From contig JAAFIR010000019.1 of the NCBI GenBank assembly GCA_013297885.1, forward strand, positions 1 through 64,000: a stretch of DNA of 64,000 bases, in the 5' to 3' direction. Under the pieces are notes generated by a model. That model saw nothing but the letters and a program-made list of their open reading frames with translations, made no database searches and had not been told where the DNA came from. A program made the position numbers and the translations under genes. Of this stretch, positions 1 to 64,000 are shown piece after piece. The stretch's first letter is position 1, and each line of letters opens with the position of its first letter. This DNA is from Leptospirales bacterium. Its GTDB lineage: Bacteria > Spirochaetota > Leptospiria > Leptospirales > Leptospiraceae.

Positions 1-626
1 GTATCACCAGCAAAAAAAATTGTATAACCTTTATATCTAATGATATATCCAGTATAAGGTTCTCCATCCCAGAGATTATCAAATAACCATCGTCCTCCAA
101 AATGTTGAACTGGAACAGGTGTAATTAAAACTTCATTGGAATTATAAGTTTCCCATCCATTTTCTGAAACTGCTGTCTCTTTCAAAAATATATTATTTGG
201 AATATAGAACTTTCCTCCAATAGGAAAAAAAATTTCTTTAGTACCTTTTAAAGTTTTTAGTGAACTATGGTCTAAATGATCAAAATGATTGTGCGAAATT
301 AAAACAATATCTACAGGTTTAATTTCTTTTTCTTCAAGAGCTGATGCAACAAATCTTTTTAAAACAACTCCTGTTCTAAGATTAAAATTGGGATCAGTTA
401 AAATCCATTTATCAAAAAACTGTATTAATACTGTTGCATGCCCAATCCAATATACTTTTAATTTATCTTTTTCATTAGAATTAATTTGAAGATTTTTTTT
501 TGGTGGTAGGGTTGGAATAAAATTTGTATAGATAAAACAAAATTGAAAAAGTAGTGGAAGAAAAAAGAAATACTTGGAAGAAATGAATCTTCCAAGTCGA
601 AAAAAATTATTTTTTAGAAGTTGCAA
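1..626 (-). CDS. Metallo-beta-lactamase-fold hydrolase (partial, 3' end outside window)
   Basis: The reading frame runs off the left edge. The protein starts with a basic stretch and a hydrophobic segment rich in Phe and Leu ([11 protein letters not shown]), which looks like a signal peptide or lipoprotein leader. It continues with [10 protein letters not shown] and the metal-binding motif HNHFDHLD, the signature of the UlaG/RomA/NAPE-PLD-like branch of the metallo-beta-lactamase superfamily. A later PVQHFGGR and a final FFAGDT fit the same fold. It is probably a Zn-dependent hydrolase anchored to the cell envelope; the substrate is unknown. The best start I see is TTG at 626, inside the end of rplQ, giving a 20-bp overlap and suggesting co-transcription with the ribosomal cluster. 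No in-frame ATG precedes the domain, so the exact start is uncertain. Confidence 0.8.
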
Positions 627-1092
627 CCAGTCTTTTTGCTTTGGCTTCAGCTCTTTTAACTTTTAATTTTTCTCTACGTGCTTTTGCATCTTCAAGAAGT
701 TGCTCTCTAGATTTTCTATCAACTAGTTCCAAAATACCTACTTCAGAATTATCTGAAGCTCGATTCACAAGTTTAAAAATTCTAGTATATCCACCTTTTC
801 TTTCTTTAAATCTAGGAGCTATGTCTTCAAAAAGTTTTACAACAACATTCCTGTCTTTAATTCGTTTCATAACTTCTCTTTTGTTATGAAGTGCTTCTTC
901 AGGTTTAACATCATCTAAATTGTATTTAGCTCTTGTTATTAATTTTTCTGCATGTGAGCGAATCACTTTTATTTTTGCAACTGTTGATTCTATTCTTTCA
1001 TGTTTAAATAAACTAGTTACCATATTTTGAACAAGAGCTTTTCTATGCTTGTTTGTTCTGTTTAATTGTTTTACTTTATTACTTTTGTTCAT
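607..1092 (-). CDS. rplQ: 50S ribosomal protein L17
   Basis: L17 of the large subunit, near the polypeptide exit tunnel. The conserved N-terminal [19 protein letters not shown] and the following [19 protein letters not shown] are clear. At 161 residues it is longer than the usual 120-130. The excess is a basic, low-complexity C-terminal tail (about residues 125-161, rich in K, R and A). It is the last gene of the alpha operon: its start touches the stop of rpoA at 1092, and its 3' end overlaps the metallo-beta-lactamase gene by 20 bp. Confidence 0.97.
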
Positions 1093-2069
1093 TAAAAATC
1101 CCTCATTCCAAATGATAATCCAAGTGAATTTAATTTTGATTTAAATTCATTTAAACATTCTTCCGAATAATGTCTAGACTTAGTCATTTCATCTTCATTA
1201 CGTTTTACCAAATCACCAATTAAATCAATTTCTAAACTTCTTAAAATATTTAAAGAACGAACTGAAAGTTCTAATTCTTCGACATGTTTTGCAAGTGATA
1301 CTTTCAATTTTTGATCAGCTTCATCCAATTCATCAGCAGTTTCTTCAACTTCTTCTTCAAAATTAATAAAAATAGTTAAATGATCTTTTAAAATTTTTGC
1401 TGCTTGAGCGAGTGCATCTTCAGGAGAAATTGAACCATCAGTCCAAATTTCCATAGTTAATTTTTCAAAATCAGATCTTTGTGCAACTCTTGTTTCAGAA
1501 ACTTCAAATAAAACTTTTTGAATTGGAGAATACAATGAGTCTACTGGAATTGTTCCCAAAATATCTATCTCTTTTTTCTTTTCTTCAGAAGGATAATATC
1601 CTTTTCCTCTTTGAACTTCTAAATCAATAATTAAATTTGCATCTTCGTTTAAAGTTGCAATTAATAAATCTGGATTCATGACTTCAATAGCAGAATCTAC
1701 TGCTAAATCCCCAGCTTTAAAATATCCAGCACCTTTTTTTTCAATATGAATAATTTTACTCATATCTCTATCTTCAGGTTCATATTTAATTCTAACTTGT
1801 TTTAAGTTTAAAATAATTCTTGGTAAATCTTCAGCAATTCCTTCTATAAAAGAAAACTCATGATTTACACCTTCAATTCGAATAGCTGAAATTGCAGAAC
1901 CTTCAACAGAAGACATTAAAGTTCTTCTAAGTGAATTACCTAATGTAGTTGCAAAACCTCTTTCAAAAGGCTCTGCAACAAATTTTCCATAATTAGGAGT
2001 TGTTCCTTCAGTAGCATACTCGATTTTTTTTGGACGTTTAAATCCTTTTAATAAATTCTTATAACTCAC
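1092..2069 (-). CDS. rpoA: DNA-directed RNA polymerase subunit alpha
   Basis: The alpha subunit forms the dimer that scaffolds assembly of RNA polymerase. The N-terminal domain (about residues 1-235) contains [20 protein letters not shown] and the dimerisation and beta-contact region. An acidic linker ([16 protein letters not shown]) leads to the C-terminal helix-hairpin-helix domain (about 255-325, [11 protein letters not shown]), which binds UP elements and activators. The length of 325 residues is normal. It lies between rpsD and rplQ, the standard alpha-operon position, and shares one base with rplQ. Confidence 0.98.
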
Positions 2070-2083
2070 TTAAAACCCCTTAA

Positions 2084-2716
2084 TTATTTAGAATACAACT
2101 CAACAATTACTTGTTCTTTAATTGGCATATCCACGTTTTCTCTTTTTGGAAGAGCAATTACTTCACCAGTAAAATTGATATAATCTGGAGTAACCCAATC
2201 TGGATGTCTATTTAAAGACTGAGAAAATTTAATGATCATATCCATGTTAGGAGTTTTAGTTAATTTTGGTTTAATTTCGACTTTATCACCAATTTTTATT
2301 TGGTAAGAAGCAACATTTACTTTATGACCATTAACTACAATGTGACCTTGAGAAATAAAAGATCTAGATTGAGCTCTAGAAGCTGCAAATCCCATTCTAT
2401 AAATTACATTATCTAATCTTCTTTCTAGTTGTTGTAATAATAATTCACCAGTAATTCCTTCCATGTGCGAAGCTTTTTCATAATATTCTCTGAATTTTTT
2501 TTCAAGAACACCATAAATTCTTTTAACTTTTTGTTTCTCTCTTAATTGCAAAGAGTATTCTGAAACTTTCCCTTTTTTCTTTGGAGGAGGTCCCGGAGGA
2601 TTTTTTCTATCTTCAAAGCTACATTTATCTTTATTTAAACATCTTGAGCCTTTTAAAAATAGCTTCAAGCCTTCTCTTCTACAAAGTTTACAAACTGGAC
2701 CAGTGTATCGTGCCAT
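2084..2716 (-). CDS. rpsD: 30S ribosomal protein S4 (zinc-type)
   Basis: A primary 16S rRNA binder that nucleates assembly of the 30S body and is part of the mRNA entry channel. The N-terminus carries Cys9, Cys12, Cys26 and Cys32, so this is the zinc-binding form. The S4 RNA-binding domain is at about residues 98-160 (LERRLDNVIYRMGFA, then SFISQGHIVVNGHKV). The length of 210 residues is normal. It follows rpsK by 6 bp and precedes rpoA by 14 bp. In other bacteria S4 regulates this operon; no leader for that was identified here. Confidence 0.98.
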   Translation of the reverse strand: MARYTGPVCKLCRREGLKLFLKGSRCLNKDKCSFEDRKNPPGPPPKKKGKVSEYSLQLREKQKVKRIYGVLEKKFREYYEKASHMEGITGELLLQQLERRLDNVIYRMGFAASRAQSRSFISQGHIVVNGHKVNVASYQIKIGDKVEIKPKLTKTPNMDMIIKFSQSLNRHPDWVTPDYINFTGEVIALPKRENVDMPIKEQVIVELYSK

Positions 2717-2722
2717 ATAAAA

Positions 2723-3136
2723 TCAAACCCTTCTTCTTTTTCTAGGTCTGCACCCATTATGTGGGAGCGGAGTAATATCTTTAATCATTTTAATTGTAAG
2801 GCCTTTTGATGAAAGGGATCTAATTGCAGACTCTCTTCCAATTCCAGGACCACTTACTAAAACATCAACTTCTCTAATTCCTGCAGCTTCAATAGCTTTA
2901 TCAGCGGCATTACCTGCAGCGATTTGTGCTGCATAAGGAGTTGATTTTTTAGAACCTCTAAATGCCATTAGACCAGATGTCGACCAAGAAATGGTGTTTC
3001 CAGCCATATCAGTAATGGTAACAATTGTGTTATTAAAAGAAGCTTGAATATAAACTTTTCCTTTAGGAATGTTTTTCTTTTCTTTTTTCTTAGTCTTCTT
3101 TTGCTTCTTATCTTTATCTTTTGAGTCTTTTTCCAT
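2723..3136 (-). CDS. rpsK: 30S ribosomal protein S11
   Basis: Component of the 30S platform near the mRNA exit and E site. The conserved core starts at about residue 25 ([18 protein letters not shown]) and ends with the typical [12 protein letters not shown]. The first ~23 residues are an almost pure Lys/Asp/Glu run ([18 protein letters not shown]), a low-complexity N-terminal extension compared with E. coli S11, which makes the protein 137 residues long. It lies between rpsM and rpsD. Confidence 0.97.
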
Positions 3137-3144
3137 TACACTAC

Positions 3145-3522
3145 CTATTTAGTAACTTTCTTTTTGTTAGCGACAGTTTTTTTGCCACCTTTTCTAGTTC
3201 TTGCATTTGTTTTAGTTCTTTGACCACGAACAGGAAGTCCTCTTCTATGTCTAAGTCCACGATAACAACCAATATCCATTAAACGTTTGATGTTCAAGTT
3301 CACTTCAGAACGAAGATCACCCTCTAAAATATAACCTTCTTCTAAGACTCTTCTTATCGAATTTTCTTGATCATCAGTTAAATCTTTAACTTTAACACTT
3401 ACATCAACTCCAGCTTTTGCTAAAATTTTGATGGAAGATGATTTACCTATGCCATAAACATAAGTTAATCCAACTACAATTCTTTTGTCTCTAGGTAAAT
3501 CTATACCTGCAATTCTCGCCAT
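3145..3522 (-). CDS. rpsM: 30S ribosomal protein S13
   Basis: S13 of the 30S head, which contacts the 50S subunit and the P-site tRNA. It starts [15 protein letters not shown], has the helix-two-turn-helix region [14 protein letters not shown], and ends with the basic tail containing [19 protein letters not shown]. The length of 125 residues is normal. It follows rpmJ after 2 bp and is part of the alpha operon. Confidence 0.98.
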
Positions 3523-3524
3523 AA

Positions 3525-3638
3525 TTATCTTTGCCTTTGTTTATGTTTAGGATTTGTGCAAATCACACGAATAATATTCTTTCTTCTGATAATTTTACAA
3601 CTATCACATATTTTTTTAACTGATGTTCTAACTTTCAT
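3525..3638 (-). CDS. rpmJ: 50S ribosomal protein L36 (zinc-type)
   Basis: A 37-residue protein, [19 protein letters not shown] followed by a basic tail. Cys11, Cys14, Cys27 and His32 form the CCCH zinc ribbon of the zinc-containing L36. It is found by translating the gap between infA and rpsM, which is exactly where L36 sits in most bacteria. A short purine-rich stretch precedes the ATG. It is essential for late 50S assembly in many bacteria. Confidence 0.96.
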
Positions 3639-3649
3639 ATTCCCCTACT

Positions 3650-3868
3650 CTACTTCTTACGATAAGTAATTCTTCCTTTAGTTAAGTCATATGGTGATAA
3701 TTCAACTGTTACTTTATCACCTGGCAAAATTCTAATATAATGCATTCTCATTTTACCTGAAATATGAGCTAAGATTTTATGACCATTTTCTAGCTCTACT
3801 CTAAACATTGCGTTGGGAAGCGGCTCCATCACAGTACCATCTACTACAATTGCTTCTTCTTTTGGCAA
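3650..3868 (-). CDS. infA: Translation initiation factor IF-1
   Basis: IF-1 occupies the A site of the 30S subunit during initiation and supports IF-2 and IF-3. The protein is a single S1/OB fold: [20 protein letters not shown], then [20 protein letters not shown] and [20 protein letters not shown]. The length of 72 residues is typical. It follows adk directly with 1 bp between them; the map gene that often separates adk and infA is absent. Confidence 0.98.
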
Positions 3869-3869
3869 A

Positions 3870-4433
3870 TTAGTTTAATTCCTTTTTTATTAATGAAGTA
3901 ATTTCTTCCATTTTTCCAGTTCCATTGATTTCTTTCAACAGACCTTTTTTCTTATAATAATCTAAAAGTGGAAATGTTTTATTATTATAATTTAATAGAC
4001 GATTTTTGATAGTTTCTTCATTATCGTCTGCTCTACCTTCAATTTTGGCTCTTTCTAAAAGCCTTTTCAAAAGCTCTTCATCAGGTACTGCCAAATTAAT
4101 TACTGCATTCAAACCAAGACCCATTTCTTTCAAAAGAGAATCTAAAGCATCAGCTTGATCTAAAGTTCTTGGAAATCCATCCAATAAAAAACCATGTTTA
4201 CAATCAGCTTCTGCAAGTCGATCTTTAATTATATTTATTACAACTGAATCTGGAACTAAGTCCCCTGCATCCATAAATTTTTTAGCTTCAAGACCTGCTT
4301 TAGTTTGGTTTTTAATTGATTCTCTTAAAATATCACCTGTTGAAACTTGCGGGATTTTATACTCTGAACAAATAATTTTTGCTTGTGTTCCTTTGCCGGC
4401 ACCGGGAGGACCCATAAAAATTAATCTTTGCAT
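3870..4433 (-). CDS. adk: Adenylate kinase (short form)
   Basis: Catalyses AMP + ATP = 2 ADP in the cytoplasm. The P-loop is [10 protein letters not shown] at residues 8-17. The AMP-binding STGDILR and the [15 protein letters not shown] segment follow. The enzyme is 187 residues, and the LID region is only a short [13 protein letters not shown] loop. It is therefore a short-type kinase lacking the ~27-residue zinc or hydrogen-bonded lid of the long forms. It lies between secY and infA, as in many spc operons. Confidence 0.97.
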
Positions 4434-4438
4434 TTTTC

Positions 4439-5794
4439 TTACCTTCCCTTAATCTTTGATTTTTTCATAAAGCCTGATTGATTTCTCATAACAAGTTGAG
4501 CTTCAATTTGTTTAAGTGTATCTAATGCAACCCCTACCATAATTAATAGTGATGTACCGCCAAATGTATAAACTAAAGCACCACCACCTGAGCTAGTCCC
4601 TAAATCTAAAAAACGTATTATAAGGTAAGGAGATAAAGCTAATGCAGCTAAAAATATAGAACCTGGTAAAGTAATTCGATTTAATACTTTTTCAATATAA
4701 ACTTTAGTATCTGATCCAGCTCTAATTCCAGGAATATATCCACCATATTTTTTTAAATTCTCAGATAACTCTTGTGGGTTAAACTGAATTGAAGTATAAA
4801 AATATGCAAAGAAAATAATTAATCCAGTATAAATCATATGATGAACTATTGAATGATACCATATTGTTGAAAATGGGTTTAAATAGTCCAATAAAATTAC
4901 CCAACCCGCCCATTGACTTCCTGAACTGGAAAGACTTTGAAAAATTGTTTGAGGAAATAAGATTAAACTAGAAGCAAAAATAATTGGCATTACATTTGCA
5001 CCATTAACTTTAAAAGGTAAGCTTTGGCTTTTTGCTTGGACCATTCTTCTTCCAACCATTTGTTTACCATATTGCAATGGAACTTTTCTCACACCTTGAG
5101 TTAAATAGATTGTAAAGAAAATTAATAAAATAAAAATGATAAACAAAATTAAAATAGAAAGTGGCTCAGGATTATCTACAGTAAATAATTGAATTACAGC
5201 TTTTGGCATCCTTCCAACAATACCAGCGAAAATAATTAATGATACACCATTACCAATTCCACGTTCTGTAATTTGTTCACCCATCCATAAAAGTAAAATT
5301 GTACCAGTAGTAATAGTTAAAATTGCTAAAGGAACAAAAAAACCACCAACATTTGGGCTTATTAAACCAGGATATTGTGCTTCTCTACCTTGGAATTGAG
5401 AAACCATATAATAACTTTGAAAAATACAAAGAAACAGAGTTCCAATTTTGGTGTATTGGTTGATTTTTTTTCTACCTTCTTCACCTTCTTTTTGAAGTTT
5501 TTGTAAAGAAGGAATTAAGACCATAAATAATTGCATGATAATTGAAGAAGAAATATAAGGCATGATTCCAAGTGTGAAAATGGACATATTCGACAAGGCA
5601 CCACCAGAAAACAAGTCAACCATTCCAAGAAATCCACCTGCAAACTCTTTTGAAGCATTAGCAGCTATTATACTATTTATACCTGGAACAGTAATTTGTG
5701 TCCCAACTCTAAATACTAATAGCATGCCTAATGTGAATAAAATTTTACTTCTTAATTCTTGAATTCTAAAAATGGATAAAATTGTTTGAATCAT
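4439..5794 (-). CDS. secY: Preprotein translocase subunit SecY
   Basis: The central pore of the Sec translocon in the inner membrane, working with SecE, SecG and SecA. The protein is 451 residues with about ten predicted membrane segments. Landmark motifs include [13 protein letters not shown] near the N-terminus, the plug and TM2 region ([20 protein letters not shown]), [12 protein letters not shown], and the cytoplasmic loop [20 protein letters not shown] used by SecA and ribosomes. It lies between rplO (2 bp) and adk (5 bp). Confidence 0.98.
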
Positions 5795-5796
5795 TG

Positions 5797-6327
5797 TTAA
5801 ACTTTAACCTCAGTTTTTCTAGAAGTGAAAGTTCCACCTTTGCTTTGAATTTTTTCGAGAGCAGAAGCTGAACAAGCATCTGCTGTGATTTTTAATGAAG
5901 AAGTAATATCACCAGTTCCTAAAATTTTAATTAAATTGGAAGCTGACTTAACTATCCCTTTGCTAGCTAAAATTTCTGGAGTAATTTCACCTGTTAAATT
6001 GTATCTTGCAATATCACCTAAATTCACAGGTTGAAATGCTTCTTTAAAAATATTAGTAAAACCACGTTTTGGAACTCTCAATTTTAAAGGCATTTGTCCA
6101 CCTTCAAAACCTCTTTTCATACTAGAGGCACGAGCTTTTTGACCTTTTTGACCTCTTGTAGCTGTTTTACCCATTCCAGAACCTGGACCTTGACCAATTC
6201 TTTTTTTATCTTTTCTAGAATTTTTTGGAACAGGAATTAAATTAGAAGTATTTAAATTACCAGATGCTTTTTTTGTTCTAGGCTTAGAATGAGAACTATT
6301 AACTCGATTTGTAACTCTTTTTGTCAT
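5797..6327 (-). CDS. rplO: 50S ribosomal protein L15 with N-terminal extension
   Basis: L15 contacts 23S rRNA and is needed late in 50S assembly. The canonical glycine-rich region [20 protein letters not shown] starts at about residue 42, where E. coli L15 has it near residue 18. The protein therefore has an extra basic, Ser/Asn/Thr-rich N-terminal stretch and is 176 residues long. [18 protein letters not shown] confirms the family. A start further inside would shorten it, but no better in-frame ATG is visible before the motif. Confidence 0.95.
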
Positions 6328-6329
6328 AA

Positions 6330-6509
6330 TTATGCCTTTTCTACTTTTACTAAATAACCAATCGCTCTTAACATTCCCTTGATTTCTGGAGTGCTTTTGT
6401 GAACTCTTGAATTACCAATTTTTCTCAAACCCAAAGCAACTAAAGTGCTTCTGTGTTTTGGTATCACACCAATTGTACTTTTAATTTGGGTAACTTTAAT
6501 TTCTTCCAT
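6330..6509 (-). CDS. rpmD: 50S ribosomal protein L30
   Basis: A 59-residue protein, MEEIKVTQIKSTIGVIPKH, continuing with TLVALGLRKIGNSRVHKSTP, the L30/L7-type fold. It lies in the canonical slot between rpsE and rplO, 2 bp from each. Its compact length matches bacterial L30 (58-62 residues). Confidence 0.96.
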   Translation of the reverse strand: MEEIKVTQIKSTIGVIPKHRSTLVALGLRKIGNSRVHKSTPEIKGMLRAIGYLVKVEKA

Positions 6510-6511
6510 GA

Positions 6512-7021
6512 CTAAATCTCTTCTGAACCAAATAATTTTTTTAACGAAATTTTTCTTTTTCTTGCTGTATTCAAGGGAGTATCTAATTTTTTTAATGCTT
6601 CAAAAGTTGCTTTGACAATATTTAAAGCATTACCCGAACCATATGACTTAGAAAGAATATCTTGAACACCTGCTTTTTCAACAACTGAACGAACAGATTC
6701 ACCAGCAATAATTCCTGTTCCAGCAGAACATGGTCTTAAATAAACCCTTGCAGATTTAAACTTTCCCACAACTTCATGAGGAATAGTATGACCAATAACA
6801 TTTACTTTAATTAAGTTTTTCTTAGCTGATTCAATTGATTTGCGAATTGCGTCAGGGACTTCGTTAGCTTTCCCAAAACCAATTCCAATTCTGTTTTTTG
6901 TATCACCTACAACTGTTAATGCGTTAAAAGAAAATCTTCTACCACCTTTAACAACTTTAGCAACTCTATCAATTTTTACAACTTTTTCTGAAAATTCTTT
7001 AACTTCTTCGTTTTCTGCCAT
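6512..7021 (-). CDS. rpsE: 30S ribosomal protein S5
   Basis: S5 contributes to decoding accuracy and the mRNA entry helicase. The double-stranded RNA-binding N-terminal domain is at about residues 12-78 ([20 protein letters not shown]). The C-terminal domain follows ([20 protein letters not shown], then [20 protein letters not shown]). The length of 169 residues is normal. It directly abuts rplR (7022). Confidence 0.97.
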
Positions 7022-7390
7022 TTAAAATTCCAATCCTTCTTTTCTAGCTGAATCAGCAAAAGCAGCCAATTTACCATGATAAATAATCCCTGATCTATCA
7101 AGCATAACTCTTGTTACGCCTTTACTTTTTGATCTTTCAGCAATTACTTTTCCAAGTTCTTCTGCAGACTTTTTATTCTTTTTAGAATAACCTTTTGTTT
7201 CAAAAGTCTTTTCTAATGTAGTTGCAAATGCGATAGTATTTCCAGTTTTGTCATCAATAACTTGAGCTTGTAAAAAACGATTTGATTTATTAAAAACGAG
7301 TCTTGGTCTATCACCATTTTGTTTGAGCTTGTATCTAGCTCTTTCAATTCTTCTTTTAGTTGATACTGAATGCTTTTGCTTATTAATCAT
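7022..7390 (-). CDS. rplR: 50S ribosomal protein L18
   Basis: Binds 5S rRNA and, with L5 and L25, joins it to the 50S subunit. The N-terminal basic tail is followed by [20 protein letters not shown] and the C-terminal [20 protein letters not shown], which is highly characteristic. The length of 122 residues is normal. It shares one base with the end of rplF and abuts rpsE, showing tight operon packing. Confidence 0.97.
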
Positions 7391-7929
7391 TACTTCTTAC
7401 CTGTCTTACCAGCTTTACGTCTGATGTATTCATTTTGGTATTTAATACCTTTACCTTTGTATGGTTCAGGGGGTTTAAAAGAACGAATATTTGCTGCAGT
7501 TTGACCAACTAATTGCCTATCAATTCCAGTAATTTTGATTTTCAACTGGTCAACTACATCAATTTTAATTCCTTGAGGTTCAGGGTAAACAACTTCATGT
7601 GAAAATCCCAAGTTCATAACTAAGTTAGCACCTTTTTTTTGAGCTCTAAAACCAACACCAAATACTTCTAAATTTTTTTCCCAACCAGCAGAAACACCTT
7701 TAACACAATTGTTAAATAGAGCTCTAACTAAACCATGTAATGCAACAACTTGTTTATCTTCTGAATCACGAGCAAATTTAATTGTATTACCTTCTTGGCT
7801 CATGGTAATACCTTTATAAATAGGAGTAAGTAAACTTCCAAGGGGACCTTTCACTTCTACTTTATCTCCGATTAATTTTACTTCAGTTTTTGCAGGGAGA
7901 ACAACTATATCTTTACCAATTCTTGACAT
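7390..7929 (-). CDS. rplF: 50S ribosomal protein L6
   Basis: L6 lies near the GTPase-associated centre and the sarcin-ricin loop. It starts [19 protein letters not shown] and has two repeated alpha/beta domains. The C-terminal RNA-binding signature is [20 protein letters not shown], then [10 protein letters not shown]. The length of 179 residues is typical. It lies between rpsH and rplR. Confidence 0.98.
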
Positions 7930-7945
7930 ATTTATTAATTCAAAG

Positions 7946-8341
7946 TTACGATACGTAACAAAGAACTTCTCCTCCGATTTTTAATTTCATTGCTTTTTTA
8001 TTACTCATCACACCTTTCGAAGTAGATAAAATTGAAATACCCATATTACTTTTATAAGGTCTAACATTTTCAAAAGGAATATAAACTCTTCTACCAGGTT
8101 TTGAAACTCTTTTAATTTCTCTAATCACTGATTTTCTGTTTTCATCATATCTTAAAGTAACTTGGTATTCAGAAATATTATTTTCTTTTTTTTCTGAAAA
8201 ATCTTCTATAAATCCTTCTGATTTTAAAATTGATAAAATCGAATTTTTTAATTTACTTCCAGCCACTTTACAAACAGGATGTTTTGCATTTCCTGCATTT
8301 CTTATTCGAGTAAGCATATCGCCAATAGGGTCTGATAACAT
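7946..8341 (-). CDS. rpsH: 30S ribosomal protein S8
   Basis: A primary 16S rRNA binder; in E. coli it is also the spc-operon translational repressor. It starts with the family pattern [19 protein letters not shown] and ends with [19 protein letters not shown] before GGEVLCYVS. The length of 131 residues is normal. No S8 regulatory hairpin at the rplX/rplE junction was identified by eye. Confidence 0.98.
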
Positions 8342-8353
8342 AATTTTACCTTT

Positions 8354-8539
8354 TTACCAAGAAGCCTTAGTCACACCAGGAATCTGTGCTGTGCTAGCTA
8401 ATTTTCTAAAACAAATTCTACAAATTCCAAATCTTCTCAAATACCCACGAGATCTTCCACAATTAGAACAACGATTGTATTCTTGAACTTTGAACTTTTT
8501 CTTTTTTGCATGTCTTGCAATAATTGAAGCTTTTGCCAT
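8354..8539 (-). CDS. rpsN: 30S ribosomal protein S14, zinc-type
   Basis: The short, 61-residue zinc form of S14 in the 30S head. Cys24, Cys27, Cys40 and Cys43 form the zinc ribbon ([20 protein letters not shown]). The long, zinc-independent form would be about 100 residues. It lies between rplE and rpsH, its standard place. Confidence 0.97.
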
Positions 8540-8547
8540 TTTATCCC

Positions 8548-9096
8548 CTATTTTTTCTTATAAGGCATTCCAAAACTTGCTAAAAGTTCGTAAGCCTCTG
8601 CGTCAGATTTAGTACTTGTTACCATTGTGATATTCATACCATGAATGCTATGAACTTTATCAAATTGAATTTCAGGAAAAATAATTTGCTCTTTCACAGA
8701 TAAATTATAATTTCCTCTTCCATCAAAACCTTTAGGATTTACACCTTTAAAGTCTCTCACACGAGGTAAAGCCACGTTTATAAACCTATCTAGGAACTCA
8801 AACATTTTTTCACCACGAAGAGTAAGCATGCAACCGATGTTCATATTCTCTCTCAATTTAAAACCTGCAATAGATTTAGTAGCTTTTGTTTTTACTGCTT
8901 TTTGTCCAGTAATTGCTGCTAATGTATCCAATGCTGATTCAAGTGCTTTTGGATTTGAATGTCCATCACCCATTCCCACGTTTAAGACTATTTTTTCTAG
9001 TCTTGGAACTTGAGAAATAGATTTAAAATTAAATTTCTTTTGTAAAACTTGAACTATTTCTTCTAAGTATTTTTTCTTTAATCTAGATACTTCCAT
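8548..9096 (-). CDS. rplE: 50S ribosomal protein L5
   Basis: L5 binds 5S rRNA in the central protuberance and contacts P-site tRNA. Key segments are [20 protein letters not shown], the [20 protein letters not shown] region, and the C-terminal [20 protein letters not shown]. The length of 182 residues is typical. It sits between rplX (2 bp) and rpsN (8 bp). Confidence 0.98.
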
Positions 9097-9098
9097 AA

Positions 9099-9458
9099 TT
9101 AACCTTTAGATTTTAAAACCCTTTCTTTTTTTCCAGACTTCTTATCAACTTCAATTTTAACTCTTGCACCTTTTTTGGCTTTAGAATCAAATAACATAAC
9201 ATTTGATATATGAACTGAATTTTCAATTTCTATGATTCCACCTTGAGGATTTTCTTGAGTAGGTCGAACATATTTCTTTCTTTTATTGATACCTGCAACA
9301 TAAACTCTATCTCTTTTTTTGTCTATTGATAGAATTTTACCTTTTTTACCTTTATCTTCTAATTTACCAGCAATGACGATAACTTCGTCATCTTTTCTAA
9401 GTTTAATTTTTTTAAACTTAGTTGGTTCAGAACCTTTGTAAGGAGCTTTTTTAGCCAT
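9099..9458 (-). CDS. rplX: 50S ribosomal protein L24
   Basis: An early 50S assembly protein near the tunnel exit. The KOW motif is at about residues 23-50 ([20 protein letters not shown]), followed by [20 protein letters not shown]. It is 119 residues, with about 15 extra N-terminal residues ([15 protein letters not shown]) before the family core and a basic C-terminal tail. It shares one base with rplN. Confidence 0.97.
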
Positions 9459-9850
9459 TATAAAACCTCCGGTGCTAAGGAAATAATTTTCATAAATTTT
9501 TTGTCTCTAAGCTCTCGAGCTACAGGCCCAAAAATCCTAGTTCCTTTTGGATTACCTTTATCGTCAATAATTGCTACTGCATTATCATCAAAACGAATAT
9601 AACTTCCATCAGGTCTTCTAATTTCTTTTTTTGTTCTAACAACTACAGCTCTTTGCACTGCTTTAGCATGGACTTTTTTTCCCACAGAATCTCTTAAACC
9701 ATAACCTGGTTGAGAATCTTTTACTGCAACTATGATTTCATCACCAATTGTAGCGTATCTTTTTTTAGAACCACCAAGAACTTTTACACACTGAACTCTT
9801 TTAACTCCTGAGTTGTCTGCAACTTGTAAAAATGTTTGCATTTGAATCAT
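9458..9850 (-). CDS. rplN: 50S ribosomal protein L14
   Basis: L14 forms an intersubunit bridge with 16S rRNA. It starts [20 protein letters not shown] and contains [14 protein letters not shown] and the C-terminal [20 protein letters not shown], both diagnostic. It is 130 residues; family members are usually about 122, and the extra is an internal insertion before the FDDNAVAI strand. The MIQ start is the conserved one. Confidence 0.97.
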
Positions 9851-9851
9851 A

Positions 9852-10106
9852 TTATTTAGCCTTCTCGATTACTTTAATGAGACTATGTCTTTTTTCTCTG
9901 GATAGAGGTCTAGTCTCTAATGCTAAAATAATATCACCTTCTTTACATTCACTTTTTTCATCATGAACTTTAATTCTGGCAGTCTTCTTGGTAATTTTTT
10001 TGAATATTGGATGATTGTGAGTGTATCCAACTTCTATAACTACAGTTTTAGACATTTTAGCACTTACTACTTTTCCTTGAACTGTTTTACGTTTATTTCT
10101 TTCCAT
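9852..10106 (-). CDS. rpsQ: 30S ribosomal protein S17
   Basis: A 16S rRNA-binding OB-fold protein. It starts [20 protein letters not shown], the typical S17 beginning, and contains [20 protein letters not shown] and [20 protein letters not shown]. The length of 84 residues is normal. It is 1 bp from rplN and 6 bp from rpmC. Confidence 0.97.
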
Positions 10107-10112
10107 AATTTC

Positions 10113-10325
10113 CTACTTCTTCCCAGCTTTGATTTCTCTTTCTCTTTTTTCAGTGAGAAGTTTAGCAATTTTTCTTTTTAAAGTACGAATGATTTTTGGA
10201 TTAGATTCAAAACTTCTTGTTATGGCATAGTTGAACCTTAATTCTCTTAACTCTTTACTTGTTTCATTAACTTGAGTTAAAATTTCATTATCTTTTAAAT
10301 CTTTGATATTTGCTTTTTTCTTCAT
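10113..10325 (-). CDS. rpmC: 50S ribosomal protein L29
   Basis: A small helical-hairpin protein at the tunnel exit that helps recruit trigger factor and SRP. The family pattern [20 protein letters not shown] is followed by the [18 protein letters not shown] helix. At 70 residues it is typical. Its start overlaps the end of rplP by 4 bp, implying translational coupling. Confidence 0.95.
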
Positions 10326-10735
10326 ATCAAGTTCCTCTTTACAAATTCAGTGTGAATCGGCAGTTTGTATGATGCTAATGATAAAGCTTTTCTAGCAGCT
10401 TCTTCATCAATACCACTCATTTCAAAAAGGACTCTTCCTGGTCGAACTTCAGCAATCCAAAATTCTGGATTCCCTTTTCCTTTACCCATTCTAGTTTCAG
10501 CAGGCTTTTTAGTTACAGGAACATGTGGAAATATCCTGATCCAAAGCTTACCACCTCTTTTTACTCTTCTGTTAATTGAAACTCTCGCAGCTTCAATTTG
10601 ACGTGCAGTGATTCTACCAGATGTAATAGCCATTAAGCCAAATTCACCAAAGGAGACTTTGTTTGCAACTTCGTCTTTCCCTTTCATTCGGTTTACATGC
10701 CATTTTCTATATTTAATTCTTTTAGGAGCTAACAT
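10322..10735 (-). CDS. rplP: 50S ribosomal protein L16
   Basis: L16 shapes the A-site tRNA elbow-binding region of the 50S subunit. It starts [20 protein letters not shown] and contains [37 protein letters not shown] and [13 protein letters not shown], all diagnostic. The length of 137 residues is typical. It overlaps rpmC by 4 bp. Confidence 0.98.
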
Positions 10736-10749
10736 AATCTATTCTCTAC

Positions 10750-11427
10750 TTAGTTCGTTCTTCTTTTTACTGCATACTTATCTTCAACTTCCCCGCTGGA
10801 TGATTCAAGATGATCACCCGAGTAAGTCCATACTTTAATTCCAATTTGTCCAAACGTTGTTAATGCTTCTTTCATACCCAAATCAATTTTTGCTCTAAGA
10901 GTATGAAGTGGTATTCTACCATCTTTGTAACTTTCAGTTCTTGCCATATCAGCACCATTGAGACGACCAGAAATTGTAATTTTAATTCCTTCAACTCCAC
11001 CTCTCATAGCACGTCTTAATTCAGCTTTCATTACTCTTCTGAATGGCATTCTTTGTTCAATTTGAGTTGCAATTGTTTCAGCAATTGCTTGAGCAATGGT
11101 CTCAGGTTTTTTAACTTCTATGATATTTATATTCAAAGGTTTTGCAGACATAGGTTTGATCAAAGTTTTTACATTTTCAATGTTTTGCCCTTTTTGACCA
11201 ATAACAACACCTGGTTTTGCAGTGTGCAGATTAATGTTCACTTTTTCAGGAAATCTTTCAATTGTAATTTTAACTACAGATGCATTTTTGAATTGTTTAA
11301 ATAAAAACTTTTTGATTTTCAAATCTTCATGAAGATTTTTTTTATAATCTTCTTTTGCAAACCAAATTGAATCCCAAGTTCTATTGATTCCTATTCTTAA
11401 ACCGATTGGATTAACTTTTTGACCCAT
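10750..11427 (-). CDS. rpsC: 30S ribosomal protein S3
   Basis: S3 lines the mRNA entry tunnel. It starts [21 protein letters not shown] type II KH domain follows ([20 protein letters not shown]), then the C-terminal domain with [20 protein letters not shown] and a [15 protein letters not shown] segment. The length of 225 residues is normal. It lies between rplV and rplP. Confidence 0.98.
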
Positions 11428-11436
11428 TATATTTCC

Positions 11437-11769
11437 TTAATTTGATAGCACAATTGTGATATGACTTAATCTTTTACGAATTCTAGAAGCACGACCTCTA
11501 GCTCTAGGTCTAAATCTTTTCATAATTGGACCATCTTCTACATAAATCTTTTTTATGAAGAGTGAAGTTTCATTAATTCTAGTATCAGCAGTTAAAGCAT
11601 TTGAAGCAGCAGAATTTAAAACTTTTAAAATTAATTCAGAAGCCCTTTTGTTTGTGAATTTTAAAACATCCACAGCTTCTAAATAATCATAACCTCTAAT
11701 TTCATTTGCAACTAACCTAGCTTTTCTTGCAGAAATTTTTACATGTTTTGCGATTGCAACAGCTTCCAT
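11437..11769 (-). CDS. rplV: 50S ribosomal protein L22
   Basis: L22 has a loop in the exit-tunnel constriction where macrolides act. It starts [20 protein letters not shown]. The beta-hairpin loop [18 protein letters not shown] and the final SHITIVL are conserved. The length of 110 residues is normal. It lies between rpsS and rpsC. Confidence 0.97.
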
Positions 11770-11775
11770 AATTAC

Positions 11776-12054
11776 CTACTTTTTAACCTTCTTGTCAGCA
11801 GCAGAATGACCACGGTAAGTTCTTGTCGGTGCAAATTCACCAAGTTTGTGACCTACCATATTATCATTTATAAAAACAGGAATAAATTTATTTCCATTAT
11901 GAATCATTACAGTGTGACCAATCATATCTGGAAAAATTGTGCTTCTTCTTGACCAAGTTTTAAATGGTTTTTTATTACTTTCTGAATTCATCTTAATCAC
12001 TTTTCTCATTAGGTGATCGTCGATAAAAGGACCTTTTTTTAAACTTCTAGACAT
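11776..12054 (-). CDS. rpsS: 30S ribosomal protein S19
   Basis: S19 is part of the 30S head and contacts S13 and the A-site tRNA. It starts [20 protein letters not shown] and contains [20 protein letters not shown] and [17 protein letters not shown], all characteristic. The length of 92 residues is normal. It is 3 bp from rplB. Confidence 0.98.
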
Positions 12055-12057
12055 AGA

Positions 12058-12903
12058 TTAATTTCCTCTATTCCTATTTCTTTTTCTACCTTGAACAATG
12101 AACTTGTCACTAGGTTTTGCTTTTCTTCTTGTTTTATAACCTTTAGTTGGTTTACCCCAAGGAGATACGGGATGACGACCTCCAGAAGTTTTACCTTCAC
12201 CACCACCATGAGGATGGTCAACAGGGTTCATTACCACACCCCTAACTTTTGGTCTCTTACCAAGCCATCTTGATCTACCTGCTTTACCGATAGATACTAA
12301 GTTATGATCTTTATTACTTACAATACCAATAGTAGCATAACATTCTTTTCTTACTTTTCTTACCTCACCAGAAGGTAATTTTAAAGAAACATAATCACCG
12401 TCTTTTGCTGCTACAGTTGCAAATGAACCAGCAGTTCTAGAAAGTTGTGCACCTCTTCCAATATGAAGTTCAATACAATGAACTGAAGTTCCTGGAGGGA
12501 TTTTTCCAAGTGGCAAAGAGTTACCTAATTTAATTTCAGCTTCAGGACCGGATTGGATTGTATCCCCAACTTTGATACCTTCAGGTGCAACTATATAAGT
12601 ATATTCTCCATCTTTGTATGAAAGTAATGATATAAAAGCTGTTCTGTATGGATCGTATTCTACAGATTTAACAACTGCAGGTACACCATATTTAATTCTT
12701 TTAAAATCAATAACTCTAAACTTTCTTTTAACTCTTCCACCTTTTCTTCTAACAGAAATTTTTCCGTCATGACCACGACCGGCTTTGTAATTAACAGATG
12801 TGGTTAAAGGTTTAAATGGAATAGATTCTGTGATTTCAGCAAAATCTAAAACAGATTTATATCGAGTTGAATTTGTTACTGGTTTGTATTTTCTAATTCC
12901 CAT
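12058..12903 (-). CDS. rplB: 50S ribosomal protein L2
   Basis: L2 is needed for subunit association and peptidyl-transferase activity. It starts [18 protein letters not shown]. The C-terminal part contains [17 protein letters not shown], with the conserved His that lies close to the peptidyl-transferase centre. The length of 281 residues is close to the usual 274-280. Confidence 0.98.
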
Positions 12904-12905
12904 GA

Positions 12906-13214
12906 TTATACCCCTTGTCCAAATTCTAATTTAGTTCCGTTTTCAAAAGTAACCACAGCTTTTTTCCAATGAGGTCTAACAGAAGGAAGGTTTCTAAATT
13001 TTTTAATTTTACCTTTAAAAACCATAATATTCACATCAGATGGAGTGACTTGGTAAATCTTTTTAATAGCTTGTTTCACTAGATTTTTATTTGCATTTGG
13101 ATGAACTTTAAAAGTATATTTTGTGGTTCTTTTTCCATATGTAGCACCAATCTCTTGTTGAGAGTTTGATTTTTCAGAAACAATTGGAGCAATGATTACA
13201 TTTTCTAAATTCAT
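12906..13214 (-). CDS. rplW: 50S ribosomal protein L23
   Basis: L23 is at the tunnel exit and docks trigger factor and SRP. The sequence has [11 protein letters not shown] at the start, then [20 protein letters not shown] and the C-terminal [15 protein letters not shown]. The length of 102 residues is typical. It overlaps rplD by 4 bp. Confidence 0.96.
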
Positions 13215-13852
13215 TTTGCATAATCCTTGTACTGAGTCACTAATTCTTTCAAAGCAGATTCAGTGATGATTAAAGCGTTATTGTATAATAAATCTTTACA
13301 AACCATTCTCTTTGAATTGATAAATTTTAAAGTTGGTATGTTTTTAGAAGAAGCTTTTAAAACCTTATCTTCACCAGAAACAACAAATCCAAAGTTTCCA
13401 TTTGTGACACCCATATTTTTAAAAATACTAAATACTTCTTTAGTGCTAAATTTTTCCATTTTAACATCTTCAAGAATATTAAGTTTATTTTCAGTTGCTT
13501 TTTTGTTTAAAATAGAAACTACTGCAACTCTTTTAATATTTCTTGATAATGCCGATGAATAATCTCTTTTTTTTGGTCCGTGAATTATACCACCACCAAC
13601 CCAATGAGGTGCTCTAGAAGAACCTTGTCGTGCTCTACCAGTTCCTTTTTGTGACCATGGTTTTTTTCCACCACCACGAACTTCACCTCTATCTTTTGTA
13701 GAGTGATTACCTTGCCTTTGGTTTGTGTTTTCAGCCTTGATTGCATCGTAAATCGCACCAGAGCTAACTTTACTTGTAAATAATTCGGAAGGTAAGTCGA
13801 AATCAGCGATTTGCTTTCCAGTATTTGAAAATTTCTTAGCTTTCATCGTCAT
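13211..13852 (-). CDS. rplD: 50S ribosomal protein L4
   Basis: L4 lines the exit tunnel and in E. coli represses the S10 operon. The extended loop RGGGKKPWSQKGTGRARQGS and the following SRAPHWVGGGIIHGPKKRDY identify the family. The length of 213 residues is normal. It lies between rplC (3 bp) and rplW (4-bp overlap). Confidence 0.97.
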   Translation of the reverse strand: MTMKAKKFSNTGKQIADFDLPSELFTSKVSSGAIYDAIKAENTNQRQGNHSTKDRGEVRGGGKKPWSQKGTGRARQGSSRAPHWVGGGIIHGPKKRDYSSALSRNIKRVAVVSILNKKATENKLNILEDVKMEKFSTKEVFSIFKNMGVTNGNFGFVVSGEDKVLKASSKNIPTLKFINSKRMVCKDLLYNNALIITESALKELVTQYKDYAK

Positions 13853-13855
13853 TCC

Positions 13856-14476
13856 TTATAATTTCTCTATAGTAACTATTGACTTTTCTGGGCCTGGAAT
13901 GGAACCAGAAACTAACAAAATATTTTTGTCTTCAAAAATTTTCACTACTTTCAAATTTTTAATAGTTGATTTTGCTCCCCCCATTCTACCTGGGAGTTTC
14001 ATACCCTTAAATACTCTTGAAGGAGTGGAGTTTGCACCCATTGAACCGGGATGCCTGTGGAATCTTGAACCATGTGCACCTGGACCACCTGCAAAACCAT
14101 GTCTTTTTACAACACCTTGATTACCTTTACCTTTTGAGATTCCAGTAATTTTAACAACATCATCATTTTTAAAAATATCAGCTATTTTAATTTCAAGACC
14201 AGCCTCAGGAACATCTCCATCAACTTGAAATTCTTTTAAATATCTCATTGGCTCAAGATTATTTTTTGCCAAATGAGATTTTTCTGGTTTTGTAATTTGG
14301 GTTTCTTTAACTTTGCCATATGACAATTGTACAGAAACATACCCATCTTTTTCGACAGTCTTCACTTGAGATACAAAACAAGGACCCACTTCCAAAACTG
14401 TTACTGGAATCATGTTACCATTGTCTGCATAAATGTGAGACATTCCTAATTTTCTACCGATTAAACCCTTAGTCAT
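13856..14476 (-). CDS. rplC: 50S ribosomal protein L3
   Basis: L3 is an early assembly protein that reaches into the peptidyl-transferase centre. It starts [20 protein letters not shown]. The conserved loop is [20 protein letters not shown], then [20 protein letters not shown], which includes the Gln/His region methylated or bound in other bacteria. The length of 206 residues is normal. It follows rpsJ by 10 bp. Confidence 0.98.
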
Positions 14477-14486
14477 CCAATTTTCC

Positions 14487-14795
14487 TTATGACTTGATAT
14501 CTACAGATACACCCGCAGGAAGTTGTAACTTCATTAAAGCTTCAACAGTATCCTCATTAGTATTTAATATATCAATTAACCTTTTATGTGTTCTCATTTC
14601 AAACTGCTCACGTGATTTTTTATTCACGTGAGGAGAACGGAGTACAGTATATCTCTCTATCTTAGTAGGTAGAGGGATTGGACCAGAAACTGTAGCACCT
14701 GTTCTTTTTGCAGTAGCTACAATTTCGTAAGTAGATTGATCAACTAACTTATGATCGAATGCTCTTAACTTTACTCTAATTCTTTGTCCTGTCAT
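14487..14795 (-). CDS. rpsJ: 30S ribosomal protein S10
   Basis: S10 is a 30S head protein and also NusE, a transcription antitermination factor. It contains [40 protein letters not shown] and the typical [14 protein letters not shown]. The length of 102 residues is normal. It sits 2 bp after tuf and is the first ribosomal-protein gene of the cluster. Confidence 0.98.
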
Positions 14796-14797
14796 AC

Positions 14798-16012
14798 TTA
14801 CTCTATTATCTCAGCTACAACGCCAGAACCGATTGTTTTTCCACCTTCTCTAATGGCAAAGTTTAACCCTTTGTCCATAGCGATTGGATGAATCAATTCA
14901 ATAGTTACAGATACGTTGTCACCAGGCATTACCATTTCCATACCTTGCGGAAGGACACATACACCAGTAATGTCAGTTGTTCTGAAATAAAACTGAGGTC
15001 TATAATTATTAAAGAAAGGCTTGTGACGACCACCTTCATCTTTTGTTAATACATATATCTCTGCTTTAAACTTTTTATGAGGAGTAACAGTTCCTGGCTT
15101 AGAAAGAACTTGTCCTCTTTCTAGGTCTTCTTTTTTTGTTCCTCTTAATAATGCACCAATATTATCACCAGCTTCAGCTTGGTCTAATAATTTTCTAAAC
15201 ATTTCTATACCAGTTACAACAGACTTAGTTGTGTCTCTAATACCAACGATTTCAATTTCTTCGTTAATTTTTAACACACCAGTTTCAACTCTTCCAGTTG
15301 CAACAGTTCCACGACCGGTAATTGAAAATACATCTTCAACTGGCATTAAGAAAGGTTTGTCAACAATACGTTTTGGAACAGGAACATAAGCGTCTAGTGA
15401 TTCCATAAGTTTTGTTACAGCTTGCATTCCAAGAACTGTATCATCACCTTCTAATGCTTTTAAAGCTGAACCGTGAACGATTGGAATTTCACCTTGACCT
15501 TCTTTAGGAAAACCGAATTTTTTTAATAGGTCTCTAATTTCTTCTTCAACCATTTCAATCATTTCAGCTCTTTCATCTTCTTTGAGCATATCAGCTTTGT
15601 TTAAGAAAACAACGATGTAAGGAACACCAACTTGGCGTGCAAGTAGAATATGTTCTTTAGTTTGTGGCATTGCTCCATCAGTTGCAGATACAACTAAAAT
15701 TGCAGCATCCATTTGGGCAGCACCAGTAATCATGTTCTTGACATAATCTGCGTGACCTGGGCAATCGACGTGAGCATAATGACGGTTTGCAGTTTCATAT
15801 TCCTGATGTGAAGTAGCAATAGTAATACCCCTAGCCTTTTCTTCAGGTGCATTATCAATTTCGTCATATTTAACTGCTTTATTTTTTCCACCAAACTTTT
15901 TGAATAATGTAGATGTTATAGCAGCAGTCAAAGTAGTTTTACCATGGTCAACGTGACCAATTGTCCCAACATTTAAATGGGGTTTACTTCTATCAAATTT
16001 TTCTTTAGCCAT
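14798..16012 (-). CDS. tuf: Elongation factor Tu
   Basis: EF-Tu delivers aminoacyl-tRNA to the ribosome as a GTP complex. It starts [21 protein letters not shown]1 is GHVDHGKT, G3 is DCPGH, G4 is NKAD and G5 is GSALK. Domains 2 and 3 follow ([39 protein letters not shown]). It is 404 residues. Codon choice looks more even than in nearby lipoproteins, as expected for a highly expressed gene. It is 12 bp downstream of the EF-G-like gene. Confidence 0.98.
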
Positions 16013-16024
16013 CTTATATACTCC

Positions 16025-17878
16025 TTAATAAAATGCGTAATATGTAGCTTTATTAAAAACGACACGGGAGGAATAAATTCCTTTGCCTTGTGTCATGTTT
16101 CTCAAAGCACTTTGGAAGCCAAGCATTTTTTGTGCTGAAGCTTCACCGATTAATAAAGTTTTGTTATTTTTAGCAACATCCACTTTAATAATTTTAGCTA
16201 ATCTCTTTTGGAGAACAGCTAGAACTGAACCATAAAAAGATTCAGGAAGAATAATTTCAAACTGAACCAACGGTCCTATAAAGGTTGTATTATTTTTAAG
16301 CGAAGACTTAATACCACTAATGGTAGCTACTTTGAGAACTGAGTGAGTAGCGTCTAGCATGGAGTCGTTTAAGTAGGAAACAAATCGAATTTGTAATCCT
16401 AAAACTGGTAAACCATTTAGACCATTAGATAATATTTCGTAAACAGCCGATTCCACAGAGGATTTTAAATCCTCTTCTAACTCAAACTCCCAGAGAAGTT
16501 TGTTAGAAAAATCGGAACTTTTCTCTAAATAACAATTTAAGAATCCACTCTTCAACTTTTGGTTAAAAGCAGAGTGTTCGAAACTTACCTTCAATGTCAT
16601 ATTTTTCCAAAGCTCATATTTAGCAACTTCAAAATTACTAATTTGAAAAATTTCTCCCGAAAATTCTTTCAGCCTAGAAACTGCAACTTCCAAATGAAGC
16701 TCCCCTAAACCATAAAGTTCAATTTGAGATGTTTCTATTTTGATTTTATATTCTAGTCCTGAATCTTCCCAAGTTAATTTTTCAAGTGAATCTAAAAGTT
16801 TTTTTCTATCTTCTTCTTTTTTTGGTTCAATTAAAATATAATAATCTTTTGTAAAAAATGTTTCTTGTTCTGGAGGTTTTAATTTTAGAAAAAATTTTTC
16901 AGAATCTAGTTTTAAATTTTCTGAAGAGTTTTTTAACTTCGCATAATAAATTGAATTTTGTAAAACTAAATCAAGTTCAGTTTTTTCGCTAGTTTCAAAT
17001 TCATAAAATTTTTCAAATTGGATTTTTTTATCAAAATAAAAATAATTTTTCTGAACAGCTAACTCTTTAAATGTTTTAATCAAATACAAATTTCCAAAAT
17101 CTTCATCAAAAATTCTTTTGATAATTTTTCCTGACTCTTCTACTTCATTTTGTTTTATTTCCAAATTTAAGTAAAATTGAATTAGTTCTTTTGTTCCAAG
17201 ACCAGTTAAAGCAGATCCAGACAAACAAACAATATGTTCTGATTTTAAAAAACCTTCATACAAAGATTCTTGTAAAATTTTTTTGGAAGGTTTTTTTAAA
17301 TATTTTTCAGAATAAAAATCAGACCAATCTAAATAATTTAGCTCCACATCTTCGTTAATTTCTTTTTCAAATAAAATTGAGTTTAAACTTGAATCAAAAA
17401 TGGGAACAATTTTTTTGGAAAAATTTTCAGAGATGTCTATTAAAAATTCTTCTACATTATAATTTTTATCAATTTTATTTATAAATAAAAAAGTGGGAAT
17501 TTTTTTTTGTAATAATTCTTGGTAAATTTTTTCAGTTTGGCTTCTGACTCCAGCATTTATATCAATTAAAAGAACAGCAAAATCAATTGCTTCTAAACTT
17601 TGTTTTACTTGGTGAAAAAAATCTAAATGTCCAGGTGTATCTATAAAATTAAATTTTACATCTTTTTTTTTGTATTTGTAATTTACTGAAATACAAGTTG
17701 AAAAAATAGAAATTCCTCTTTTGATTTCTTCTTTTAATTTATCTGATTCAGTTGTGCCTTCTTCAATTTTTCCAATTGCTGAAATTGCTCCAAGCTCAAA
17801 TAAAATTCTTTCAAATAAAGTTGTTTTGCCAGAATCAACATGAGCAAAAATTCCAATATTCAAAATCTTATTCGACAT
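16025..17878 (-). CDS. EF-G-like / TetM-like ribosomal translocase GTPase paralogue
   Basis: A translation-factor GTPase of the EF-G superfamily, about 617 residues from the ATG at 17878; a TTG 9 bp upstream would add three residues. G1 is AHVDSGKTT, G3 DTPGH, G4 NKID and G5 SGSALTG. Domain III contains IELYGLGELHLEVAVSRL, and domain V contains LGFQSALRNMTQGKG. Canonical EF-G is about 690-710 residues. This protein is shorter, closer to the TetM/TetO ribosomal-protection class (about 640), and matches that class in its N-terminal layout (AHVDSGKTT, then GTTESD, RGISI and FIDTPGHLDF). It lies immediately upstream of tuf, where fusA often stands. It could be a diverged EF-G or a ribosome-rescue factor; drug resistance is not shown. 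Confidence 0.8.
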   Translation of the reverse strand: MSNKILNIGIFAHVDSGKTTLFERILFELGAISAIGKIEEGTTESDKLKEEIKRGISIFSTCISVNYKYKKKDVKFNFIDTPGHLDFFHQVKQSLEAIDFAVLLIDINAGVRSQTEKIYQELLQKKIPTFLFINKIDKNYNVEEFLIDISENFSKKIVPIFDSSLNSILFEKEINEDVELNYLDWSDFYSEKYLKKPSKKILQESLYEGFLKSEHIVCLSGSALTGLGTKELIQFYLNLEIKQNEVEESGKIIKRIFDEDFGNLYLIKTFKELAVQKNYFYFDKKIQFEKFYEFETSEKTELDLVLQNSIYYAKLKNSSENLKLDSEKFFLKLKPPEQETFFTKDYYILIEPKKEEDRKKLLDSLEKLTWEDSGLEYKIKIETSQIELYGLGELHLEVAVSRLKEFSGEIFQISNFEVAKYELWKNMTLKVSFEHSAFNQKLKSGFLNCYLEKSSDFSNKLLWEFELEEDLKSSVESAVYEILSNGLNGLPVLGLQIRFVSYLNDSMLDATHSVLKVATISGIKSSLKNNTTFIGPLVQFEIILPESFYGSVLAVLQKRLAKIIKVDVAKNNKTLLIGEASAQKMLGFQSALRNMTQGKGIYSSRVVFNKATYYAFY

Positions 17879-18023
17879 AGATTCCAAAACTTTTTAGAAT
17901 TAGGTTTTTGCAAGAGTTCTTTGTTGTGGATGATAGAAGATGTAGAATAGTTATTAGAATTTTCAATTCTGAATTTTATTTAACAACAAATAACTCGGAG
18001 CTAAAGGAGATATTATTAAAATT

Positions 18024-18680
18024 TTATAAATCTAATTTTTCAATTTCTTCAATAAATAAATTATAGTTTTTTGAAAGAATTGGATTTAATGATTCACGAT
18101 GAGCTTTTTCAAAAGAAGGTGTGTTATGAGTTTCTGAATAATAATTATCAAAATAATCTGTTTTAGAAAAATAATTTTTGCGTAAAATTAAATTATTATT
18201 TTTATCATATAAAAAAAATTCTAAATACATTTCTAAATAGGATTTTTGAATAGGGAAAATGCCAGTGAGAGCTAAAAGCATCCCATAATAACTTAATCCA
18301 TAATAGGATAAATAAGTTTTTAAATCTGTATTATGAATTTTCATTTGAATTTTATAATCAAATTTTTCATCTTCTACATTTTCTCCAATAAAGCTATTAT
18401 CAAATAGTTTAGAATATTTTAGTTGCTTTGCTAATGAATAGTTCAAATCTTCATATTTTAAAATAGATATAGTTTTCTCAAATTTTTTATAAAAGTAAAA
18501 TGGTATTAGAAGCTCGGTGCGATCTTCAATTTTTATCGGATTAAGCCTCAGGTCGATAGTTGGAAGTATCATAATGGTTTTATTTTGAAATTTTGAATTA
18601 TAAATTTTTTTAGTTGGAGTAAAATTTCTTCCAGCTTGGCAGTTATAAAAAAAAATAATTAGCATGAATAAAAATTTCAT
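18024..18680 (-). CDS. Hypothetical lipoprotein
   Basis: Not recognised. The 218-residue protein begins with MKFLFMLIIFFYNCQAGRNF, a short signal sequence with a spirochaete-type relaxed lipobox (FYNC). It should therefore be exported and lipidated. The rest is mixed alpha/beta with a hydrophobic segment near residues 130-145 (YGMLLALTGIFPIQ). Its start overlaps the end of the next upstream lipoprotein gene by 4 bp, so the two are probably co-translated and may act together at the envelope. Confidence 0.7.
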   Translation of the reverse strand: MKFLFMLIIFFYNCQAGRNFTPTKKIYNSKFQNKTIMILPTIDLRLNPIKIEDRTELLIPFYFYKKFEKTISILKYEDLNYSLAKQLKYSKLFDNSFIGENVEDEKFDYKIQMKIHNTDLKTYLSYYGLSYYGMLLALTGIFPIQKSYLEMYLEFFLYDKNNNLILRKNYFSKTDYFDNYYSETHNTPSFEKAHRESLNPILSKNYNLFIEEIEKLDL

Positions 18681-19402
18681 TTTTTTTTACCTTTAAATTC
18701 TTTTATAATATCGTTTATGTAATAATCCAAAATAGCTTCCTGAAAATGATAAAATCTTTGCAACATTCTAGTATTTTCAAAGCCGGATAGATAAGTTGCT
18801 TTTCTTTTTAAATTCACTTTCCTTCCATAAATTTGATTATTATTTTCTAGACTTTTAATTCTAACTTCTATATCAGCTTCAAAAGTTTCAAAAGAATTAA
18901 ATACTAAAAAATTTAATAAGAAACCATAAATACTTTTCGTTAGAATTGTCGGAATAAAAAAAATTCCATAAAAAGTACTTCTAGTAAATTCTGAATTTTT
19001 AATGATTTTACAACTGAGTTCATAGTCAGCTTCAAAATCTTTTAAATTATTTGTATATCTAACTTTTTTAAATAAATTTGTTTTTTCGAGAGTGATTTTT
19101 AAATTTTTTGGTAAATCAAATTCTGATCTATAATTTACAAATTCAACTTCTTCTGCTTTTGGATAATAACTATCACCATATGGAACAAGTGGAATCATAT
19201 TTAAAGCCGAATAGTTTGTCCCTTTATCTTCTCTAAAATCTTCACAAGCTTTTACAAGAAGAGTGTTACTTTTAAATTGATCAATTGAAGAAATATTATC
19301 ATTAAAATTATAGGAATAATAAAATTTTTCTGGAATTATTTCTCCATGCGGAATTTGACATCTTAACAACAAAACCATAATAATAAGTATCAATTTATTC
19401 AT
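18677..19402 (-). CDS. Hypothetical lipoprotein
   Basis: Not recognised. The 241-residue protein starts MNKLILIIMVLLLRCQIPHG, a signal peptide with lipobox LLRC. A hydrophobic stretch near residues 145-165 (GIFFIPTILTKSIYGFLLNF) sits in a position comparable to the one in the downstream lipoprotein at 18024-18680. The two may be distant relatives or partners. The stop overlaps the downstream start by 4 bp. Confidence 0.7.
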   Translation of the reverse strand: MNKLILIIMVLLLRCQIPHGEIIPEKFYYSYNFNDNISSIDQFKSNTLLVKACEDFREDKGTNYSALNMIPLVPYGDSYYPKAEEVEFVNYRSEFDLPKNLKITLEKTNLFKKVRYTNNLKDFEADYELSCKIIKNSEFTRSTFYGIFFIPTILTKSIYGFLLNFLVFNSFETFEADIEVRIKSLENNNQIYGRKVNLKRKATYLSGFENTRMLQRFYHFQEAILDYYINDIIKEFKGKKK

Positions 19403-19504
19403 TCTTTATCTCATTTTTATTTGAATTATATTTTTTATTATTATATAATGTTTCCTGTTTTTCTCATGGGTCAATTAAAAAAGCAGAAAATTTTTTCTCT
19501 ACTA

Positions 19505-19677
19505 GCGATAGAGATTGAAGCGTTTCTGAATAGCCTCGGGTTTTAACCCGAGGATTCAGAAGTAGCGAAACTTAACTGCTTCGCAGTTAGCCAGTTTGCG
19601 ATTCGCTTCCAGTGGCAACTGGCAACCTCGGCAAGATTTTGCCTGCGGTTGGTCGAGACGAAGTCTCGAATCGCCCC
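19505..19677 (-). repeat. Structured dispersed repeat, copy D (multi-hairpin)
   Basis: This block fills the roughly 310-bp gap between two minus-strand genes and is visibly richer in GC than its surroundings. Read on the minus strand it begins GGGGCGATTCGAGAC and ends AATCTCTATCGCT, matching the ends of the other copies in this window. It is almost entirely made of hairpins. They include 7-bp TCGAGAC/GTCTCGA with a 3-base loop (19653-19669), 7-bp TAACTGC/GCAGTTA with a 3-base loop (19573-19589), and a two-part stem of 8 bp then 9 bp (TTCTGAAT, then CCTCGGGTT) at 19524-19561. The outermost GCGAT/ATCGC can also pair. Confidence 0.8.
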
Positions 19678-19712
19678 AAAAAAAATATTATGTAATTTTA
19701 ATATTCCCAAAT

Positions 19713-20708
19713 CTAATTTGGATTTAGCTCAGTGATTTTTCCAGTTGGAATATCTAGTGCATAATTTTTTTGTTCTACTGAAAAATATATAGTTCCAATG
19801 TAAGTTCGTTTTAGTTGTATGATTTGTTCTTCTTTCAACTCTCTCAATTGAAAACTAGTAAATCTGCGAATTGAAATTTTTTGAATCAGTTTTACATTTA
19901 TAAAAAGATTCTCATTCCAATTTTTTGAATTATTCATCGAAGAAATATTTAGGGAATGCAAAATCTTATTAATTTTGAATTCATAACAATTTAATTTAAT
20001 ACATATTATTGTTTGCAAGTGATATTCCTCACCAATGCCACCAGTTATATAATTATTGGAATCTGTTTTGGAATATTTATATAAATTTGTATAATCATTA
20101 CTAATTAAATTAATTGTGTCATATTCGATTCTTAGATCACCTTCATCTTCAAATCGTGAATAAAAAATAAGTGACTCATTATCAAACCAATCAATCACTT
20201 GCCTATTAAAAATATCTCTTAAAGATTTTAAACTATCTTTTGTTCTAATTGAAATTTTACAATCATACTTTGCTGGTAAATAAATTCCATCACCTCGTGA
20301 ACCACAATTTAAAATTGAAGATTTAATAATATTTTTAGTTTCAGGATCAGTAATTATATAAAAATAAAATTTATCCTTGTTTGGACTAAAAATTGGTTTG
20401 GAAAGATAAACGTCAAATACCCAGCCTGTTTCATTTTCATAATTTACTTTGAGCCATTTGCCTTTTTGCTCATCTATGATTCCTTCTTTTTCATTTTCTG
20501 GAATTAACTTATGGATTAGCATTGATCCGAATGGAAGAAGTCTAATTGACTTTGATTTTATTGAAGGACTCTCTCTTAAATTTAAACCACTTGAAGGAGT
20601 GACAATCCAATTTTCTAATTTGATTTTTTCTTCTAACGATTCTTCTTTTTTTTTAAAACTAGGAATACAAAATAAATAAATTAAACAAAAGCAAAAAAAG
20701 AATTTCAT
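19713..20708 (-). CDS. SH3-domain exported protein
   Basis: The 331-residue protein has an N-terminal hydrophobic leader (MKFFFCFCLIYLFCIPSF) with a possible lipobox Cys. A bacterial SH3-type domain lies at about residues 35-105 (SGLNLRESPSIKSKSIRLLP ... GKWLKVNYENETGWVFDVYL). Such domains usually bind peptidoglycan or other envelope partners. The remaining ~220 residues are unrecognised. It is a paralogue of the gene at 45913-46908, which has the same leader plus SH3 layout. It stands alone on the minus strand between repeat D and the divergent DUF29 gene. Confidence 0.75.
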   Translation of the reverse strand: MKFFFCFCLIYLFCIPSFKKKEESLEEKIKLENWIVTPSSGLNLRESPSIKSKSIRLLPFGSMLIHKLIPENEKEGIIDEQKGKWLKVNYENETGWVFDVYLSKPIFSPNKDKFYFYIITDPETKNIIKSSILNCGSRGDGIYLPAKYDCKISIRTKDSLKSLRDIFNRQVIDWFDNESLIFYSRFEDEGDLRIEYDTINLISNDYTNLYKYSKTDSNNYITGGIGEEYHLQTIICIKLNCYEFKINKILHSLNISSMNNSKNWNENLFINVKLIQKISIRRFTSFQLRELKEEQIIQLKRTYIGTIYFSVEQKNYALDIPTGKITELNPN

Positions 20709-20800
20709 CTTTAGTATTTTATTAATTACCTAAATTTTTACAATTAAAAAGTGAGACTATTCAATTCAGAACCTTGTATAAAAGGGACTTAAAAATAGTC

Positions 20801-20829
20801 TTGACTTTTTTTGTTTGTTAGAATAGAAT
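20801..20829 (+). promoter_or_regulatory. Promoter for DUF29 gene, placed for a leaderless mRNA
   Basis: A -35 box TTGACT (20801-20806) and a -10 box TAGAAT (20824-20829) are separated by 17 bp. Only 6 bp lie between the -10 box and the ATG at 20836, so transcription would start at or next to the start codon. No Shine-Dalgarno sequence precedes the ATG. The transcription start is inferred. Confidence 0.6.
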
Positions 20830-20835
20830 TTTCAC

Positions 20836-21288
20836 ATGGTTACTAAAACTTTTACCTTAAAAGAACTTTATACAGAAGATGAAAGTATATGGATTTTTGA
20901 AAATGTAAAACTCATTCGAGAAGGAAAAATTGATGAAGTTGATTGGGCTAATATTGCTGAGGAACTAGAATTAATAGGAAAATCGCAATTCAGAGAAGTA
21001 TATTCAAGAATGAAAGAATTAATTTTTCATCTTTTAAAATGGAAATACCAAAAAGATTTTAGAAGTAATTCTTGGAAATATTCAATAAGAAATCAACGTG
21101 GTGACTTACAAGAAATTTTTAATGATAGCAAAAATTTAAAAAATTATGCATTTCAGAATTTTGAAAGAGTCTATTCTGATGCTAGAAAACTTACTTCAGA
21201 TGAAACTGGTCTTGAAAGAAATATTTTTCCTATTTCATCTCCTTTTACACTTGAAGAAATTATGAAAGAAGAATTTTTTCCGGAGTAA
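20836..21288 (+). CDS. DUF29 family protein
   Basis: A 150-residue protein with the DUF29 pattern: DWANIAEELELIGKSQFREV, then HLLKWKYQ, RSNSWKYSIRNQRGDLQEIF and a C-terminal acidic tail. DUF29 proteins are small, helical and cytoplasmic, common in cyanobacteria and some spirochaetes, and have no proven function. It is monocistronic on the plus strand, between minus-strand neighbours. Confidence 0.85.
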   Translation: MVTKTFTLKELYTEDESIWIFENVKLIREGKIDEVDWANIAEELELIGKSQFREVYSRMKELIFHLLKWKYQKDFRSNSWKYSIRNQRGDLQEIFNDSKNLKNYAFQNFERVYSDARKLTSDETGLERNIFPISSPFTLEEIMKEEFFPE

Positions 21289-21321
21289 AATTTGAAATAA
21301 TTTATTTTAAATATTTTTTAT

Positions 21322-21350
21322 TGATATTAACATCAAAAGTATGAATATCA
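21322..21350. terminator. Possible bidirectional terminator hairpin
   Basis: TGATATT (21322-21328) and AATATCA (21344-21350) can form a 7-bp stem between the convergent DUF29 gene and the lipoprotein-like gene at 21353. A/T-rich tracts flank it. The stem is weak, so this is tentative. Confidence 0.35.
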
Positions 21351-21352
21351 TC

Positions 21353-21847
21353 CTATAAATAAACTTCTTTCTTAGGACAATTTTTATTTAAAGGAAGTTT
21401 GTATTTTCCAATTAAAACTGAATTGTTTAAAAGTCTTGGAGTTGCAAGACCAGTAATATAATAGTCACCTAGATAATGAAATTTTTCCGAAATAAAAATG
21501 AGTCTTTCTGTGACACGAGCATTACCCCAAAATAATTGGCTATAAACAAGATGATAAATTTTATTTCCATATTTTAAACTACCAAGTTTTTTTAGGAATA
21601 ACTTTGAGCCTTCATACTCTTTATCCAGTTCAAAGTATCCTTTTGGTGCTTCATTTCTCAGAAGTTTTAATAAATCTTTTTGATTTAAACTTTTAAAATT
21701 TTTGTATTTAACATTTTTTATATTCCACGATTTGGGGTAATGATTCATATAATCACATTCATCATTTTCTTTTTTTATTAAATCTGAATTCATAAAAAAA
21801 GTAGAAATGAAGATTAGAATTAGGGTTTTTAGTTTATTCTTTAACAA
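21353..21847 (-). CDS. Hypothetical exported protein
   Basis: Not recognised. It has 164 residues with an N-terminal signal-like helix (LKNKLKTLILIFISTFFMN). The start is TTG at 21847, which overlaps the 3' end of a broken upstream gene by 14 bp. The mature part contains two aromatic-rich strands (YHLVYSQLFWGNARVTERLI), suggesting a small beta domain. It ends in a Cys-containing tail. Probably periplasmic or envelope-located. Confidence 0.6.
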   Translation of the reverse strand: MLKNKLKTLILIFISTFFMNSDLIKKENDECDYMNHYPKSWNIKNVKYKNFKSLNQKDLLKLLRNEAPKGYFELDKEYEGSKLFLKKLGSLKYGNKIYHLVYSQLFWGNARVTERLIFISEKFHYLGDYYITGLATPRLLNNSVLIGKYKLPLNKNCPKKEVYL

Positions 21848-22116
21848 GTAAATTTCCTGGCATACAGTTAAAATTGATCAATCCTTTTGTCGATTGGAAG
21901 AAAGCATTTTCACTTATCAATGAAAAACTAGTATCTTCACTTAAACTTCCATTCATAAATTTTTTCTAACTTAACAGGATAGTAAATTAAAACTCTGTAA
22001 GGCAAATACTCTGGGGGTAAATTATTAAGCCAATTCAACACATCTTCATCCATTGCCAAAAATTGAAATACTTTACCTTTACCGACTCTTTTCCAATTCT
22101 TATAATTTTCAATCAT
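21834..22116 (-). pseudogene. Broken small gene, two overlapping fragments
   Basis: Two overlapping reading frames look like one gene of about 100 residues split by a frameshift. The first (22116 to 21937, 59 residues) reads MIENYKNWKRVGKGKVFQFL and then NWLNNLPPEYLPYRVLIYYP. The second (21956 to 21834) reads MNGSLSEDTSFSLISENAFF and ends MPGNLLVKE. Removing one A from the A6 run just upstream of position 21956 would join them smoothly. No family recognised. The last part matches a short stretch at about 23175-23215. Confidence 0.5.
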
Positions 22117-22226
22117 ATATTTAAAATTGGATAAATTAAATTCTTATGAATCATTTTTTTTATGGTATTCCATTTTTCTTTTTAGTACTTTTTAAAATAA
22201 TTATAATTTATTTATTTTGAAATCTA

Positions 22227-23138
22227 TTAAGTCCTGAAAGACCATAATTTTATAACCATATAAATATAAGAGAATGGAATCAGCGGAAGACAAGCAATAT
22301 CAACTATAATTGCAAATGGATAAAGTGGAATATATTCAGGCTGAACAGAACTGTATTCTCTGATTTTATCAATATAAATAAAATTTTTTTCGATTGGTAT
22401 ATTTCCCTTTTCATCAATTAATAAAAAATTTTTTATTCCATGAGAATATTTTATTGACATTACAAATATATTTTTTGGTAATTTTACAATTTCTATTTTT
22501 TGCCATGGTGAATTAGATTCATAAAGATTACTAATATTTAATAAATCATTTCCTTTATAAGCTACTAAACTAACTTTCCTATCACGATTTGAAATATGAT
22601 ATAATGAATCTTTTTTGTTTCCTAAATCTAAATATGCATAATTCTTAGAATGTTTGGCATGGATCAAATTTTTTTCAGTTATATTTTCAGGTAATTTAAA
22701 AACTATATTATCTAATCCATTGTTGTATGGATATTCTTTTACAAATCCAATTGGAATCAAAAAGCTGTTATCATGAGATAAAATTAAACCAGAATATTCA
22801 AAAGAAATTTTCCAGATTTTTAATTCGCTGATTTGTTCAAATAATTTACAGTTCATTTTTTCTACATATGGAGGAACAGAAGCATCTTCACTTCTAAATA
22901 TTTTTATACAAAAAACGCCGTACTCATTTTCTATTTTAAATGTTTCTTTGTTTCCAAGATAAAAAGTATCTTTTAGATTTGTAATTGGAATTAAGCTCTC
23001 TTCATAAGTCGCATACTTTGGAAACGCTCTTTCATGAACCCATAAAGTACAAGCTTCAAATTGAAAAATTAATATCGGAAATATAAAACTAATTAGAATT
23101 ATTTTCTTCCAATGAATATTTATTTTATTTGAAAACAT
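22227..23138 (-). CDS. Hypothetical lipoprotein with C-terminal membrane segment
   Basis: Not recognised with confidence. From the ATG at 23138 it has about 303 residues: MFSNKINIHWKKIILISFIF, then lipobox-like FQFEAC. The middle is beta-rich. The C-terminus is hydrophobic (YPFAIIVDIACLPLIPFSYI). This ending vaguely recalls YceK/DUF1375-type lipoproteins, which end in a conserved hydrophobic Asp-Pro motif, but the resemblance is weak. An upstream in-frame start at 23162 would add eight residues. Confidence 0.55.
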   Translation of the reverse strand: MFSNKINIHWKKIILISFIFPILIFQFEACTLWVHERAFPKYATYEESLIPITNLKDTFYLGNKETFKIENEYGVFCIKIFRSEDASVPPYVEKMNCKLFEQISELKIWKISFEYSGLILSHDNSFLIPIGFVKEYPYNNGLDNIVFKLPENITEKNLIHAKHSKNYAYLDLGNKKDSLYHISNRDRKVSLVAYKGNDLLNISNLYESNSPWQKIEIVKLPKNIFVMSIKYSHGIKNFLLIDEKGNIPIEKNFIYIDKIREYSSVQPEYIPLYPFAIIVDIACLPLIPFSYIYMVIKLWSFRT

Positions 23139-23220
23139 ACAGAGTAGCTTTAGTTGCGTCATAAATTAGTAAACCTCAATTCAGATTCTTGAACCAGTAA
23201 ATTTCCTAGCATTCCAATTT

Positions 23221-23694
23221 TTATTCGCACTCACATTCTTCTCTAGTATAATATTCAACTCGATCAACTTGAATTACGACAGCATTTTTAAAATTAACTT
23301 TTAAAGCACCTTTTAAACCTTCTTCAATCCAAATCAATTCACCACTAAGTTCATCGATTTTTTTTCCATATATTTTTGCTGGATGTTCAAACATTTCTGT
23401 AGCTTGATTATATTCAGGTGAACCTTTTCCTTTAACTAAAATCAAATTATCTAAAAACTTTACTGGTTCAGTTTTTGAAGGATCTTCAAATCTTTCTTTA
23501 AAATTAGTTTTGTATTTACAAACTGTTCCTTTACATTTGTCTGCTGGCCATTTAAACGGACTGTTTCTATAACATTTTTCGTAAGAATTTCGACAATTTG
23601 ACTTGGGAAAAATATAAATGGGAGTTTCTATTTCTTTAGTAAATTGATTCCAGTTGGAAGAAATAATAAAAATTAAAAAAATCAATTTATTCAT
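23221..23694 (-). CDS. Hypothetical secreted Cys-containing protein
   Basis: Not recognised. It has 157 residues with an N-terminal signal (MNKLIFLIFIISSNWNQF). Several cysteines (NCRNSYEKCYRN, DKCKGTVCKYK, EECECE at the end) suggest disulphides in the periplasm. Its start overlaps the end of the antitoxin-like gene by 8 bp. Confidence 0.6.
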   Translation of the reverse strand: MNKLIFLIFIISSNWNQFTKEIETPIYIFPKSNCRNSYEKCYRNSPFKWPADKCKGTVCKYKTNFKERFEDPSKTEPVKFLDNLILVKGKGSPEYNQATEMFEHPAKIYGKKIDELSGELIWIEEGLKGALKVNFKNAVVIQVDRVEYYTREECECE

Positions 23695-23890
23695 TTTTTT
23701 TTAAATAATATTCCATAGCCCTCTTAGATAAATCATCAATGCTCAAATCTTCCCATAAATTTTTTCGCCATTCAGTATAATCAAAACTATCTCGCTTGAT
23801 TAGCACAATAAATCTTTCAACTTCTAGAATATCTAATTTTTCAAATAAAGCTTGGAATCCTTCATGCCTAATCAAAGTATCTGTTTTCAT
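23687..23890 (-). CDS. Small antitoxin-like protein beside a PIN gene
   Basis: A 67-residue cytoplasmic protein with DTLIRHEGFQALFEKLDILE and FIVLIKRDSFDYTEWRKNLW. Proteins of this look occur beside PIN-domain genes of the YLDNCCFNRPF type. Its ATG overlaps the stop of the broken PIN gene in an ATGA arrangement, so the two formed one unit. Its role as an antitoxin is inferred from size and position. With the partner inactivated, it may be a leftover. Confidence 0.5.
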   Translation of the reverse strand: MKTDTLIRHEGFQALFEKLDILEVERFIVLIKRDSFDYTEWRKNLWEDLSIDDLSKRAMEYYLKKNE

Positions 23891-24325
23891 AACTCTTCCC
23901 CTAATTCTATAAAACGAATTGGACTAATAATTTTTATTTCTTTAACAAAATCTTTTTTTTTTAAATACCTTTATCTACTGTAATAAAATATTTTGCAGAA
24001 CCTTGAATTGCACTTGCTATATGAATTAAATCTTTTATCCCAAAACCAAGTTGTTGAAAATTTTTAGCATCCTCGATCAATTCTTTATTGCTAATAATTT
24101 TAGTATCTGTTAAATTTTTCCAAAATTGAATAGAATCTTTTGCTTCCAAGTCAGGATTAGCTGAATTTTCAAATTCTAAAATAAAACTCCAAACCAATTC
24201 TAATTCATTTGACTTTATTTTTTTTGGATAAATAATTTAGCTTCTGTTTCCAATTGAATTTTTTCTTGAATTTGATTATCAAAAGGTCTGTTAAAACAGC
24301 AATTATCCAAATAAACTCGAATCAT
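23887..24325 (-). pseudogene. PIN-domain protein (VapC-like), two frameshifts
   Basis: Translating across frames recovers a PIN protein of about 145 residues: MIRVYLDNCCFNRPFDNQ, IQLETEAKLFIQKK, then KSNELELVWSFILEFENSAN, FQQLGFGIKDLIHIASAIQG, KYFITVDKG, and KIISPIRFIELGEEL. The acidic residues of the nuclease (Asp near the start, Asp in GIKDLIHIA, Asp in TVDKG) are present. The frame is lost at an A8 run near 24221 and again at an A10 run near 23955. An ATG at 24337 would add four residues. As read, no full protein can be made, unless these homopolymers are sequencing errors. Confidence 0.65.
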
Positions 24326-24374
24326 ATCAATTTTCATCAAATAGACTTAGTAACTTTCGCAAGTAAAAATCAAT

Positions 24375-24521
24375 TTATTCAACATATAAATCTTCCAAAG
24401 TTTTTGGGACAAAGTTTGGATCACATTGTTTTGGTTCTTGTTCTGCTGTTAACTCAGAGTTTTTCTCTTGTCAAGTTAGTATCAGTAAGGTTAAGATTAT
24501 TACAAAAATTTTACTTTTCAT
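24375..24521 (-). pseudogene. Small lipoprotein gene with in-frame UGA at lipobox cysteine
   Basis: An ATG at 24521 opens MKSKIFVIILTLLILT, then TGA, then QEKNSELTAEQEPKQCDPN and more, to a TAA at 24375. The first 16 residues are a perfect lipoprotein leader, and the stop falls where the lipidated Cys should be; TGT or TGC to TGA is one base change. A plus-strand frame covering 24254-24541 shows no protein-like features and is ignored. Confidence 0.5.
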
Positions 24522-24547
24522 ACTTTTTACTTTTTTTATAAGATATT

Positions 24548-25069
24548 TTAATCACAATATTCAGACGAAATATTTTCTAATACTCGTCTTTCAATATTGT
24601 ATTTTTTACAACTCATATCAAAAAATAAATTATCATCAATTTGAAAAAAAATATAAGGTGGTTTAAAAAAAACTTTGTACAATCCATCTGGACCTTCAGG
24701 TTGGTGCTCATGATAAAAAATTTTTAATGGCTCTTCGTTTGAATAAGTAACTTTGATAAACTGTCTAAATTCATTTATTGGTGAAAAAGAAATTTCGCCA
24801 GTTATAATTGATAAAGATTTTACTTTTACAACACCTTCGTCACAATTGATTTTTGCTTTTGTGTATAATTTCATATCTTGAGGTAAAATTCTTTTATCTT
24901 CAAGAATTTTTATAGTATCTACATCAACTTGAATTTGATTACAACCAGTATAAATTTTACAATTTTTACAAAAATTTTTCGGTGGATTCCAAAATGAATA
25001 AATGACTAGCCCAAACCCAAAAAGAAATACTAAAAATAAAAATCTTTTTAAGTTGGTCTTATTTTTCAT
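24548..25069 (-). CDS. Hypothetical membrane-anchored protein
   Basis: Not recognised. It has 173 residues: one N-terminal transmembrane or signal-anchor helix (RFLFLVFLFGFGLVIYSFW), then a Cys pair (NFCKNCKIYTGC) and a soluble beta-rich domain with a C-terminal SCKKY and CD ending. The cysteines may form disulphides outside the cytoplasm. It is divergent from the gene at 25299. Confidence 0.6.
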   Translation of the reverse strand: MKNKTNLKRFLFLVFLFGFGLVIYSFWNPPKNFCKNCKIYTGCNQIQVDVDTIKILEDKRILPQDMKLYTKAKINCDEGVVKVKSLSIITGEISFSPINEFRQFIKVTYSNEEPLKIFYHEHQPEGPDGLYKVFFKPPYIFFQIDDNLFFDMSCKKYNIERRVLENISSEYCD

Positions 25070-25098
25070 TTATAAATAAAACAAATTAAAATAAAGTT

Positions 25099-25298
25099 TT
25101 GTCAAAGAAAAAAAATTCTTCTAAGCAAGAGTTAGGGATTGAAATGGCATCAAAAAATTTTTTTATAAAATTTTTTGATGAGAATGGAAAGCCCGACCTT
25201 TTTGGAACAAAAAGGGAACTCCCAAATTTAAAAAAAAACTTGAGGCAAAGAAAATTTTTTCATTTGACAATCCTAAAATAAAAAAAATGTATGATGCT
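25099..25298 (+). pseudogene. Frameshifted gene fragment
   Basis: From a TTG at 25099 the frame reads SKKKNSSKQELGIEMASKNF and then FFDENGKPDLFGTKRELP. After a poly-A tract near 25230 the sensible reading continues in another frame as FKKKLEAKKIFSFDNPKIKK, running into MYDAMENK at 25287. Adding one A would join the two. It could be a remnant of a short gene or a spurious upstream extension of the next protein. No family recognised. Confidence 0.35.
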
Positions 25299-26144
25299 AT
25301 GGAAAATAAATGCCAAGCTATTTTAACTATACTATTCTTATTCGTATTTTCTAATCAACTTTTTACTAAAGATACTAAAGAAACTAAAAATTCTCAAGAA
25401 GTAGATGCTGATTATGAAGAATTTAAAGCATTAAGAAAAAAAGAACAAGAAGCAAAAAAGGCAAAAGAGAAAGAACAAGAATATTTAGATTATGTTGAGT
25501 TTCAAGAATTTAAAAAGAGAAAATCAGCTGAGACAATTGAAGAACAAGAAATTGAAAAAAAAAGAAAAGAAGGAAAAGTCGCTTATTCACCATGGGCTGT
25601 TCAATATATCGGTGCATCAGGTATAGTTTTTGATTCCAATTTCAAGAACGGTAACTTTAGCCAATTTTTAGTAGCAGCAGAATACCATGAACCTTCTTCT
25701 AAATTTGGATTTAGACTTGGATTAGCTGGTTGGACATACAATTTTGCAAGTAAAATTCAAAATATTGAAAGAGACTATTTTTCTGTATTTTTTCTTTCTA
25801 GAGGAAATATTCTACCTTTTCTAATTTATGAACCTTATTTTTCAAGAAACTCCAAAATTTCTGGAAATAGTTTAGACTTTCATTTAGATTATCATTTTAA
25901 ACCAAGACAATTTGTTGATCCATATGTATTTGCTGGTTCTGGAATTGGTGTTTGTGAAAGCGAATGTAATGTTATAAAATTATTTGTTGGAGCTGGTATA
26001 AGGGTTAATATCAAAGCAGGTTATTTTTTATCAGAATTTATGATTGATAAACCTTTCTTTGCAATTTCTGAATCAGATCGATTTAGCACCAATCCAAATC
26101 TTTTTCAGACTGGGTTTAGAATTGGTTTTGGTATTTTTTTGTAA
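25299..26144 (+). CDS. Outer-membrane beta-barrel-like protein with charged coiled coil
   Basis: From the ATG at 25299 it has about 281 residues. A signal peptide (QAILTILFLFVFSNQLFTKD) is followed by a strongly charged helical region rich in Glu/Lys (about residues 40-95). An aromatic, glycine-rich C-terminal half follows, with alternating strands (GFRLGLAGWTYNFASK; DPYVFAGSGIGVC) ending in Phe, as outer-membrane barrels do. Function unknown. The start at 25287 in the same frame is possible. Confidence 0.6.
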   Translation: MENKCQAILTILFLFVFSNQLFTKDTKETKNSQEVDADYEEFKALRKKEQEAKKAKEKEQEYLDYVEFQEFKKRKSAETIEEQEIEKKRKEGKVAYSPWAVQYIGASGIVFDSNFKNGNFSQFLVAAEYHEPSSKFGFRLGLAGWTYNFASKIQNIERDYFSVFFLSRGNILPFLIYEPYFSRNSKISGNSLDFHLDYHFKPRQFVDPYVFAGSGIGVCESECNVIKLFVGAGIRVNIKAGYFLSEFMIDKPFFAISESDRFSTNPNLFQTGFRIGFGIFL

Positions 26145-26153
26145 AAACAATAT

Positions 26154-27236
26154 TTAAGTTTCAATATTTAGAAAAATTTGAATTTCAGTTCCTTCGTTTA
26201 ACACCGAGTTGACTTGAATTTCTGCTTCATGAAAGTCTAAAATTTTTTTCACTAGGTATAGTCCAAGCCCAGTTGATTTTTCTCCATGAGTTCCTGTTTT
26301 TCTTGATTTTTTTATTTTAATAAATATATTTTTCATAGTTTCTTCATCAATTCCAATTCCAAAATCTTTAATCGAAATTATAATTTTGGAATCTTCTTCT
26401 CTTAGACCAAGAATCACTTTTGAATTGGTATTTGAAAATTTAATAGAGTTTGAAATTAAATTGCTCAAAGCTAGTTGGAATCCCATTTTATTTCCAAAAT
26501 AATGAATAAATTTTTGTTTAGATTCAAAAATTAAATCTATATTTTTTTTAAAACATACCCCTTCAAAATTTTTAACTAATTCGATTAACATTTCATTTAA
26601 CTCAAATTTTTCTTTTTTATGATGACCTAAATAATCCATATTCATTGCTTCTAACAAATTATTCCCTAAATTAATAATGTAATCTATTGAAATTTTAATT
26701 AGCCTAAAATAGTGTTTATTTTTTATAGTTTCCTCTTTTTCATCTAAAATCTGAATTAAGGATTTGATAGCACCAGCTGGTGAAATAATTTCATGAGCAA
26801 TTGAATTTAAATATTCATCTTTTTCAGATACAAGTTGTCTCAATTCATAATTTTCTTTTTGAATTTGATTTAATCTTCCATAGGACTCGTAAAATTGAAT
26901 CATTGAATAATATTCTTCAAAAGTATTTACAAAATTATGTTTTAAAAAAATAGTTTTTAAATTTTCTTTTTTGTCCATCACGATCACTTCATAAGTAATC
27001 GTTTGACCTTTTTTAAAATTTGATTTATAAGTATTAAAAACTTTTTTTTTAGTTTCTTCACTCAAATGCTCAAAATGGATCAAAAAAGATTTTCCTAAAA
27101 TTTCATCTTTCTTAAAATCATAAAAATCCAAATAAGCTTGATTGACTTTTATTAAAATTCCTTCATTATTTAAATATGCTACAGGAACTAAACTTGTTTC
27201 AAATAAAAAATTTTCTTCAATTTTTTTTCTATCCAT
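26154..27236 (-). CDS. PAS-domain sensor histidine kinase
   Basis: A cytoplasmic sensor kinase of about 360 residues from ATG 27236 (an upstream in-frame start at 27314 is possible). A PAS domain covers about residues 10-125 (VPVAYLNNEGILIKVNQAYL). The HisKA box has the phospho-accepting His in SIAHEIISPAGAIKSL. The ATP-binding domain shows NLISNSIKFS (N box), DFGIGID (G1) and STGLGLYLVKKI (G2). No transmembrane segment is seen, so the input is probably internal. The partner regulator is not adjacent. It converges on the gene ending at 26144, with 9 bp between. Confidence 0.85.
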   Translation of the reverse strand: MDRKKIEENFLFETSLVPVAYLNNEGILIKVNQAYLDFYDFKKDEILGKSFLIHFEHLSEETKKKVFNTYKSNFKKGQTITYEVIVMDKKENLKTIFLKHNFVNTFEEYYSMIQFYESYGRLNQIQKENYELRQLVSEKDEYLNSIAHEIISPAGAIKSLIQILDEKEETIKNKHYFRLIKISIDYIINLGNNLLEAMNMDYLGHHKKEKFELNEMLIELVKNFEGVCFKKNIDLIFESKQKFIHYFGNKMGFQLALSNLISNSIKFSNTNSKVILGLREEDSKIIISIKDFGIGIDEETMKNIFIKIKKSRKTGTHGEKSTGLGLYLVKKILDFHEAEIQVNSVLNEGTEIQIFLNIET

Positions 27237-27522
27237 ATTGCAAAATCTAATTTGGTAAAATAATAAATCAAGCAATAAATATTTTTTTACTCTAGAAAAA
27301 TTGACAATCAGCATGAGACTTCTGAATTTTACCCTAGAAAAAAATAATTTAATTCAAAGATTTTTACTTAAAATTTAGAATTGACCTAATAAAAAAAATT
27401 TCATCTAAATAAATACTTAATTCATAATTACCAAGAATTAATTTCTAGAATATTTTTGTTTATTAAAGAGAATTACAAAGTCATTACTTAAAATACATTA
27501 AAGAAGCCTGCAGCAGCATTCC

Positions 27523-27579
27523 CTTTGCGAGGAGTACCCAAAAACCACACCTGAGCACAAAGTGAGTAAGCTGAGTACT
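27523..27579 (-). other. Possible pseudoknot RNA element
   Basis: A GC-richer patch (27504-27580) lies downstream of the DUF2306 gene. Read on the minus strand it has the order AGTACTC, CTTTGTG, GGGTACT, CGCAAAG. The first pairs with the third and the second with the fourth, each over 7 positions, giving a pseudoknot topology. The one imperfect pair in each helix is G-U on the minus strand and A-C on the plus strand, favouring a minus-strand RNA. Confidence 0.4.
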
Positions 27580-27582
27580 TAA

Positions 27583-28206
27583 TTAAACTTTTTTCTTATA
27601 AATTAACCATTCTGCTAAAATAAGATTTAGAATCCAACCAAGTGCCATCAATAAATCCCTCACTAGCCCAGAAGGAACACTATCTGCCAAAATAAACCAA
27701 GGTAGATGAGTTAGTACTTGTGTGCTTGCTCCAAGACCGATTGCATAAGCTCTAAGCATCCATTCACCATGGGATTTAAATTTTTTTTCTAAAATTGACT
27801 TCAGTGCAAATAAAATTGAAATTGTCATTATAACACCAACTAGCAATCGCACATAATAAAGAGTGGGACCATCAGTTGAAACTTTAGGAAAAGAAATTGT
27901 CATATAAATCCCTGTTAGTGAAGTTATTATTCCAAGTAAAACCAAAACTCTTCCTGAAAATTTATGCCATTGGATATGTTTTGTTCTAAAACTTTTAGAA
28001 AATTGAAACGAGCCTAAAACACCATAAATACTGGAACATAAAATATGAAGTATCACTACAAATGGTGCAGTAAAAAATATAGCATTATCCTCAGTAATTT
28101 TGTTACCATTTAACAAATCTAAAACTCGTATTGTACCGCCTGCAATTGGGACTAACATTGCAAAAATTAATAATGTTGGAATTAACCAATTCTGTTTTTT
28201 TATCAT
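27583..28206 (-). CDS. DUF2306 family membrane protein
   Basis: The 207-residue protein has about six hydrophobic helices. Family marks are WHKFSGRVLVLLGIITSLTG and HGEWMLRAYAIGLGASTQ, whose conserved His residues suggest haem or metal binding in related proteins. DUF2306 proteins are inner-membrane proteins with no settled role. It is divergent from the lamin-tail operon, with about 165 bp of AT-rich intergenic DNA between them. Confidence 0.8.
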   Translation of the reverse strand: MIKKQNWLIPTLLIFAMLVPIAGGTIRVLDLLNGNKITEDNAIFFTAPFVVILHILCSSIYGVLGSFQFSKSFRTKHIQWHKFSGRVLVLLGIITSLTGIYMTISFPKVSTDGPTLYYVRLLVGVIMTISILFALKSILEKKFKSHGEWMLRAYAIGLGASTQVLTHLPWFILADSVPSGLVRDLLMALGWILNLILAEWLIYKKKV

Positions 28207-28371
28207 TTTTATCTCTTTTTAATACACTTTAATTGGCAAAATATCATTTTTGATTTTTTATTCAAATAGAATTTTAAAGAAATTTTGCAATAAATTTTAT
28301 TTTAATTTATTGAATGGAATTTTATTTGAAATAGAGATGTAATAATTTAAAATTAAATTGGTGATTTGAAT

Positions 28372-30969
28372 ATGAAATTATTTTATGCTATATGGTTGCT
28401 TTTTTTTCATTCTTGTACTTATGTTGAGAATGAATTAAATAAAAAACTTATTCCTAAGTTTGGTGCTGACTCAATTTTAGATCAGGGAATTATACATTTT
28501 GATAATGTGGGAAATATCACAGTTGAAATGAATAATTTAGAGTTTAGAAAAAACCCACTTTATTCACCATTGTCTTATATAGGCGTTTGGGTTTATAGAA
28601 GAGGAGCAGATCCTCTTAGTAATTGTTGTTCAGGTTCATCTAAAGATTGTGGACTTCAAGCAAACTCTTGTTTGTTAGGAGTTGGTTTTTCGAATGATCT
28701 TGGTTTTCTTGGACCAAATTATATAAACCGTGTTCCTCCAAGACCTTTTAACCAAGAAGCGGATAAATACTATATGCCTGTATATGTTTCAGAATCAAAA
28801 GCGATTCCTAGAGACTACCAAGGGGAATATACTTTATTTTCTGCAACTACAAATCCTGTTGCTGACAGAAGCCAATTCGATTTGTACATGGGAGTATTTT
28901 ATAATGTGATTAACCCAAGAACAGCAAGACCACGTGCAATAAATGATGAAGCTCAAATTGGAAATAGAAAATACTTTACTAGAGTAGACCCAGATTGGCT
29001 TTCACCAAAAATTGAAATTGAATCTAGATTTTTTCCTCAGACTAGGGAAGATCCGGCTGGTTCAACTTATTCTATTCCTCATATGTTAACTTGGAATAGA
29101 CTTCCAGAATTAGATAGAGATTTAGATAAAAGAGGAAGAGTAAGAATAAATGAAATTGGAAGTTTTATAAATAACCAAACAGCAAATGATTTTATAGAAA
29201 TTTATAATCCTTCTAATGAAGATGTAATTTTAGATGATGTTTTTATTCAAAAATATACACCTGCAAATTGTATTACTTTTAAAGAAACTTCCAGTAAAGA
29301 AGATTTAACAGGTGTTAAAATTAAAGCAAAAAGTTTTTACACTCTTTCAAGAGTAGGTTCTACTTTACCAAATATAAACAAATCATTTAAAGAAATTACT
29401 GTTGGTGATGAAGATTGTTTTGCTTTAACAAAAGGTGCAAAATCAATTTCAATACCAATTGAAAGTGAAGATCCAAACACAGAAGGAGCTTCCATTCAAG
29501 GTGGGAGAGAAACTTTAACTGATCCAAAAATTATAGATTTTGTTGGACTTGAAGATAAAGAAAGAAAAAATAATTGGTTTGGAAATAATCCAGCTCCGAG
29601 ATTAATTGGATCACGTGGTTCTGCTGTTTCACGTTGTCCAAATGGAATCGATACAAGAGATAATGGTGTAGATTTTACATACCAAACACCTAGTCCAGGC
29701 GTTTCCAATTCCTGTGTTGAAGCAACTTCAATTAATACTTTACAAGCTGGAGAAGTGGTTATTTCAGAAGTTTCAGTTCGGAATAATATTTCAGGTTGTG
29801 TTGATGGAGATGATGACTTTATAGAAATTCAAAATCGTTCTGGAAAAACTGTCAATGTTGCAGGTGCAAAATTATACTATATCACTTCGACTGGAACTGT
29901 TTCTGAATACTTCCAATTTGAAAGTTTTGTATTAGCAAATAATCAAACTTTAGCTGTTGTTTCGAAAGATTCTGGTTGTTTTAATTCTAGCACACTAGCT
30001 GGAAGAAATGTTTTATTTAAAACAATAACTAGTTCTGCTTTTAATTTATCAAGTACTGGGGCTTCAATTATTCTTACTCGAAATGGAAATACTTTTCCAC
30101 TTACTCAAACTGGCCCTGCGGCAAATCAAGGTTTAACGATTGTTTTAGATAACATTGGATATGGTGATGCAAATGTTTATGAAAATTTACAATCAAATGT
30201 TATAGAAAATTATTCTATTTCAAGATGTAATTCTGTTGATGAAAATAATAATGCACTTGATTTTCAATTGGAAAGAAACACTGTTGGACTTTTAAACTCA
30301 TGTGGTACAGCAAAACAAGTTGCAGGTTCAATTTCAGGAGAATTAGTAATTTCAGAAGTTCATGCAAATGCAGATACAACAACAGGGTTTGAAGGTGGAG
30401 CTTCCACCCCAAACTGTATTTCTGGAGATGATGATTTTGTAGAAATTTATAATCCAAGTTCTAGAGCAATAAATTTGGCTGGAGCAAGACTTTTAGAATT
30501 TGGTAGCACAGGAAATATTTCAGATACATTCAATTTTGGTTATACAATTATCGAACCAAATTCTTATTTAGTAATGATTTCAAAAGATTCTGGCTGTTAT
30601 ACTTCTGCTTCTATGGCAGGAAGAAATTTTGTTTTCAAAGGTGGGGCTGGTGGATTTGATATTAGTTCAGCTGGTTCAACAATTGCTTTATTTAGAAACA
30701 CTTTTACAGTTCCAACACCTCAATTTGGTCCTCAATTAAATTCAGGTTCTAGTTTTGCATTAGACTATATTGGCTATTGCGGGAACGCTGCTTGCGCTGC
30801 GAGTAACTCTGTCGTTTTTGAAACAGCAAGAGCACCACATTGTAATTCTAGTTCAGCAACAGCTTTAAGAACCTCTAGAATTAGGACAAATCCAAATATA
30901 GATACAAATAATAATTCCACAGATTTTTCTTGTGGTAATAAAAACGGAAGACCTGGAGTAGCGAATTGA
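28372..30969 (+). CDS. Lipoprotein with three lamin-tail domains
   Basis: About 865 residues from ATG 28372; a TTG six bases earlier is an alternative. The leader MKLFYAIWLLFFHSCTYV ends in a lipobox (FHSC). Three lamin-tail domains are seen at about residues 255, 460 and 656. Each has the pattern ISEV or NEIG, then DDDFIEI or NDFIEIYN, Asn-rich turns and a hydrophobic strand. The second and third are recent duplicates sharing SKDSGC, AGRN and similar strings. Lamin-tail domains in bacteria accompany secreted nucleases and other surface enzymes and probably bind nucleic acid or other polymers. Many cysteines suggest disulphides. It overlaps the next gene by 4 bp. Confidence 0.8.
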   Translation: MKLFYAIWLLFFHSCTYVENELNKKLIPKFGADSILDQGIIHFDNVGNITVEMNNLEFRKNPLYSPLSYIGVWVYRRGADPLSNCCSGSSKDCGLQANSCLLGVGFSNDLGFLGPNYINRVPPRPFNQEADKYYMPVYVSESKAIPRDYQGEYTLFSATTNPVADRSQFDLYMGVFYNVINPRTARPRAINDEAQIGNRKYFTRVDPDWLSPKIEIESRFFPQTREDPAGSTYSIPHMLTWNRLPELDRDLDKRGRVRINEIGSFINNQTANDFIEIYNPSNEDVILDDVFIQKYTPANCITFKETSSKEDLTGVKIKAKSFYTLSRVGSTLPNINKSFKEITVGDEDCFALTKGAKSISIPIESEDPNTEGASIQGGRETLTDPKIIDFVGLEDKERKNNWFGNNPAPRLIGSRGSAVSRCPNGIDTRDNGVDFTYQTPSPGVSNSCVEATSINTLQAGEVVISEVSVRNNISGCVDGDDDFIEIQNRSGKTVNVAGAKLYYITSTGTVSEYFQFESFVLANNQTLAVVSKDSGCFNSSTLAGRNVLFKTITSSAFNLSSTGASIILTRNGNTFPLTQTGPAANQGLTIVLDNIGYGDANVYENLQSNVIENYSISRCNSVDENNNALDFQLERNTVGLLNSCGTAKQVAGSISGELVISEVHANADTTTGFEGGASTPNCISGDDDFVEIYNPSSRAINLAGARLLEFGSTGNISDTFNFGYTIIEPNSYLVMISKDSGCYTSASMAGRNFVFKGGAGGFDISSAGSTIALFRNTFTVPTPQFGPQLNSGSSFALDYIGYCGNAACAASNSVVFETARAPHCNSSSATALRTSRIRTNPNIDTNNNSTDFSCGNKNGRPGVAN

Positions 30970-32951
30970 AATTTTTTATTTTTATATGCACACTTAGCAT
31001 ATTTTCAATAGACCAAGATATTAATCAAATTACTGGTGGTGGTGGAGATTCTGGAAAACCCACTCCACAACAAAACCAAACTAATAATTCAAATTCTGAC
31101 ATAGAAAATTTAAAAAAAGAAATGGAAGAATTAAAAAAAGAAATGAAAGTTTTAAAAGAACAGAAAAAAAATTCTGACCCTGAGTCTAAAACTGCTGAAC
31201 CTTCCAAATCTGAAGAAATAAATCCTGAAGCAAAAAAAGAAGATACTTCTGTTTTAAATAAAACACTTGATGGATCAAAAGATGATGCTCCAAAAGAAAA
31301 TCAGAAAACATATAACTCGTTTAACAGAGATTTGTTTATGAATATTCAAACTCCTGATTTTAAAAAAGCAATTATGGATAGATACCAATGGCAAATGACT
31401 TTTTGGACTCATGGTAATTATACAAATAATTCTGATCTTCGAAGACTAGATAATACAAACCAAACTTCTGTGGATAGAACAGATGATAAAACTAGATTTA
31501 TTGCAGGAGGACTTCAGTTTGATAATTTTTTTCCAATTCATCCGAGATTAGATTTGCGTTTTGATATTTGGAGATTTGGTTTTTGGGGTGGTGACCAATT
31601 AGCTGGTAGAGACACAAATAATGATATACGTCAAACTACTGGTGGAGCAAATACAGTAAATTTTGGTCAATTGTACATTGATGCTCACTTAAAATTAAAT
31701 CCAACTAGATCTAATAAATTCAGCCTAAGAGTTGGAAGACAAGATTATAGAATAGGTGGAAAAATATTTAGAGATTATTACCAAGATGATATTTTAGATG
31801 CTGTAGTTTTAAAATACTACCATCCAAAACTAGGAAGACTTGATTTACTTTTAATAGATGTATTTTCAAATGCACCAGATACAAGAGATGTAAACTTTAT
31901 TCGTTTTTTAAGTTTTGATAACCAACAAGTAAAAAATTTTAATGGGGATTCTGCTACAACTAGGAATGGATTTTTGTATAGACTTCCAATAATCGGTGAA
32001 TCAGAGTTTATTGGAACACATTTAGATGTAAGAGCTTTTTATTATTTTTCACAATTCAGTGGAACAAACCAACCATTTGGTGGAGCAGACAGAACCAATA
32101 ATGGAACAAGTGGAAATTTTATAGATCGCGATTTTGCTGTTATGCGAGGATTTAGAATTAATGGTGGATATGGAACTTGGTTTCGCTCATCATTTACAGT
32201 TGCTGATAGTTTTGGTGTAGATAGAAAACTGCCAACAATATATTTTGAATCTAAAGATGTTGGAAATTCAGGAAAGTCCTATGGAATAGACCTTGAATTT
32301 TCAGCATGGAATAGAAGAATTCGATTTATGCCAACATATTTTTATGCAGATGGTGGAAGGTATTTTGCAGACGGCACACAATATTCTCATGGATTTGTTT
32401 CGATGAAAGGTGACCAAGTTGGTGGGTATTTAACAGACCTAAACTGGGGTGTTCATCCATCTGCATACACATCAGGACAAGGAATTGCAGACCTTCCATA
32501 CAATAGAGACAGAAGATCAGGCACAGAAAAAAAACATTTAGGATTTGCATTTGGAATTTTAGAAAATTTATTTTTAAAATTAGATTGGTGGAGACTAACT
32601 GATACTTCAGAAATTACATTTTTAAATTCTGAAAAGCCAAGCCTTGGAAGAATTTTTAACAACAAAGATTCTATTCCTACAATTGAAAAAGATATTTTAA
32701 TCAACACCTATCAAAGCCTATTTCCAAATAACCAAACTGTTATCAAAGCTTCTAGAAGATTTGGTACACCAATAGGTGAAGAATACAATATTGGTCTTGA
32801 TTGGAATGTATTTAGAGGATTTAAAGTTTGGGCAACATTTGCAGTTTTTCGTCCGATGAGATATTTTACAACACCAGGTCTAATTCAAAATGCTCCAGAA
32901 GGCAGCACAACATTTACTGGATTTCAACTTGGAACCAGTTTGATTTTTTAG
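30966..32951 (+). CDS. Porin-like outer-membrane protein (alginate-export-like)
   Basis: A 661-residue exported protein that starts at TTG 30966, overlapping the upstream stop by 4 bp. After the signal comes a Gly/Asn linker and a Lys/Glu coiled coil (about residues 40-85), a common trimerisation or peptidoglycan-contact device in porins. The rest is a long barrel with repeated aromatic strands (FGQLYIDAHLKLNPTRSNKF; GRQDYRIGGKIFRDY; YFYADGGRY). The layout resembles alginate-export-type porins of about 400-500 residues. It ends SLIF, with the terminal Phe of barrels. The natural substrate is unknown. Confidence 0.75.
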   Translation: MKFFIFICTLSIFSIDQDINQITGGGGDSGKPTPQQNQTNNSNSDIENLKKEMEELKKEMKVLKEQKKNSDPESKTAEPSKSEEINPEAKKEDTSVLNKTLDGSKDDAPKENQKTYNSFNRDLFMNIQTPDFKKAIMDRYQWQMTFWTHGNYTNNSDLRRLDNTNQTSVDRTDDKTRFIAGGLQFDNFFPIHPRLDLRFDIWRFGFWGGDQLAGRDTNNDIRQTTGGANTVNFGQLYIDAHLKLNPTRSNKFSLRVGRQDYRIGGKIFRDYYQDDILDAVVLKYYHPKLGRLDLLLIDVFSNAPDTRDVNFIRFLSFDNQQVKNFNGDSATTRNGFLYRLPIIGESEFIGTHLDVRAFYYFSQFSGTNQPFGGADRTNNGTSGNFIDRDFAVMRGFRINGGYGTWFRSSFTVADSFGVDRKLPTIYFESKDVGNSGKSYGIDLEFSAWNRRIRFMPTYFYADGGRYFADGTQYSHGFVSMKGDQVGGYLTDLNWGVHPSAYTSGQGIADLPYNRDRRSGTEKKHLGFAFGILENLFLKLDWWRLTDTSEITFLNSEKPSLGRIFNNKDSIPTIEKDILINTYQSLFPNNQTVIKASRRFGTPIGEEYNIGLDWNVFRGFKVWATFAVFRPMRYFTTPGLIQNAPEGSTTFTGFQLGTSLIF

Positions 32952-32959
32952 GAGGAATT

Positions 32960-35900
32960 ATGATATTCAAAAAAATTTGGGCGATTCTTTTCCCACTTCT
33001 ATACATTTCGCATAACTCTATTTATCCAAAAAGGGAAAAGTCGAGCCACAAAATAGTTCCGTTTGCTCTCGCAAACCCGCTTCGCGGTATTTTGAGTCTC
33101 TATCGCATAACAGTGAGTAATCGAAAAAAATCATTCTTCAAGCGAAATCGAGGAGGGGTATTTAAATTATCATTTTTGAATAAAGAAAATTCAAAATCTT
33201 TTTCGAAACTAATTTCCGTATTCCCCCCGAAAGCTTCGCTTTCCATAGCCAAGCTATGCTCAAAGCCAGAATCTATATTGTATTTATTGTTCACAATTAT
33301 AACTTCATTTTTAATAAATTGCTCCAAAGGAGATGCAAAGAAAATTTTACCAAATCCAGGTTATATTTTAGGTTCTGCAAGATTTCAAGTATTTTGGTCT
33401 GATCCCGGAGTTTCCAGAGAAACAGCAGTTGATAAAGGAATAGATAATGAATGGGTAAAATTTATTAATGCTGCTGAAAAAAAAGTAGATGTTGCTGTTT
33501 ACAATCTTGGTCGTCAAGTAATCATTGATGCAATTGTTGCTGCTCGTGAAAGAGGAGTAAAAGTGAGATTAGTTGGGGATGTGGACGAATCACCAACTAA
33601 TGGCTACCAAGCAATTTTTCGAACAGATATTCCATTTTCAGTTGGAAACTCAACAGGAATTCAGCACAATAAATTTGCAATTGCTGATGATAAATATATC
33701 ATGATGGGAACTGGAAATCTCACAGATACAGATCTTATGATGAACAATAATAATTTTATGATTATCGAAAGCCCAACACTTGTCCGCTCTTACACTCGTG
33801 AATTTGAACAAATGTTTTTTGGGAAGTATGCTGGTAAAAAAGAACCAAAAACTACTGATAGAACTCATTTTGTTAATGGAACAAAATTAGAATTATATTT
33901 TTCTCCTTATGATGGAGAAGATGCGATGAATCGAATGATTGAACTTGTAGATAATGCAAAAAAAGAAATTACATATATGATTTTTGCACACACCCATGAT
34001 GAGTTAACTACTGCATTAATTAGAGCGGCTAAACGTGGAGTATTGGTTCGAGGAATTCATGATTATACTTTTATTAGAAGCACTTCGATGGAAGCCCCAA
34101 GAATTTATAATGCAGGAAGATTTAATCCAACTGGACCTTTTAATAAAGAAGACGGAAACGAAAATACAAAAACTCCAGGGCTAAGAACTAGTGGTGGAAA
34201 ACTTCATTGCAAAACAATGATCTTTGATGGAAATGTAGTAAGCACTGGTTCATTTAATTGGTCAAATAATGCAATTAATAATAATGACGAAAATATGTTA
34301 GTAATTCATTCACCATTAGTAGCAAATGAATTATCTAATCAATGGAACTCAATTTGGAATTATGGTCGTCCAATCACAAATCAGATCAAACATCCATCAG
34401 GTGATGTTGTAAAACCTGGTGAGGTAGTAATTTCAGAAGTTAACTGGGCTGGTTCATTTAAAAAAGGTGCGAGTTCGGGAAGTCCAGCTAAAGAAGATGT
34501 GTATATTGAATTGTTCAACACAACAGATCGCATAATCGATATTAGCCACTGGGTTATTACTTGGGATGAAGATGAAGTAATTCATTATGCAATCCCAGAT
34601 GAATTTTCTTGGTTTGAGCCAGGTGTTCACAAAATACACCAAAGTAGAGGAAGACTTGAAATTCCACCTAAAGGATATTTTTTATTAAAGAATGCAAATC
34701 TTTCACTTCCAATTTTAAATCCAACTGCATTTGATAATGATTCTTCTGATAATAAATTTTCAGGAACAAAAAACTTTTCTTTAAGCCAAGCTTTTTTAAG
34801 AATAAGACTTTATGATACTAATATGAATTTGATTGATGAAGCTGGTGATGGTTCACCACCAAGTGCTGGGTTGATTGATCCATTTAATTTTAGAACTCAT
34901 TCTATGGAAAGATTTTTTGATTCAACAGGTAAAGCTTTAAATGGAAAACATTTTGGAAGTTGGTATACTTCAAATGGAAATGATGGACTTGGAACAACTC
35001 TTGATCCACTTACAGGCAAAGGTAGACTTTCTGATGATTATTCTATTTGTGAAACAACTAAAGGTTGTACAGTAGGCACACCAAATGCAAGATTTAATTC
35101 TAATTTTGCATCATCAGCATCAAAACCTCGTAATGGAATATTAGGATTAACTAATATACCAATCGAAGCCTATTCTATTTCAGCAACTGAAGCTGTGATT
35201 CAAATGCGTTGGGCTGTTGTTTCTCCTCCATCTGTCTCAGGTACAAATTCAGTTAGAATCAGTCCAACTGATTCATCAAAACTCATAGTTGGAGTTAATC
35301 AAGTTAGTGGTGTTCTATATACTTTACAAGTGAATAATTCAGGTCTTGATATCACAAATAAAACAGTTGACGGAGGATTTGTCTCCTTTACTGGTTTTAC
35401 AGAAAATAAAGCAAAAGTATTTATCTCTAAAATTTTTCCTTCAGAGTCTAGTGCCAATGGTGATAAAATTGAAATTACAGCTTCTAGTTCTGGAAATACA
35501 AAAGGGCTTGGAGTTTATTTTTTTGATTCAAGCACTTTAAATATTCCGACTTTGATATACCAAATAGGTGATGTAAATATTTCTGAAGGACAAAAAATTT
35601 TAGTTACAATGAATAAAACTTTCCTCAGTGATGATAAAAGATTTAATCAAAATCCAAGTATAAATATTAATGCAAATACTGCTTCTCAGTATGATGTTTA
35701 TTCTCCAATTGGCGGACTAACCTCCACAGATTTAATTTTATTTTTATCTTATGATTTGAAAAAAACTTCTGAAGATATGATGTGTTATTCAAACCAAGAT
35801 GGAGATGTTTCAGAAAATTTAATGAAATGGGGATTTAGATATATCTACAAAAATCCAAGTAATTATTTCTTAGACGGAATATTTCCTCTAGATCAAGTAA

Positions 35901-36019
35901 ACGATTTTGAAATTCAAAAAAATTGTGCTAATTTAATCTCTGCAGGTTCTGGAACTTTTCTAGAAAGAGTTGCAAGAAATAGAAGAGCAACTGATTTTAA
36001 ATGTATAGGTTGTGATTAG
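32960..36019 (+). CDS. Phospholipase D-family nuclease with lamin-tail domain
   Basis: About 1019 residues from the ATG at 32960, which has a strong AGGAGG 9 bp upstream. Two HKD motifs are intact: HNKFAIAD at about residue 234 and HCKTMIFD at about 414, as in secreted PLD-type nucleases or phospholipases. A lamin-tail domain begins at about residue 487 (GEVVISEVNWAGS). A second hydrophobic segment with a lipobox (FTIITSFLINC) lies at about residues 110-120. The true leader may therefore start at TTG 33278, and the first 106 codons may be an insertion that includes structured repeat copy C. Either way the product should be a surface lipoprotein. Confidence 0.8.
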   Translation: MIFKKIWAILFPLLYISHNSIYPKREKSSHKIVPFALANPLRGILSLYRITVSNRKKSFFKRNRGGVFKLSFLNKENSKSFSKLISVFPPKASLSIAKLCSKPESILYLLFTIITSFLINCSKGDAKKILPNPGYILGSARFQVFWSDPGVSRETAVDKGIDNEWVKFINAAEKKVDVAVYNLGRQVIIDAIVAARERGVKVRLVGDVDESPTNGYQAIFRTDIPFSVGNSTGIQHNKFAIADDKYIMMGTGNLTDTDLMMNNNNFMIIESPTLVRSYTREFEQMFFGKYAGKKEPKTTDRTHFVNGTKLELYFSPYDGEDAMNRMIELVDNAKKEITYMIFAHTHDELTTALIRAAKRGVLVRGIHDYTFIRSTSMEAPRIYNAGRFNPTGPFNKEDGNENTKTPGLRTSGGKLHCKTMIFDGNVVSTGSFNWSNNAINNNDENMLVIHSPLVANELSNQWNSIWNYGRPITNQIKHPSGDVVKPGEVVISEVNWAGSFKKGASSGSPAKEDVYIELFNTTDRIIDISHWVITWDEDEVIHYAIPDEFSWFEPGVHKIHQSRGRLEIPPKGYFLLKNANLSLPILNPTAFDNDSSDNKFSGTKNFSLSQAFLRIRLYDTNMNLIDEAGDGSPPSAGLIDPFNFRTHSMERFFDSTGKALNGKHFGSWYTSNGNDGLGTTLDPLTGKGRLSDDYSICETTKGCTVGTPNARFNSNFASSASKPRNGILGLTNIPIEAYSISATEAVIQMRWAVVSPPSVSGTNSVRISPTDSSKLIVGVNQVSGVLYTLQVNNSGLDITNKTVDGGFVSFTGFTENKAKVFISKIFPSESSANGDKIEITASSSGNTKGLGVYFFDSSTLNIPTLIYQIGDVNISEGQKILVTMNKTFLSDDKRFNQNPSININANTASQYDVYSPIGGLTSTDLILFLSYDLKKTSEDMMCYSNQDGDVSENLMKWGFRYIYKNPSNYFLDGIFPLDQVNDFEIQKNCANLISAGSGTFLERVARNRRATDFKCIGCD
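32979..33106 (+). repeat. Structured dispersed repeat, copy C, inside the PLD gene
   Basis: It begins GGGCGATTCTTTTCCC, six codons after the ATG at 32960, and ends TCTCTATCGC. CTTTTCCC pairs with GGGAAAAG. The inner core reads CAAAATA, then hairpin GTTTGC/GCAAAC, hairpin CCGC/GCGG, then TATTTTG. It matches copies A and B, but with different bases in paired positions. Further hairpins (GAAAGC/GCTTTC and CATAGC/GCTATG, near 33231-33256) suggest the inserted block reaches about 33270. The reading frame stays open throughout. Confidence 0.8.
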
Positions 36020-36164
36020 ATTGAAGTAAATTTAGTTTTTAAGAATCAACTTATATAAAATCCAATCATAAAGAGGCGGGAACAAAGAGCTTGACCCCAA
36101 AAATTGGACAAAATATTGGAAGATTTTAGCGAGTAGTGAAGACGATTCTTTAGAAGGAGAGTTC

Positions 36165-36455
36165 ATGAAAGCCAGAAAAACTTATGACCCTAAGTTTAGA
36201 GCAAAAGTAGCATTAGAAGCAGTAAGAGGCAAATTGACATTAGGTGAAATATGTAAACATTACAATATTCATCATAGTGTAGTGATTCGATGGAAAAACG
36301 AGTTACTAGAAAAATTACCATTACTATTTATGAAAGAAGCAGATTCTAATCTGAATGAGGCAATCGAAAAAAATGAAGAGTTGTATAAAGAGATAGGCAA
36401 ACTTCAAATGGAGGTAAAGTATTTAAAAAAAAACTTCTTTACTAACATTAAATGA
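36165..36455 (+). CDS. IS3-family transposase OrfA
   Basis: A 96-residue DNA-binding protein. It starts MKARKTYDPKFRAKVALEAV, followed by a helix-turn-helix (LTLGEICKHYNIHHSVVIRW) and a C-terminal leucine-zipper-like coil (NEELYKEIGKLQMEVKYL). These are the usual OrfA features for recognising the IS ends. It ends in an A9 tract, where the transposase frameshift normally occurs. Confidence 0.9.
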   Translation: MKARKTYDPKFRAKVALEAVRGKLTLGEICKHYNIHHSVVIRWKNELLEKLPLLFMKEADSNLNEAIEKNEELYKEIGKLQMEVKYLKKNFFTNIK

Positions 36456-37275
36456 AAAAAAGAGTTTTATTGATAAAAATGAGACTCTTTCAATTCAAAG
36501 TCAATGTGATTTAATTGGGTTACCTCGTTCAAGTTTTTATTTTGAACCAGCAGAAGAATCAAAATTAAACCTAAAGATTATGAAATTAATAGATAAGCAA
36601 CACACTAACGACCCAGTAAAATTTGGTCAAATCAAAATAGAGAAATATATTGAATCAAAATTAAAACTTGATATAAATAGAAAAAGAATTCAAAGATTAA
36701 TGAGGATTATGGGTGCAGAAGGTGAATATCAAAAAAAGAAAACCAGCCTACCTTCTAAAGATCATATAATATACCCGTATTTATTGAAGAATTTTGATAT
36801 AAATCAACCAAATCAAGTTTGGAGTATTGATATAACATATGTACCAATGAGAAGAGGATTTATGTATCTTGTCGCGATTATAGATTGGTTTTCTAGATAT
36901 GTTCTATCATGGTCAATCTCAAATACAATGGAAAATAATTTCTGTATAGAAGCTCTAAATGAGTCATTGAAAAAATTTGGTAAACCTAAAATATTTAATT
37001 CAGATCAAGGTAGTCAGTTCACAAGTAATAAGTTTACAAGTATATTAGAAAATCATAATATACAAATAAGTATGGATGGTTCATGTTGATGGATAGATAA
37101 TGTTTTTGTTGAAAGACTTTGGAGAACTGTTAAATACGAAAATATTTATCGAAGTTCATATGAAAATGGACATGATTTATTTTTTGGACTAAGGAAATAT
37201 TTTGAATATTACAACGAAAAAAGAATTCACCAATCGTTAAATTATGCTACACCTAAACGAATTCATTTAAAGTAA
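36427..37275 (+). pseudogene. IS3-family transposase OrfB with in-frame stop
   Basis: The integrase catalytic domain is recognisable: WSIDITYVPMRRG (first Asp), FNSDQGSQFTS (second Asp) and DNVFVERLWRT (Glu), completing the DDE triad. A TGA at 37087-37089 separates MDGSC from WIDNVFVERL. The orfB frame is +1 relative to orfA rather than the usual -1, so ordinary slippage on the A9 run would not join them. The element is therefore probably unable to move unless a functional copy acts in trans. Confidence 0.85.
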
Positions 37276-37519
37276 TTGACACAATTTTATTCACAAATTA
37301 AATTGTGTGGTACGCAAAAGTAGGAAAAAATAAAAATGCTTTAATTCATTTTTTGTTTTTTCTGAAAAATCTTTAACTTTTGTAGTAAATGTTTTGTTGA
37401 AAATAGAACGTCCTACTCGCTCTTAAACTTTCAAAAAAACTGTTCAGTATTTGGGGTCTACCTATCAATTTTTTCGAAATACTAATCATGTTACCAGATT
37501 GGAATTTTTCATATCAATC

Positions 37520-39283
37520 TTAAATAGTTGAATTATAATAATTTAATAAAATATTTTTTAATTCTTCAAACAAAATTGGTTTAGTCATAAATTCATTCAT
37601 TCCAATCTTTAAACATTCTTCTTTATTTTCATTCATCACATTTGCAGAAAGTGAAATTATAAATGGTTGTTTTTTTAGATTTAGAGATCTGATTTTTTCA
37701 GTAGCCTCAATTCCGTTCATCACAGGCATTTCAATGTCCATAAAAATTATGTCAAAATTTTCTAGTTTAGTTTTTTCAACAGCAATTTTTCCATTTTCAG
37801 CAAGAGCTGGAAATAAAGATAATTTTTTTGCAAAATTTATAAATACTTTTTGATTTACAATATTATCTTCAACAAGTAAAACTTTTAGATTAGAAAGTTG
37901 TTTTAAATTTTTATCAGTTGGTGTATTATTTTTCTCATTATTGATTTTTTCTGATTTTTGTAATTCAAGAATAAAACTAAATGTTGAACCTTTACCAAAT
38001 TCAGACTGAACCCAAATTTTTCCATTCATCAATTCAACTAAACTTTTTGAAATTGCTAAACCAAGTCCAGTTCCACCAAAGTTTTGCGAAATAGAGGAAT
38101 TTTCTTGAGAATAACTTTGAAATAATTTAGACTTATCTTTAATTCCAATTCCAGTATCTTTTACATTTATTTGAATTTGATCTTGTTCTAATTTTTTTGC
38201 TTCTAAAAAAACTTCTCCAACTTCTGTAAACTTAATTGCATTTGAAATTAAATTTAATAAAATTTGTTTAATTCTTAATTCATCACCAAGATAAATTTCA
38301 TTTGTAATTTCATCTATATTAAAATGCAGTTTTACTTTTTCAAAATTAAGATTATGATTCGAAAAAAAGATTTGAAAACAATCTTTTATAGAATTGTCCA
38401 ATCTGAATGGAATTTTATTTAATTCAAAATTTCCTGATTCTATTTTAGAAAAATCTAATACATCGTTTACAATGGATAATAAAATTTTGGAAGAACTTTT
38501 GATTGTTGAGACTGAACTATTTTTTTCATTTTCAGAAGTAGTAAAAAAATAAGATTCACTCATTCCTAAAATCCCATTTAATGGAGTTCTAATTTCATGA
38601 CTCATTCGGGCTAAAAATTCAGATTTTGATTTTGCTAATTGTTCAGATTTATTTCTTTCTAGCTTAATTTCTTCATTTAAAATTTTTAATTCAGAATTAT
38701 CTTTGATGATTTTTTCTCTGTCAAGGTCATATGCATCTTTAAAAAATTTTGTAGCTAAACTTATGAATAAAATTACAAAGAAGCCTGAATAAAAAAAATC
38801 AGCTTCTCTTTCTAAATCATTTGTATAAGGAATTACAATTTCTGGAAAATTTTTTGCAATCGAATATAATAAAATATAATTCATTAAACAAAAAACAATA
38901 TAAATAAATTTTGAAGAAATTTTTGCAAAAAATAATAATCCAACAAATGCAAAAAGTACTAGTTCTAAATTAGCTGCCCCAGTTATACCATTTGAATAAA
39001 AATAAATTAAATCTACTAGTATATAACCAATCAGAATTAAAACATGTTTATAAAAATCTTTAAAGACTTTTTCAAAATAAAATTTTTTTATTAAATAGAA
39101 TAGAATGATTAGAACAGTTGTTTGATATGGAATAATTTTGAATTCAAATTCTGGAGTCAAAATAAAACCAATCAAAATAAAAATAGACAATAAAGATGTT
39201 GAAAATGACAAAACTATTGAAAATAATTTTTCTTCGATTGGAATATTTTCGCTGATTCTTAATAGTTTATGAATTTTATACAT
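37520..39283 (-). CDS. Hybrid sensor histidine kinase
   Basis: A 587-residue membrane kinase. About six hydrophobic helices fill residues 20-185, a coiled coil follows, and the HisKA box has the phospho-accepting His229 in [14 protein letters not shown]. The ATP-binding domain has NLISNAIKFTE, DTGIGI and [14 protein letters not shown] receiver domain at the C-terminus (from about residue 465) carries the phospho-Asp in FMDIEMPVMNG. The membrane part has little outside loop, so the signal may be membrane- or small-molecule-related. It is the only gene on its strand between the IS and repeat E. Confidence 0.88.
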   Translation of the reverse strand: MYKIHKLLRISENIPIEEKLFSIVLSFSTSLLSIFILIGFILTPEFEFKIIPYQTTVLIILFYLIKKFYFEKVFKDFYKHVLILIGYILVDLIYFYSNGITGAANLELVLFAFVGLLFFAKISSKFIYIVFCLMNYILLYSIAKNFPEIVIPYTNDLEREADFFYSGFFVILFISLATKFFKDAYDLDREKIIKDNSELKILNEEIKLERNKSEQLAKSKSEFLARMSHEIRTPLNGILGMSESYFFTTSENEKNSSVSTIKSSSKILLSIVNDVLDFSKIESGNFELNKIPFRLDNSIKDCFQIFFSNHNLNFEKVKLHFNIDEITNEIYLGDELRIKQILLNLISNAIKFTEVGEVFLEAKKLEQDQIQINVKDTGIGIKDKSKLFQSYSQENSSISQNFGGTGLGLAISKSLVELMNGKIWVQSEFGKGSTFSFILELQKSEKINNEKNNTPTDKNLKQLSNLKVLLVEDNIVNQKVFINFAKKLSLFPALAENGKIAVEKTKLENFDIIFMDIEMPVMNGIEATEKIRSLNLKKQPFIISLSANVMNENKEECLKIGMNEFMTKPILFEELKNILLNYYNSTI

Positions 39284-39369
39284 TTGGTTGTATCTTTAAA
39301 TCTTTTATATTGATTAATCCTATTTAATAAGTAATAATTTCCATTTAAAATTTAATTTTTTCCAATACA

Positions 39370-39460
39370 AGCGAAAGTGATTAGCGAAGCGAAGCGGTTC
39401 ACTGAAAGGGAAGTAGCGGAAAGCACGCTTCGCTGGTTTTTGCATTCGCAAAAATTCGCC
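39370..39460 (-). repeat. Structured dispersed repeat, copy E
   Basis: It lies between thrS and the hybrid kinase. On the minus strand it begins TTGGCGAATTTTTGC and ends AATCACTTTCGCTTG, like copy F at its start and like the other copies at its end. It contains a perfect 9-bp stem AGCGAAGCG/CGCTTCGCT (39383-39391 with 39426-39434). Another hairpin is TTTTTGC/GCAAAAA with a 4-base loop (39437-39454). The outer GCGAA and TTCGC pair. Confidence 0.65.
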
Positions 39461-39503
39461 AAGCTCAAATTCTTCATTTAACATTTTGAATTAAACAAAA
39501 AAA

Positions 39504-41453
39504 TTATTTTTTCAATTCCTGAATTTTTTTTTCAAGAATATCTAATTTCACTTTTTCCAAAAATTCCTGATTGCTTAAAACAATTTGCTCTTTGGTGTAA
39601 TAATTTCTTACATTTACTGAATTAGAAACTTTTTCTTTTTCACCCACAACTAAAATGTATGGAACTTTCATAGTCTCAGCATTTCTGATTCTTTTGCCAA
39701 GAGTATCAGAGGCTTCATCAAGTGTTACACGGAGTTTTTCTTTTTTTAAGAATTGAAAAACTTCTTTTGCATAATCATAAAAATTATCACTAACTGGAAC
39801 CACTCGAATTTGTTCTGGAGCAAGCCAAACAGGAAAAGCACCAGCAAAATGTTCAATTAAAAATCCAATAAATCTTTCATGTGTTCCAAGAGGACTTCTG
39901 TGAATACAAACTGGACGTTTGGTCTGACCATCTCTATCAATGTACTTCAAATCAAATTTCATTGGCATAAATAAATCTAGCTGTGAAGTGCTTGCAGTAA
40001 ATTCGCGACCAATTGAACTTCTAATTTGAAAATCCATTTTTGGTCCATAAAATGCTGCACCATCTTTTTCAACTACATATTTTACATTTGATTCTTCCAT
40101 TGCTCTGCGAGTGAGTCGTTCTGCTTTTTCCCACATTTCTTCTTCACCATGATATTTTTGGTTATCAGGATTACGAAGTGAAAGAACCATATAATAATCT
40201 TTGATACCTAAAATTTTGTAGTAGTATTCATGAAGTTTAATCACAGACTTAAATTCTTCTACAGCTTGTTCTTCAGTGCAATAAATATGTGCATCGTTCA
40301 TTTGCATTCCCCTAACACGCATTAGCCCGAAGAGGGAACCAGAATCTTCATAACGATGACAAGTTCCATATTCAGCAATACGAAGTGGAAGCTCTTTATA
40401 ACTTCTTGGTCTATCTGCAAACACTGTGTGATGAAATGGACAATTCATTGGTTTGATATAATAATTTTCGTTGTCCATTTGCATTGGCGGAAACATAGAT
40501 TCTTTGTAATGAGGAAGATGCTCTGAAGTATAAAACAAACTTTCTTTTGTGAGAACAGGTGTGGTTACTCTTTGGTAACCGTTCTCTTCTTCAGTGTCTT
40601 TTCCCCAGCGTTCTAGTTCTTCTTTAATTACATTTCCACGAGGTAGCCATAAAATTAAACCGGGTCCAATTTTTTCTGATGTTGTAAATAATTCTAGTTC
40701 TTGTCCAAGTTTACGATGATCTCGTTTTTTGGATTCTTCGATCATGTAATTGTAATCATCTAATTCTTTTTTAGATTGAAAAGACACACCGTAAATTCTT
40801 TGGAGCATTTTATTATTTGCATCTGCTTTCCAATATGCACCAGAAAGTGCAGTGAGTTTAAATGCTTTTATCAAACCAGTTTCTGGTAAATGTGGACCTC
40901 TACATAAATCAAACCATTCACCTTGGTAATATAAAGAGACAGTTTCAGAGTTAAAACTTTCGATGAGTTCGACTTTGTATTTTTCACCCATCTCTTTAAA
41001 TTTTTTTAATGCATCTTCTTTTTTTAAATCTTCTCGTTTGACTTTTAAATTTTCTTTTAAAATTTTTTCTATCTCAGCTTCAATTTTTGGAAGGTCTTCT
41101 ATTGTAATTTTATCATCACCAAAATCTATATCATAATAAAAAAATCCTGGACCATTATCAATAACTGGACCAACAGTGAGTAATGCTTTTGGATATAATC
41201 TTTGAACTGCTTGACCAAGAACATGAGCAGATGAATGTCTATAAATTTCTTTGCCCAATTTATCTTCATATGTCAAAATTTGAATCGTAGAATTTTCTTT
41301 AAGTGCAAATGTCAAATCCACTTCATTTCCATTGACCACTGCACCAAGTGCTTTTTTTGCAAGACTTACACTAATTTCTTTTACAAATTCAGAAACTAAC
41401 ATTCCTTTTTCTACTTCTTTTATTTTTCCATCAGGTAAAGTAATTAAAATCAT
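39504..41453 (-). CDS. thrS: Threonyl-tRNA synthetase
   Basis: Charges tRNA-Thr. The 649-residue length and domain order are typical: N-terminal TGS domain (about 1-62), editing domain with HSSAHVLGQAV at about 73-84, catalytic class II core with GPHLPETGLIKAFKLTALSG and the zinc site around KPMNCPFHH, motif 3 with CIHRSPLGTHERFIGFLIEH, and the anticodon-binding domain near the C-terminus (PEQIRVVPV). It does not adjoin infC as it does in many bacteria. No leader or T-box was identified upstream. Confidence 0.98.
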   Translation of the reverse strand: MILITLPDGKIKEVEKGMLVSEFVKEISVSLAKKALGAVVNGNEVDLTFALKENSTIQILTYEDKLGKEIYRHSSAHVLGQAVQRLYPKALLTVGPVIDNGPGFFYYDIDFGDDKITIEDLPKIEAEIEKILKENLKVKREDLKKEDALKKFKEMGEKYKVELIESFNSETVSLYYQGEWFDLCRGPHLPETGLIKAFKLTALSGAYWKADANNKMLQRIYGVSFQSKKELDDYNYMIEESKKRDHRKLGQELELFTTSEKIGPGLILWLPRGNVIKEELERWGKDTEEENGYQRVTTPVLTKESLFYTSEHLPHYKESMFPPMQMDNENYYIKPMNCPFHHTVFADRPRSYKELPLRIAEYGTCHRYEDSGSLFGLMRVRGMQMNDAHIYCTEEQAVEEFKSVIKLHEYYYKILGIKDYYMVLSLRNPDNQKYHGEEEMWEKAERLTRRAMEESNVKYVVEKDGAAFYGPKMDFQIRSSIGREFTASTSQLDLFMPMKFDLKYIDRDGQTKRPVCIHRSPLGTHERFIGFLIEHFAGAFPVWLAPEQIRVVPVSDNFYDYAKEVFQFLKKEKLRVTLDEASDTLGKRIRNAETMKVPYILVVGEKEKVSNSVNVRNYYTKEQIVLSNQEFLEKVKLDILEKKIQELKK

Positions 41454-41501
41454 ATTTCCTTGATTTCACAAAAAGTCTGTAAGTCTATTCGTTATTTTTT
41501 T

Positions 41502-41652
41502 GGGCTATGTCAGTTTTAGAGGATGGAAGTTAGATGGTAGAGAATAGAAATTCTAGAATCACATCCTCTAAACTGACCCGAGCTACAAAATGGTTCCGTC
41601 TGCCAGAGGCAGACCCGCTTGGAAAGCAAGCGGCATTTTGTATCTCTATCGC
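41502..41652 (+). repeat. Structured dispersed repeat, copy A
   Basis: It lies between lpdA and thrS. It begins GGGCTATGTCAG and ends ATCTCTATCGC. A long stem pairs GTCAGTTTTAGAGGATG (41509-41525) with CATCCTCTAAACTGAC (41562-41577). The core CCGAGCTACAAAATGG opens a three-stem unit: outer ACAAAATG/CATTTTGT, inner GTCTGCC/GGCAGAC, and inner CCGCTTG/CAAGCGG. Copy B has the same core with a different long stem and different inner hairpin, but pairing is kept. Confidence 0.85.
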
Positions 41653-41665
41653 GTTAATCAAATAC

Positions 41666-43087
41666 TTATATATTAATAGCTTCACCAAGCACATCAGCAG
41701 CAGCTTCCATCACACCCTCAGATAAAGTTGGATGTGCATGAATGATAGTTGCGAGATTGTGAACTGTTAGCTCAGTGGAAGCACCAACCATAAATTCAGA
41801 AATGAGTTCAGTTGCTGAAGCACCAATGATATGAGCTCCAAGAATTTCGCCATGTTCTTTACCTGCTACAATTTTTACCATACCAGTTGTTTGACCCACA
41901 GCTTGTGCTCTTCCGCTTGCAGTAAATGGGAAGCGACCAATTTTAATTTCATAACCTTGTTCAATTGCTTTTTTTTCTGACATACCAACTGAAGCAACTT
42001 CTGGATGACAATATGTACAACCAGGAATTAAATCATAATTAATCGCTTCGTAGTGAATATGAGAATTTTTTCCAAGTTCAATTGCAATTGCCTCAGCTGC
42101 TTTGATTCCTTCCATCGAAGCAACATGTGCAAGAAGTGGAGCTCCCGTGCAATCCCCAATTGCATAAATGGTTTCTGTGTTTGTTCTAAATTTAGAATCT
42201 ATGTTGATAAAACCTTTGTTAAGATTTACACCAACTTCTTCTAATTTTAAATTTTCTGTGTTTGGTATAAGACCAATCCCAACAATAATTTTGTCGTATT
42301 CAATTTTTTCTTTTTCACCAGAAACTTTTTCTGAAATTTCTAACACGATAGAATTTGATTTTTTTTCAAAACCAGTTACACCTTTTGAAAGATGAAGTTT
42401 GATTCCTCTTTTTTTAAAACTAGTTTCAAGGACTTTAGAAATTTCTTCATCTTCATTTGGAAGCAAATGATCTAAGTATTCAATGATTTCCACTTCAGAA
42501 CCCATTGAAGAATAAAAATCTGCAAACTCAACTCCAATTGCACCAGCACCAATAATTCCTAATTTTTTTGGAATGGTTTTTTCCACCATTGCTTCTCTAC
42601 TTGATAAAACTAAATTGGAATCAAAATCTAATTTTGGAAATGGTTTTGACCTTGCACCTGTTGCAACAATAAATCTATCTGACTCTACTTCTGTTTCTTT
42701 GCCACTTGAATCAATTACAGAAATTAAATTTTTAGTTTTAAAACTTGCTTTACCATAAATAACCCCAACTTTATTTTTTTTCATTAAAAAATCCACACCT
42801 TTAGCCATTTGGTCTGCAACTTTTCGTGACCTACTGATTACTTTATCAAAATCTGGTTTTGGCAAATCTGAAATAATTCCAAATTCATTTGCGTGTTTCA
42901 TTTCTTCAAGTAGATGAGCTGATTGTAATAAAGCTTTTGTTGGAATACAACCCCAGTTTAAACAAATTCCACCTAATTTTTCCATTTCGATGATTGCTGT
43001 TTTAAAACCTAATTGTGCGGATCGAATTGCTGCAACATATCCTCCAGGTCCTGCTCCAATTACAACTACTTGAAATTTCTCTGCCAT
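41666..43087 (-). CDS. lpdA: Dihydrolipoyl dehydrogenase
   Basis: FAD enzyme (E3) that reoxidises the lipoyl groups of 2-oxoacid dehydrogenase complexes. FAD-binding GAGPGGYVAA at residues 11-20, the redox disulphide Cys42-Cys47 in GGICLNWGCIPTK, the NAD-binding GAGAIGVEFADFYSSMG, and the C-terminal dimer interface with the catalytic His-Glu pair (HAHPTLSEGVMEA). The length of 473 residues is normal. The E1 and E2 subunits are not in this window, so it probably serves complexes encoded elsewhere. Confidence 0.96.
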   Translation of the reverse strand: MAEKFQVVVIGAGPGGYVAAIRSAQLGFKTAIIEMEKLGGICLNWGCIPTKALLQSAHLLEEMKHANEFGIISDLPKPDFDKVISRSRKVADQMAKGVDFLMKKNKVGVIYGKASFKTKNLISVIDSSGKETEVESDRFIVATGARSKPFPKLDFDSNLVLSSREAMVEKTIPKKLGIIGAGAIGVEFADFYSSMGSEVEIIEYLDHLLPNEDEEISKVLETSFKKRGIKLHLSKGVTGFEKKSNSIVLEISEKVSGEKEKIEYDKIIVGIGLIPNTENLKLEEVGVNLNKGFINIDSKFRTNTETIYAIGDCTGAPLLAHVASMEGIKAAEAIAIELGKNSHIHYEAINYDLIPGCTYCHPEVASVGMSEKKAIEQGYEIKIGRFPFTASGRAQAVGQTTGMVKIVAGKEHGEILGAHIIGASATELISEFMVGASTELTVHNLATIIHAHPTLSEGVMEAAADVLGEAINI

Positions 43088-43185
43088 ATAAAATCCTTTT
43101 TGTATTTCAAAGATTAAGACTTAAATCAAAAAAAAAGAAATCAAGTCATTTTTTATTTTTTGAAAATGAGGAAAGTGAAATGTTT

Positions 43186-43297
43186 GGGCGATGTCTCATG
43201 AAAAAGTAAAGATTTTTTCATGAGACCCGAGCTACAAAATGGTTCCGTCTCTTCGAGACCCGCTTGGCAAGCTTGCTGCATTTTGTATCTCTATCGC
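43186..43297 (+). repeat. Structured dispersed repeat, copy B
   Basis: It lies between lpdA and vapC. It begins GGGCGATGTCTCATG and ends ATCTCTATCGCTTG. The long stem pairs GTCTCATGAAAAA (43193-43205) with TTTTTTCATGAGAC (43213-43226). The core CCGAGCTACAAAATGG is the same as in copy A. The inner hairpin is GTCTC/GAGAC in place of GTCTGCC/GGCAGAC, and CATTTTGT closes it. GCGAT at the start pairs with ATCGC at the end. Confidence 0.85.
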
Positions 43298-43312
43298 TTG
43301 AATTGTAAAATT

Positions 43313-43660
43313 TTACAAAATCTGATTTGCAATTTTTTTTAGTACAGAATCAAATGTCCAGATTTCAGAATTGTTCATTCTGGCAGATGCAAGTAAATGA
43401 ATGTCAACAAGACCTAATCCTTTTCCAATTAGATTTTCTTTGATAACAAAAAGTCTCATTTTATCTTCTGAAATAATTTCAAGAGTTTGAATTTTTTCTA
43501 ATTTAGTTTGGATTTCTTTTTTTAAACCACCAATTACTAGTTCAGTTAAAACATATGGATGAAGAAAAACTTGGTCTTGTTCAATTAATTCAGGAAGTTT
43601 TTTTGTGTCGTTTTTTCCTTTAAAAAAATCAATCCAAACATTTGTATCAACTAAAATCAC
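43313..43660 (-). CDS. vapC: VapC-type PIN-domain toxin
   Basis: A 115-residue PIN ribonuclease, toxin of a type II toxin-antitoxin pair. It starts MILVDTNVWIDFFKG, with the first catalytic Asp at residue 4 in VDTN. The others lie in LTELV, GLGLVDIHLL and WTFDSVL. It starts at GTG 43660, sharing one base with the stop codon of vapB, so the two genes are translationally coupled. The usual targets of such toxins are tRNAs or rRNA; here the target is unknown. Confidence 0.88.
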   Translation of the reverse strand: MILVDTNVWIDFFKGKNDTKKLPELIEQDQVFLHPYVLTELVIGGLKKEIQTKLEKIQTLEIISEDKMRLFVIKENLIGKGLGLVDIHLLASARMNNSEIWTFDSVLKKIANQIL

Positions 43661-43845
43661 TAACGAACTCTACGAACTGATTTTATATTTTTTTGTTTAC
43701 CAAAAAGTTTTGCGAGTTCCTTTCTTTCATTTGCTGAAATTAATTCTCTTAAACCCATTTCCACAATTGCTTTTTTTGTTTTAGTTGGGTACAATTTAGT
43801 AACTGTCTCTAATAAAGTTTCTTCAATATTTAATGTAGTAGTCAT
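43660..43845 (-). CDS. vapB: VapB-type antitoxin
   Basis: About 61 residues from ATG 43845: MTTTLNIEETLLETVTKLYP, then a helix with KAIVEMGLRELI, a ribbon-helix-helix type DNA-binding domain, and a basic C-terminal tail that should wrap the toxin. A start at 43881 would add 12 hydrophobic residues, but the promoter-like elements upstream favour 43845. It should repress its own operon together with VapC. Confidence 0.85.
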   Translation of the reverse strand: MTTTLNIEETLLETVTKLYPTKTKKAIVEMGLRELISANERKELAKLFGKQKNIKSVRRVR

Positions 43846-43852
43846 ATATAAA

Positions 43853-43881
43853 AATATATTCATTGATATATAAAATTTCAA
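43853..43881 (-). promoter_or_regulatory. vapBC promoter, placed for a leaderless mRNA
   Basis: On the minus strand a -35 box TTGAAA (43881-43876) and a -10 box TATATT (43858-43853) lie 17 bp apart. The -10 box is 7 bp from the vapB ATG at 43845, so transcription would begin at the start codon. A short TATATATC/GAATATATT-rich region overlaps it and could be the VapB operator. Inferred. Confidence 0.55.
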
Positions 43882-43932
43882 GTATAATTTTATTTCATAT
43901 TTAAATAAAATTCTATTTTAATTTATCACCTT

Positions 43933-44085
43933 TTATTTTTTTCTCGCAATCAGAACAACCAAAATCCAAAAAATAATTCCAGGAATACTCTAATAAATTG
44001 CATTTTCGTTTAGAGACAAAAATAGCATTAAAGGAAATAATGGATAAATAAGACTAATCATACAACGAATTAAAAAATATACATC
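43933..44085 (-). pseudogene. Dead copy of the small membrane gene at 45629
   Basis: Reading the minus strand gives DVYFLIRCMISLIYPLFPLM, then LFLSLNENAIY, a TAG, and SIPGIIFWILVVLIARKK. This aligns throughout with the intact gene at 45629-45901 (DVYFLIRSMISIFYPFFPIL and SIPGIIFWIVFILLIPKK). It is a truncated copy with a nonsense codon. The rest of the 43882-44226 gap is AT-rich with nothing recognisable. Confidence 0.65.
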
Positions 44086-44226
44086 ATTACAAAATCAAAA
44101 ATTTTGAATGAAAAATAAATAAATTATTGCTTGAAAATTCTCTCATTCCAGTTTAATTTTTACTTTGCAAACTAAACTGTTTTGATCAATGGTAATTTTG
44201 ATTTTAATAAAAATTATTTTTAGGAA

Positions 44227-45546
44227 ATGGTATTTTTCGTGGCGAACAAAGCGATTAAGGTAGAGAACGAAGTTGTAAAGGAATTAAAAGAAGGTGCAGA
44301 AGATTTAGATATTGTAAAAATTGGTGTAGATGTTCCCGGTCTTGTCTCAATGATCAATGAGAATAATATTCGAATGTATGATGACGAAGAATACACGATG
44401 AATGATGTCATTCAAACAATAATCGAAAGTCGTGCATCTCTCAGTAGTTTTTTTCTTTTAGACATTGGAGCAATTTTCAGAAGATATAAATTGTGGATGC
44501 GCCATATGCCCAGTGTAAAAATGTTTTATGCCGTAAAATGTAATTCTGACAAACTACTACTTAGAACCTTAGTTGATTTAGGAGTAGGTTTTGATGTGGC
44601 TTCAAAAGTAGAAATTTCTACAGTAAGAGAATTAGAAGTTGATCCAGATAAAATGATCTTTGCAAATCCAGTAAAAGAAATCAATCATATCACTTTTGCT
44701 GAAGGTGAAGGAATTAAAAAAATGACCTTCGATAATGTTGATGAGCTCAAGAAAATTTCTGTCTTCCATCCGAATGCAGAATTAGTTTTACGAATTCTAG
44801 TAGATGACTCGAAATCTAAAATGCCTTTTGGAACAAAGTTCGGTTGCCCCACTTCGAATCTTCCCGGAGTATTTGATTTAGCAAAGACATTGGGCTTGAA
44901 CATAATTGGTGTTAGCTTTCATGTAGGCTCGGAATGTGAGAGTTCCACCGCGTATACAGATGCGATTATCCTCGCTAGGGAAGTTTTTAATACTGCTAAA
45001 GGATATGGATTTGAAATGAAGTTACTCGATATTGGCGGTGGATTTCCTGGTCATGATTCAAAAGAATTAGAAGATAAGTTTATTGAAATTGCAACTGCCA
45101 TAAATGGGCAATTAGAACTGTCATTCGCTGATGTTCCCAATCTTGAAATCATAGCGGAACCAGGAAGATTCTTTGCGACAAGTTGTGGGACTTTAGTCAC
45201 TAATGTAATCGGACGAAAAATTATCTTTAACTCCGATTCCGAAAAAGTGCTTCATTATTATATTAACTCAAACATTTATGGAGTATTTAATAATATTGTA
45301 TTCGATAAAGTGACTCCAGATTTTGAACTAAGAAAACCCGCAGGAGAAAATGCTCTACTTTACAAATCGGTGATCTTCGGACAGACTTGTGATAGTATGG
45401 ATAAGATTGCTGACGGACTCATGCTTCCAGAACTTGTATGTGGCAACTGGCTAATCATCCGTAACCATGGAGCTTACACAATAGCTGCCGCATCTAAATT
45501 CAACGGGTTCGAACTAGAAGATGTGAACTATGTGTTTACGTTTTAA
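44227..45546 (+). CDS. Eukaryotic-type ornithine/lysine decarboxylase-like enzyme
   Basis: A PLP enzyme of fold type III, 439 residues. The PLP-binding Lys104 lies in MFYAVKCNSDKLLL. The FDVASKVEI, ANPVKEINHI, SFHVGSECE, LLDIGGGFPG and EPGRFF motifs follow in order, and the C-terminal FGQTCDSMD holds the active-site Cys388. The sequence resembles animal and fungal ornithine decarboxylase more than the bacterial diaminopimelate type. Where animal ODC has Asp332 in NDGVYG, which holds the substrate amine, this protein has Ser348 in NSNIYG, so its substrate may differ. Codon use looks less AT-biased than its neighbours, suggesting transfer. Confidence 0.8.
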   Translation: MVFFVANKAIKVENEVVKELKEGAEDLDIVKIGVDVPGLVSMINENNIRMYDDEEYTMNDVIQTIIESRASLSSFFLLDIGAIFRRYKLWMRHMPSVKMFYAVKCNSDKLLLRTLVDLGVGFDVASKVEISTVRELEVDPDKMIFANPVKEINHITFAEGEGIKKMTFDNVDELKKISVFHPNAELVLRILVDDSKSKMPFGTKFGCPTSNLPGVFDLAKTLGLNIIGVSFHVGSECESSTAYTDAIILAREVFNTAKGYGFEMKLLDIGGGFPGHDSKELEDKFIEIATAINGQLELSFADVPNLEIIAEPGRFFATSCGTLVTNVIGRKIIFNSDSEKVLHYYINSNIYGVFNNIVFDKVTPDFELRKPAGENALLYKSVIFGQTCDSMDKIADGLMLPELVCGNWLIIRNHGAYTIAAASKFNGFELEDVNYVFTF

Positions 45547-45569
45547 ATTTTTGACACAAATTGCAGAAA

Positions 45570-45605
45570 AAATGTTCAATTAGATTTTTCTCCAATTGAA
45601 CATTT
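45570..45605 (+). terminator. Terminator-like hairpin after the decarboxylase gene
   Basis: A perfect 12-bp inverted repeat, AAATGTTCAATT (45570-45581) and AATTGAACATTT (45594-45605), with a 12-base loop. It begins 24 bp after the stop of the plus-strand gene and precedes the 3' end of the convergent membrane gene. There is no T-tract right after it, so termination is likely but not certain. Confidence 0.5.
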
Positions 45606-45628
45606 AGATACAACCTATCGTGAAAATT

Positions 45629-45901
45629 TTACTTGTTATTATTAGTTATCTTTTTAGGAATTAGAAGAATAAAAACAATCCAAAAAATAATCCCTGGAAT
45701 ACTTAAATAAGAAATATTATCACCTTTCTCAAAAAATAATAGAATTGGAAAAAAAGGATAAAAAATACTAATCATTGAACGAATTAAAAAATATACATCA
45801 TGAGGATGTTCTGGAGTAAATAGAAATAGAATAACAGCAATTGTTAAATACAAAATTAATATTTTTTTCTCAAATGATAATTTAGAAGGGAAATCTTTCA
45901 T
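45629..45901 (-). CDS. Small hypothetical membrane protein
   Basis: Not recognised. The 90-residue protein has about three hydrophobic helices (KILILYLTIAVILFLFTP; FLIRSMISIFYPFFPILLFF; PGIIFWIVFILLI). A dead copy lies on the other side of the decarboxylase gene at 43933-44085. This suggests a duplication, or insertion of the decarboxylase segment between copies. It follows the SH3 lipoprotein gene. Confidence 0.65.
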   Translation of the reverse strand: MKDFPSKLSFEKKILILYLTIAVILFLFTPEHPHDVYFLIRSMISIFYPFFPILLFFEKGDNISYLSIPGIIFWIVFILLIPKKITNNNK

Positions 45902-45912
45902 AAAAACTCCAG

Positions 45913-46908
45913 TTAGTTTTTTTCATCACAAAGATATTCCACGGGGTAAGTTCCTTCAGACTTGTAAGAATGTTCTTGGTAAATAACCCATTTCCCTGAA
46001 TTATTTTTATGATATAAAATTCTTTTATCCCCAAAACCACCTGCATTAAATAAAGTGTATTTTAAAATATCTGGTTTTTTATCATTATTCAAATCAATTG
46101 CATATTCTAAAAATTTTATTTGATGTGGAAGTTTTTCTTTTTTAAGATTTATTTTATTTAAACAAGAAAAACTTTTAGGTTGTGGGTAAATAACTAATCC
46201 TTTTAAATAATCTTGGTTGGTTTTAATAAAACTATTGTATATTTTATTATCTTTATTATCAGCAAAAACATTAAATCCTGAAATAGTATTTTCTCTTTCA
46301 ACTAAAAAACCTTTATCAAATGATGTATCTCCCGAACTATCATGCTCTTCAAATTTTACTGATTTCACTTTTAATTCAATTGGAGATTTTATTTTTTTTG
46401 AAAATGGATAAAAATTAATTTTAGATCCGATCTTAGGAGCAAATGTAAAATTATTTGATGAAATGAATACTTCTTCTGATTTAACATTATTTGGACAAGG
46501 AGCCATTTCAAGAGAACTTTCATCATCAATAAAAATAGAATCTATTAAATTTCTATTGCTCAAATTTTTTTCTAAATATCCATCAAATACAAATCCTACA
46601 TTTAATTTATAAGCTACTTTTACCCAAATTCCTTTTTTACCTTTTGAGTAATGAGAAATTTTTATATCTTCTACTTTAAATACAATTGCATTTTTTGGAA
46701 TAGTTTGAATCAATTCTGATTTTATATATGGAGATTTTCTCATTTTTAAACCAGATTTTACTTTTACAATATAAGAATTGTATTCATATACAGGTTCAGT
46801 TTTGGTTTTAGTAGCCTGTTCTATTTTAGCTTCAGGTTTTTCTTGTTCAGTTTTTTTTAAATCTTCTTTGCAAAATAAAATGAGTAATATAAATAAAATA
46901 TAATTCAT
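45913..46908 (-). CDS. SH3-domain lipoprotein
   Basis: About 331 residues from ATG 46908 (MNYILFILLILFCKEDLKKT), a lipoprotein leader with lipobox LILFC; an upstream in-frame start at 46977 is less likely. The SH3-type domain at about residues 45-115 (YIVKVKSGLKMRKSPYIKSE ... GKKGIWVKVAYKLNVGFVFD) parallels the protein at 19713-20708. The rest is unrecognised. Both probably sit in the periplasm or outer membrane and bind cell-wall material. Confidence 0.75.
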   Translation of the reverse strand: MNYILFILLILFCKEDLKKTEQEKPEAKIEQATKTKTEPVYEYNSYIVKVKSGLKMRKSPYIKSELIQTIPKNAIVFKVEDIKISHYSKGKKGIWVKVAYKLNVGFVFDGYLEKNLSNRNLIDSIFIDDESSLEMAPCPNNVKSEEVFISSNNFTFAPKIGSKINFYPFSKKIKSPIELKVKSVKFEEHDSSGDTSFDKGFLVERENTISGFNVFADNKDNKIYNSFIKTNQDYLKGLVIYPQPKSFSCLNKINLKKEKLPHQIKFLEYAIDLNNDKKPDILKYTLFNAGGFGDKRILYHKNNSGKWVIYQEHSYKSEGTYPVEYLCDEKN

Positions 46909-47051
46909 TAGATTAGTTTGAAATAGTTTAAAATTATTGTAAACAAAAATTCGTTTAATTAGAAATTCGAGTTTCATTCTTCAAGAATTGATGGATCTCT
47001 AAAAATTAAAAAATCAGTTTTAAAACTAATCCATATATTTAATTTGGAATT

Positions 47052-47675
47052 ATGGACAAAATTAAAGTTGCAATAGCTGACGATCATCCTGCAATTTTAG
47101 AAGGAATGAGGATCATATTAAAATCAGATCCACGTTTTTCTGTTGAAGCTTGTTTTCAAAATTCAATTGAAGTTTTAAAATTTCTCGAAGAAAATGAAAT
47201 TTCTATTTTAGTTTTAGATATTGATATGCCTGGAGCAGAAAATTTTAAACTATTAAAAACAATTAAAGAAAATCATCCAAAAATCAAAGTAGTGATCTAC
47301 ACAATGCATGAAGGTTATGATTATTTTTTAGAAGCAAAAAAAAATAATGCTAATGGTTATGTTTTAAAAACAGAAACAATTACTTTTATGCCAACAGTTT
47401 TAATAAAAGTATTTAAAGGGGAATTTTATTGTTCAGAAGAATTAGAAATTCATTTAAGTAAAGAAGGGAAAAAACAAATTTTAAAACCAAAAGAAAAAGC
47501 AATACTTTGCTACATCGCTAGAGGTTTCAATTATGTTGAAGTCGGTAAGGCTCTTGGCATTTCCGAAAAAACTGTTGAATACTATATTTATAGTTTGAGA
47601 AAAAAATATAATTCCAACACAAATGCAGAATTATTATTGAGACTTTCAAATGAAATTATTTTAAAGGAAGTTTAA
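47052..47675 (+). CDS. NarL/LuxR-family response regulator
   Basis: A 207-residue regulator. The receiver domain (about 1-120) starts IKVAIADDHPAILEG and has the phospho-Asp in LVLDIDMPG. The C-terminal LuxR-type helix-turn-helix is LKPKEKAILCYIARGFNYVE, then ISEKTVEYYIYSLRKK. It converges with the 7TMR-DISM kinase gene and overlaps its end by 20 bp, making the kinase a likely partner. Confidence 0.92.
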   Translation: MDKIKVAIADDHPAILEGMRIILKSDPRFSVEACFQNSIEVLKFLEENEISILVLDIDMPGAENFKLLKTIKENHPKIKVVIYTMHEGYDYFLEAKKNNANGYVLKTETITFMPTVLIKVFKGEFYCSEELEIHLSKEGKKQILKPKEKAILCYIARGFNYVEVGKALGISEKTVEYYIYSLRKKYNSNTNAELLLRLSNEIILKEV

Positions 47676-49737
47676 TTTCGCAGTTTGTTCCCACTCCTAC
47701 TTCACTCTCCAAAATTAAACTTCCACCTTGAATTTGTAATAAATATTTACAAATAAATAGTCCCATTCCAGATCCAAGTTCTCCTCTAGTCCCAATTGAA
47801 TTTTTAAAATTTTCACTACTAAATAGTGAACTCAATTTTTCTTCACTCATTCCAATTCCGTGGTCTTTTATATAAAGATAAAAATCGTTTTGTTCTGTTT
47901 TATGATAAATTTTAATTTCAGTAAACTTTTCAGAAAATTTAATAGCATTTACAATTAAATTGTTTAATACCTGACGTAAAAAGTTTTTATCAGCATAAAT
48001 TTTAACACTAGTTTGAATATTTGAAATTAAAGAAATATTTTTTTGAATAAATAAAGGCATCAATTCAATTTTTATACTATCTAATAATTCTTTTAATTCA
48101 ATTTCAACTTTTTCTACTTTTAAATTTCCTGATTTTAATTTGCCAATGTCCAAAAGTTCTTTTATCATTTTTAAACTTAGTTCAATATTTTCTTTGCACA
48201 TTTTTAAAAAACTTTTACTCTCTTCATCTGTTTTTGGAATTTTCCTATTTCCTAATATTTCTAATAAATTAAATACTCCTTGAAGTGGAGTTCTTAGATC
48301 ATGTGAAACAATTGAAACAAATTTATCTTTAATTAAATTTGCTTCTTCTGCAATTTCTTTTTGCTCTTTATATTCTTTTGTTCTTGAAATAACTTTTTCT
48401 TCTAGTTCTAAATTGATTTTTTTCAGATTAAAACTTAATTCTTCAATTTCGTTTAATGCAAAAGAAAAATTTCTAGAAATTAAAATTGAATGTGAAAATA
48501 AAAATGCAAGTAGTGCTTGGGGAAATAGAAAAGAAGTTTGAATAATTGTTAAACTATACAACATATCATTTACAATTCCAATAAAAAAAATTACAGTTCC
48601 AATAAAAATAATAGAAGCACTATTTCTTTTTTGAATCATTGCTTTCAAAAAAATATAAAGTAAATAACATAAACAAATTAAAGTATAAATATGATAAATT
48701 GGAGTTGAAAAAGTATAAATTTCTGAGGGAGTAAACAAAACAAATAAACAAAATAGACCAGATATAATCCAAATGGTTTTTCTAAATTTGATATTAAAAT
48801 CTTTTGGGAAAACTAATTGTAAAAAATGACTAAAACATGGTAATGCAAGATAATAACTTAAATATTCAATTCTACTGAATAATAAATATGTTCCATCTCT
48901 AAATTTTTGATTTAACAATTTTTCATCATTCACTAAAAGTTGAAAAAAAATGCACAAACAAAAAAAACTAAATACTAAAGCAGATTTATCTTTGTAACGA
49001 ATCAAAAAAATCACCAAATGATAAATGACCATTGTGAAGAGTGAGCCATAAATAAACAAAGTGTTGTACATCTTACTTTCTTTTAGATCTCGAATTAAAC
49101 TTTCTTTCCCAAATTGAATAGAATACCACAATCCGCCATCTCGATTATGAAAATTGGAAAGATGAATGATTATTTCCATTTCATTAGTAGCATAGATTAT
49201 TGGACTTAAAGTTGGTCTTAATTCAGGGACAGAATCTTCCCTTCTCTTACCAACTTTTCCATTTGAAACGATTTTTAAACCATTCAAATAAAAATCATAA
49301 GCAGTACCAAGCTCTGGTATTTTAAATATTAATGATTTAGGAATTATTTTTGGAAGTTTGATAACTAAACGATATGTTCCATACCCGAATCTTTTTTTAT
49401 AAACTTTTGTCCAAACCCCGGGAACTTCTATGAATTCTTTTTTTTTATTTTCTGTTTCAATAGATAAATCAATACTTAATACTTCATTTAGTAATAAATC
49501 AAATTCTTGTCCAAGTTCAAACTTCTCTTTAGCTATTTCTAATTTTTTAATTTCTAAAAATTCATCAGGATAAAATTCCCAAGCCCCATCTAAATTAATA
49601 ATTTCTTTTTCAAAATCAAAATCTCTTAAATCAATAACACCTTTTTTTGCTTCAATTTTTTTTTGCTGAATTTTATCTGCACAAGAAAAAAATAAACTAA
49701 TAAATAAAACTAAACTGAATAGTTTTTTTTTACTCAT
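47656..49737 (-). CDS. 7TMR-DISM-type sensor histidine kinase (lipoprotein-like leader)
   Basis: A 693-residue kinase. An N-terminal leader with lipobox LFFSC precedes a periplasmic jelly-roll-type sensor (about 30-200; GAWEFYPDEF and YGTYRLVIKLPKI). About seven membrane helices follow (about 220-430). The cytoplasmic part has a coiled coil and the HisKA box IVSHDLRTPLQGVF. The ATP-binding domain carries NLIVNAIKFSE, DHGIGM and GSGMGLFICKYL. This 7TMR-DISM layout is common in Leptospira. The convergent response regulator is the likely partner. Confidence 0.88.
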   Translation of the reverse strand: MSKKKLFSLVLFISLFFSCADKIQQKKIEAKKGVIDLRDFDFEKEIINLDGAWEFYPDEFLEIKKLEIAKEKFELGQEFDLLLNEVLSIDLSIETENKKKEFIEVPGVWTKVYKKRFGYGTYRLVIKLPKIIPKSLIFKIPELGTAYDFYLNGLKIVSNGKVGKRREDSVPELRPTLSPIIYATNEMEIIIHLSNFHNRDGGLWYSIQFGKESLIRDLKESKMYNTLFIYGSLFTMVIYHLVIFLIRYKDKSALVFSFFCLCIFFQLLVNDEKLLNQKFRDGTYLLFSRIEYLSYYLALPCFSHFLQLVFPKDFNIKFRKTIWIISGLFCLFVLFTPSEIYTFSTPIYHIYTLICLCYLLYIFLKAMIQKRNSASIIFIGTVIFFIGIVNDMLYSLTIIQTSFLFPQALLAFLFSHSILISRNFSFALNEIEELSFNLKKINLELEEKVISRTKEYKEQKEIAEEANLIKDKFVSIVSHDLRTPLQGVFNLLEILGNRKIPKTDEESKSFLKMCKENIELSLKMIKELLDIGKLKSGNLKVEKVEIELKELLDSIKIELMPLFIQKNISLISNIQTSVKIYADKNFLRQVLNNLIVNAIKFSEKFTEIKIYHKTEQNDFYLYIKDHGIGMSEEKLSSLFSSENFKNSIGTRGELGSGMGLFICKYLLQIQGGSLILESEVGVGTNCEIKLPLK

Positions 49738-51179
49738 CTAGAAATTACAAACCAATGAGATTTTTTAGAATCAAGTTCAATATGAATTCCTTCTAAAAAA
49801 TCTTTTTTGGTTCGTTTAAAACTTTGATTATCCATTATATCTTTAAAAATAATTTCTTCATTTTTAAAATCCTGAATTAATTTTTCTATTTGAATTGGTA
49901 ATTTTAATTTTCCATAAATTTTTTCTGGGTAAGTATTCAAAATGAATATTTCAAAAAAATTTTCAGTAATGATAAATTTTAGAATTACAAATTCTACATT
50001 TTCATTTGGATAAGACCCTAAATTAGAATCAATTAGCTCTGAAGTTTTATCTTTTCGATTTTGAATTTGAACAAAAGCTCTCTTGTAAAAATCATTTGTA
50101 TTTTCATCAAATTCATTTTGTCTTCTACCTAGTTGAACAGGAGTTTTAAGCTCAGAACCCCTACTCTGTCCTTCATGATAAAGAATTGCTCCATCTAAAA
50201 AACAAACTAATGCAAAATAAGAAAATGAATTTTCTCCAAAATGCGAGAATCCTCTTTCTTCATCGTGATTTTCAATAAAGCGTAATGATTTAGTTTGATA
50301 CTCTTTATCAGCTTTTAAATGCAAATAAACTTCTTTTTTGTCTGAATTTTTCAAACGATCGTATAAAGTTTTATCATAAGTACAATCAAAACCCATTTCT
50401 TGAAGTTCAAATTCTTTGTTCCAATAAACTTCTGCTATAAATAAAAATTCTGGTTTTTTCTTTTTGAGAAACGGAATAATTTCTGTCCAGTATGGAAGTG
50501 ATTTTACACCATGAGTTTTTTCAAAAACATCTGTAAGCGGAAGCATCGCCATATCACATCGAACTCCATCAGCAATTTCAGAAATATCTTCAAGAATTTT
50601 TTTGTGAAGTGAAATTACATTTGGATTGGAAAAATCCCATTGTACAGTATCTGACCAACCATCAAAAAAAGGATCTCTTCCATAATAATAAATTTTTCCG
50701 TTTTTATGTAAAAATGAATTTTTACAAACTTCCCCTTTTTTTTCTAAAAAATAATCTGGAAATAAATCAATATAAATGGAATCTACTGAAACATGGTTAG
50801 GGACAAAATCTAAAATTAATTTTTTTCCTAATACATTTAATTTAAATTTAAATTGTTTAATTTCATATTTATGATTTGCTATAGATAAATTTGGGATGTA
50901 TTCAAAAATTGAATAAGGCGAACCTATAATGTCTTTTTCATTCAAATCTTGCAGAGCTTTACCAAACTCTTTTTTTAATCCATCATGAGATTTACAAATC
51001 TCAACAGATTTTGGGGAAGGTTTCCAGATTCCCATGAGCCAAACAGCATCTGCAGAAGCAAATTCAGGTTCTTCAAAAATTGAATCAGGTATTTGTATCA
51101 GTAAAGATTTTTTTTCAGCACAAAAAATTCTTGTGTTTAATTGATAAATAAAAAATTGATTTAATAAATTCTTTTCCAT
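49734..51179 (-). CDS. GH13 alpha-amylase-family protein
   Basis: A 481-residue cytoplasmic protein with the GH13 barrel signatures: LDFVPNHVSVDS, the nucleophile region DGVRCDMAMLP, the acid FIAEVYW and the ENHDEER motif. No signal peptide is seen. The substrate is likely an alpha-glucan or related oligosaccharide; GH13 has many activities, so I do not name one. It overlaps the kinase gene by 4 bp. Its ATG overlaps that of the divergent substrate-binding gene. Confidence 0.8.
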   Translation of the reverse strand: MEKNLLNQFFIYQLNTRIFCAEKKSLLIQIPDSIFEEPEFASADAVWLMGIWKPSPKSVEICKSHDGLKKEFGKALQDLNEKDIIGSPYSIFEYIPNLSIANHKYEIKQFKFKLNVLGKKLILDFVPNHVSVDSIYIDLFPDYFLEKKGEVCKNSFLHKNGKIYYYGRDPFFDGWSDTVQWDFSNPNVISLHKKILEDISEIADGVRCDMAMLPLTDVFEKTHGVKSLPYWTEIIPFLKKKKPEFLFIAEVYWNKEFELQEMGFDCTYDKTLYDRLKNSDKKEVYLHLKADKEYQTKSLRFIENHDEERGFSHFGENSFSYFALVCFLDGAILYHEGQSRGSELKTPVQLGRRQNEFDENTNDFYKRAFVQIQNRKDKTSELIDSNLGSYPNENVEFVILKFIITENFFEIFILNTYPEKIYGKLKLPIQIEKLIQDFKNEEIIFKDIMDNQSFKRTKKDFLEGIHIELDSKKSHWFVISR

Positions 51180-53115
51180 GAGGTTAATTTTGAAACAAAC
51201 AAAAATTACTTATATACTAATTACAATCCTTCTTTTCTCGCAAGCTTTCTTTTGTAAAAAAACAGAAAAACCTTTAGAAGAAAAAGAGGAGATAATTGAA
51301 AGTTATAAAGTTAGCGACAAAACTTGGGATGGTGATGAAAAAACTATTCCAGAAGTGATGCAAAAAGACAATCCAATAGCAAATCCACAAGCAACAAAAG
51401 GTGGAAGTTTTAGATTATACGGTCACCAATATCCAAAATCGTTAAATTATTATTTAGAGCAATATTCCACCACTGCTAGAATTTTTACTTCACTTTTTGA
51501 AACTTTAACAATTAATCATCCAATTACACTTGAAAATATTCCACATTTAGCTAAAGCTTGGAAAATTTCCAAAGACAAAAAAAAATTCACTTTTGAAATA
51601 GACCAAAATGCAAAATGGTCAGACGATAAACCAATTACTGCTGATGATGTTTTATTCACTTTCAAAACAATTATGGATCCAAAAAATAATACCCCTGTAT
51701 TTAGAATTGGACTTTCTCGTTTTGAAGAGCCAAAAAAAATTGATGAGTTTACTGTAGAGTTTACGGCAAAAAAAATCCACTGGGATAATTTTAATACAAT
51801 TGCAACTGGACTAATGATTTTGCCAAAACACTATTATGAAGGAAAAGACTTTAACAAAGAAAATTTTGAATTTCCTGTTGTAAGTGGTGCTTATAAACTT
51901 GTCGATGTTAAACAAAATAGATACATTAGACTTGGAAGACGTGGGGATTATTGGCAAAGGGCTTATCCGTTTGCAAAAGGAAGAAATAATTTTGACGAAG
52001 TTATTTATAAATTTTATAATGAAGAAGGAATTGCATTTCAATCTTTTGTTAAAGGGGACATAGATTTTTTTCCAGTGTATCGTGCAGCAACTTGGATTGA
52101 CCAAGCTAAAGGTGAAAAATTTGATAAAAATTTAATTCTAAAACAAAGAATTTTTAACCAAAAGCCAATTGGATTTCAAGGTTGGGCAATGAATATGAGA
52201 AGAGAAATTTTTAAAGATAAAAAAGTTAGAAAAGCTTTAGCATATCTAGTGAATAGAAAATTGATGATTGAAAAATTAGCATTTAATCAATATTCACCAA
52301 CAAACTCCTATTACCCGGACTATTATTTAGGCAACGAAACCAATCCAAATGAAGAAATTGATTTTAACGTTGAAAAAGCAAAAGAGTTATTTAAAGAAGC
52401 TGGATACATCCAAAATGCAAAAGGTATTTTAGAGAAAGATGGAAAAGAGTTTAGCTTCACAATTCTAGATAGAGATAAAAGTACAGAAAAATATTTTACA
52501 GTCTTTATGGAAGATGCTAAAAAAGTTGGTGTCAAAGCAAATATTGAAACCACAGATCTGGCTGGTTTTAGCAAACGAATTGATGAATTTGATTTTGATT
52601 TGGCTTGGACAGCATGGGGTTCAGGAGTATTTAAAGATCCTGAAGGAATGTGGTATTCCAAATATGCAGATCAAAAAATGCAACAAAACATAACTGGATT
52701 TAAAAACAAAAAAGTGGATGAACTAATTGAAAAACAAAAATCAGAATTTTCAAAATCCAAACGAGATATGATAGTAAAAGAAATAGACAAAATTATTTAT
52801 GCAGAACATCCATATATCTTACTTTGGCATTTAGATAATACTAGGCTTTTATATTGGAATAAATTTTCTACCCCTGAAATTCCACTTGGAAGATATGGCA
52901 CTGAAGATTTTGCTACTGATTATTGGTGGTTTGATAAAACAAAATCTGAAAATCTATCAAAAGCAATTAAAGAAAATTTGACCCTGAATCCAGAAATCAC
53001 AGAATTTAAAATTCCACCAGATGCTTTTAAATCTGAAGAACCAAAACAAGAAATTAAAAAAGAAAAACAATCACCCAAAAAAGAAACTAAAAAAAAGAAG
53101 AAAGTTAAAAAATAA
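51178..53115 (+). CDS. Peptide/nickel-type ABC transporter substrate-binding lipoprotein
   Basis: A 645-residue lipoprotein of the SBP family 5 (OppA/DppA-like). The leader MRLILKQTKITYILITILLF ends in lipobox AFFC. It then has FETLTINHPITLENIPHLAK, FTFEIDQNAKWSDDKPITAD, QGWAMNMRREIFKDKKVRKA and YWWFDKT, typical of the large two-lobed peptide binders. The C-terminus is a very Lys-rich tail (about 30 residues) not usual in this family. No permease or ATPase genes are adjacent; it may be an orphan or work with remote ones. Confidence 0.85.
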   Translation: MRLILKQTKITYILITILLFSQAFFCKKTEKPLEEKEEIIESYKVSDKTWDGDEKTIPEVMQKDNPIANPQATKGGSFRLYGHQYPKSLNYYLEQYSTTARIFTSLFETLTINHPITLENIPHLAKAWKISKDKKKFTFEIDQNAKWSDDKPITADDVLFTFKTIMDPKNNTPVFRIGLSRFEEPKKIDEFTVEFTAKKIHWDNFNTIATGLMILPKHYYEGKDFNKENFEFPVVSGAYKLVDVKQNRYIRLGRRGDYWQRAYPFAKGRNNFDEVIYKFYNEEGIAFQSFVKGDIDFFPVYRAATWIDQAKGEKFDKNLILKQRIFNQKPIGFQGWAMNMRREIFKDKKVRKALAYLVNRKLMIEKLAFNQYSPTNSYYPDYYLGNETNPNEEIDFNVEKAKELFKEAGYIQNAKGILEKDGKEFSFTILDRDKSTEKYFTVFMEDAKKVGVKANIETTDLAGFSKRIDEFDFDLAWTAWGSGVFKDPEGMWYSKYADQKMQQNITGFKNKKVDELIEKQKSEFSKSKRDMIVKEIDKIIYAEHPYILLWHLDNTRLLYWNKFSTPEIPLGRYGTEDFATDYWWFDKTKSENLSKAIKENLTLNPEITEFKIPPDAFKSEEPKQEIKKEKQSPKKETKKKKKVKK

Positions 53116-53135
53116 TCCTATTTTTTTTGCTGATT

Positions 53136-53187
53136 TTTTCTCACTTAACATTGATTAAACGTTAAATCATTAAGTTAAGTGAGAAAA
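53136..53187. terminator. Strong hairpin between convergent genes
   Basis: A perfect 14-bp inverted repeat, TTTTCTCACTTAAC (53136-53149) and GTTAAGTGAGAAAA (53174-53187). It lies 20 bp after the substrate-binding gene and upstream of the minus-strand end of the next gene. It would act in both directions, with the T-run on each strand at the base of the stem. Confidence 0.6.
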
Positions 53188-53314
53188 CAACTACCTTTTT
53201 ATATATTAATTCTCCATTTCACTTTGAAAGCTAAATCAAAAAAAAAAAGTATATAATTTTTTTTTAGATGATTTAATTTAATTAATTATTTTACAAAATT
53301 GAAAAATATTTATA

Positions 53315-53665
53315 TCAACAAAGTAACTCGTTTAATTCTTCTTGAAAAAGTTTTAAAACATTTTTATAAGTTTCACCTTGAAATGCTACCCAGTTTTTCA
53401 TGGGTGCACCACCTCTAAGTGACTCCCATAAAACTGCTTCTTTTATTTTTAAAGCTTTTGTTAATCTATCTTTAGTAAAATAAAAAATGACTCTTTCTTT
53501 ATGATAGCAACCAACAGGTTTTTTTAACAAAAAAATTGTTGGTATTCCAAACATAAAACTTACTCTAAGTTCAATTGGTAATTTTTCAACAATGGATTGC
53601 AAAACTGGATGAGGTGGTTTTGAATTCGATTTTTTCTTTGTGATAATTTTTTTTTTTGAAGTCAT
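53315..53665 (-). CDS. TfoX N-terminal-domain-like protein
   Basis: A 116-residue protein with a Lys-rich N-terminus. Family-like segments are LPIELRVSFMFGIPTIFLL, RVIFYFTKDRLTKA and GGAPMKNWVAFQGE, which match the TfoX-N/YjbR-like small domain (MFG near the start and a PM-x-x-[WY]-V motif at the end). TfoX-type proteins can regulate competence, but small stand-alone versions are mostly of unknown role. It stands alone. Confidence 0.6.
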   Translation of the reverse strand: MTSKKKIITKKKSNSKPPHPVLQSIVEKLPIELRVSFMFGIPTIFLLKKPVGCYHKERVIFYFTKDRLTKALKIKEAVLWESLRGGAPMKNWVAFQGETYKNVLKLFQEELNELLC

Positions 53666-53748
53666 TGTATTTCCTAAATTTCTTTTAATTTTTTTAATTA
53701 AAAAAAAGATTCACTTTAATCAATTAAAATTTTCAACCATCTAAAACT

Positions 53749-53885
53749 AGCGAAAACGATCAACTCGTGGTCAAAAAATTGTGGATGCAATTTTTTTGAC
53801 CGAAGAGGCGAGCGTGTTTTTTGCAAGCCTCAATTTAGAAAAATCTTCTTTTTGTGCAAGTGATTGGTGAAGCAAAAATTCGCCC
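53749..53885 (-). repeat. Structured dispersed repeat, copy F
   Basis: It lies in the 335-bp gap before sucC; the rest of the gap is AT-rich with nothing more recognised. On the minus strand it begins TTGGGCGAATTTTTGC, as copy E nearly does, and ends GATCGTTTTCGCTAG. A hairpin pairs GGTCAAAAAATTG (53769-53781) with CAATTTTTTTGACC (53788-53801). GAGGC and GCCTC (53805-53831) form another stem. The outer GCGAA and TTCGC pair. Confidence 0.6.
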
Positions 53886-54000
53886 AATTTTTAATTCCTA
53901 ATATTTAATTTTTAAATGACAATATAGATTTAAAAAAAATCATTCTAATTGAAGTTAGTTTTAGACTAATTAATAAATACCTATTTTTCAGGATAATTTT

Positions 54001-55167
54001 ATGAAAATTCATGAATACCAAGCAAAGGAAGTTTTGCGAAGACACAACGTAGCTGTTCCTTTTGGAGTTGTAATAGATAAAAAAGAAGATGGACCAAAAG
54101 CTTATGAAGAGATGATTAAGTATTCTCCAGTTGTAGTTGTTAAAGCTCAAATTCACGCAGGTGGTAGAGGAAAAGGTGGTGGAGTTAAAGTCACTAAAAC
54201 TAAAGAAGATGCTCTTGCTGCTGTTGATAAAATTCTTGGAATGCAATTAATCACTCCACAAACTGGTCCTGAAGGAAAAAAAGTTTTAAAAGTTTATCTT
54301 GAACAAGGTATTGAAATTGACAAAGAATTTTATCTTTCGATTTTACTAGATCGTTCCGCAAAAAAAACAATGTTTATGGCATCTCGTGAAGGTGGAATGG
54401 ACATTGAAGAAGTTGCTGAAAAACATCCTGAAAAAATTATCAAAATCCAAATTGATACTGGTGTCGGTATTCAACCAAACCAAGCAAGAGAACTCGGTTT
54501 TGCTCTTGGACTTTCGGGAGATGCTTTAAAATCTTCAGTTGGATTTTTTACCTCTCTTTACAATGCATATATGAAAGAAGATTGTTCTCTTTTAGAAATC
54601 AATCCTTTAATTCTCACAAAACAAAACCAAATTATTGCTGGTGACTGCAAAATCAATTTTGATGATAATGCTTCATACAGACATGAAGAAAATTTAAACT
54701 TCAGAGATAAAACTGAAGAAGATCCATTAGAGCTTCAAGCATCTGAATTTAATTTGAATTATGTAAAACTTGATGGGAACATTGGTTGTATGGTAAATGG
54801 TGCTGGACTTGCAATGTCAACAATGGACATCATCAAACTTGCTGGTGCAGAGCCTGCAAACTTTTTAGACGTGGGTGGTGGAGCAAACGTAACAACTGTT
54901 ACAAATGGTTTTAAAATCATTCTTGGTGACCCAAATGTAAAAGCAATTTTTGTAAATATATTTGGTGGAATTGTGAGATGTGACCGAGTGGCACAAGGAA
55001 TTGTGGAAGCTGCAAAAGCTGTAAACATCAAAGTTCCATTAATGGTTCGTTTAAAAGGTACAAATGCTGAAGAAGGAAAAAAAATCCTCGCAGATTCTGG
55101 ACTCACAATTGTAGTTGCTGATGAATTAAAAGACGCGGCAGAAAAAATCCCAGCTTTAATTAAATAA
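54001..55167 (+). CDS. sucC: Succinyl-CoA ligase (ADP-forming) beta subunit
   Basis: TCA-cycle enzyme: succinyl-CoA + NDP + Pi = succinate + CoA + NTP. The ATP-grasp domain starts [20 protein letters not shown] and contains [15 protein letters not shown]. The C-terminal CoA-ligase domain has [20 protein letters not shown] and [10 protein letters not shown]. The length of 388 residues is normal. A purine-rich AGGA lies upstream of the ATG. It forms an operon with sucD (10 bp). Confidence 0.98.
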
Positions 55168-55177
55168 GGAAATAAAT

Positions 55178-56065
55178 ATGGCAGTTTTATTAGATAAAAA
55201 CACTAAAATCGTTGTGGGTGGAATCACTGGTAAAGAAGGTTCTTTTCACACAACTCAAATGATAGAATACAACACTCCTTTTGGTTCAAAGGTAGTTGCT
55301 GGTGTTACACCTGGAAAAGGCGGAACTAAATCCGAACACGGAGTTCCAGTGTTTAACACTGTAAAAGATGCAATCAAAAATGAAGGTGCAAATGTATCTG
55401 TAATTTTTGTTCCACCAGCTTTTGCAGCAGATGCAATTTTGGAAGGAATTTTTGCGGAGATTCCACTTGTGATTTGCATCACAGAAGGAATTCCTGTTCA
55501 TGATATGACTAAAGTTTATTCAGTTTTAAAAGGATCAAAAACTAGATTAGTTGGTCCAAACTGTCCAGGTGTAATTAGCCCAGGTAAATGTAAAATTGGA
55601 ATTATGCCGGGTTTTATTCACAAAGAAGGTCGCATTGGTGTGGTTTCTAAATCTGGAACATTAACATATGAAGCAGTGGGTCAATTAACTAACGCTGGTC
55701 TTGGTCAATCCACTTGTATCGGTATCGGTGGAGATCCAATTATTGGAACTTCTCATATTGATGCATTAAAGCTCTTAAACGAAGATCCTGAAACTGATGG
55801 AATCATCATGATTGGTGAAATTGGTGGAACTGCTGAAGAAGAAGCTGCTGCATTTGTAAAAGCAAATATCAAAAAACCAATTGTTGGTTTTATTGCAGGA
55901 CAAACTGCTCCTCCAGGAAAAAGAATGGGTCATGCTGGAGCAATCATCAGTGGTGGAATGGGAACAGCAAAATCCAAAATGGATGCAATGAAAGATGCAG
56001 GAATTCATGTTTGCCAATCACCTGCTGATATGGGTGCTACTATGAAAAAAGTTTTAGGAAAATAA
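55178..56065 (+). CDS. sucD: Succinyl-CoA ligase alpha subunit
   Basis: The CoA-binding and phospho-histidine subunit. Rossmann CoA-binding domain [40 protein letters not shown]; and the phosphorylated His in [20 protein letters not shown]. The length of 295 residues is normal. It pairs with SucC. Confidence 0.98.
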
Positions 56066-56069
56066 TTAA

Positions 56070-57632
56070 ATGATTTTAAAAAGTTTGATTTTATTTTTTG
56101 CAATTGGTATTTTTTCGGAAGAAGGTAAAATTGTTACTGGAAATGATAAGGCAATTAAAGTTTCAAAATTAAGTATTAGAGAAATTGTACAACGCTCTTT
56201 GGAATTTAATCCTTCTGTTAGAAATACAAAATATGAATTAGTAAAATATGATTCTAACTATTTAAAATCGCAGTCCAAATACTCTTGGAGAGTTGTGGGT
56301 GGTGCTGATATCAATCAAGGAAGACTTCCTTTTAACCAAGCACAATTTTTCCAAGGAACTAAAACACAAACAAATAAATATTCTCTTGGATTGGAAAAAA
56401 TATTTTCAACAGGAACTTATTTTAAAATTGATGCAAGTACTCAAAGATTTGATTCAAACGCATTTGAGAATCAATTTTCTGCTGGTGGATTTAGAGCATT
56501 TGGAATTCCACCACTTTTTACAGGTGCTATCACTGCGACCATTTCACATGATTTAATTAAAAATGGTTTAGGTGCGGCTTTTGGAAATGGACTCACAGAA
56601 ATGAACACTGAGGAATTAATCAAAAAACAAACTGAAATTAACAAACAAGAATTATCCTCTAGACTTTCAACTTCCATTATTCAATCATTAGTTGATTATT
56701 GGGCTTATGCAGTATCCGATTCCTCTGTAAAAACTTTTGAAAAGTTATTACTTAACACAAAAAATATTAGAGATTTAACAAAGCAAAAAACTGCAATTGG
56801 TCTCTCAGATGGATTTGAAATCAACCAATGGAATGCACTATATCAAAACACTGAAAGCCAACTTGAAAAATCAAAACTTGAAAGAGATGAACAAAAAAGA
56901 AAAATTTTAAGAACATTAAATTTAACTAATGATTCTGAAATTGGAGAAACATCAGATTTAACAGACGAACTTCCAAAAGATTTAGATTACGAAAAAGATT
57001 TAGCTTTTGCTTACTCAAATCGTGCAGATTGGAAAAATAGTAAAACTAGAAAAGAAATGTCTGTACTTGCAATGAAAAATGCAAAAAATAATGCTCTCCC
57101 ATCTTTAGTAGTTGCTGGAAGTTATGCATATACTGGTCAAAATTTAGTTGGACCAGCAGATAATTTTACAGATTCTTTTAATGGTGTAATGACTGGAAAA
57201 TATAGAACACTAAACGCTAATGCAAAATTAAATTATCCAATTAATGATCCCGGAGTGAAAGCAGACTTTAGAGATGCAAAAATTTTAGAAGCACAATCAA
57301 ACTTTTTAGAAGATGATTTAAAAAAAGAAATCGAAGATGATGTAAAATTTAGAATTGAGTCTGTAAAAATTTCACATAAAATTCTTCAAAATGCGATTAA
57401 AACAAAAAAAGATTCTGAAAATTATTATAATGGACTTTATAATTCATTCCGTGCAGGAAGATTTAATGCACTAGCTGTTAAAAACGCTTTGGACTTACTT
57501 GTTCAAAATGATCTTTCTGAAATACAAGCTAGAATAAATTTTAATATTAATTTATTAAGATATGAAGTTGCTAAGAACTCTTTGCTTTCAAAATATGATA
57601 TTAATGTAGATGCAATAGTTACAAGTTTTTAA
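56070..57632 (+). CDS. TolC-like outer-membrane efflux protein
   Basis: A 520-residue exported protein with a weak signal ([20 protein letters not shown]). It has the long-helix repeats of TolC-type outer-membrane channels: [20 protein letters not shown] near the start, the long coiled helices, and the C-terminal [20 protein letters not shown]. No RND pump genes lie beside it. It starts 5 bp after the sucD stop, so it may be co-transcribed with it. Confidence 0.85.
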
Positions 57633-57640
57633 GTCATATT

Positions 57641-59593
57641 ATGGAACAAAAAATTTTTAAACAAAAAAAAATTATTTTATGTGTTGATGATGAAAAAATA
57701 ATTCTCAATTCACTTAGAACCCAGCTAAAATTATTATTTCAAAATGAATTTGAATATGAATTTGCTGAAAACGGTCCAGAAGCACTGTCTATAATTGAAG
57801 AACTAAAATCAGAAGAAAAAGAAATTTCTATTATTTTTTCAGATTATATTATGCCTAAAATGAAAGGTGATGAATTTTTAACTAAAGCACATGAAATGAT
57901 TCCTGATGCAAAAAAAATTTTACTTAGCGGACAAGCTACTTTAGAATCAGTTCAATTTGCTATTAATGAAGCTAAATTGTTTAAATATTTAAGCAAACCC
58001 TGGGAAGAAAATGATTTATTACAAACTGTTCAATTAGCAAATTTAGAATCAACAAAACAAGAAGCTGAAAAAGCAATTGCATCTGCTTTAGCTAAAAGCC
58101 AATTTTTAGCTAATATGAGCCATGAAATTAGAACTCCATTAAATGGAGTAATTGGTATGTTGCAACTACTCAACTCAACAGAGTTAAGCGAAGAACAAAA
58201 AAGATTTTCAAGTATTGCAACTATTTCAAGTGAAAATTTACTTTCTTTAATTAATGATATTTTAGATTTTTCTAAAATTGATTCTGGGAAATTACAAATA
58301 GAAGAAATTCCTTTTAATATTAGAGAAATCACTGAGGAAACAATTGAAATTTTGTCTTTTAAAGCAAGAGAAAAACAAATTAAATTTTATTCGATTATTG
58401 AACCAAATCTTCCAAAATTGTTAGGTGACCCTGTTAGGGTTAAACAAATTATAACAAATCTATTAAGTAATGCTATTAAATTTACTTCAATTGGCGAAGT
58501 AAAAATTTTAGTTTCAACTCTATCTAAAACTGATTCAGAAATTGAATTAAAATTTGAAGTTATTGATACTGGAATTGGAATACCTGAATCAAAAATAGGA
58601 AAACTTTTTACTGCTTTCAGTCAAGTTGATGCTTCAACTACTAGAAAATTTGGTGGAACAGGACTTGGACTTGCCATTTCAAAAGAACTAACATCTATTA
58701 TGAAAGGTGAAATAGGAGTTATCAGTCAAGACGGTAAAGGGTCCAATTTTTGGTTTACTGCTAAATTTGGATTTAAAAAAGATGAAATTTGTTATAAATC
58801 GTTTGCTGAAACTGAAAAAAATTATAACTTTATTTATTATACTCATAATAACCAAAATACCATTACTAATAAATTTAATGAATTGGATTTAGAAATAAAA
58901 ATTACAGATAGTTATGAAACTTCAAAACAACTAATTCTTGAAAATATAAAAATTAAAAAAACTCTATATTTTTTTGATTCTCATTTAAAATCTGATTATG
59001 AAGATTTTATTGAATTTGCAAAACCTTATAAAAATTTAGTAACCATAAAATTATTGGCATTAGGAGAAAAGTTTTCTCAAAATGAAGTTTTTAAACATAT
59101 AATTTTTAAACCAATTAGAACTTCTTTAATTGAACAATTTTTAGAAAAACAAACAAATTCAAAAACTCTAAATGAAAATACACTCAATTCAGAAGAATTA
59201 AAAATAAACCAAAGAAATAAATTTAAGATACTAATTGTTGATGATGATATGATAAACCAAACTGTTGCTTCAAAACTAATTGCTAAATTTGGTTACAAAT
59301 CACAATGTATCTCAGATGGAATAGAAGCTATTGAAGAACTTGAAAATAATAATTATGATTTGATATTGATGGATTGTAATATGCCAGAAATGGATGGTTG
59401 GGAAGCAACAAAAACCATTCGATCAAGAACTGAAAAAGCCTACTCAAAAATTCCAATTTTAGCTTTAACAGCTGATGCTATGGATTTTGAAAGAAGAAAG
59501 AGTTTTAATGCTGGTATGAATGAAATTATTACAAAACCATTCAAATCAGAACAATTAATAGAACAACTTGATAAATTTTTGGAAGTAAAATGA
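57641..59593 (+). CDS. Hybrid histidine kinase, REC-HisKA-HATPase-REC
   Basis: A 650-residue cytoplasmic protein with no membrane helix. An N-terminal receiver (about 1-130) has Asp68 in [14 protein letters not shown] HisKA box follows with His161 in [14 protein letters not shown]. The ATP-binding domain has [17 protein letters not shown] and [15 protein letters not shown]-terminal receiver (about 530-650) has the phospho-Asp in [13 protein letters not shown]. The first receiver is a close paralogue of the lone receiver at 63077. It is the first gene of an overlapping signalling operon and overlaps the next by 4 bp. Confidence 0.9.
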
Positions 59594-60813
59594 AGATCCT
59601 ATTTTTAAGTTTTTTTTTTCTAATTAATTGTTTTCAAAAAAAAATTGATTTTGCAATTATTCATGCTTTAACTGGATCTTATGCCATTTCAGTTCTTCCA
59701 ATTGTAAACGCTGAACTATTAGCAATTGATGATATAAATAAATCTGGTGGTATACTTGGCTATAAAGTTAATCCAATTATTATTGATGGAAAATCTGATT
59801 GGTCTTTATTTAAGAAAGAAACAGAAGACTTATTTCAAAAAAAAGATATTAAAGCTGTTATTGGTTGTTTTGCTTCTGCTTGTAGAAAAGAAGTTTTACC
59901 AATTTATGAAAAATATAATAAATTATTGATTTATCCTGCACAATATGAAGGGATTGAAGAATCAAATAATATTTTATATTCGGGCTCTGTTCCAAACCAA
60001 CAACTTACACCAGCTATAAAATGGGCAAATGATAATTTAGGAAAAACTTTTTTTATAGTTAGCAGTGATTCTCTTTACCAAAGAGTTTCTAATGAAATTA
60101 TTAAAAATGTTATAAAAGTTGTTGATGGTAAATTATTAGGTGAAGAATATTTATTAACTGATTCAACTGACACAGATAAAATTGCAGAAAAGATTTTTAA
60201 ATTAAATCCCTCCGTTGTCATAAATAACACAATCCCAATAACAAATAATGCATTAATAACCTCACTAACTAAATATAATGTATTACCTAACAAATCCAAA
60301 ATGTTACTTTTTAAAATTGCTGAAACAGAAATTGTAAAACTTGATAAAAAAGAATCATTAATTGGATCATTCGCTGTAGCAAACTATTTTCAAAGTTTAG
60401 AAATAAAAGAAAATTTAGAATTTATAAAAAAATATAAAGCTAAATATGGAGAACAAACGACGATTTCAGATCCAATGATTTCTGCTTATTCAGGAATTTT
60501 ACTTTGGGCTGAAGCTGTGAAACAAGCAGGAACTTTTGATACTGATGTAGTTAGAAAGAATTTATATGGATTAAGTTTAAGTTCTCCTGCTGGTATGTAT
60601 TATATAGATGCAAATTCTTTAAATCTATGGAATGAAGTATATATTGGTAAGTTAAATAAAGATTTACAGTTTGATATTATTTGGAAATCTGAAAAACCAG
60701 TTAAACCTGTTTCTTATCCAAGATTTAAAAGTAAAAAAGAATGGAATGATTTTAGTCAGAATTATTTCAAAGAAAATGGTAATTTTTGGACAAGAAAGGT
60801 TCAGCCAAAATGA
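59590..60813 (+). CDS. UrtA/AmiC-like periplasmic ligand-binding lipoprotein
   Basis: A 407-residue lipoprotein (leader [16 protein letters not shown], lipobox LINC). The fold is the branched-chain amino acid/urea-binding type: [59 protein letters not shown] and [20 protein letters not shown], as in UrtA and AmiC. The ligand may be urea, a short amide or a related nitrogen compound. It lies between two kinases with 4-bp overlaps and has no transporter beside it. It is therefore probably a sensor subunit rather than a transport one. Confidence 0.85.
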
Positions 60814-63080
60814 ACTTAAATAAATATTCAATTAAAACCCAACTTCCCATACTTTTATTACTTATTTTATCTTTTTCTTTAATAATCACAATGTTAATTT
60901 TTATAAATTTAGTAAGCAATTATTTTGTAAAAGAAACTATCACTAATATTAAAAGTATTTCAAGTAGACAATTTGATGAAATTAATTTATTTTTAAATGA
61001 AAGAAACGGAGATATTTATACAATTTCAAGAAATAATAGTATTGAAAAATCTTTAGCTGACCAAAAAATACCAGAAAAAGAGTTAATTGATTATTTAGAA
61101 AATTATTTATTGATTTATAAATATAAAAATATTTATTTTCTAAACCCAAATGGTAAAATTCTTTTTAATTTAAAACACAAAAATTATAATGGAAAATTAC
61201 TTTTTTCAGATGAATTAAAAAATTCTGAACTTACTAAATCTTTTATTGAATCAAATAATACTTTAGAAGTTGCCTATTCAAAGTTTTCTTATTTTTCAAT
61301 CGATAATTCATATTATTCATTTATTTGTTCACCTGTTTTTTCGAAAGGGAAACTAGTAGGTCTTATTACATTACAATTAAGTTCAGATAATTTTGCTTCT
61401 AATCAAAATTATAAAGGACTTGGTGAGACTGGTGAAATTTTAACACTTACAAAAGCTGATGAATCTGCTGTTATTTTATCTCATATAAGAAATGATAAAG
61501 AATCTAAAACAAAAACAATTAAATTGGATGAAAAAATCGATTATGCATTTTATGAAGTACTAAATGGAAGAAATAATTTTGGTGAAATATTAGATTATCG
61601 TAATGTTAAAACTTTCTCATCATGGAAATTTATTCCTGAATATAATATTGGTATTGTTGTAAAAATTGATAAATCAGAAGCTTTAGGATTTATAAATAAA
61701 ATTTATTTAATCAGTACTATTTTAATTTTAATCATTTTAGGTTTATCATATTTATTAATAAATTTTATTTCAAAAAAAATTACAGCTCCTATTATTCAAT
61801 TTAAAGAATCAGTAAAAATGATTTCAGGGGGAAATTTAAATCTTGAAACTTATAAACTCGAATCAAATTTAGAATTTACTGAATTATCAAGTTCATTTGA
61901 AGAGATGAAAAATAATTTAAATGAAACTTTTAAAAATATTGAAAAGAAAAATTCTGAAATTGAAGAATTAAATCTTAGTCTTGAAATAAAAGTTGAAGCA
62001 AGAACCGAAGAGTTACAGCACTCAATGGAAGAGTTAGAAGCAAGTAATGAAGAATTGGAAGCATCTATGATTAGTTTAAAAAATGCTCAAGATCAATTAG
62101 TTCAAACAGAAAAGATGGCTTCTCTTGGAAATATTATTGCTGGAGTTGCCCATGAATTAAATACTCCATTTGGTGCAATACGTTCTTCTTCTGGAAATAT
62201 AAAAGACTTTCTTTCAAGTTCATTAAAAGAATTGCCTGATTTTTTTGAAAAAACTACAAAAGAAGAACAAAAGCTTTGTTTTAGTTTATTGGAATATTCT
62301 CTGACTTCAAAAATAGAATTAGTAAGTGAAAAAGAACTCAGAGGAATGAGAAAAGAATTATCTAAAGAATTAGATGAATGGAATATTGAAGATTCAAGAG
62401 AAGTTGCTGAATTACTTTTAAGTCTTGGAATAACAAAAAGAACAGATAATTTAAAAGAAATAATTTTAAACTCAAATTATAAATTTATTTTAGAAACAAT
62501 TTATAAACTTTCTGAGATTAATAAAAATACAAATAATATATCAACAGCAGTTGAAAAAGCTAGTAAAATTATTTTTGCATTAAAATCTTTCTCTAGATTT
62601 GATCATTCAGGTGAAAAAATTAAAACAGATATTATTGATAATATTGAAACAGTTTTAGTTTTATATCATAATTATATCAAACATGGAATTGAACTAATTC
62701 GTGAATTTGATATTATTCCGCAAATTTTAGTTTTTCCAGATGAGTTAAATCAAGTTTGGACTAATTTAATTCATAATGCTCTTCAAGCAATGGACTATAA
62801 AGGAAAACTAATTATTAGAATAAAAAATGAAAATATGGAAAATAAAAACTGTATTTTAGTTGAAATTGAAGATTCGGGAAAGGGCATTCCTGAAGAGATA
62901 CAAAATAAAATTTTTGAACCATTTTTTACAACTAAACCACAAGGTGAAGGTTCTGGCCTTGGTTTAGATATTGTATCTAAAATTTTAAGAAGGCATGATG
63001 CTATAATCAAACTAAATTCCAAAGTTGGGGTTGGAACAACATTTAAAATCTATTTACCAATTGTGGAGAAAAGTTTATGA
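60810..63080 (+). CDS. Membrane sensor histidine kinase
   Basis: About 756 residues from ATG 60810, overlapping the upstream stop (ATGA). Two membrane helices (about 10-35 and 300-325) enclose a large periplasmic Cache-like sensor domain. A HAMP domain and a long coiled coil follow (SEIEELNLSLEIKVEARTEE). The HisKA box has the phospho-accepting His in AGVAHELNTPFGAI. The ATP-binding domain shows NLIHNALQAMDY, DSGKGIPEE and GSGLGLDIVSKIL. The layout suggests a partner for the binding lipoprotein just upstream. Confidence 0.9.
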   Translation: MNLNKYSIKTQLPILLLLILSFSLIITMLIFINLVSNYFVKETITNIKSISSRQFDEINLFLNERNGDIYTISRNNSIEKSLADQKIPEKELIDYLENYLLIYKYKNIYFLNPNGKILFNLKHKNYNGKLLFSDELKNSELTKSFIESNNTLEVAYSKFSYFSIDNSYYSFICSPVFSKGKLVGLITLQLSSDNFASNQNYKGLGETGEILTLTKADESAVILSHIRNDKESKTKTIKLDEKIDYAFYEVLNGRNNFGEILDYRNVKTFSSWKFIPEYNIGIVVKIDKSEALGFINKIYLISTILILIILGLSYLLINFISKKITAPIIQFKESVKMISGGNLNLETYKLESNLEFTELSSSFEEMKNNLNETFKNIEKKNSEIEELNLSLEIKVEARTEELQHSMEELEASNEELEASMISLKNAQDQLVQTEKMASLGNIIAGVAHELNTPFGAIRSSSGNIKDFLSSSLKELPDFFEKTTKEEQKLCFSLLEYSLTSKIELVSEKELRGMRKELSKELDEWNIEDSREVAELLLSLGITKRTDNLKEIILNSNYKFILETIYKLSEINKNTNNISTAVEKASKIIFALKSFSRFDHSGEKIKTDIIDNIETVLVLYHNYIKHGIELIREFDIIPQILVFPDELNQVWTNLIHNALQAMDYKGKLIIRIKNENMENKNCILVEIEDSGKGIPEEIQNKIFEPFFTTKPQGEGSGLGLDIVSKILRRHDAIIKLNSKVGVGTTFKIYLPIVEKSL

Positions 63081-63469
63081 AAGAAGTTATTCTATGTGTG
63101 GATGATGAAAAAATTGTTTTGTCTAGTTTAAAAGCTCAACTTAAAAGATTATTTGGTGACAAATATGCCTATGAATTTGCTGAAAATGCAGAAGAAGCTT
63201 TAGAAATTGTTGATGAAATTGCATCTGAAACAAGTATTTTAATAATTGTATCTGATTGGTTAATGCCTGGTATTAAAGGAGATGAATTTTTAATTAAAGT
63301 TCACGAAAAATTTCCTGGTATCAAAAAAGTTTTATTAACTGGACAATATGATGAAGAAGCTGTTAGCAGAGTAAAAGAACAAGCAAATCTTCATGCATTA
63401 ATTCAAAAACCATGGAAAGAAGATGAATTATTAGAAGTGATTAAATCTGGATTAAAAAAGATTGAATAA
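63077..63469 (+). CDS. Single-domain response regulator
   Basis: A 130-residue stand-alone receiver with no output domain. It starts [20 protein letters not shown], has the phospho-Asp60 in IVSDWLMPGIKGDEF, and the Lys in ALIQKPWKEDELLEV. It is a close paralogue of the N-terminal receiver of the hybrid kinase at 57641. It overlaps the kinase upstream by 4 bp, and is the last gene of the operon. It probably shuttles phosphate between the kinases or acts on a diffusible target. Confidence 0.92.
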   Translation: MKEVILCVDDEKIVLSSLKAQLKRLFGDKYAYEFAENAEEALEIVDEIASETSILIIVSDWLMPGIKGDEFLIKVHEKFPGIKKVLLTGQYDEEAVSRVKEQANLHALIQKPWKEDELLEVIKSGLKKIE

Positions 63470-63562
63470 TTCTTACTAATACATAATTAAAATAAAAGTG
63501 AAGTAACCAAAGTCAGAAATGGTAAATTAAACATTTTCTTTTGAACTATTTAATCTTCATTT

Positions 63563-64000
63563 TTAAGGTTGCGGAGGTGGTACTGCCGGAGTTTCTTCAG
63601 ATGTTTTTGGACTCATAGATTGAGATTGATTAACATTTGTTCCACCCATTAGCTCTTTTAAACCAGGAAGGTTTGGTTTTGGTGCACCAATACTTCCTTC
63701 TAAAGTAAAACATTTTTCATTTTTCATCATTAACTGCAAATTCCCCGCAACATCTTCTCTTTCAGCTTTAAACTTTTCATCAAGAGTTGGACAAATTTTT
63801 AGATTTAACTGAGAATTTTTAATAAATTCAGAAAGCTCAACAGTTCCATCAAGAATTACTTTTGCAATATTTGTATTTAAGAAAAATTTTTCTATTTTAA
63901 CTTTTGTACCTGATTTATCTTTTTTTGCTTCAAAAGATAAACTTTTAATTTGTATGTCTTTTAAATTAATATCCACAAAAGGGATAACCATTGACTTACG
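63563..64000 (-). CDS. GspN-like type II secretion protein (partial, 5' end outside window)
   Basis: The C-terminal ~145 residues of a gene that continues past the right edge; the frame is open upstream of the ATG at 63991. It has VDINLKDIQIKSLSFEAKKD, LNLKICPTLDEKFKAEREDV and FTLEGSIGAPKPNLPGLKEL, the pattern of spirochaetal GspN-type proteins, and ends in a Pro-rich tail (TPAVPPPQP). GspN-type proteins are inner-membrane-anchored components linked to type II secretion. Moderately sure of the family. Confidence 0.6.
   Translation of the reverse strand, partial: RKSMVIPFVDINLKDIQIKSLSFEAKKDKSGTKVKIEKFFLNTNIAKVILDGTVELSEFIKNSQLNLKICPTLDEKFKAEREDVAGNLQLMMKNEKCFTLEGSIGAPKPNLPGLKELMGGTNVNQSQSMSPKTSEETPAVPPPQP

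Follow-up and report, generated by a model that had tools for sequence, protein, structure and literature searches.

An in-frame repeat in the leader of a lipoprotein gene

How can a structured repeat lie inside the leader of a lipoprotein gene without interrupting it? This question is raised by a phospholipase D (PLD) gene in the analysed window, i.e. the whole stretch of 64,000 nucleotides from contig JAAFIR010000019.1 of a Leptospirales bacterium. According to the preliminary description of this DNA, an element (copy C) had landed in frame between the start codon and the original signal peptide. The features of the gene, of copy C and of other copies in the window are listed below.

32960..36019, forward strand: PLD lipoprotein gene with the putative insertion (1019 aa, frame intact)
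32950..32962, forward strand: Shine-Dalgarno sequence AGGAGG (32950-32955) and native ATG (32960-32962) of the PLD gene (from the sequence and the orthologue in genome G026)
32979..33106, forward strand: copy C, cloverleaf element (model match 56 bits, E 3e-11; fold z -3.57)
32981-32985 with 33102-33106, forward strand: outer stem of copy C
32987-32994 and 33033-33040, forward strand: arms of hairpin H1 of copy C
33043-33055 with 33088-33100, forward strand: stem 2 of copy C
33056-33060, forward strand: unpaired GTTCC of copy C
33061-33076, forward strand: hairpin H2 of copy C
33077-33087, forward strand: hairpin H3 of copy C
33107..33268, forward strand: 54 further open codons (162 bp) between the element and the h-region, in the same frame as copy C
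33278..33322, forward strand: hydrophobic stretch and lipobox YLLFTIITSFLINC of the original leader, Cys codon 33320-33322 (sequence, hydropathy)
41502..41652, forward strand: copy A, between genes (model match)
43186..43297, forward strand: copy B, between genes (model match)
19505..19676, reverse strand: copy D, of a related type 2 or composite, which shares the outer stem and H1 but has another inner part (motif reading)

The PLD product contains two PLD-like domains and one lamin-tail domain, and the gene upstream ends at 32951. As previously noted, an AGGAGG site precedes the ATG and the repeat follows closely: the element begins 19 nt past the A of this codon. The second lipoprotein leader claimed to follow the repeat was also recognized, i.e. 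a hydrophobic stretch with a lipobox ending in FLINC; the distance from the start to the lipobox Cys is 121 residues. Directly 3' of the PLD gene (window 36165-37089) lie reading frames which we take to encode an IS3-like transposase.

Structure and covariation of the cloverleaf element

The anatomy of the family was first read by eye and by folding (copies first parsed were 83-192 nt long), and a covariance model, R1, was then built from 17 copies, copy C not being among them. Each element consists of (i) an outer stem of 5 bp (GCGAT/ATCGC, with the paired variants GAGTT/AACTC, GGGTT/AACCC and GCGTT/AACGC), (ii) a hairpin, H1, variable in both sequence and length, (iii) stem 2, in which GAG-C-TACAAAATG is paired with CATTTTGTA-T-CTC, (iv) an unpaired, conserved GTTCC, and (v) the inner hairpins H2 and H3. 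The fold of copy C was better than that of all 200 of its 200 dinucleotide shuffles. The paired change reported for the core stem was borne out, since CAAAATA/TATTTTG in copy C (33049-33055 with 33088-33094) corresponds to CAAAATG/CATTTTG in copies A and B.

In a MAFFT alignment of the 17 copies 89.8% of the cells pair, and two-sided changes number 52, where shuffles give 14. Fitting 98 matches (95 distinct rows) to the model yields an alignment that by its construction favours the structure; in it 97.9% of the cells pair and 446 are two-sided, against 117 in shuffles, kinship of the copies inflating the two-sided counts. Outside H1, the 2204 cells comprise 2156 Watson-Crick, 12 G-U and 36 mismatched pairs, so that G-U accounts for 0.5%, compared with the 5.3% expected from independent columns. 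RNA helices normally drift through G-U. Since the changes are nearly all paired and Watson-Crick, with G-U so rare, a structure of DNA rather than of RNA is indicated. Such strict exchange fits DNA in either of two ways: selection on the folded strand, or replication in which one arm serves as template for the other. Arm-from-arm copying could produce the strict pairing without a folded intermediate in transposition.

Size and distribution of the family

A 21-base core was found at 31 places in the genome of origin, allowing up to 3 mismatches, and at none when the core was read backwards. The R1 model yielded at least 100 matches in this genome; the 29 further genomes of the order, of which three belong to its genus and another four to its family, had none (136 candidates scored per genome in each case). 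An exact 19-base search of the genome collection identified five contigs of a single metagenome-assembled genome (MAG), Bacteroidia bacterium Co_bin.109 (G030), in which the model found 44 matches. PorP- and gliding-type proteins in locus L039 presumably place the MAG contigs in Bacteroidota. Among 295 genomes of the class of the MAG, itself included, only the MAG was matched, an absence valid for copy-rich genomes only, as 13 candidates were scored per genome and this search recovered 13 of the 44 matches of G030. The family is thus abundant in its own genome and shared with a Bacteroidia MAG; the 29 other genomes of the order yielded no member. Two core patterns gave no exact match in viral contigs.

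Our surveys covered 93 copies of the own genome, most of which lie between genes. The seven weakest copies (36 bits or less) were left out, as were the weak extra matches L149:2828, L090:2842 and window 25129-25223 (reverse strand); the last scored 27.6 bits and is perhaps a decayed copy. Both L148 and L149, two contig ends whose copies are alike, were counted. A search for empty sites of copies A and B in the family by way of lpd revealed that gene order is not conserved.

The own genome also contains a second type of cloverleaf, which has the outer stem and H1 in common with the first but a different inner part, ending in CGCTTCAATC. It occurs at window 19505-19676 (reverse strand), at L060:668-847, and in L073, L079, L086, L090 and L156. 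Similar sequences are presumably common in Bacteroidetes. Plasmid searches by blastn with a type-2 copy returned weak matches only.

Orthologous genes without the repeat

Of the 30 genomes of the order, 11, counting the own genome, contain PLD matches with E values of 1e-40 or lower. In all eight loci with a readable leader the distance from the start to the Cys is 16-57 residues (the starts in G010 and G023 were chosen by hand and may make these leaders too long), against the 121 residues in the gene analysed here; L054 and L057, two further loci, were left out of the count because their leaders are cut. None of the eight contains an R1 match. The nearest orthologue (L048 of G026; 66% identity) retains the same upstream gene end, Shine-Dalgarno sequence and ATG, and its product begins with M-L-F-K, compared with M-I-F-K here. 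It follows that the ATG is native and that copy C came in behind the start codon. An orthologue with the same N-terminal residues and no repeat had been named beforehand as evidence against an insertion; one does exist, in G026, but what it reveals is the native ATG, and the insertion is not contradicted.

A second in-frame insertion

The element was found in frame, on the sense strand and in a gene with outside support in only two of the 93 surveyed copies, namely copy C and L085.

G000:C30:55460-55560, reverse strand: copy L085, behind codon 8 of a lipoprotein gene

The ATG of the L085 gene overlaps the stop codon of a TonB-receptor-like gene. Five relatives, with 32-36% identity (G001, G002, G003, G027, G028), have the end of the receptor gene directly upstream and no element; in four of them the ATG lies at the same overlap, while the G028 gene seems to start with TTG. 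The Cys is residue 17-24 in these five products and residue 54 in the L085 product. Removal of 102 nt from the L085 gene restores a lipoprotein leader of 20 residues in frame, whereas removal of 101 nt gives none. Behind both inserts, lipoprotein leaders were judged by hydropathy and by reading of the lipobox: hydropathy peaks precede FLINC in the PLD product and FLNISC in that of L085. On comparison of sequences, L085 is the cleaner case of insertion, and in both genes the element lies directly behind the native start codon, relatives having the genes without it. The proposed insertion between a start codon and the original signal peptide is thus supported by the eight repeat-free orthologues as well as by this independent second case.

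A long open frame, extending at least 45 nt past both ends of the element, was observed for three of the 93 copies (copy C, L085 and L140), in different frames. L140 (566-1699) and the like-built L161 (746-1696, reverse strand) were excluded from the clean insertions: both are RHS-type orphan fragments, in which the frame starts where an antisense cloverleaf copy has its edge. In the MAG, the survey of copies in genes covered 30 of the 44. The three sense frames are open through the element in 18, 25 and 25 of the 93 copies, and at least one of the six frames is open in 48. An insertion is therefore unlikely to leave a gene open, as the length must also fit, which agrees with the finding that nearly all copies are intergenic.

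The segment behind the repeat

The preliminary description extended the element to 33270, whereas the match of the family model stops at 33106. Judged by this boundary, 162 bp of the proposed insert lie outside the repeat. Apart from one 27-base match, segment 33107-33268 has no copy elsewhere in the genome; the fold of 33107-33275 is at the level of shuffles (z -0.96, 28 of 200 being as good), and there is no credible model match, the best scoring 7.4 bits. A second, hidden element in this segment was not supported by the repeat search, the fold or the model score. The frame said to stay open for about 300 bp through the repeat and further hairpins is indeed open, to 36019, but given this z value and model score the hairpins past 33106 are no more than chance would produce. 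In 4000 dinucleotide shuffles, all 97 extra codons of the PLD gene were jointly open in 0.8%, the 43 codons of the element alone in 13.9% and the other 54 codons in 4.7%. The segment also carries a strong Shine-Dalgarno-like sequence, GAGGAGGGG (33150-33158), approximately 17 nt 5' of the in-frame TTG 33176.

Proposed explanation and its alternatives

Taken together, these data probably reflect the in-frame insertion of a mobile cloverleaf behind a native start codon, where it is read through and then removed with the cleaved leader. The element would be a small, non-autonomous mobile DNA, a single strand of each copy being able to fold into a cloverleaf. The ribosome would start at the native ATG and read through the element, and the leader, lengthened at its amino end, would retain its own hydrophobic stretch and lipobox for export. 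Signal peptidase II may then take off the whole leader, in which case the mature lipoprotein would be unchanged. The probable reason why both insertions are tolerated is such cleavage of the inserted peptide with the leader, and the front of a leader may be one of the few sites in a gene that tolerate an insertion, given an open copy of the right length. However, close to the amino end both precursors (PLD and L085) acquire a further hydrophobic stretch, so their topology may be affected, and an unchanged mature protein is accordingly uncertain.

Translation could instead begin inside or behind the insert (at TTG 33176, 33278 or 33287), which would in effect make the element part of an untranslated leader and its open frame a leftover or a product of chance. 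A start at TTG 33278 would yield a short lipoprotein leader, GAGGAGGGG resembles a strong ribosome-binding site (though at its distance of about 17 nt from TTG 33176), and openness of the element alone is common, as the 48 of 93 copies mentioned above indicate. The native Shine-Dalgarno sequence and ATG are nevertheless intact, and the 97-codon stretch is rarely open in shuffles; moreover, neither 33278 nor 33287 has a Shine-Dalgarno sequence at the usual distance, a start at either leaves no charged n-region, and the internal starts of the L085 gene are no better. TTG 33278 therefore seems a possible but weak alternative start, and we consider internal initiation unlikely overall. Selection on a transcript, with the element acting as a structured RNA (a regulatory RNA or a processing site), would account for structural conservation far above that of shuffles and for copies that are mostly intergenic. 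The rarity of G-U pairs in relation to expectation argues against it, as do the lack of an Rfam family (in Rfam 15 there were no gathering-score matches in the window, the best sub-threshold one, over copy B, reaching 25.8 bits against a cut-off of 83) and the lack of an orientation preference toward neighbouring genes (28, 22, 18 and 17 copies in the four arrangements), and this interpretation is very unlikely. Finally, the genome is represented by a single assembly and assemblies fail at repeats, so the repeat might be absent from the PLD gene, or might not be an insertion at all. But copy C is flanked on either side by unique sequence within a long contig, and no other copy is identical to it; the same arrangement recurs in a second gene and the orthologues of eight genomes have no repeat, which makes error or chance exceedingly improbable.

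If insertion with removal of the leader is correct, an element can be translated and yet discarded with little burden on the mature protein, and insertions offer leaders a way to grow longer. The best-known bacterial examples of in-frame selfish DNA are those of Rickettsia, which are retained in the protein. Two independent leader insertions in one genome suggest a simple rule for where genes tolerate inserts, and unusually long n-regions of signal peptides gain a testable origin.

Comparison with known systems

The insertion of copy C is ordinary in kind, being an in-frame insertion of a repeat, and unusual in its site, in the shape of the element and in its spread. A literature search, mainly of openly readable papers, returned no description of the cloverleaf family, and RU-2 was the only case of repeats in signal peptides that it retrieved. 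The Rickettsia palindromic elements (RPE), cited as the nearest precedent in the preliminary description, are indeed the closest in behaviour (PMC2229807, PMC10969869, PMC5896051), being small structured repeats (105-146 bp) that lie in frame in genes whose relatives lack them, as described in the sources (PMC2229807, PMC10969869). They appear to form a separate family: RPE are described as a long stem-loop of another organism, in contrast to the four-stem cloverleaf found here. By the account of one review, nearly half of those of R. conorii lie in open reading frames (PMC10969869), compared with the two in-frame cases among 93 copies here. The large share of RPE in reading frames is accompanied, in the same account, by a common peptide (PMC10969869), while only three of our 93 copies lie in long frames, which differ and specify no common peptide. 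RPE also stay in the mature protein, whereas in both clean cases reported here the insert lies in the leader and is probably cleaved off.

In-frame fusion is likewise a property of RU-2/YPAL and other enterobacterial RU elements, and RU-2 is described as contributing to a predicted signal peptide in Yersinia (PMC2759123). There, however, the repeat supplies the signal-peptide sequence and the signal peptides of homologues are unrelated, whereas here the original h-region and lipobox follow the insert and syntenic empty sites exist. As far as the cited descriptions go, neither RPE nor RU-2 has syntenic empty sites together with an original h-region and lipobox that follow the insert. MITEs (ERIC, Correia/NEMIS, RUP, QMITE), as characterized in the sources, resemble the cloverleaf in being non-autonomous, about 100-200 bp long and mostly intergenic, with occasional in-frame fusions (PMC2229807, PMC5896051); the cloverleaf differs in having only a 5-bp covarying outer stem, no identified target duplication and a conserved interior structure. 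A canonical REP is a hairpin of 20-40 bp whose foot bears GTAG/GTGG or CGTC as a tag; the cloverleaf has a T-rich flank followed by GGGC as its first bases, and the unit is a four-stem structure of 83-192 nt, so it does not belong to this class.

Mobility and the RAYT question

Amplification of the element may depend on an enzyme acting in trans on the folded strand. We know of no enzyme that moves this cloverleaf, and its mobiliser, if found, would represent new biology. In its fullest form, i.e. a mobile DNA that moves as a folded single-strand cloverleaf, crosses phyla and is harboured safely at the amino end of secretion leaders, our interpretation is offered only tentatively. The flanks comprise a T-rich 5' side and a genome-specific 3' tail. 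Most own-genome copies are followed by a common tail, TAGTATTGAAAAATTTTT, while the MAG copies have another and L085 has neither, which indicates that the tail does not belong invariably to the unit. Runs of T prevented any target duplication from being read at the single exact empty site. Analysis of local GC skew demonstrated no bias with respect to the replication strand (36 positive, 57 negative, p 0.16).

A RAYT transposase (TnpA-REP subclass 2.6) might be what moves the cloverleaf, which would then be the atypical REP of this enzyme. There is a precedent in Bacteroidetes, whose RAYTs are described as having atypical structures on their flanks, further copies of which occur elsewhere in the genome (PMC6006769), and the REPs of subclass 2.6 are, in that description, repeated structured DNA without a GTAG foot, occurring in Bacteroidetes (PMC6006769), as is the case for the cloverleaf. 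The MAG with 44 cloverleafs has one Y1 gene, above the NCBIfam cut-off for REP-associated tyrosine transposase, and its motif YIHQNP corresponds to the Y motif given for subclass 2.6 (PMC6006769). The own genome also has a single Y1 gene, with a type-2 cloverleaf approximately 560 bp upstream. However, neither gene has an R1 element near it as far as the sequence extends (in the MAG the contig stops 0.2 kb from the gene), and relatives of the MAG gene at three plasmid loci of Bacteroidota have other flanking repeats, with no cloverleaf seen. The own Y1 gene, moreover, is below the NCBIfam cut-off and is flanked by CAGTGGGT..ACCCACTG hairpins. Kinship of the cloverleaf to the atypical REPs of subclass 2.6 is possible, but its identity with such a REP, mobilized by the corresponding enzyme, is quite unlikely. 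Searches of viral contigs revealed no relative of the MAG Y1 protein. The CAGTGGGT..ACCCACTG hairpins surround the only Y1 gene of the genome (L060:1326-1940) and look like the REP family of this enzyme; they are also nested in the cloverleaf loops of L016, L027 and L073.

What the first reader, a model, noticed from the sequence alone, without database searches (positions are those of the whole stretch)
41502..43297. Dispersed repeat family with covarying helices (copies A and B)
Copies A (41502-41652) and B (43186-43297) share the order GGGC, variable long stem, CCGAGCTACAAAATGG, variable hairpin, CCGCTTGG, GCATTTTGT, ATCTCTATCGC. The long stem is GTCAGTTTTAGAGGATG in A and GTCTCATGAAAAA in B, each with its own reverse complement. 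The inner hairpin is GTCTGCC/GGCAGAC in A and GTCTC/GAGAC in B. Sequence changes while pairing stays, which means the fold is what is kept. It may be a miniature mobile element moved by a host transposase, or a structured RNA. I do not recognise it as a named element.
Basis: seen in the sequence. Interest (0 to 1): 0.85.

Follow-up and report, generated by a model that had tools for sequence, protein, structure and literature searches.

The report
DNA-folding repeat family, kept by shape
This bacterium carries several hundred copies of a small branched repeat whose letters keep changing while its folded shape is preserved; the pattern of changes points to folded single-stranded DNA (as in known jumping palindromes), not RNA, and another mobile element uses the repeats as its landing site.

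Summary
Copies A and B belong to a family with at least 95 copies in this genome ("type A"). It is part of a superfamily at about one copy per 10 kb (7 in this window; several hundred per genome by extrapolation). No copy was found in 3 same-genus and ~390 same-phylum genomes. Every copy has the same architecture: TTTGG, P1, a variable P2 hairpin, a pyrimidine-C linker, P3 with an invariant C·T mismatch, hairpins P4 and P5, the P1 return arm and an A/T-rich tail. Across 85 aligned copies, 98.5% of 2125 pair cells are Watson-Crick, and 21 of 25 pairs changed on both sides. Only 4 cells are G·T, against 7.7% in this genome's tRNAs. That argues against RNA. Hairpin loops are GNA or GNNA on the opposite strand, the stable DNA mini-hairpin loops, and that strand folds better in 90 of 93 copies. 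I conclude that the conserved entity is a folded single-stranded DNA element, probably non-autonomous and mobile, working like REPINs or integron attC sites but formally neither. The enzyme is not identified. An IS110 element inserts into type-B copies, and its guide sequence matches them. Organism not named.

The parts
41502..41652 (+). Copy A, whole element (GG lead to P1 3' arm)
   Evidence: sequence; covariance-model hit G000:C50:41578-41652, 71.5 bits; fold z -5.2
41504..41508 (+). Copy A P1 5' arm GCTAT (pairs with 41648-41652 ATCGC, one mismatch)
41509..41577 (+). Copy A P2 variable hairpin (GTCAGTTTTAGAGGATG ... CATCCTCTAAACTGAC)
41580..41592 (+). Copy A P3 5' arm GAGcTACAAAATG, pairs with 41634-41646 with a conserved C.T mismatch
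41598..41614 (+). Copy A P4 hairpin GTCTGCC-AGA-GGCAGAC
41615..41633 (+). Copy A P5 hairpin CCGCTTG-GAAAG-CAAGCGG
41634..41652 (+). Copy A P3 3' arm, invariant T, and P1 3' arm (CATTTTGTATCTC-T-ATCGC)
43186..43297 (+). Copy B, whole element
   Evidence: sequence; covariance-model hit G000:C50:43227-43297, 75.3 bits; fold z -3.8
43188..43192 (+). Copy B P1 5' arm GCGAT (pairs with 43293-43297 ATCGC)
43193..43226 (+). Copy B P2 variable hairpin GTCTCATGAAAAAGT..ATTTTTTCATGAGAC
43229..43241 (+). Copy B P3 5' arm (pairs with 43279-43291)
43247..43259 (+). Copy B P4 hairpin GTCTC-TTC-GAGAC (loop reads GAA on the opposite strand)
43260..43278 (+). Copy B P5 hairpin region
43279..43317 (+). Copy B P3 3' arm, invariant T, P1 3' arm and weakly conserved tail (family consensus TWGTATTGAAAAAWTTTT)
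32979..33106 (+). Third type-A copy (P1 GCGAT/ATCGC; P2 CTTTTCCC/GGGAAAAG)
   Evidence: (58.1 bits)
25129..25223 (-). Type-B copy (P1 GAGTT/AACTC, P3a GGG/CCC)
   Evidence: motif-free architecture scan
53750..53885 (-). Type-B-like copy (P1 GCGAA/TTCGC, P3a ACG/CGT)
   Evidence: motif-free architecture scan
39371..39459 (-). Diverged type-B-like copy (GGCGAATTTTTGC ... CACTTTCGC-TTGTATTGGAAAAA), limits approximate
   Evidence: sequence printed; the arm pairing reported there for this hit is spurious
19505..19571 (-). Type-B copy, 3' part (TTTCGCTAC..hairpin..CGCTTCAATCTC-TATCGC); 5' limit not determined

Best explanation
The copies are non-autonomous, dispersed repeats whose conserved, recognised form is folded single-stranded DNA: the strand opposite to the one in the finding, read 5'-(TTTTTCAATACTA)-GCGAT-A-GAG... 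. P1, P2 and P3 meet in one junction; P3, P4 and P5 meet in a second. An invariant mismatch (C.T on the given strand, A.G on the folded strand) and fixed single-stranded linkers mark the fold. When the strand is exposed (replication, repair or supercoil extrusion) it folds, helped by GNA/GNNA mini-hairpin loops. A strand-specific enzyme that reads shape and a few unpaired bases then copies or moves it elsewhere, so helix sequences drift freely as long as both arms match. Shown: the architecture, strict Watson-Crick covariation, near-absence of wobble, loop and stability bias to one strand, copy number, confinement to this genome among those searched, dispersal. Inferred: that the folded strand is the substrate, that it is mobile now, and that an HUH/Y1 or tyrosine-recombinase type enzyme acts in trans.
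For: (1) 95 copies by covariance model, E<=1e-3, plus about 6 with a second model; 0 in 60 relatives and 0 in 392 other same-phylum genomes. A motif-free architecture scan gives about 9 copies in 91 kb of own-genome tRNA loci and 0 in 67 kb of relatives. (2) Covariation: 21/25 pairs changed on both sides, 430 two-sided cells (shuffled mean 106, sd 12), 98.7% paired against 37-43% when slid by 1-3 columns. Nine fully paired P1 sequences and 32 different 5-bp P2 stems cannot be one inherited change. (3) DNA, not RNA: 2094 Watson-Crick, 4 G.T, 13 A.C, 14 other of 2125 cells; tRNA stems of this genome have 53 G.T of 688, Fisher p about 1e-28. (4) Strand: 84 of 117 triloops are TNC on the given strand, i.e. 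GNA on the other, and 1 is GNA on the given strand; d(GNA) loops make unusually stable DNA mini-hairpins (Yoshizawa 1997 and Hirao 1994, as cited in PMC6479982). The other strand is more stable with DNA parameters in 90/93 copies. (5) Invariant C.T mismatch and invariant T in 85/85 copies resemble the mismatch/bulge that TnpA-REP needs (PMC8266576). (6) Two identical copies whose flanks diverge immediately before (T)TGGGC. (7) Precedents: REPIN hairpins show compensatory changes (PMC3116915); attC sites are recognised by structure on one folded strand (PMC2727003, abstract).
Against: No enzyme is tied to the element. The only RAYT-like gene (C42:66004) is bracketed by another palindrome family. 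No empty site could be shown, because gene order around the sites tested is not conserved even within the genus. RNA parameters also favour the opposite strand (76/93). The excess of A.C over G.T is weak (13 to 4, p 0.05). A GC-skew orientation bias seen by sign in type A (60:32) did not repeat in type B, so a lagging-strand link is unsupported. Loop constancy may partly be common ancestry.
Confidence: 0.6

Rival explanations
1. A structured non-coding RNA, or an RNA element in mRNAs, dispersed over the genome; selection acts on the RNA fold.
For: Strong covariation in five helices; stable RNA fold.
Against: G.T pairs 0.19% against 7.7% in tRNAs of the same genome. Copies lie in all four gene-orientation classes (29 -/-, 22 convergent, 19 divergent, 17 +/+), so no consistent transcript. 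No Rfam match. Tetraloops on the more stable strand are GNNA rather than GNRA.
Confidence: 0.08
2. Mutational palindrome correction: template switching keeps making the arms of old inverted repeats match, so the covariation needs no function.
For: Explains absence of wobble and of strand preference; P2 stems and nested hairpins look freely rewritten.
Against: An interior C.T mismatch is kept in 85/85 copies, as are the unpaired T and (84/85) the linker C; correction would erase the mismatch. Short helices such as P1 (5 bp closing 70-180 nt) are not expected to be corrected efficiently.
Confidence: 0.1
3. A host-functional DNA site (cruciform bound by a nucleoid, topoisomerase or repair protein) kept at each locus by selection.
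For: Each copy is nearly unique in sequence yet intact, mostly intergenic, about 1 per 10 kb.
Against: Absent from all relatives tested, including three of the same genus; identical copies at two loci indicate spread; an IS110 interrupts many type-B copies.
Confidence: 0.12
4. Recombination sites of an integron-integrase/Xer-like tyrosine recombinase that also occurs in two nearly identical copies in this genome (attC/attI-like sites).
For: 3' ends of two almost identical genes at contig ends C51:2-184 and C20:30206-30385; best family TIGR02249 integron integrase, 81 bits over 59 aa. Identical type-A copies sit at C26/C39 contig ends that also run into a missing two-copy repeat. attC sites are structure-defined, bottom-strand ssDNA (PMC2727003, abstract).
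Against: Not over the family cut-off; XerC/XerD score nearly as well. P1 has no RYYYAAC/GTTRRRY core: it reads GCGTT..AACGC or GCGAT..ATCGC. Copies are scattered, not in a cassette array. The link C26/C39-integrase-C51/C20 is a guess.
Confidence: 0.1

Closest known systems
REP / REPIN sequences and their RAYT (TnpA-REP) transposases
   Same: Hundreds of intergenic palindromic copies per genome; strand-specific folded ssDNA; conserved mismatch required for recognition in one group (PMC8266576); compensatory changes in REPIN hairpins (PMC3116915); a single-copy RAYT-like gene exists here.
   Different: 82-192 nt with two junctions and up to five helices, not a 20-50 nt hairpin preceded by GTAG; sequence hardly conserved; the RAYT here is flanked by CAGTGGGTNNNNACCCACTG palindromes, not by type-A copies.
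Integron attC sites
   Same: Recognised by structure, mainly as the bottom strand; variable terminal stem; conserved extrahelical bases (PMC2727003, PMC6393395; abstracts, plus own knowledge).
   Different: No R/L core boxes, no cassette array, three-way junctions instead of one imperfect hairpin.
IS200/IS605 ends and derived miniature elements
   Same: Subterminal ssDNA hairpins with unpaired bases bound by a Y1 transposase (discussed in PMC8266576).
   Different: No full-length parent element found; helix sequences not fixed.
REP and attC as targets of IS110/IS1111 elements (bridge RNA / seekRNA)
   Same: ISPa11 targets REPs; ISKpn4 and ISPst6 target attC (PMC11187229). Here an IS110 inserts into type-B copies and carries matching guide letters.
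   Different: This describes what lands in the repeat, not what moves the repeat.
BOX, ERIC and other small dispersed repeats; Borrelia plasmid repeats with compensatory changes (PMC2674063)
   Same: Dispersed intergenic repeats with stem-loop potential; compensatory changes reported in Borrelia.
   Different: Those are classed by sequence; here about 100 copies in one genome share architecture with nearly every stem rewritten.

Membership tests
REP/REPIN (RAYT-mobilised) | 20-50 nt palindrome preceded by GTAG (or a similar tetranucleotide) | tested here: not met
   Element 82-192 nt, median 122; 5' lead is TTTGG, no GTAG
REP/REPIN (RAYT-mobilised) | Cognate copies immediately flank the RAYT gene | tested here: inconclusive
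   One type-B-like copy about 470-740 bp upstream, not unlikely by chance at this density; the closest repeats are CAGTGGGT palindromes
REP/REPIN (RAYT-mobilised) | Y1/HUH RAYT gene in the genome | tested here: met
   C42:66004, PF01797 43 bits, over its cut-off; NF047646 44.8 bits, below its cut-off of 80
Integron attC | RYYYAAC ... GTTRRRY core boxes at the base of the fold | tested here: not met
   P1 sequences listed
Integron attC | Single-stranded bottom-strand recognition with extrahelical bases | not testable with these tools
   Only the fold, loop bias and invariant unpaired bases are seen
Integron attC | IntI gene in the genome | tested here: inconclusive
   Two C-terminal fragments at contig ends, below the family cut-off
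DDE-type MITE | Terminal inverted repeats with target-site duplication and a parent IS | tested here: inconclusive
   P1 is a 5-bp inverted repeat but the 3' tail lies outside it; no duplication or parent recognised
Known Rfam RNA family | Match at gathering threshold | tested here: not met
   0 matches in the window
Selected RNA structure | G-U pairs tolerated at ordinary frequency | tested here: not met
   0.19% against 7.7% in tRNAs

The most novel reading that the evidence does not exclude
A replicating DNA element whose heritable identity is a multi-branched ssDNA shape rather than a sequence. Hundreds of copies with rewritten stems would be moved by one shape-reading recombinase, possibly the two-copy integron-integrase-like enzyme, which would make it an 'integron site' that spreads by itself outside cassette arrays.
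Probability: 0.15. Interest if true: 0.85.

Novelty: new variant of a known kind. Interest (0 to 1): 0.62.

Why it matters
It is an unusually clean natural experiment. About 100 type-A copies in one genome share a five-helix fold while almost every stem has been rewritten with matching partners and almost no G·T intermediates. That lets one ask from sequence alone whether the folded molecule is RNA or DNA, and which strand folds; the answer here is DNA and the opposite strand. If a mobilising enzyme is found, it would be a shape-reading DNA enzyme with an unusually complex ssDNA substrate. The IS110 that lands in the same repeats, with guide letters that follow its targets, links the family to bridge-RNA recombination.

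Tried and rejected
Rfam: no hit. Exact 17- and 19-mers of the 3' arm in 2.9 M viral contigs and 257 Gb of named genomes: only chance hits without the architecture. Empty sites: thrS-lpd, parE-trxB, mcm-motA and fumC flanks are not syntenic in the genus; joined flanks of 94 copies against all fetched DNA gave only A/T-rich coincidences. RAYT as mobiliser: not excluded, but its nearest repeats are another family. GC-skew orientation bias: seen by sign test in type A, not in type B. Pairing of the two missing-repeat contig ends (C26/C39 with C51/C20): not provable, because several 2-3 kb contigs read as N. A pseudogene at C51:68018 resembling the integrase did not yield a usable copy. First-look limits (13-150 candidates scored per genome) mean that weak copies in relatives could have been missed.

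Full report
What is there. Copies A (41502-41652) and B (43186-43297) are real and fold far better than dinucleotide shuffles. The window is contig C50 of a 4.6 Mb genome (window G+C 29%) that I could not name. A core of 16 bases occurs 49 times in the genome with up to 2 mismatches, against once for the reversed control. A 64-position covariance model built from 28 copies finds 95 copies at E<=1e-3, and a second model adds about six.

Anatomy. On the strand of the finding: TTT-GG, P1 (5 bp; GCGAT/ATCGC in 52 copies, also GCGTT/AACGC, GAGTT/AACTC, GCGAA/TTCGC and singletons), P2 (a hairpin of 9-124 nt, different in most copies), linker CC or TC, P3 (GAG-C-TACAAAATG with CATTTTGTA-T-CTC, a C·T mismatch in all 85 aligned copies), linker GTTCC or CTTG, hairpins P4 and P5, an invariant T, the P1 return arm, and a tail with consensus TWGTATTGAAAAAWTTTT. 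P1/P2/P3 and P3/P4/P5 form two three-way junctions. Total length 82-192 nt, median 122.

Covariation. In the trimmed alignment of 85 distinct copies (P2, P4 and P5 loops replaced by constant letters), 98.7% of cells pair, 21 of 25 pairs have two-sided changes, and 430 cells are two-sided against 106 ± 12 in shuffles; sliding the partner by 1-3 columns drops pairing to 37-43%. There are 9 fully paired P1 sequences, 32 different perfect 5-bp P2 ends, 38 P4 stems and 29 P5 stems, so common descent of a few changes cannot explain it.

RNA or DNA. Of the 2125 pair cells, 2094 are Watson-Crick, 4 G·T, 13 A·C and 14 other. The 32 distinct tRNA genes read from loci of this genome have 53 G·T in 688 pairs. 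An RNA under selection should show G·U intermediates; this family does not. Triloops are TNC in 84 of 117 cases on the given strand, so GNA on the other; four-base loops are mostly TNNC, so GNNA. d(GNA) loops give unusually stable DNA mini-hairpins (literature cited in PMC6479982); the same for d(GNNA) is my own knowledge. With DNA energy parameters the other strand is more stable in 90 of 93 copies, with RNA parameters in 76 of 93. The weak excess of A·C over G·T has the same sign. I infer that the folded molecule is the opposite strand as single-stranded DNA.

Superfamily. A second type (B) shares TTTGG, P1, P2, the linker, P3a with the C·T mismatch, and the tail, but has TTTTCGCTAC..ACGCTACAA and one long hairpin in place of P3b/P4/P5. 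A scan that uses only the architecture, no motif, finds 5 hits in the window (shuffles: mean about 0.6) and about 9 real ones in 91 kb of own-genome tRNA loci, so roughly one copy per 10 kb. It finds none in 67 kb from seven relatives. The type-A model finds none in 60 relatives or in 392 other same-phylum genomes.

Context. Roughly 80 of 94 copies lie between predicted ORFs, in all orientations to their neighbours. Two copies at contig ends C26 and C39 are identical, and their flanks differ immediately before (T)TGGGC. Gene order around the sites tested is not conserved in the genus, so no empty site could be shown.

IS110 landing. Fourteen contig ends and eleven others are the two ends of one multi-copy IS; the C-terminal 83 residues match IS110 family RNA-guided transposase (NF033542, E 5.7e-6). 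Every insertion I read at the non-coding end lies in a type-B copy, at ..CAATC(C/A)CT(T/A)TC^, and the other end is followed by the family tail. The non-coding end carries AAATCCCTTTCAAGG in the ten copies sitting at CCC sites, and CCATCACTTTCAAGG in four copies, of which three sit at CAC sites (one of the ten is read from a short end and does not reach the guide). This agrees with bridge-RNA/seekRNA targeting (PMC11208160, PMC11187229); the guide assignment is mine from sequence only.

Mechanism. Best reading: a non-autonomous ssDNA-folding element copied by a shape-reading enzyme in trans. Working models are REPIN/TnpA-REP, where a mismatch in the stem is needed (PMC8266576) and compensatory changes occur (PMC3116915), and attC, where structure and strand are read rather than sequence (PMC2727003, abstract). 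Membership in either family fails on tested features (GTAG and size; core boxes). Candidate enzymes seen here are one RAYT-like gene, bracketed by an unrelated palindrome family, and two nearly identical integron-integrase/Xer-like genes known only from their 3' ends. Neither is linked to the element by evidence beyond proximity. A purely mutational origin of the covariation is disfavoured by the conserved mismatch.

Limits. Genome searches score only a capped number of candidates. The assembly is fragmented, and several small contigs read as N. The strand inference rests on energetics and loops, not on experiment.

Noticed in passing
contig ends G000:C22, C68, C47, C53, C37, C61, C65, C7, C70, C50 end, C17, C16, C39 end, C3 and C33, C49, C56, C30, C54, C4, C27, C68 start, C35, C70 end, C13 (loci L184-L309): A multi-copy IS110-family element inserts into type-B copies of the repeat; its non-coding end contains target-matching letters that change with the target (CCC form at CCC sites; CAC form at CAC sites in 3 of 4).
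   Followed up: partly
G000:C42:66004-66300 (L125): Single-copy REP-associated Y1 transposase-like gene, bracketed within about 250 bp by CAGTGGGTNNNNACCCACTG palindromes; 79 such palindromes in the genome (<=3 mismatches).
   Followed up: partly
G000:C51:2-184 and G000:C20:30206-30385 (L179, L180): 3' ends of two nearly identical integron-integrase/Xer-like genes at contig ends, so a multi-copy gene lost in an unassembled repeat.
   Followed up: partly
G000:C26:1-126 and C39:1-126 (L015, L019): Two identical type-A copies that start an unassembled two-copy repeat; left flanks differ immediately before (T)TGGGC.
   Followed up: partly
window 32979-33106: Type-A copy overlapping the 5' part of a long frame (32828-36019) that encodes a phospholipase-D-like lipoprotein (by eye); a start with a good ribosome site lies just upstream, so the repeat may be translated.
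   Followed up: no
type-A and type-B tails; contig ends C1, C10, C18, C53, C27; L092 near C37:34537: The tail motif CGTATTGAAAAAT recurs as short iterated units of about 18-22 nt next to some copies.
   Followed up: no
contig ends of G000:C42, C6, C40, C72, C28, C51, C62, C71 and of C29, C47: Other multi-copy insertion sequences (IS3-like, IS256-like by eye) break the assembly.
   Followed up: no
G000:C11 and C8 contig starts (L226, L224): Direct repeat GGTTCAACCCCGCGTATGTGGGGAATAG with unique spacers, a CRISPR array.
   Followed up: no
window 43313-43881: VapBC-like pair next to copy B (PIN-domain toxin, PF01850).
   Followed up: no
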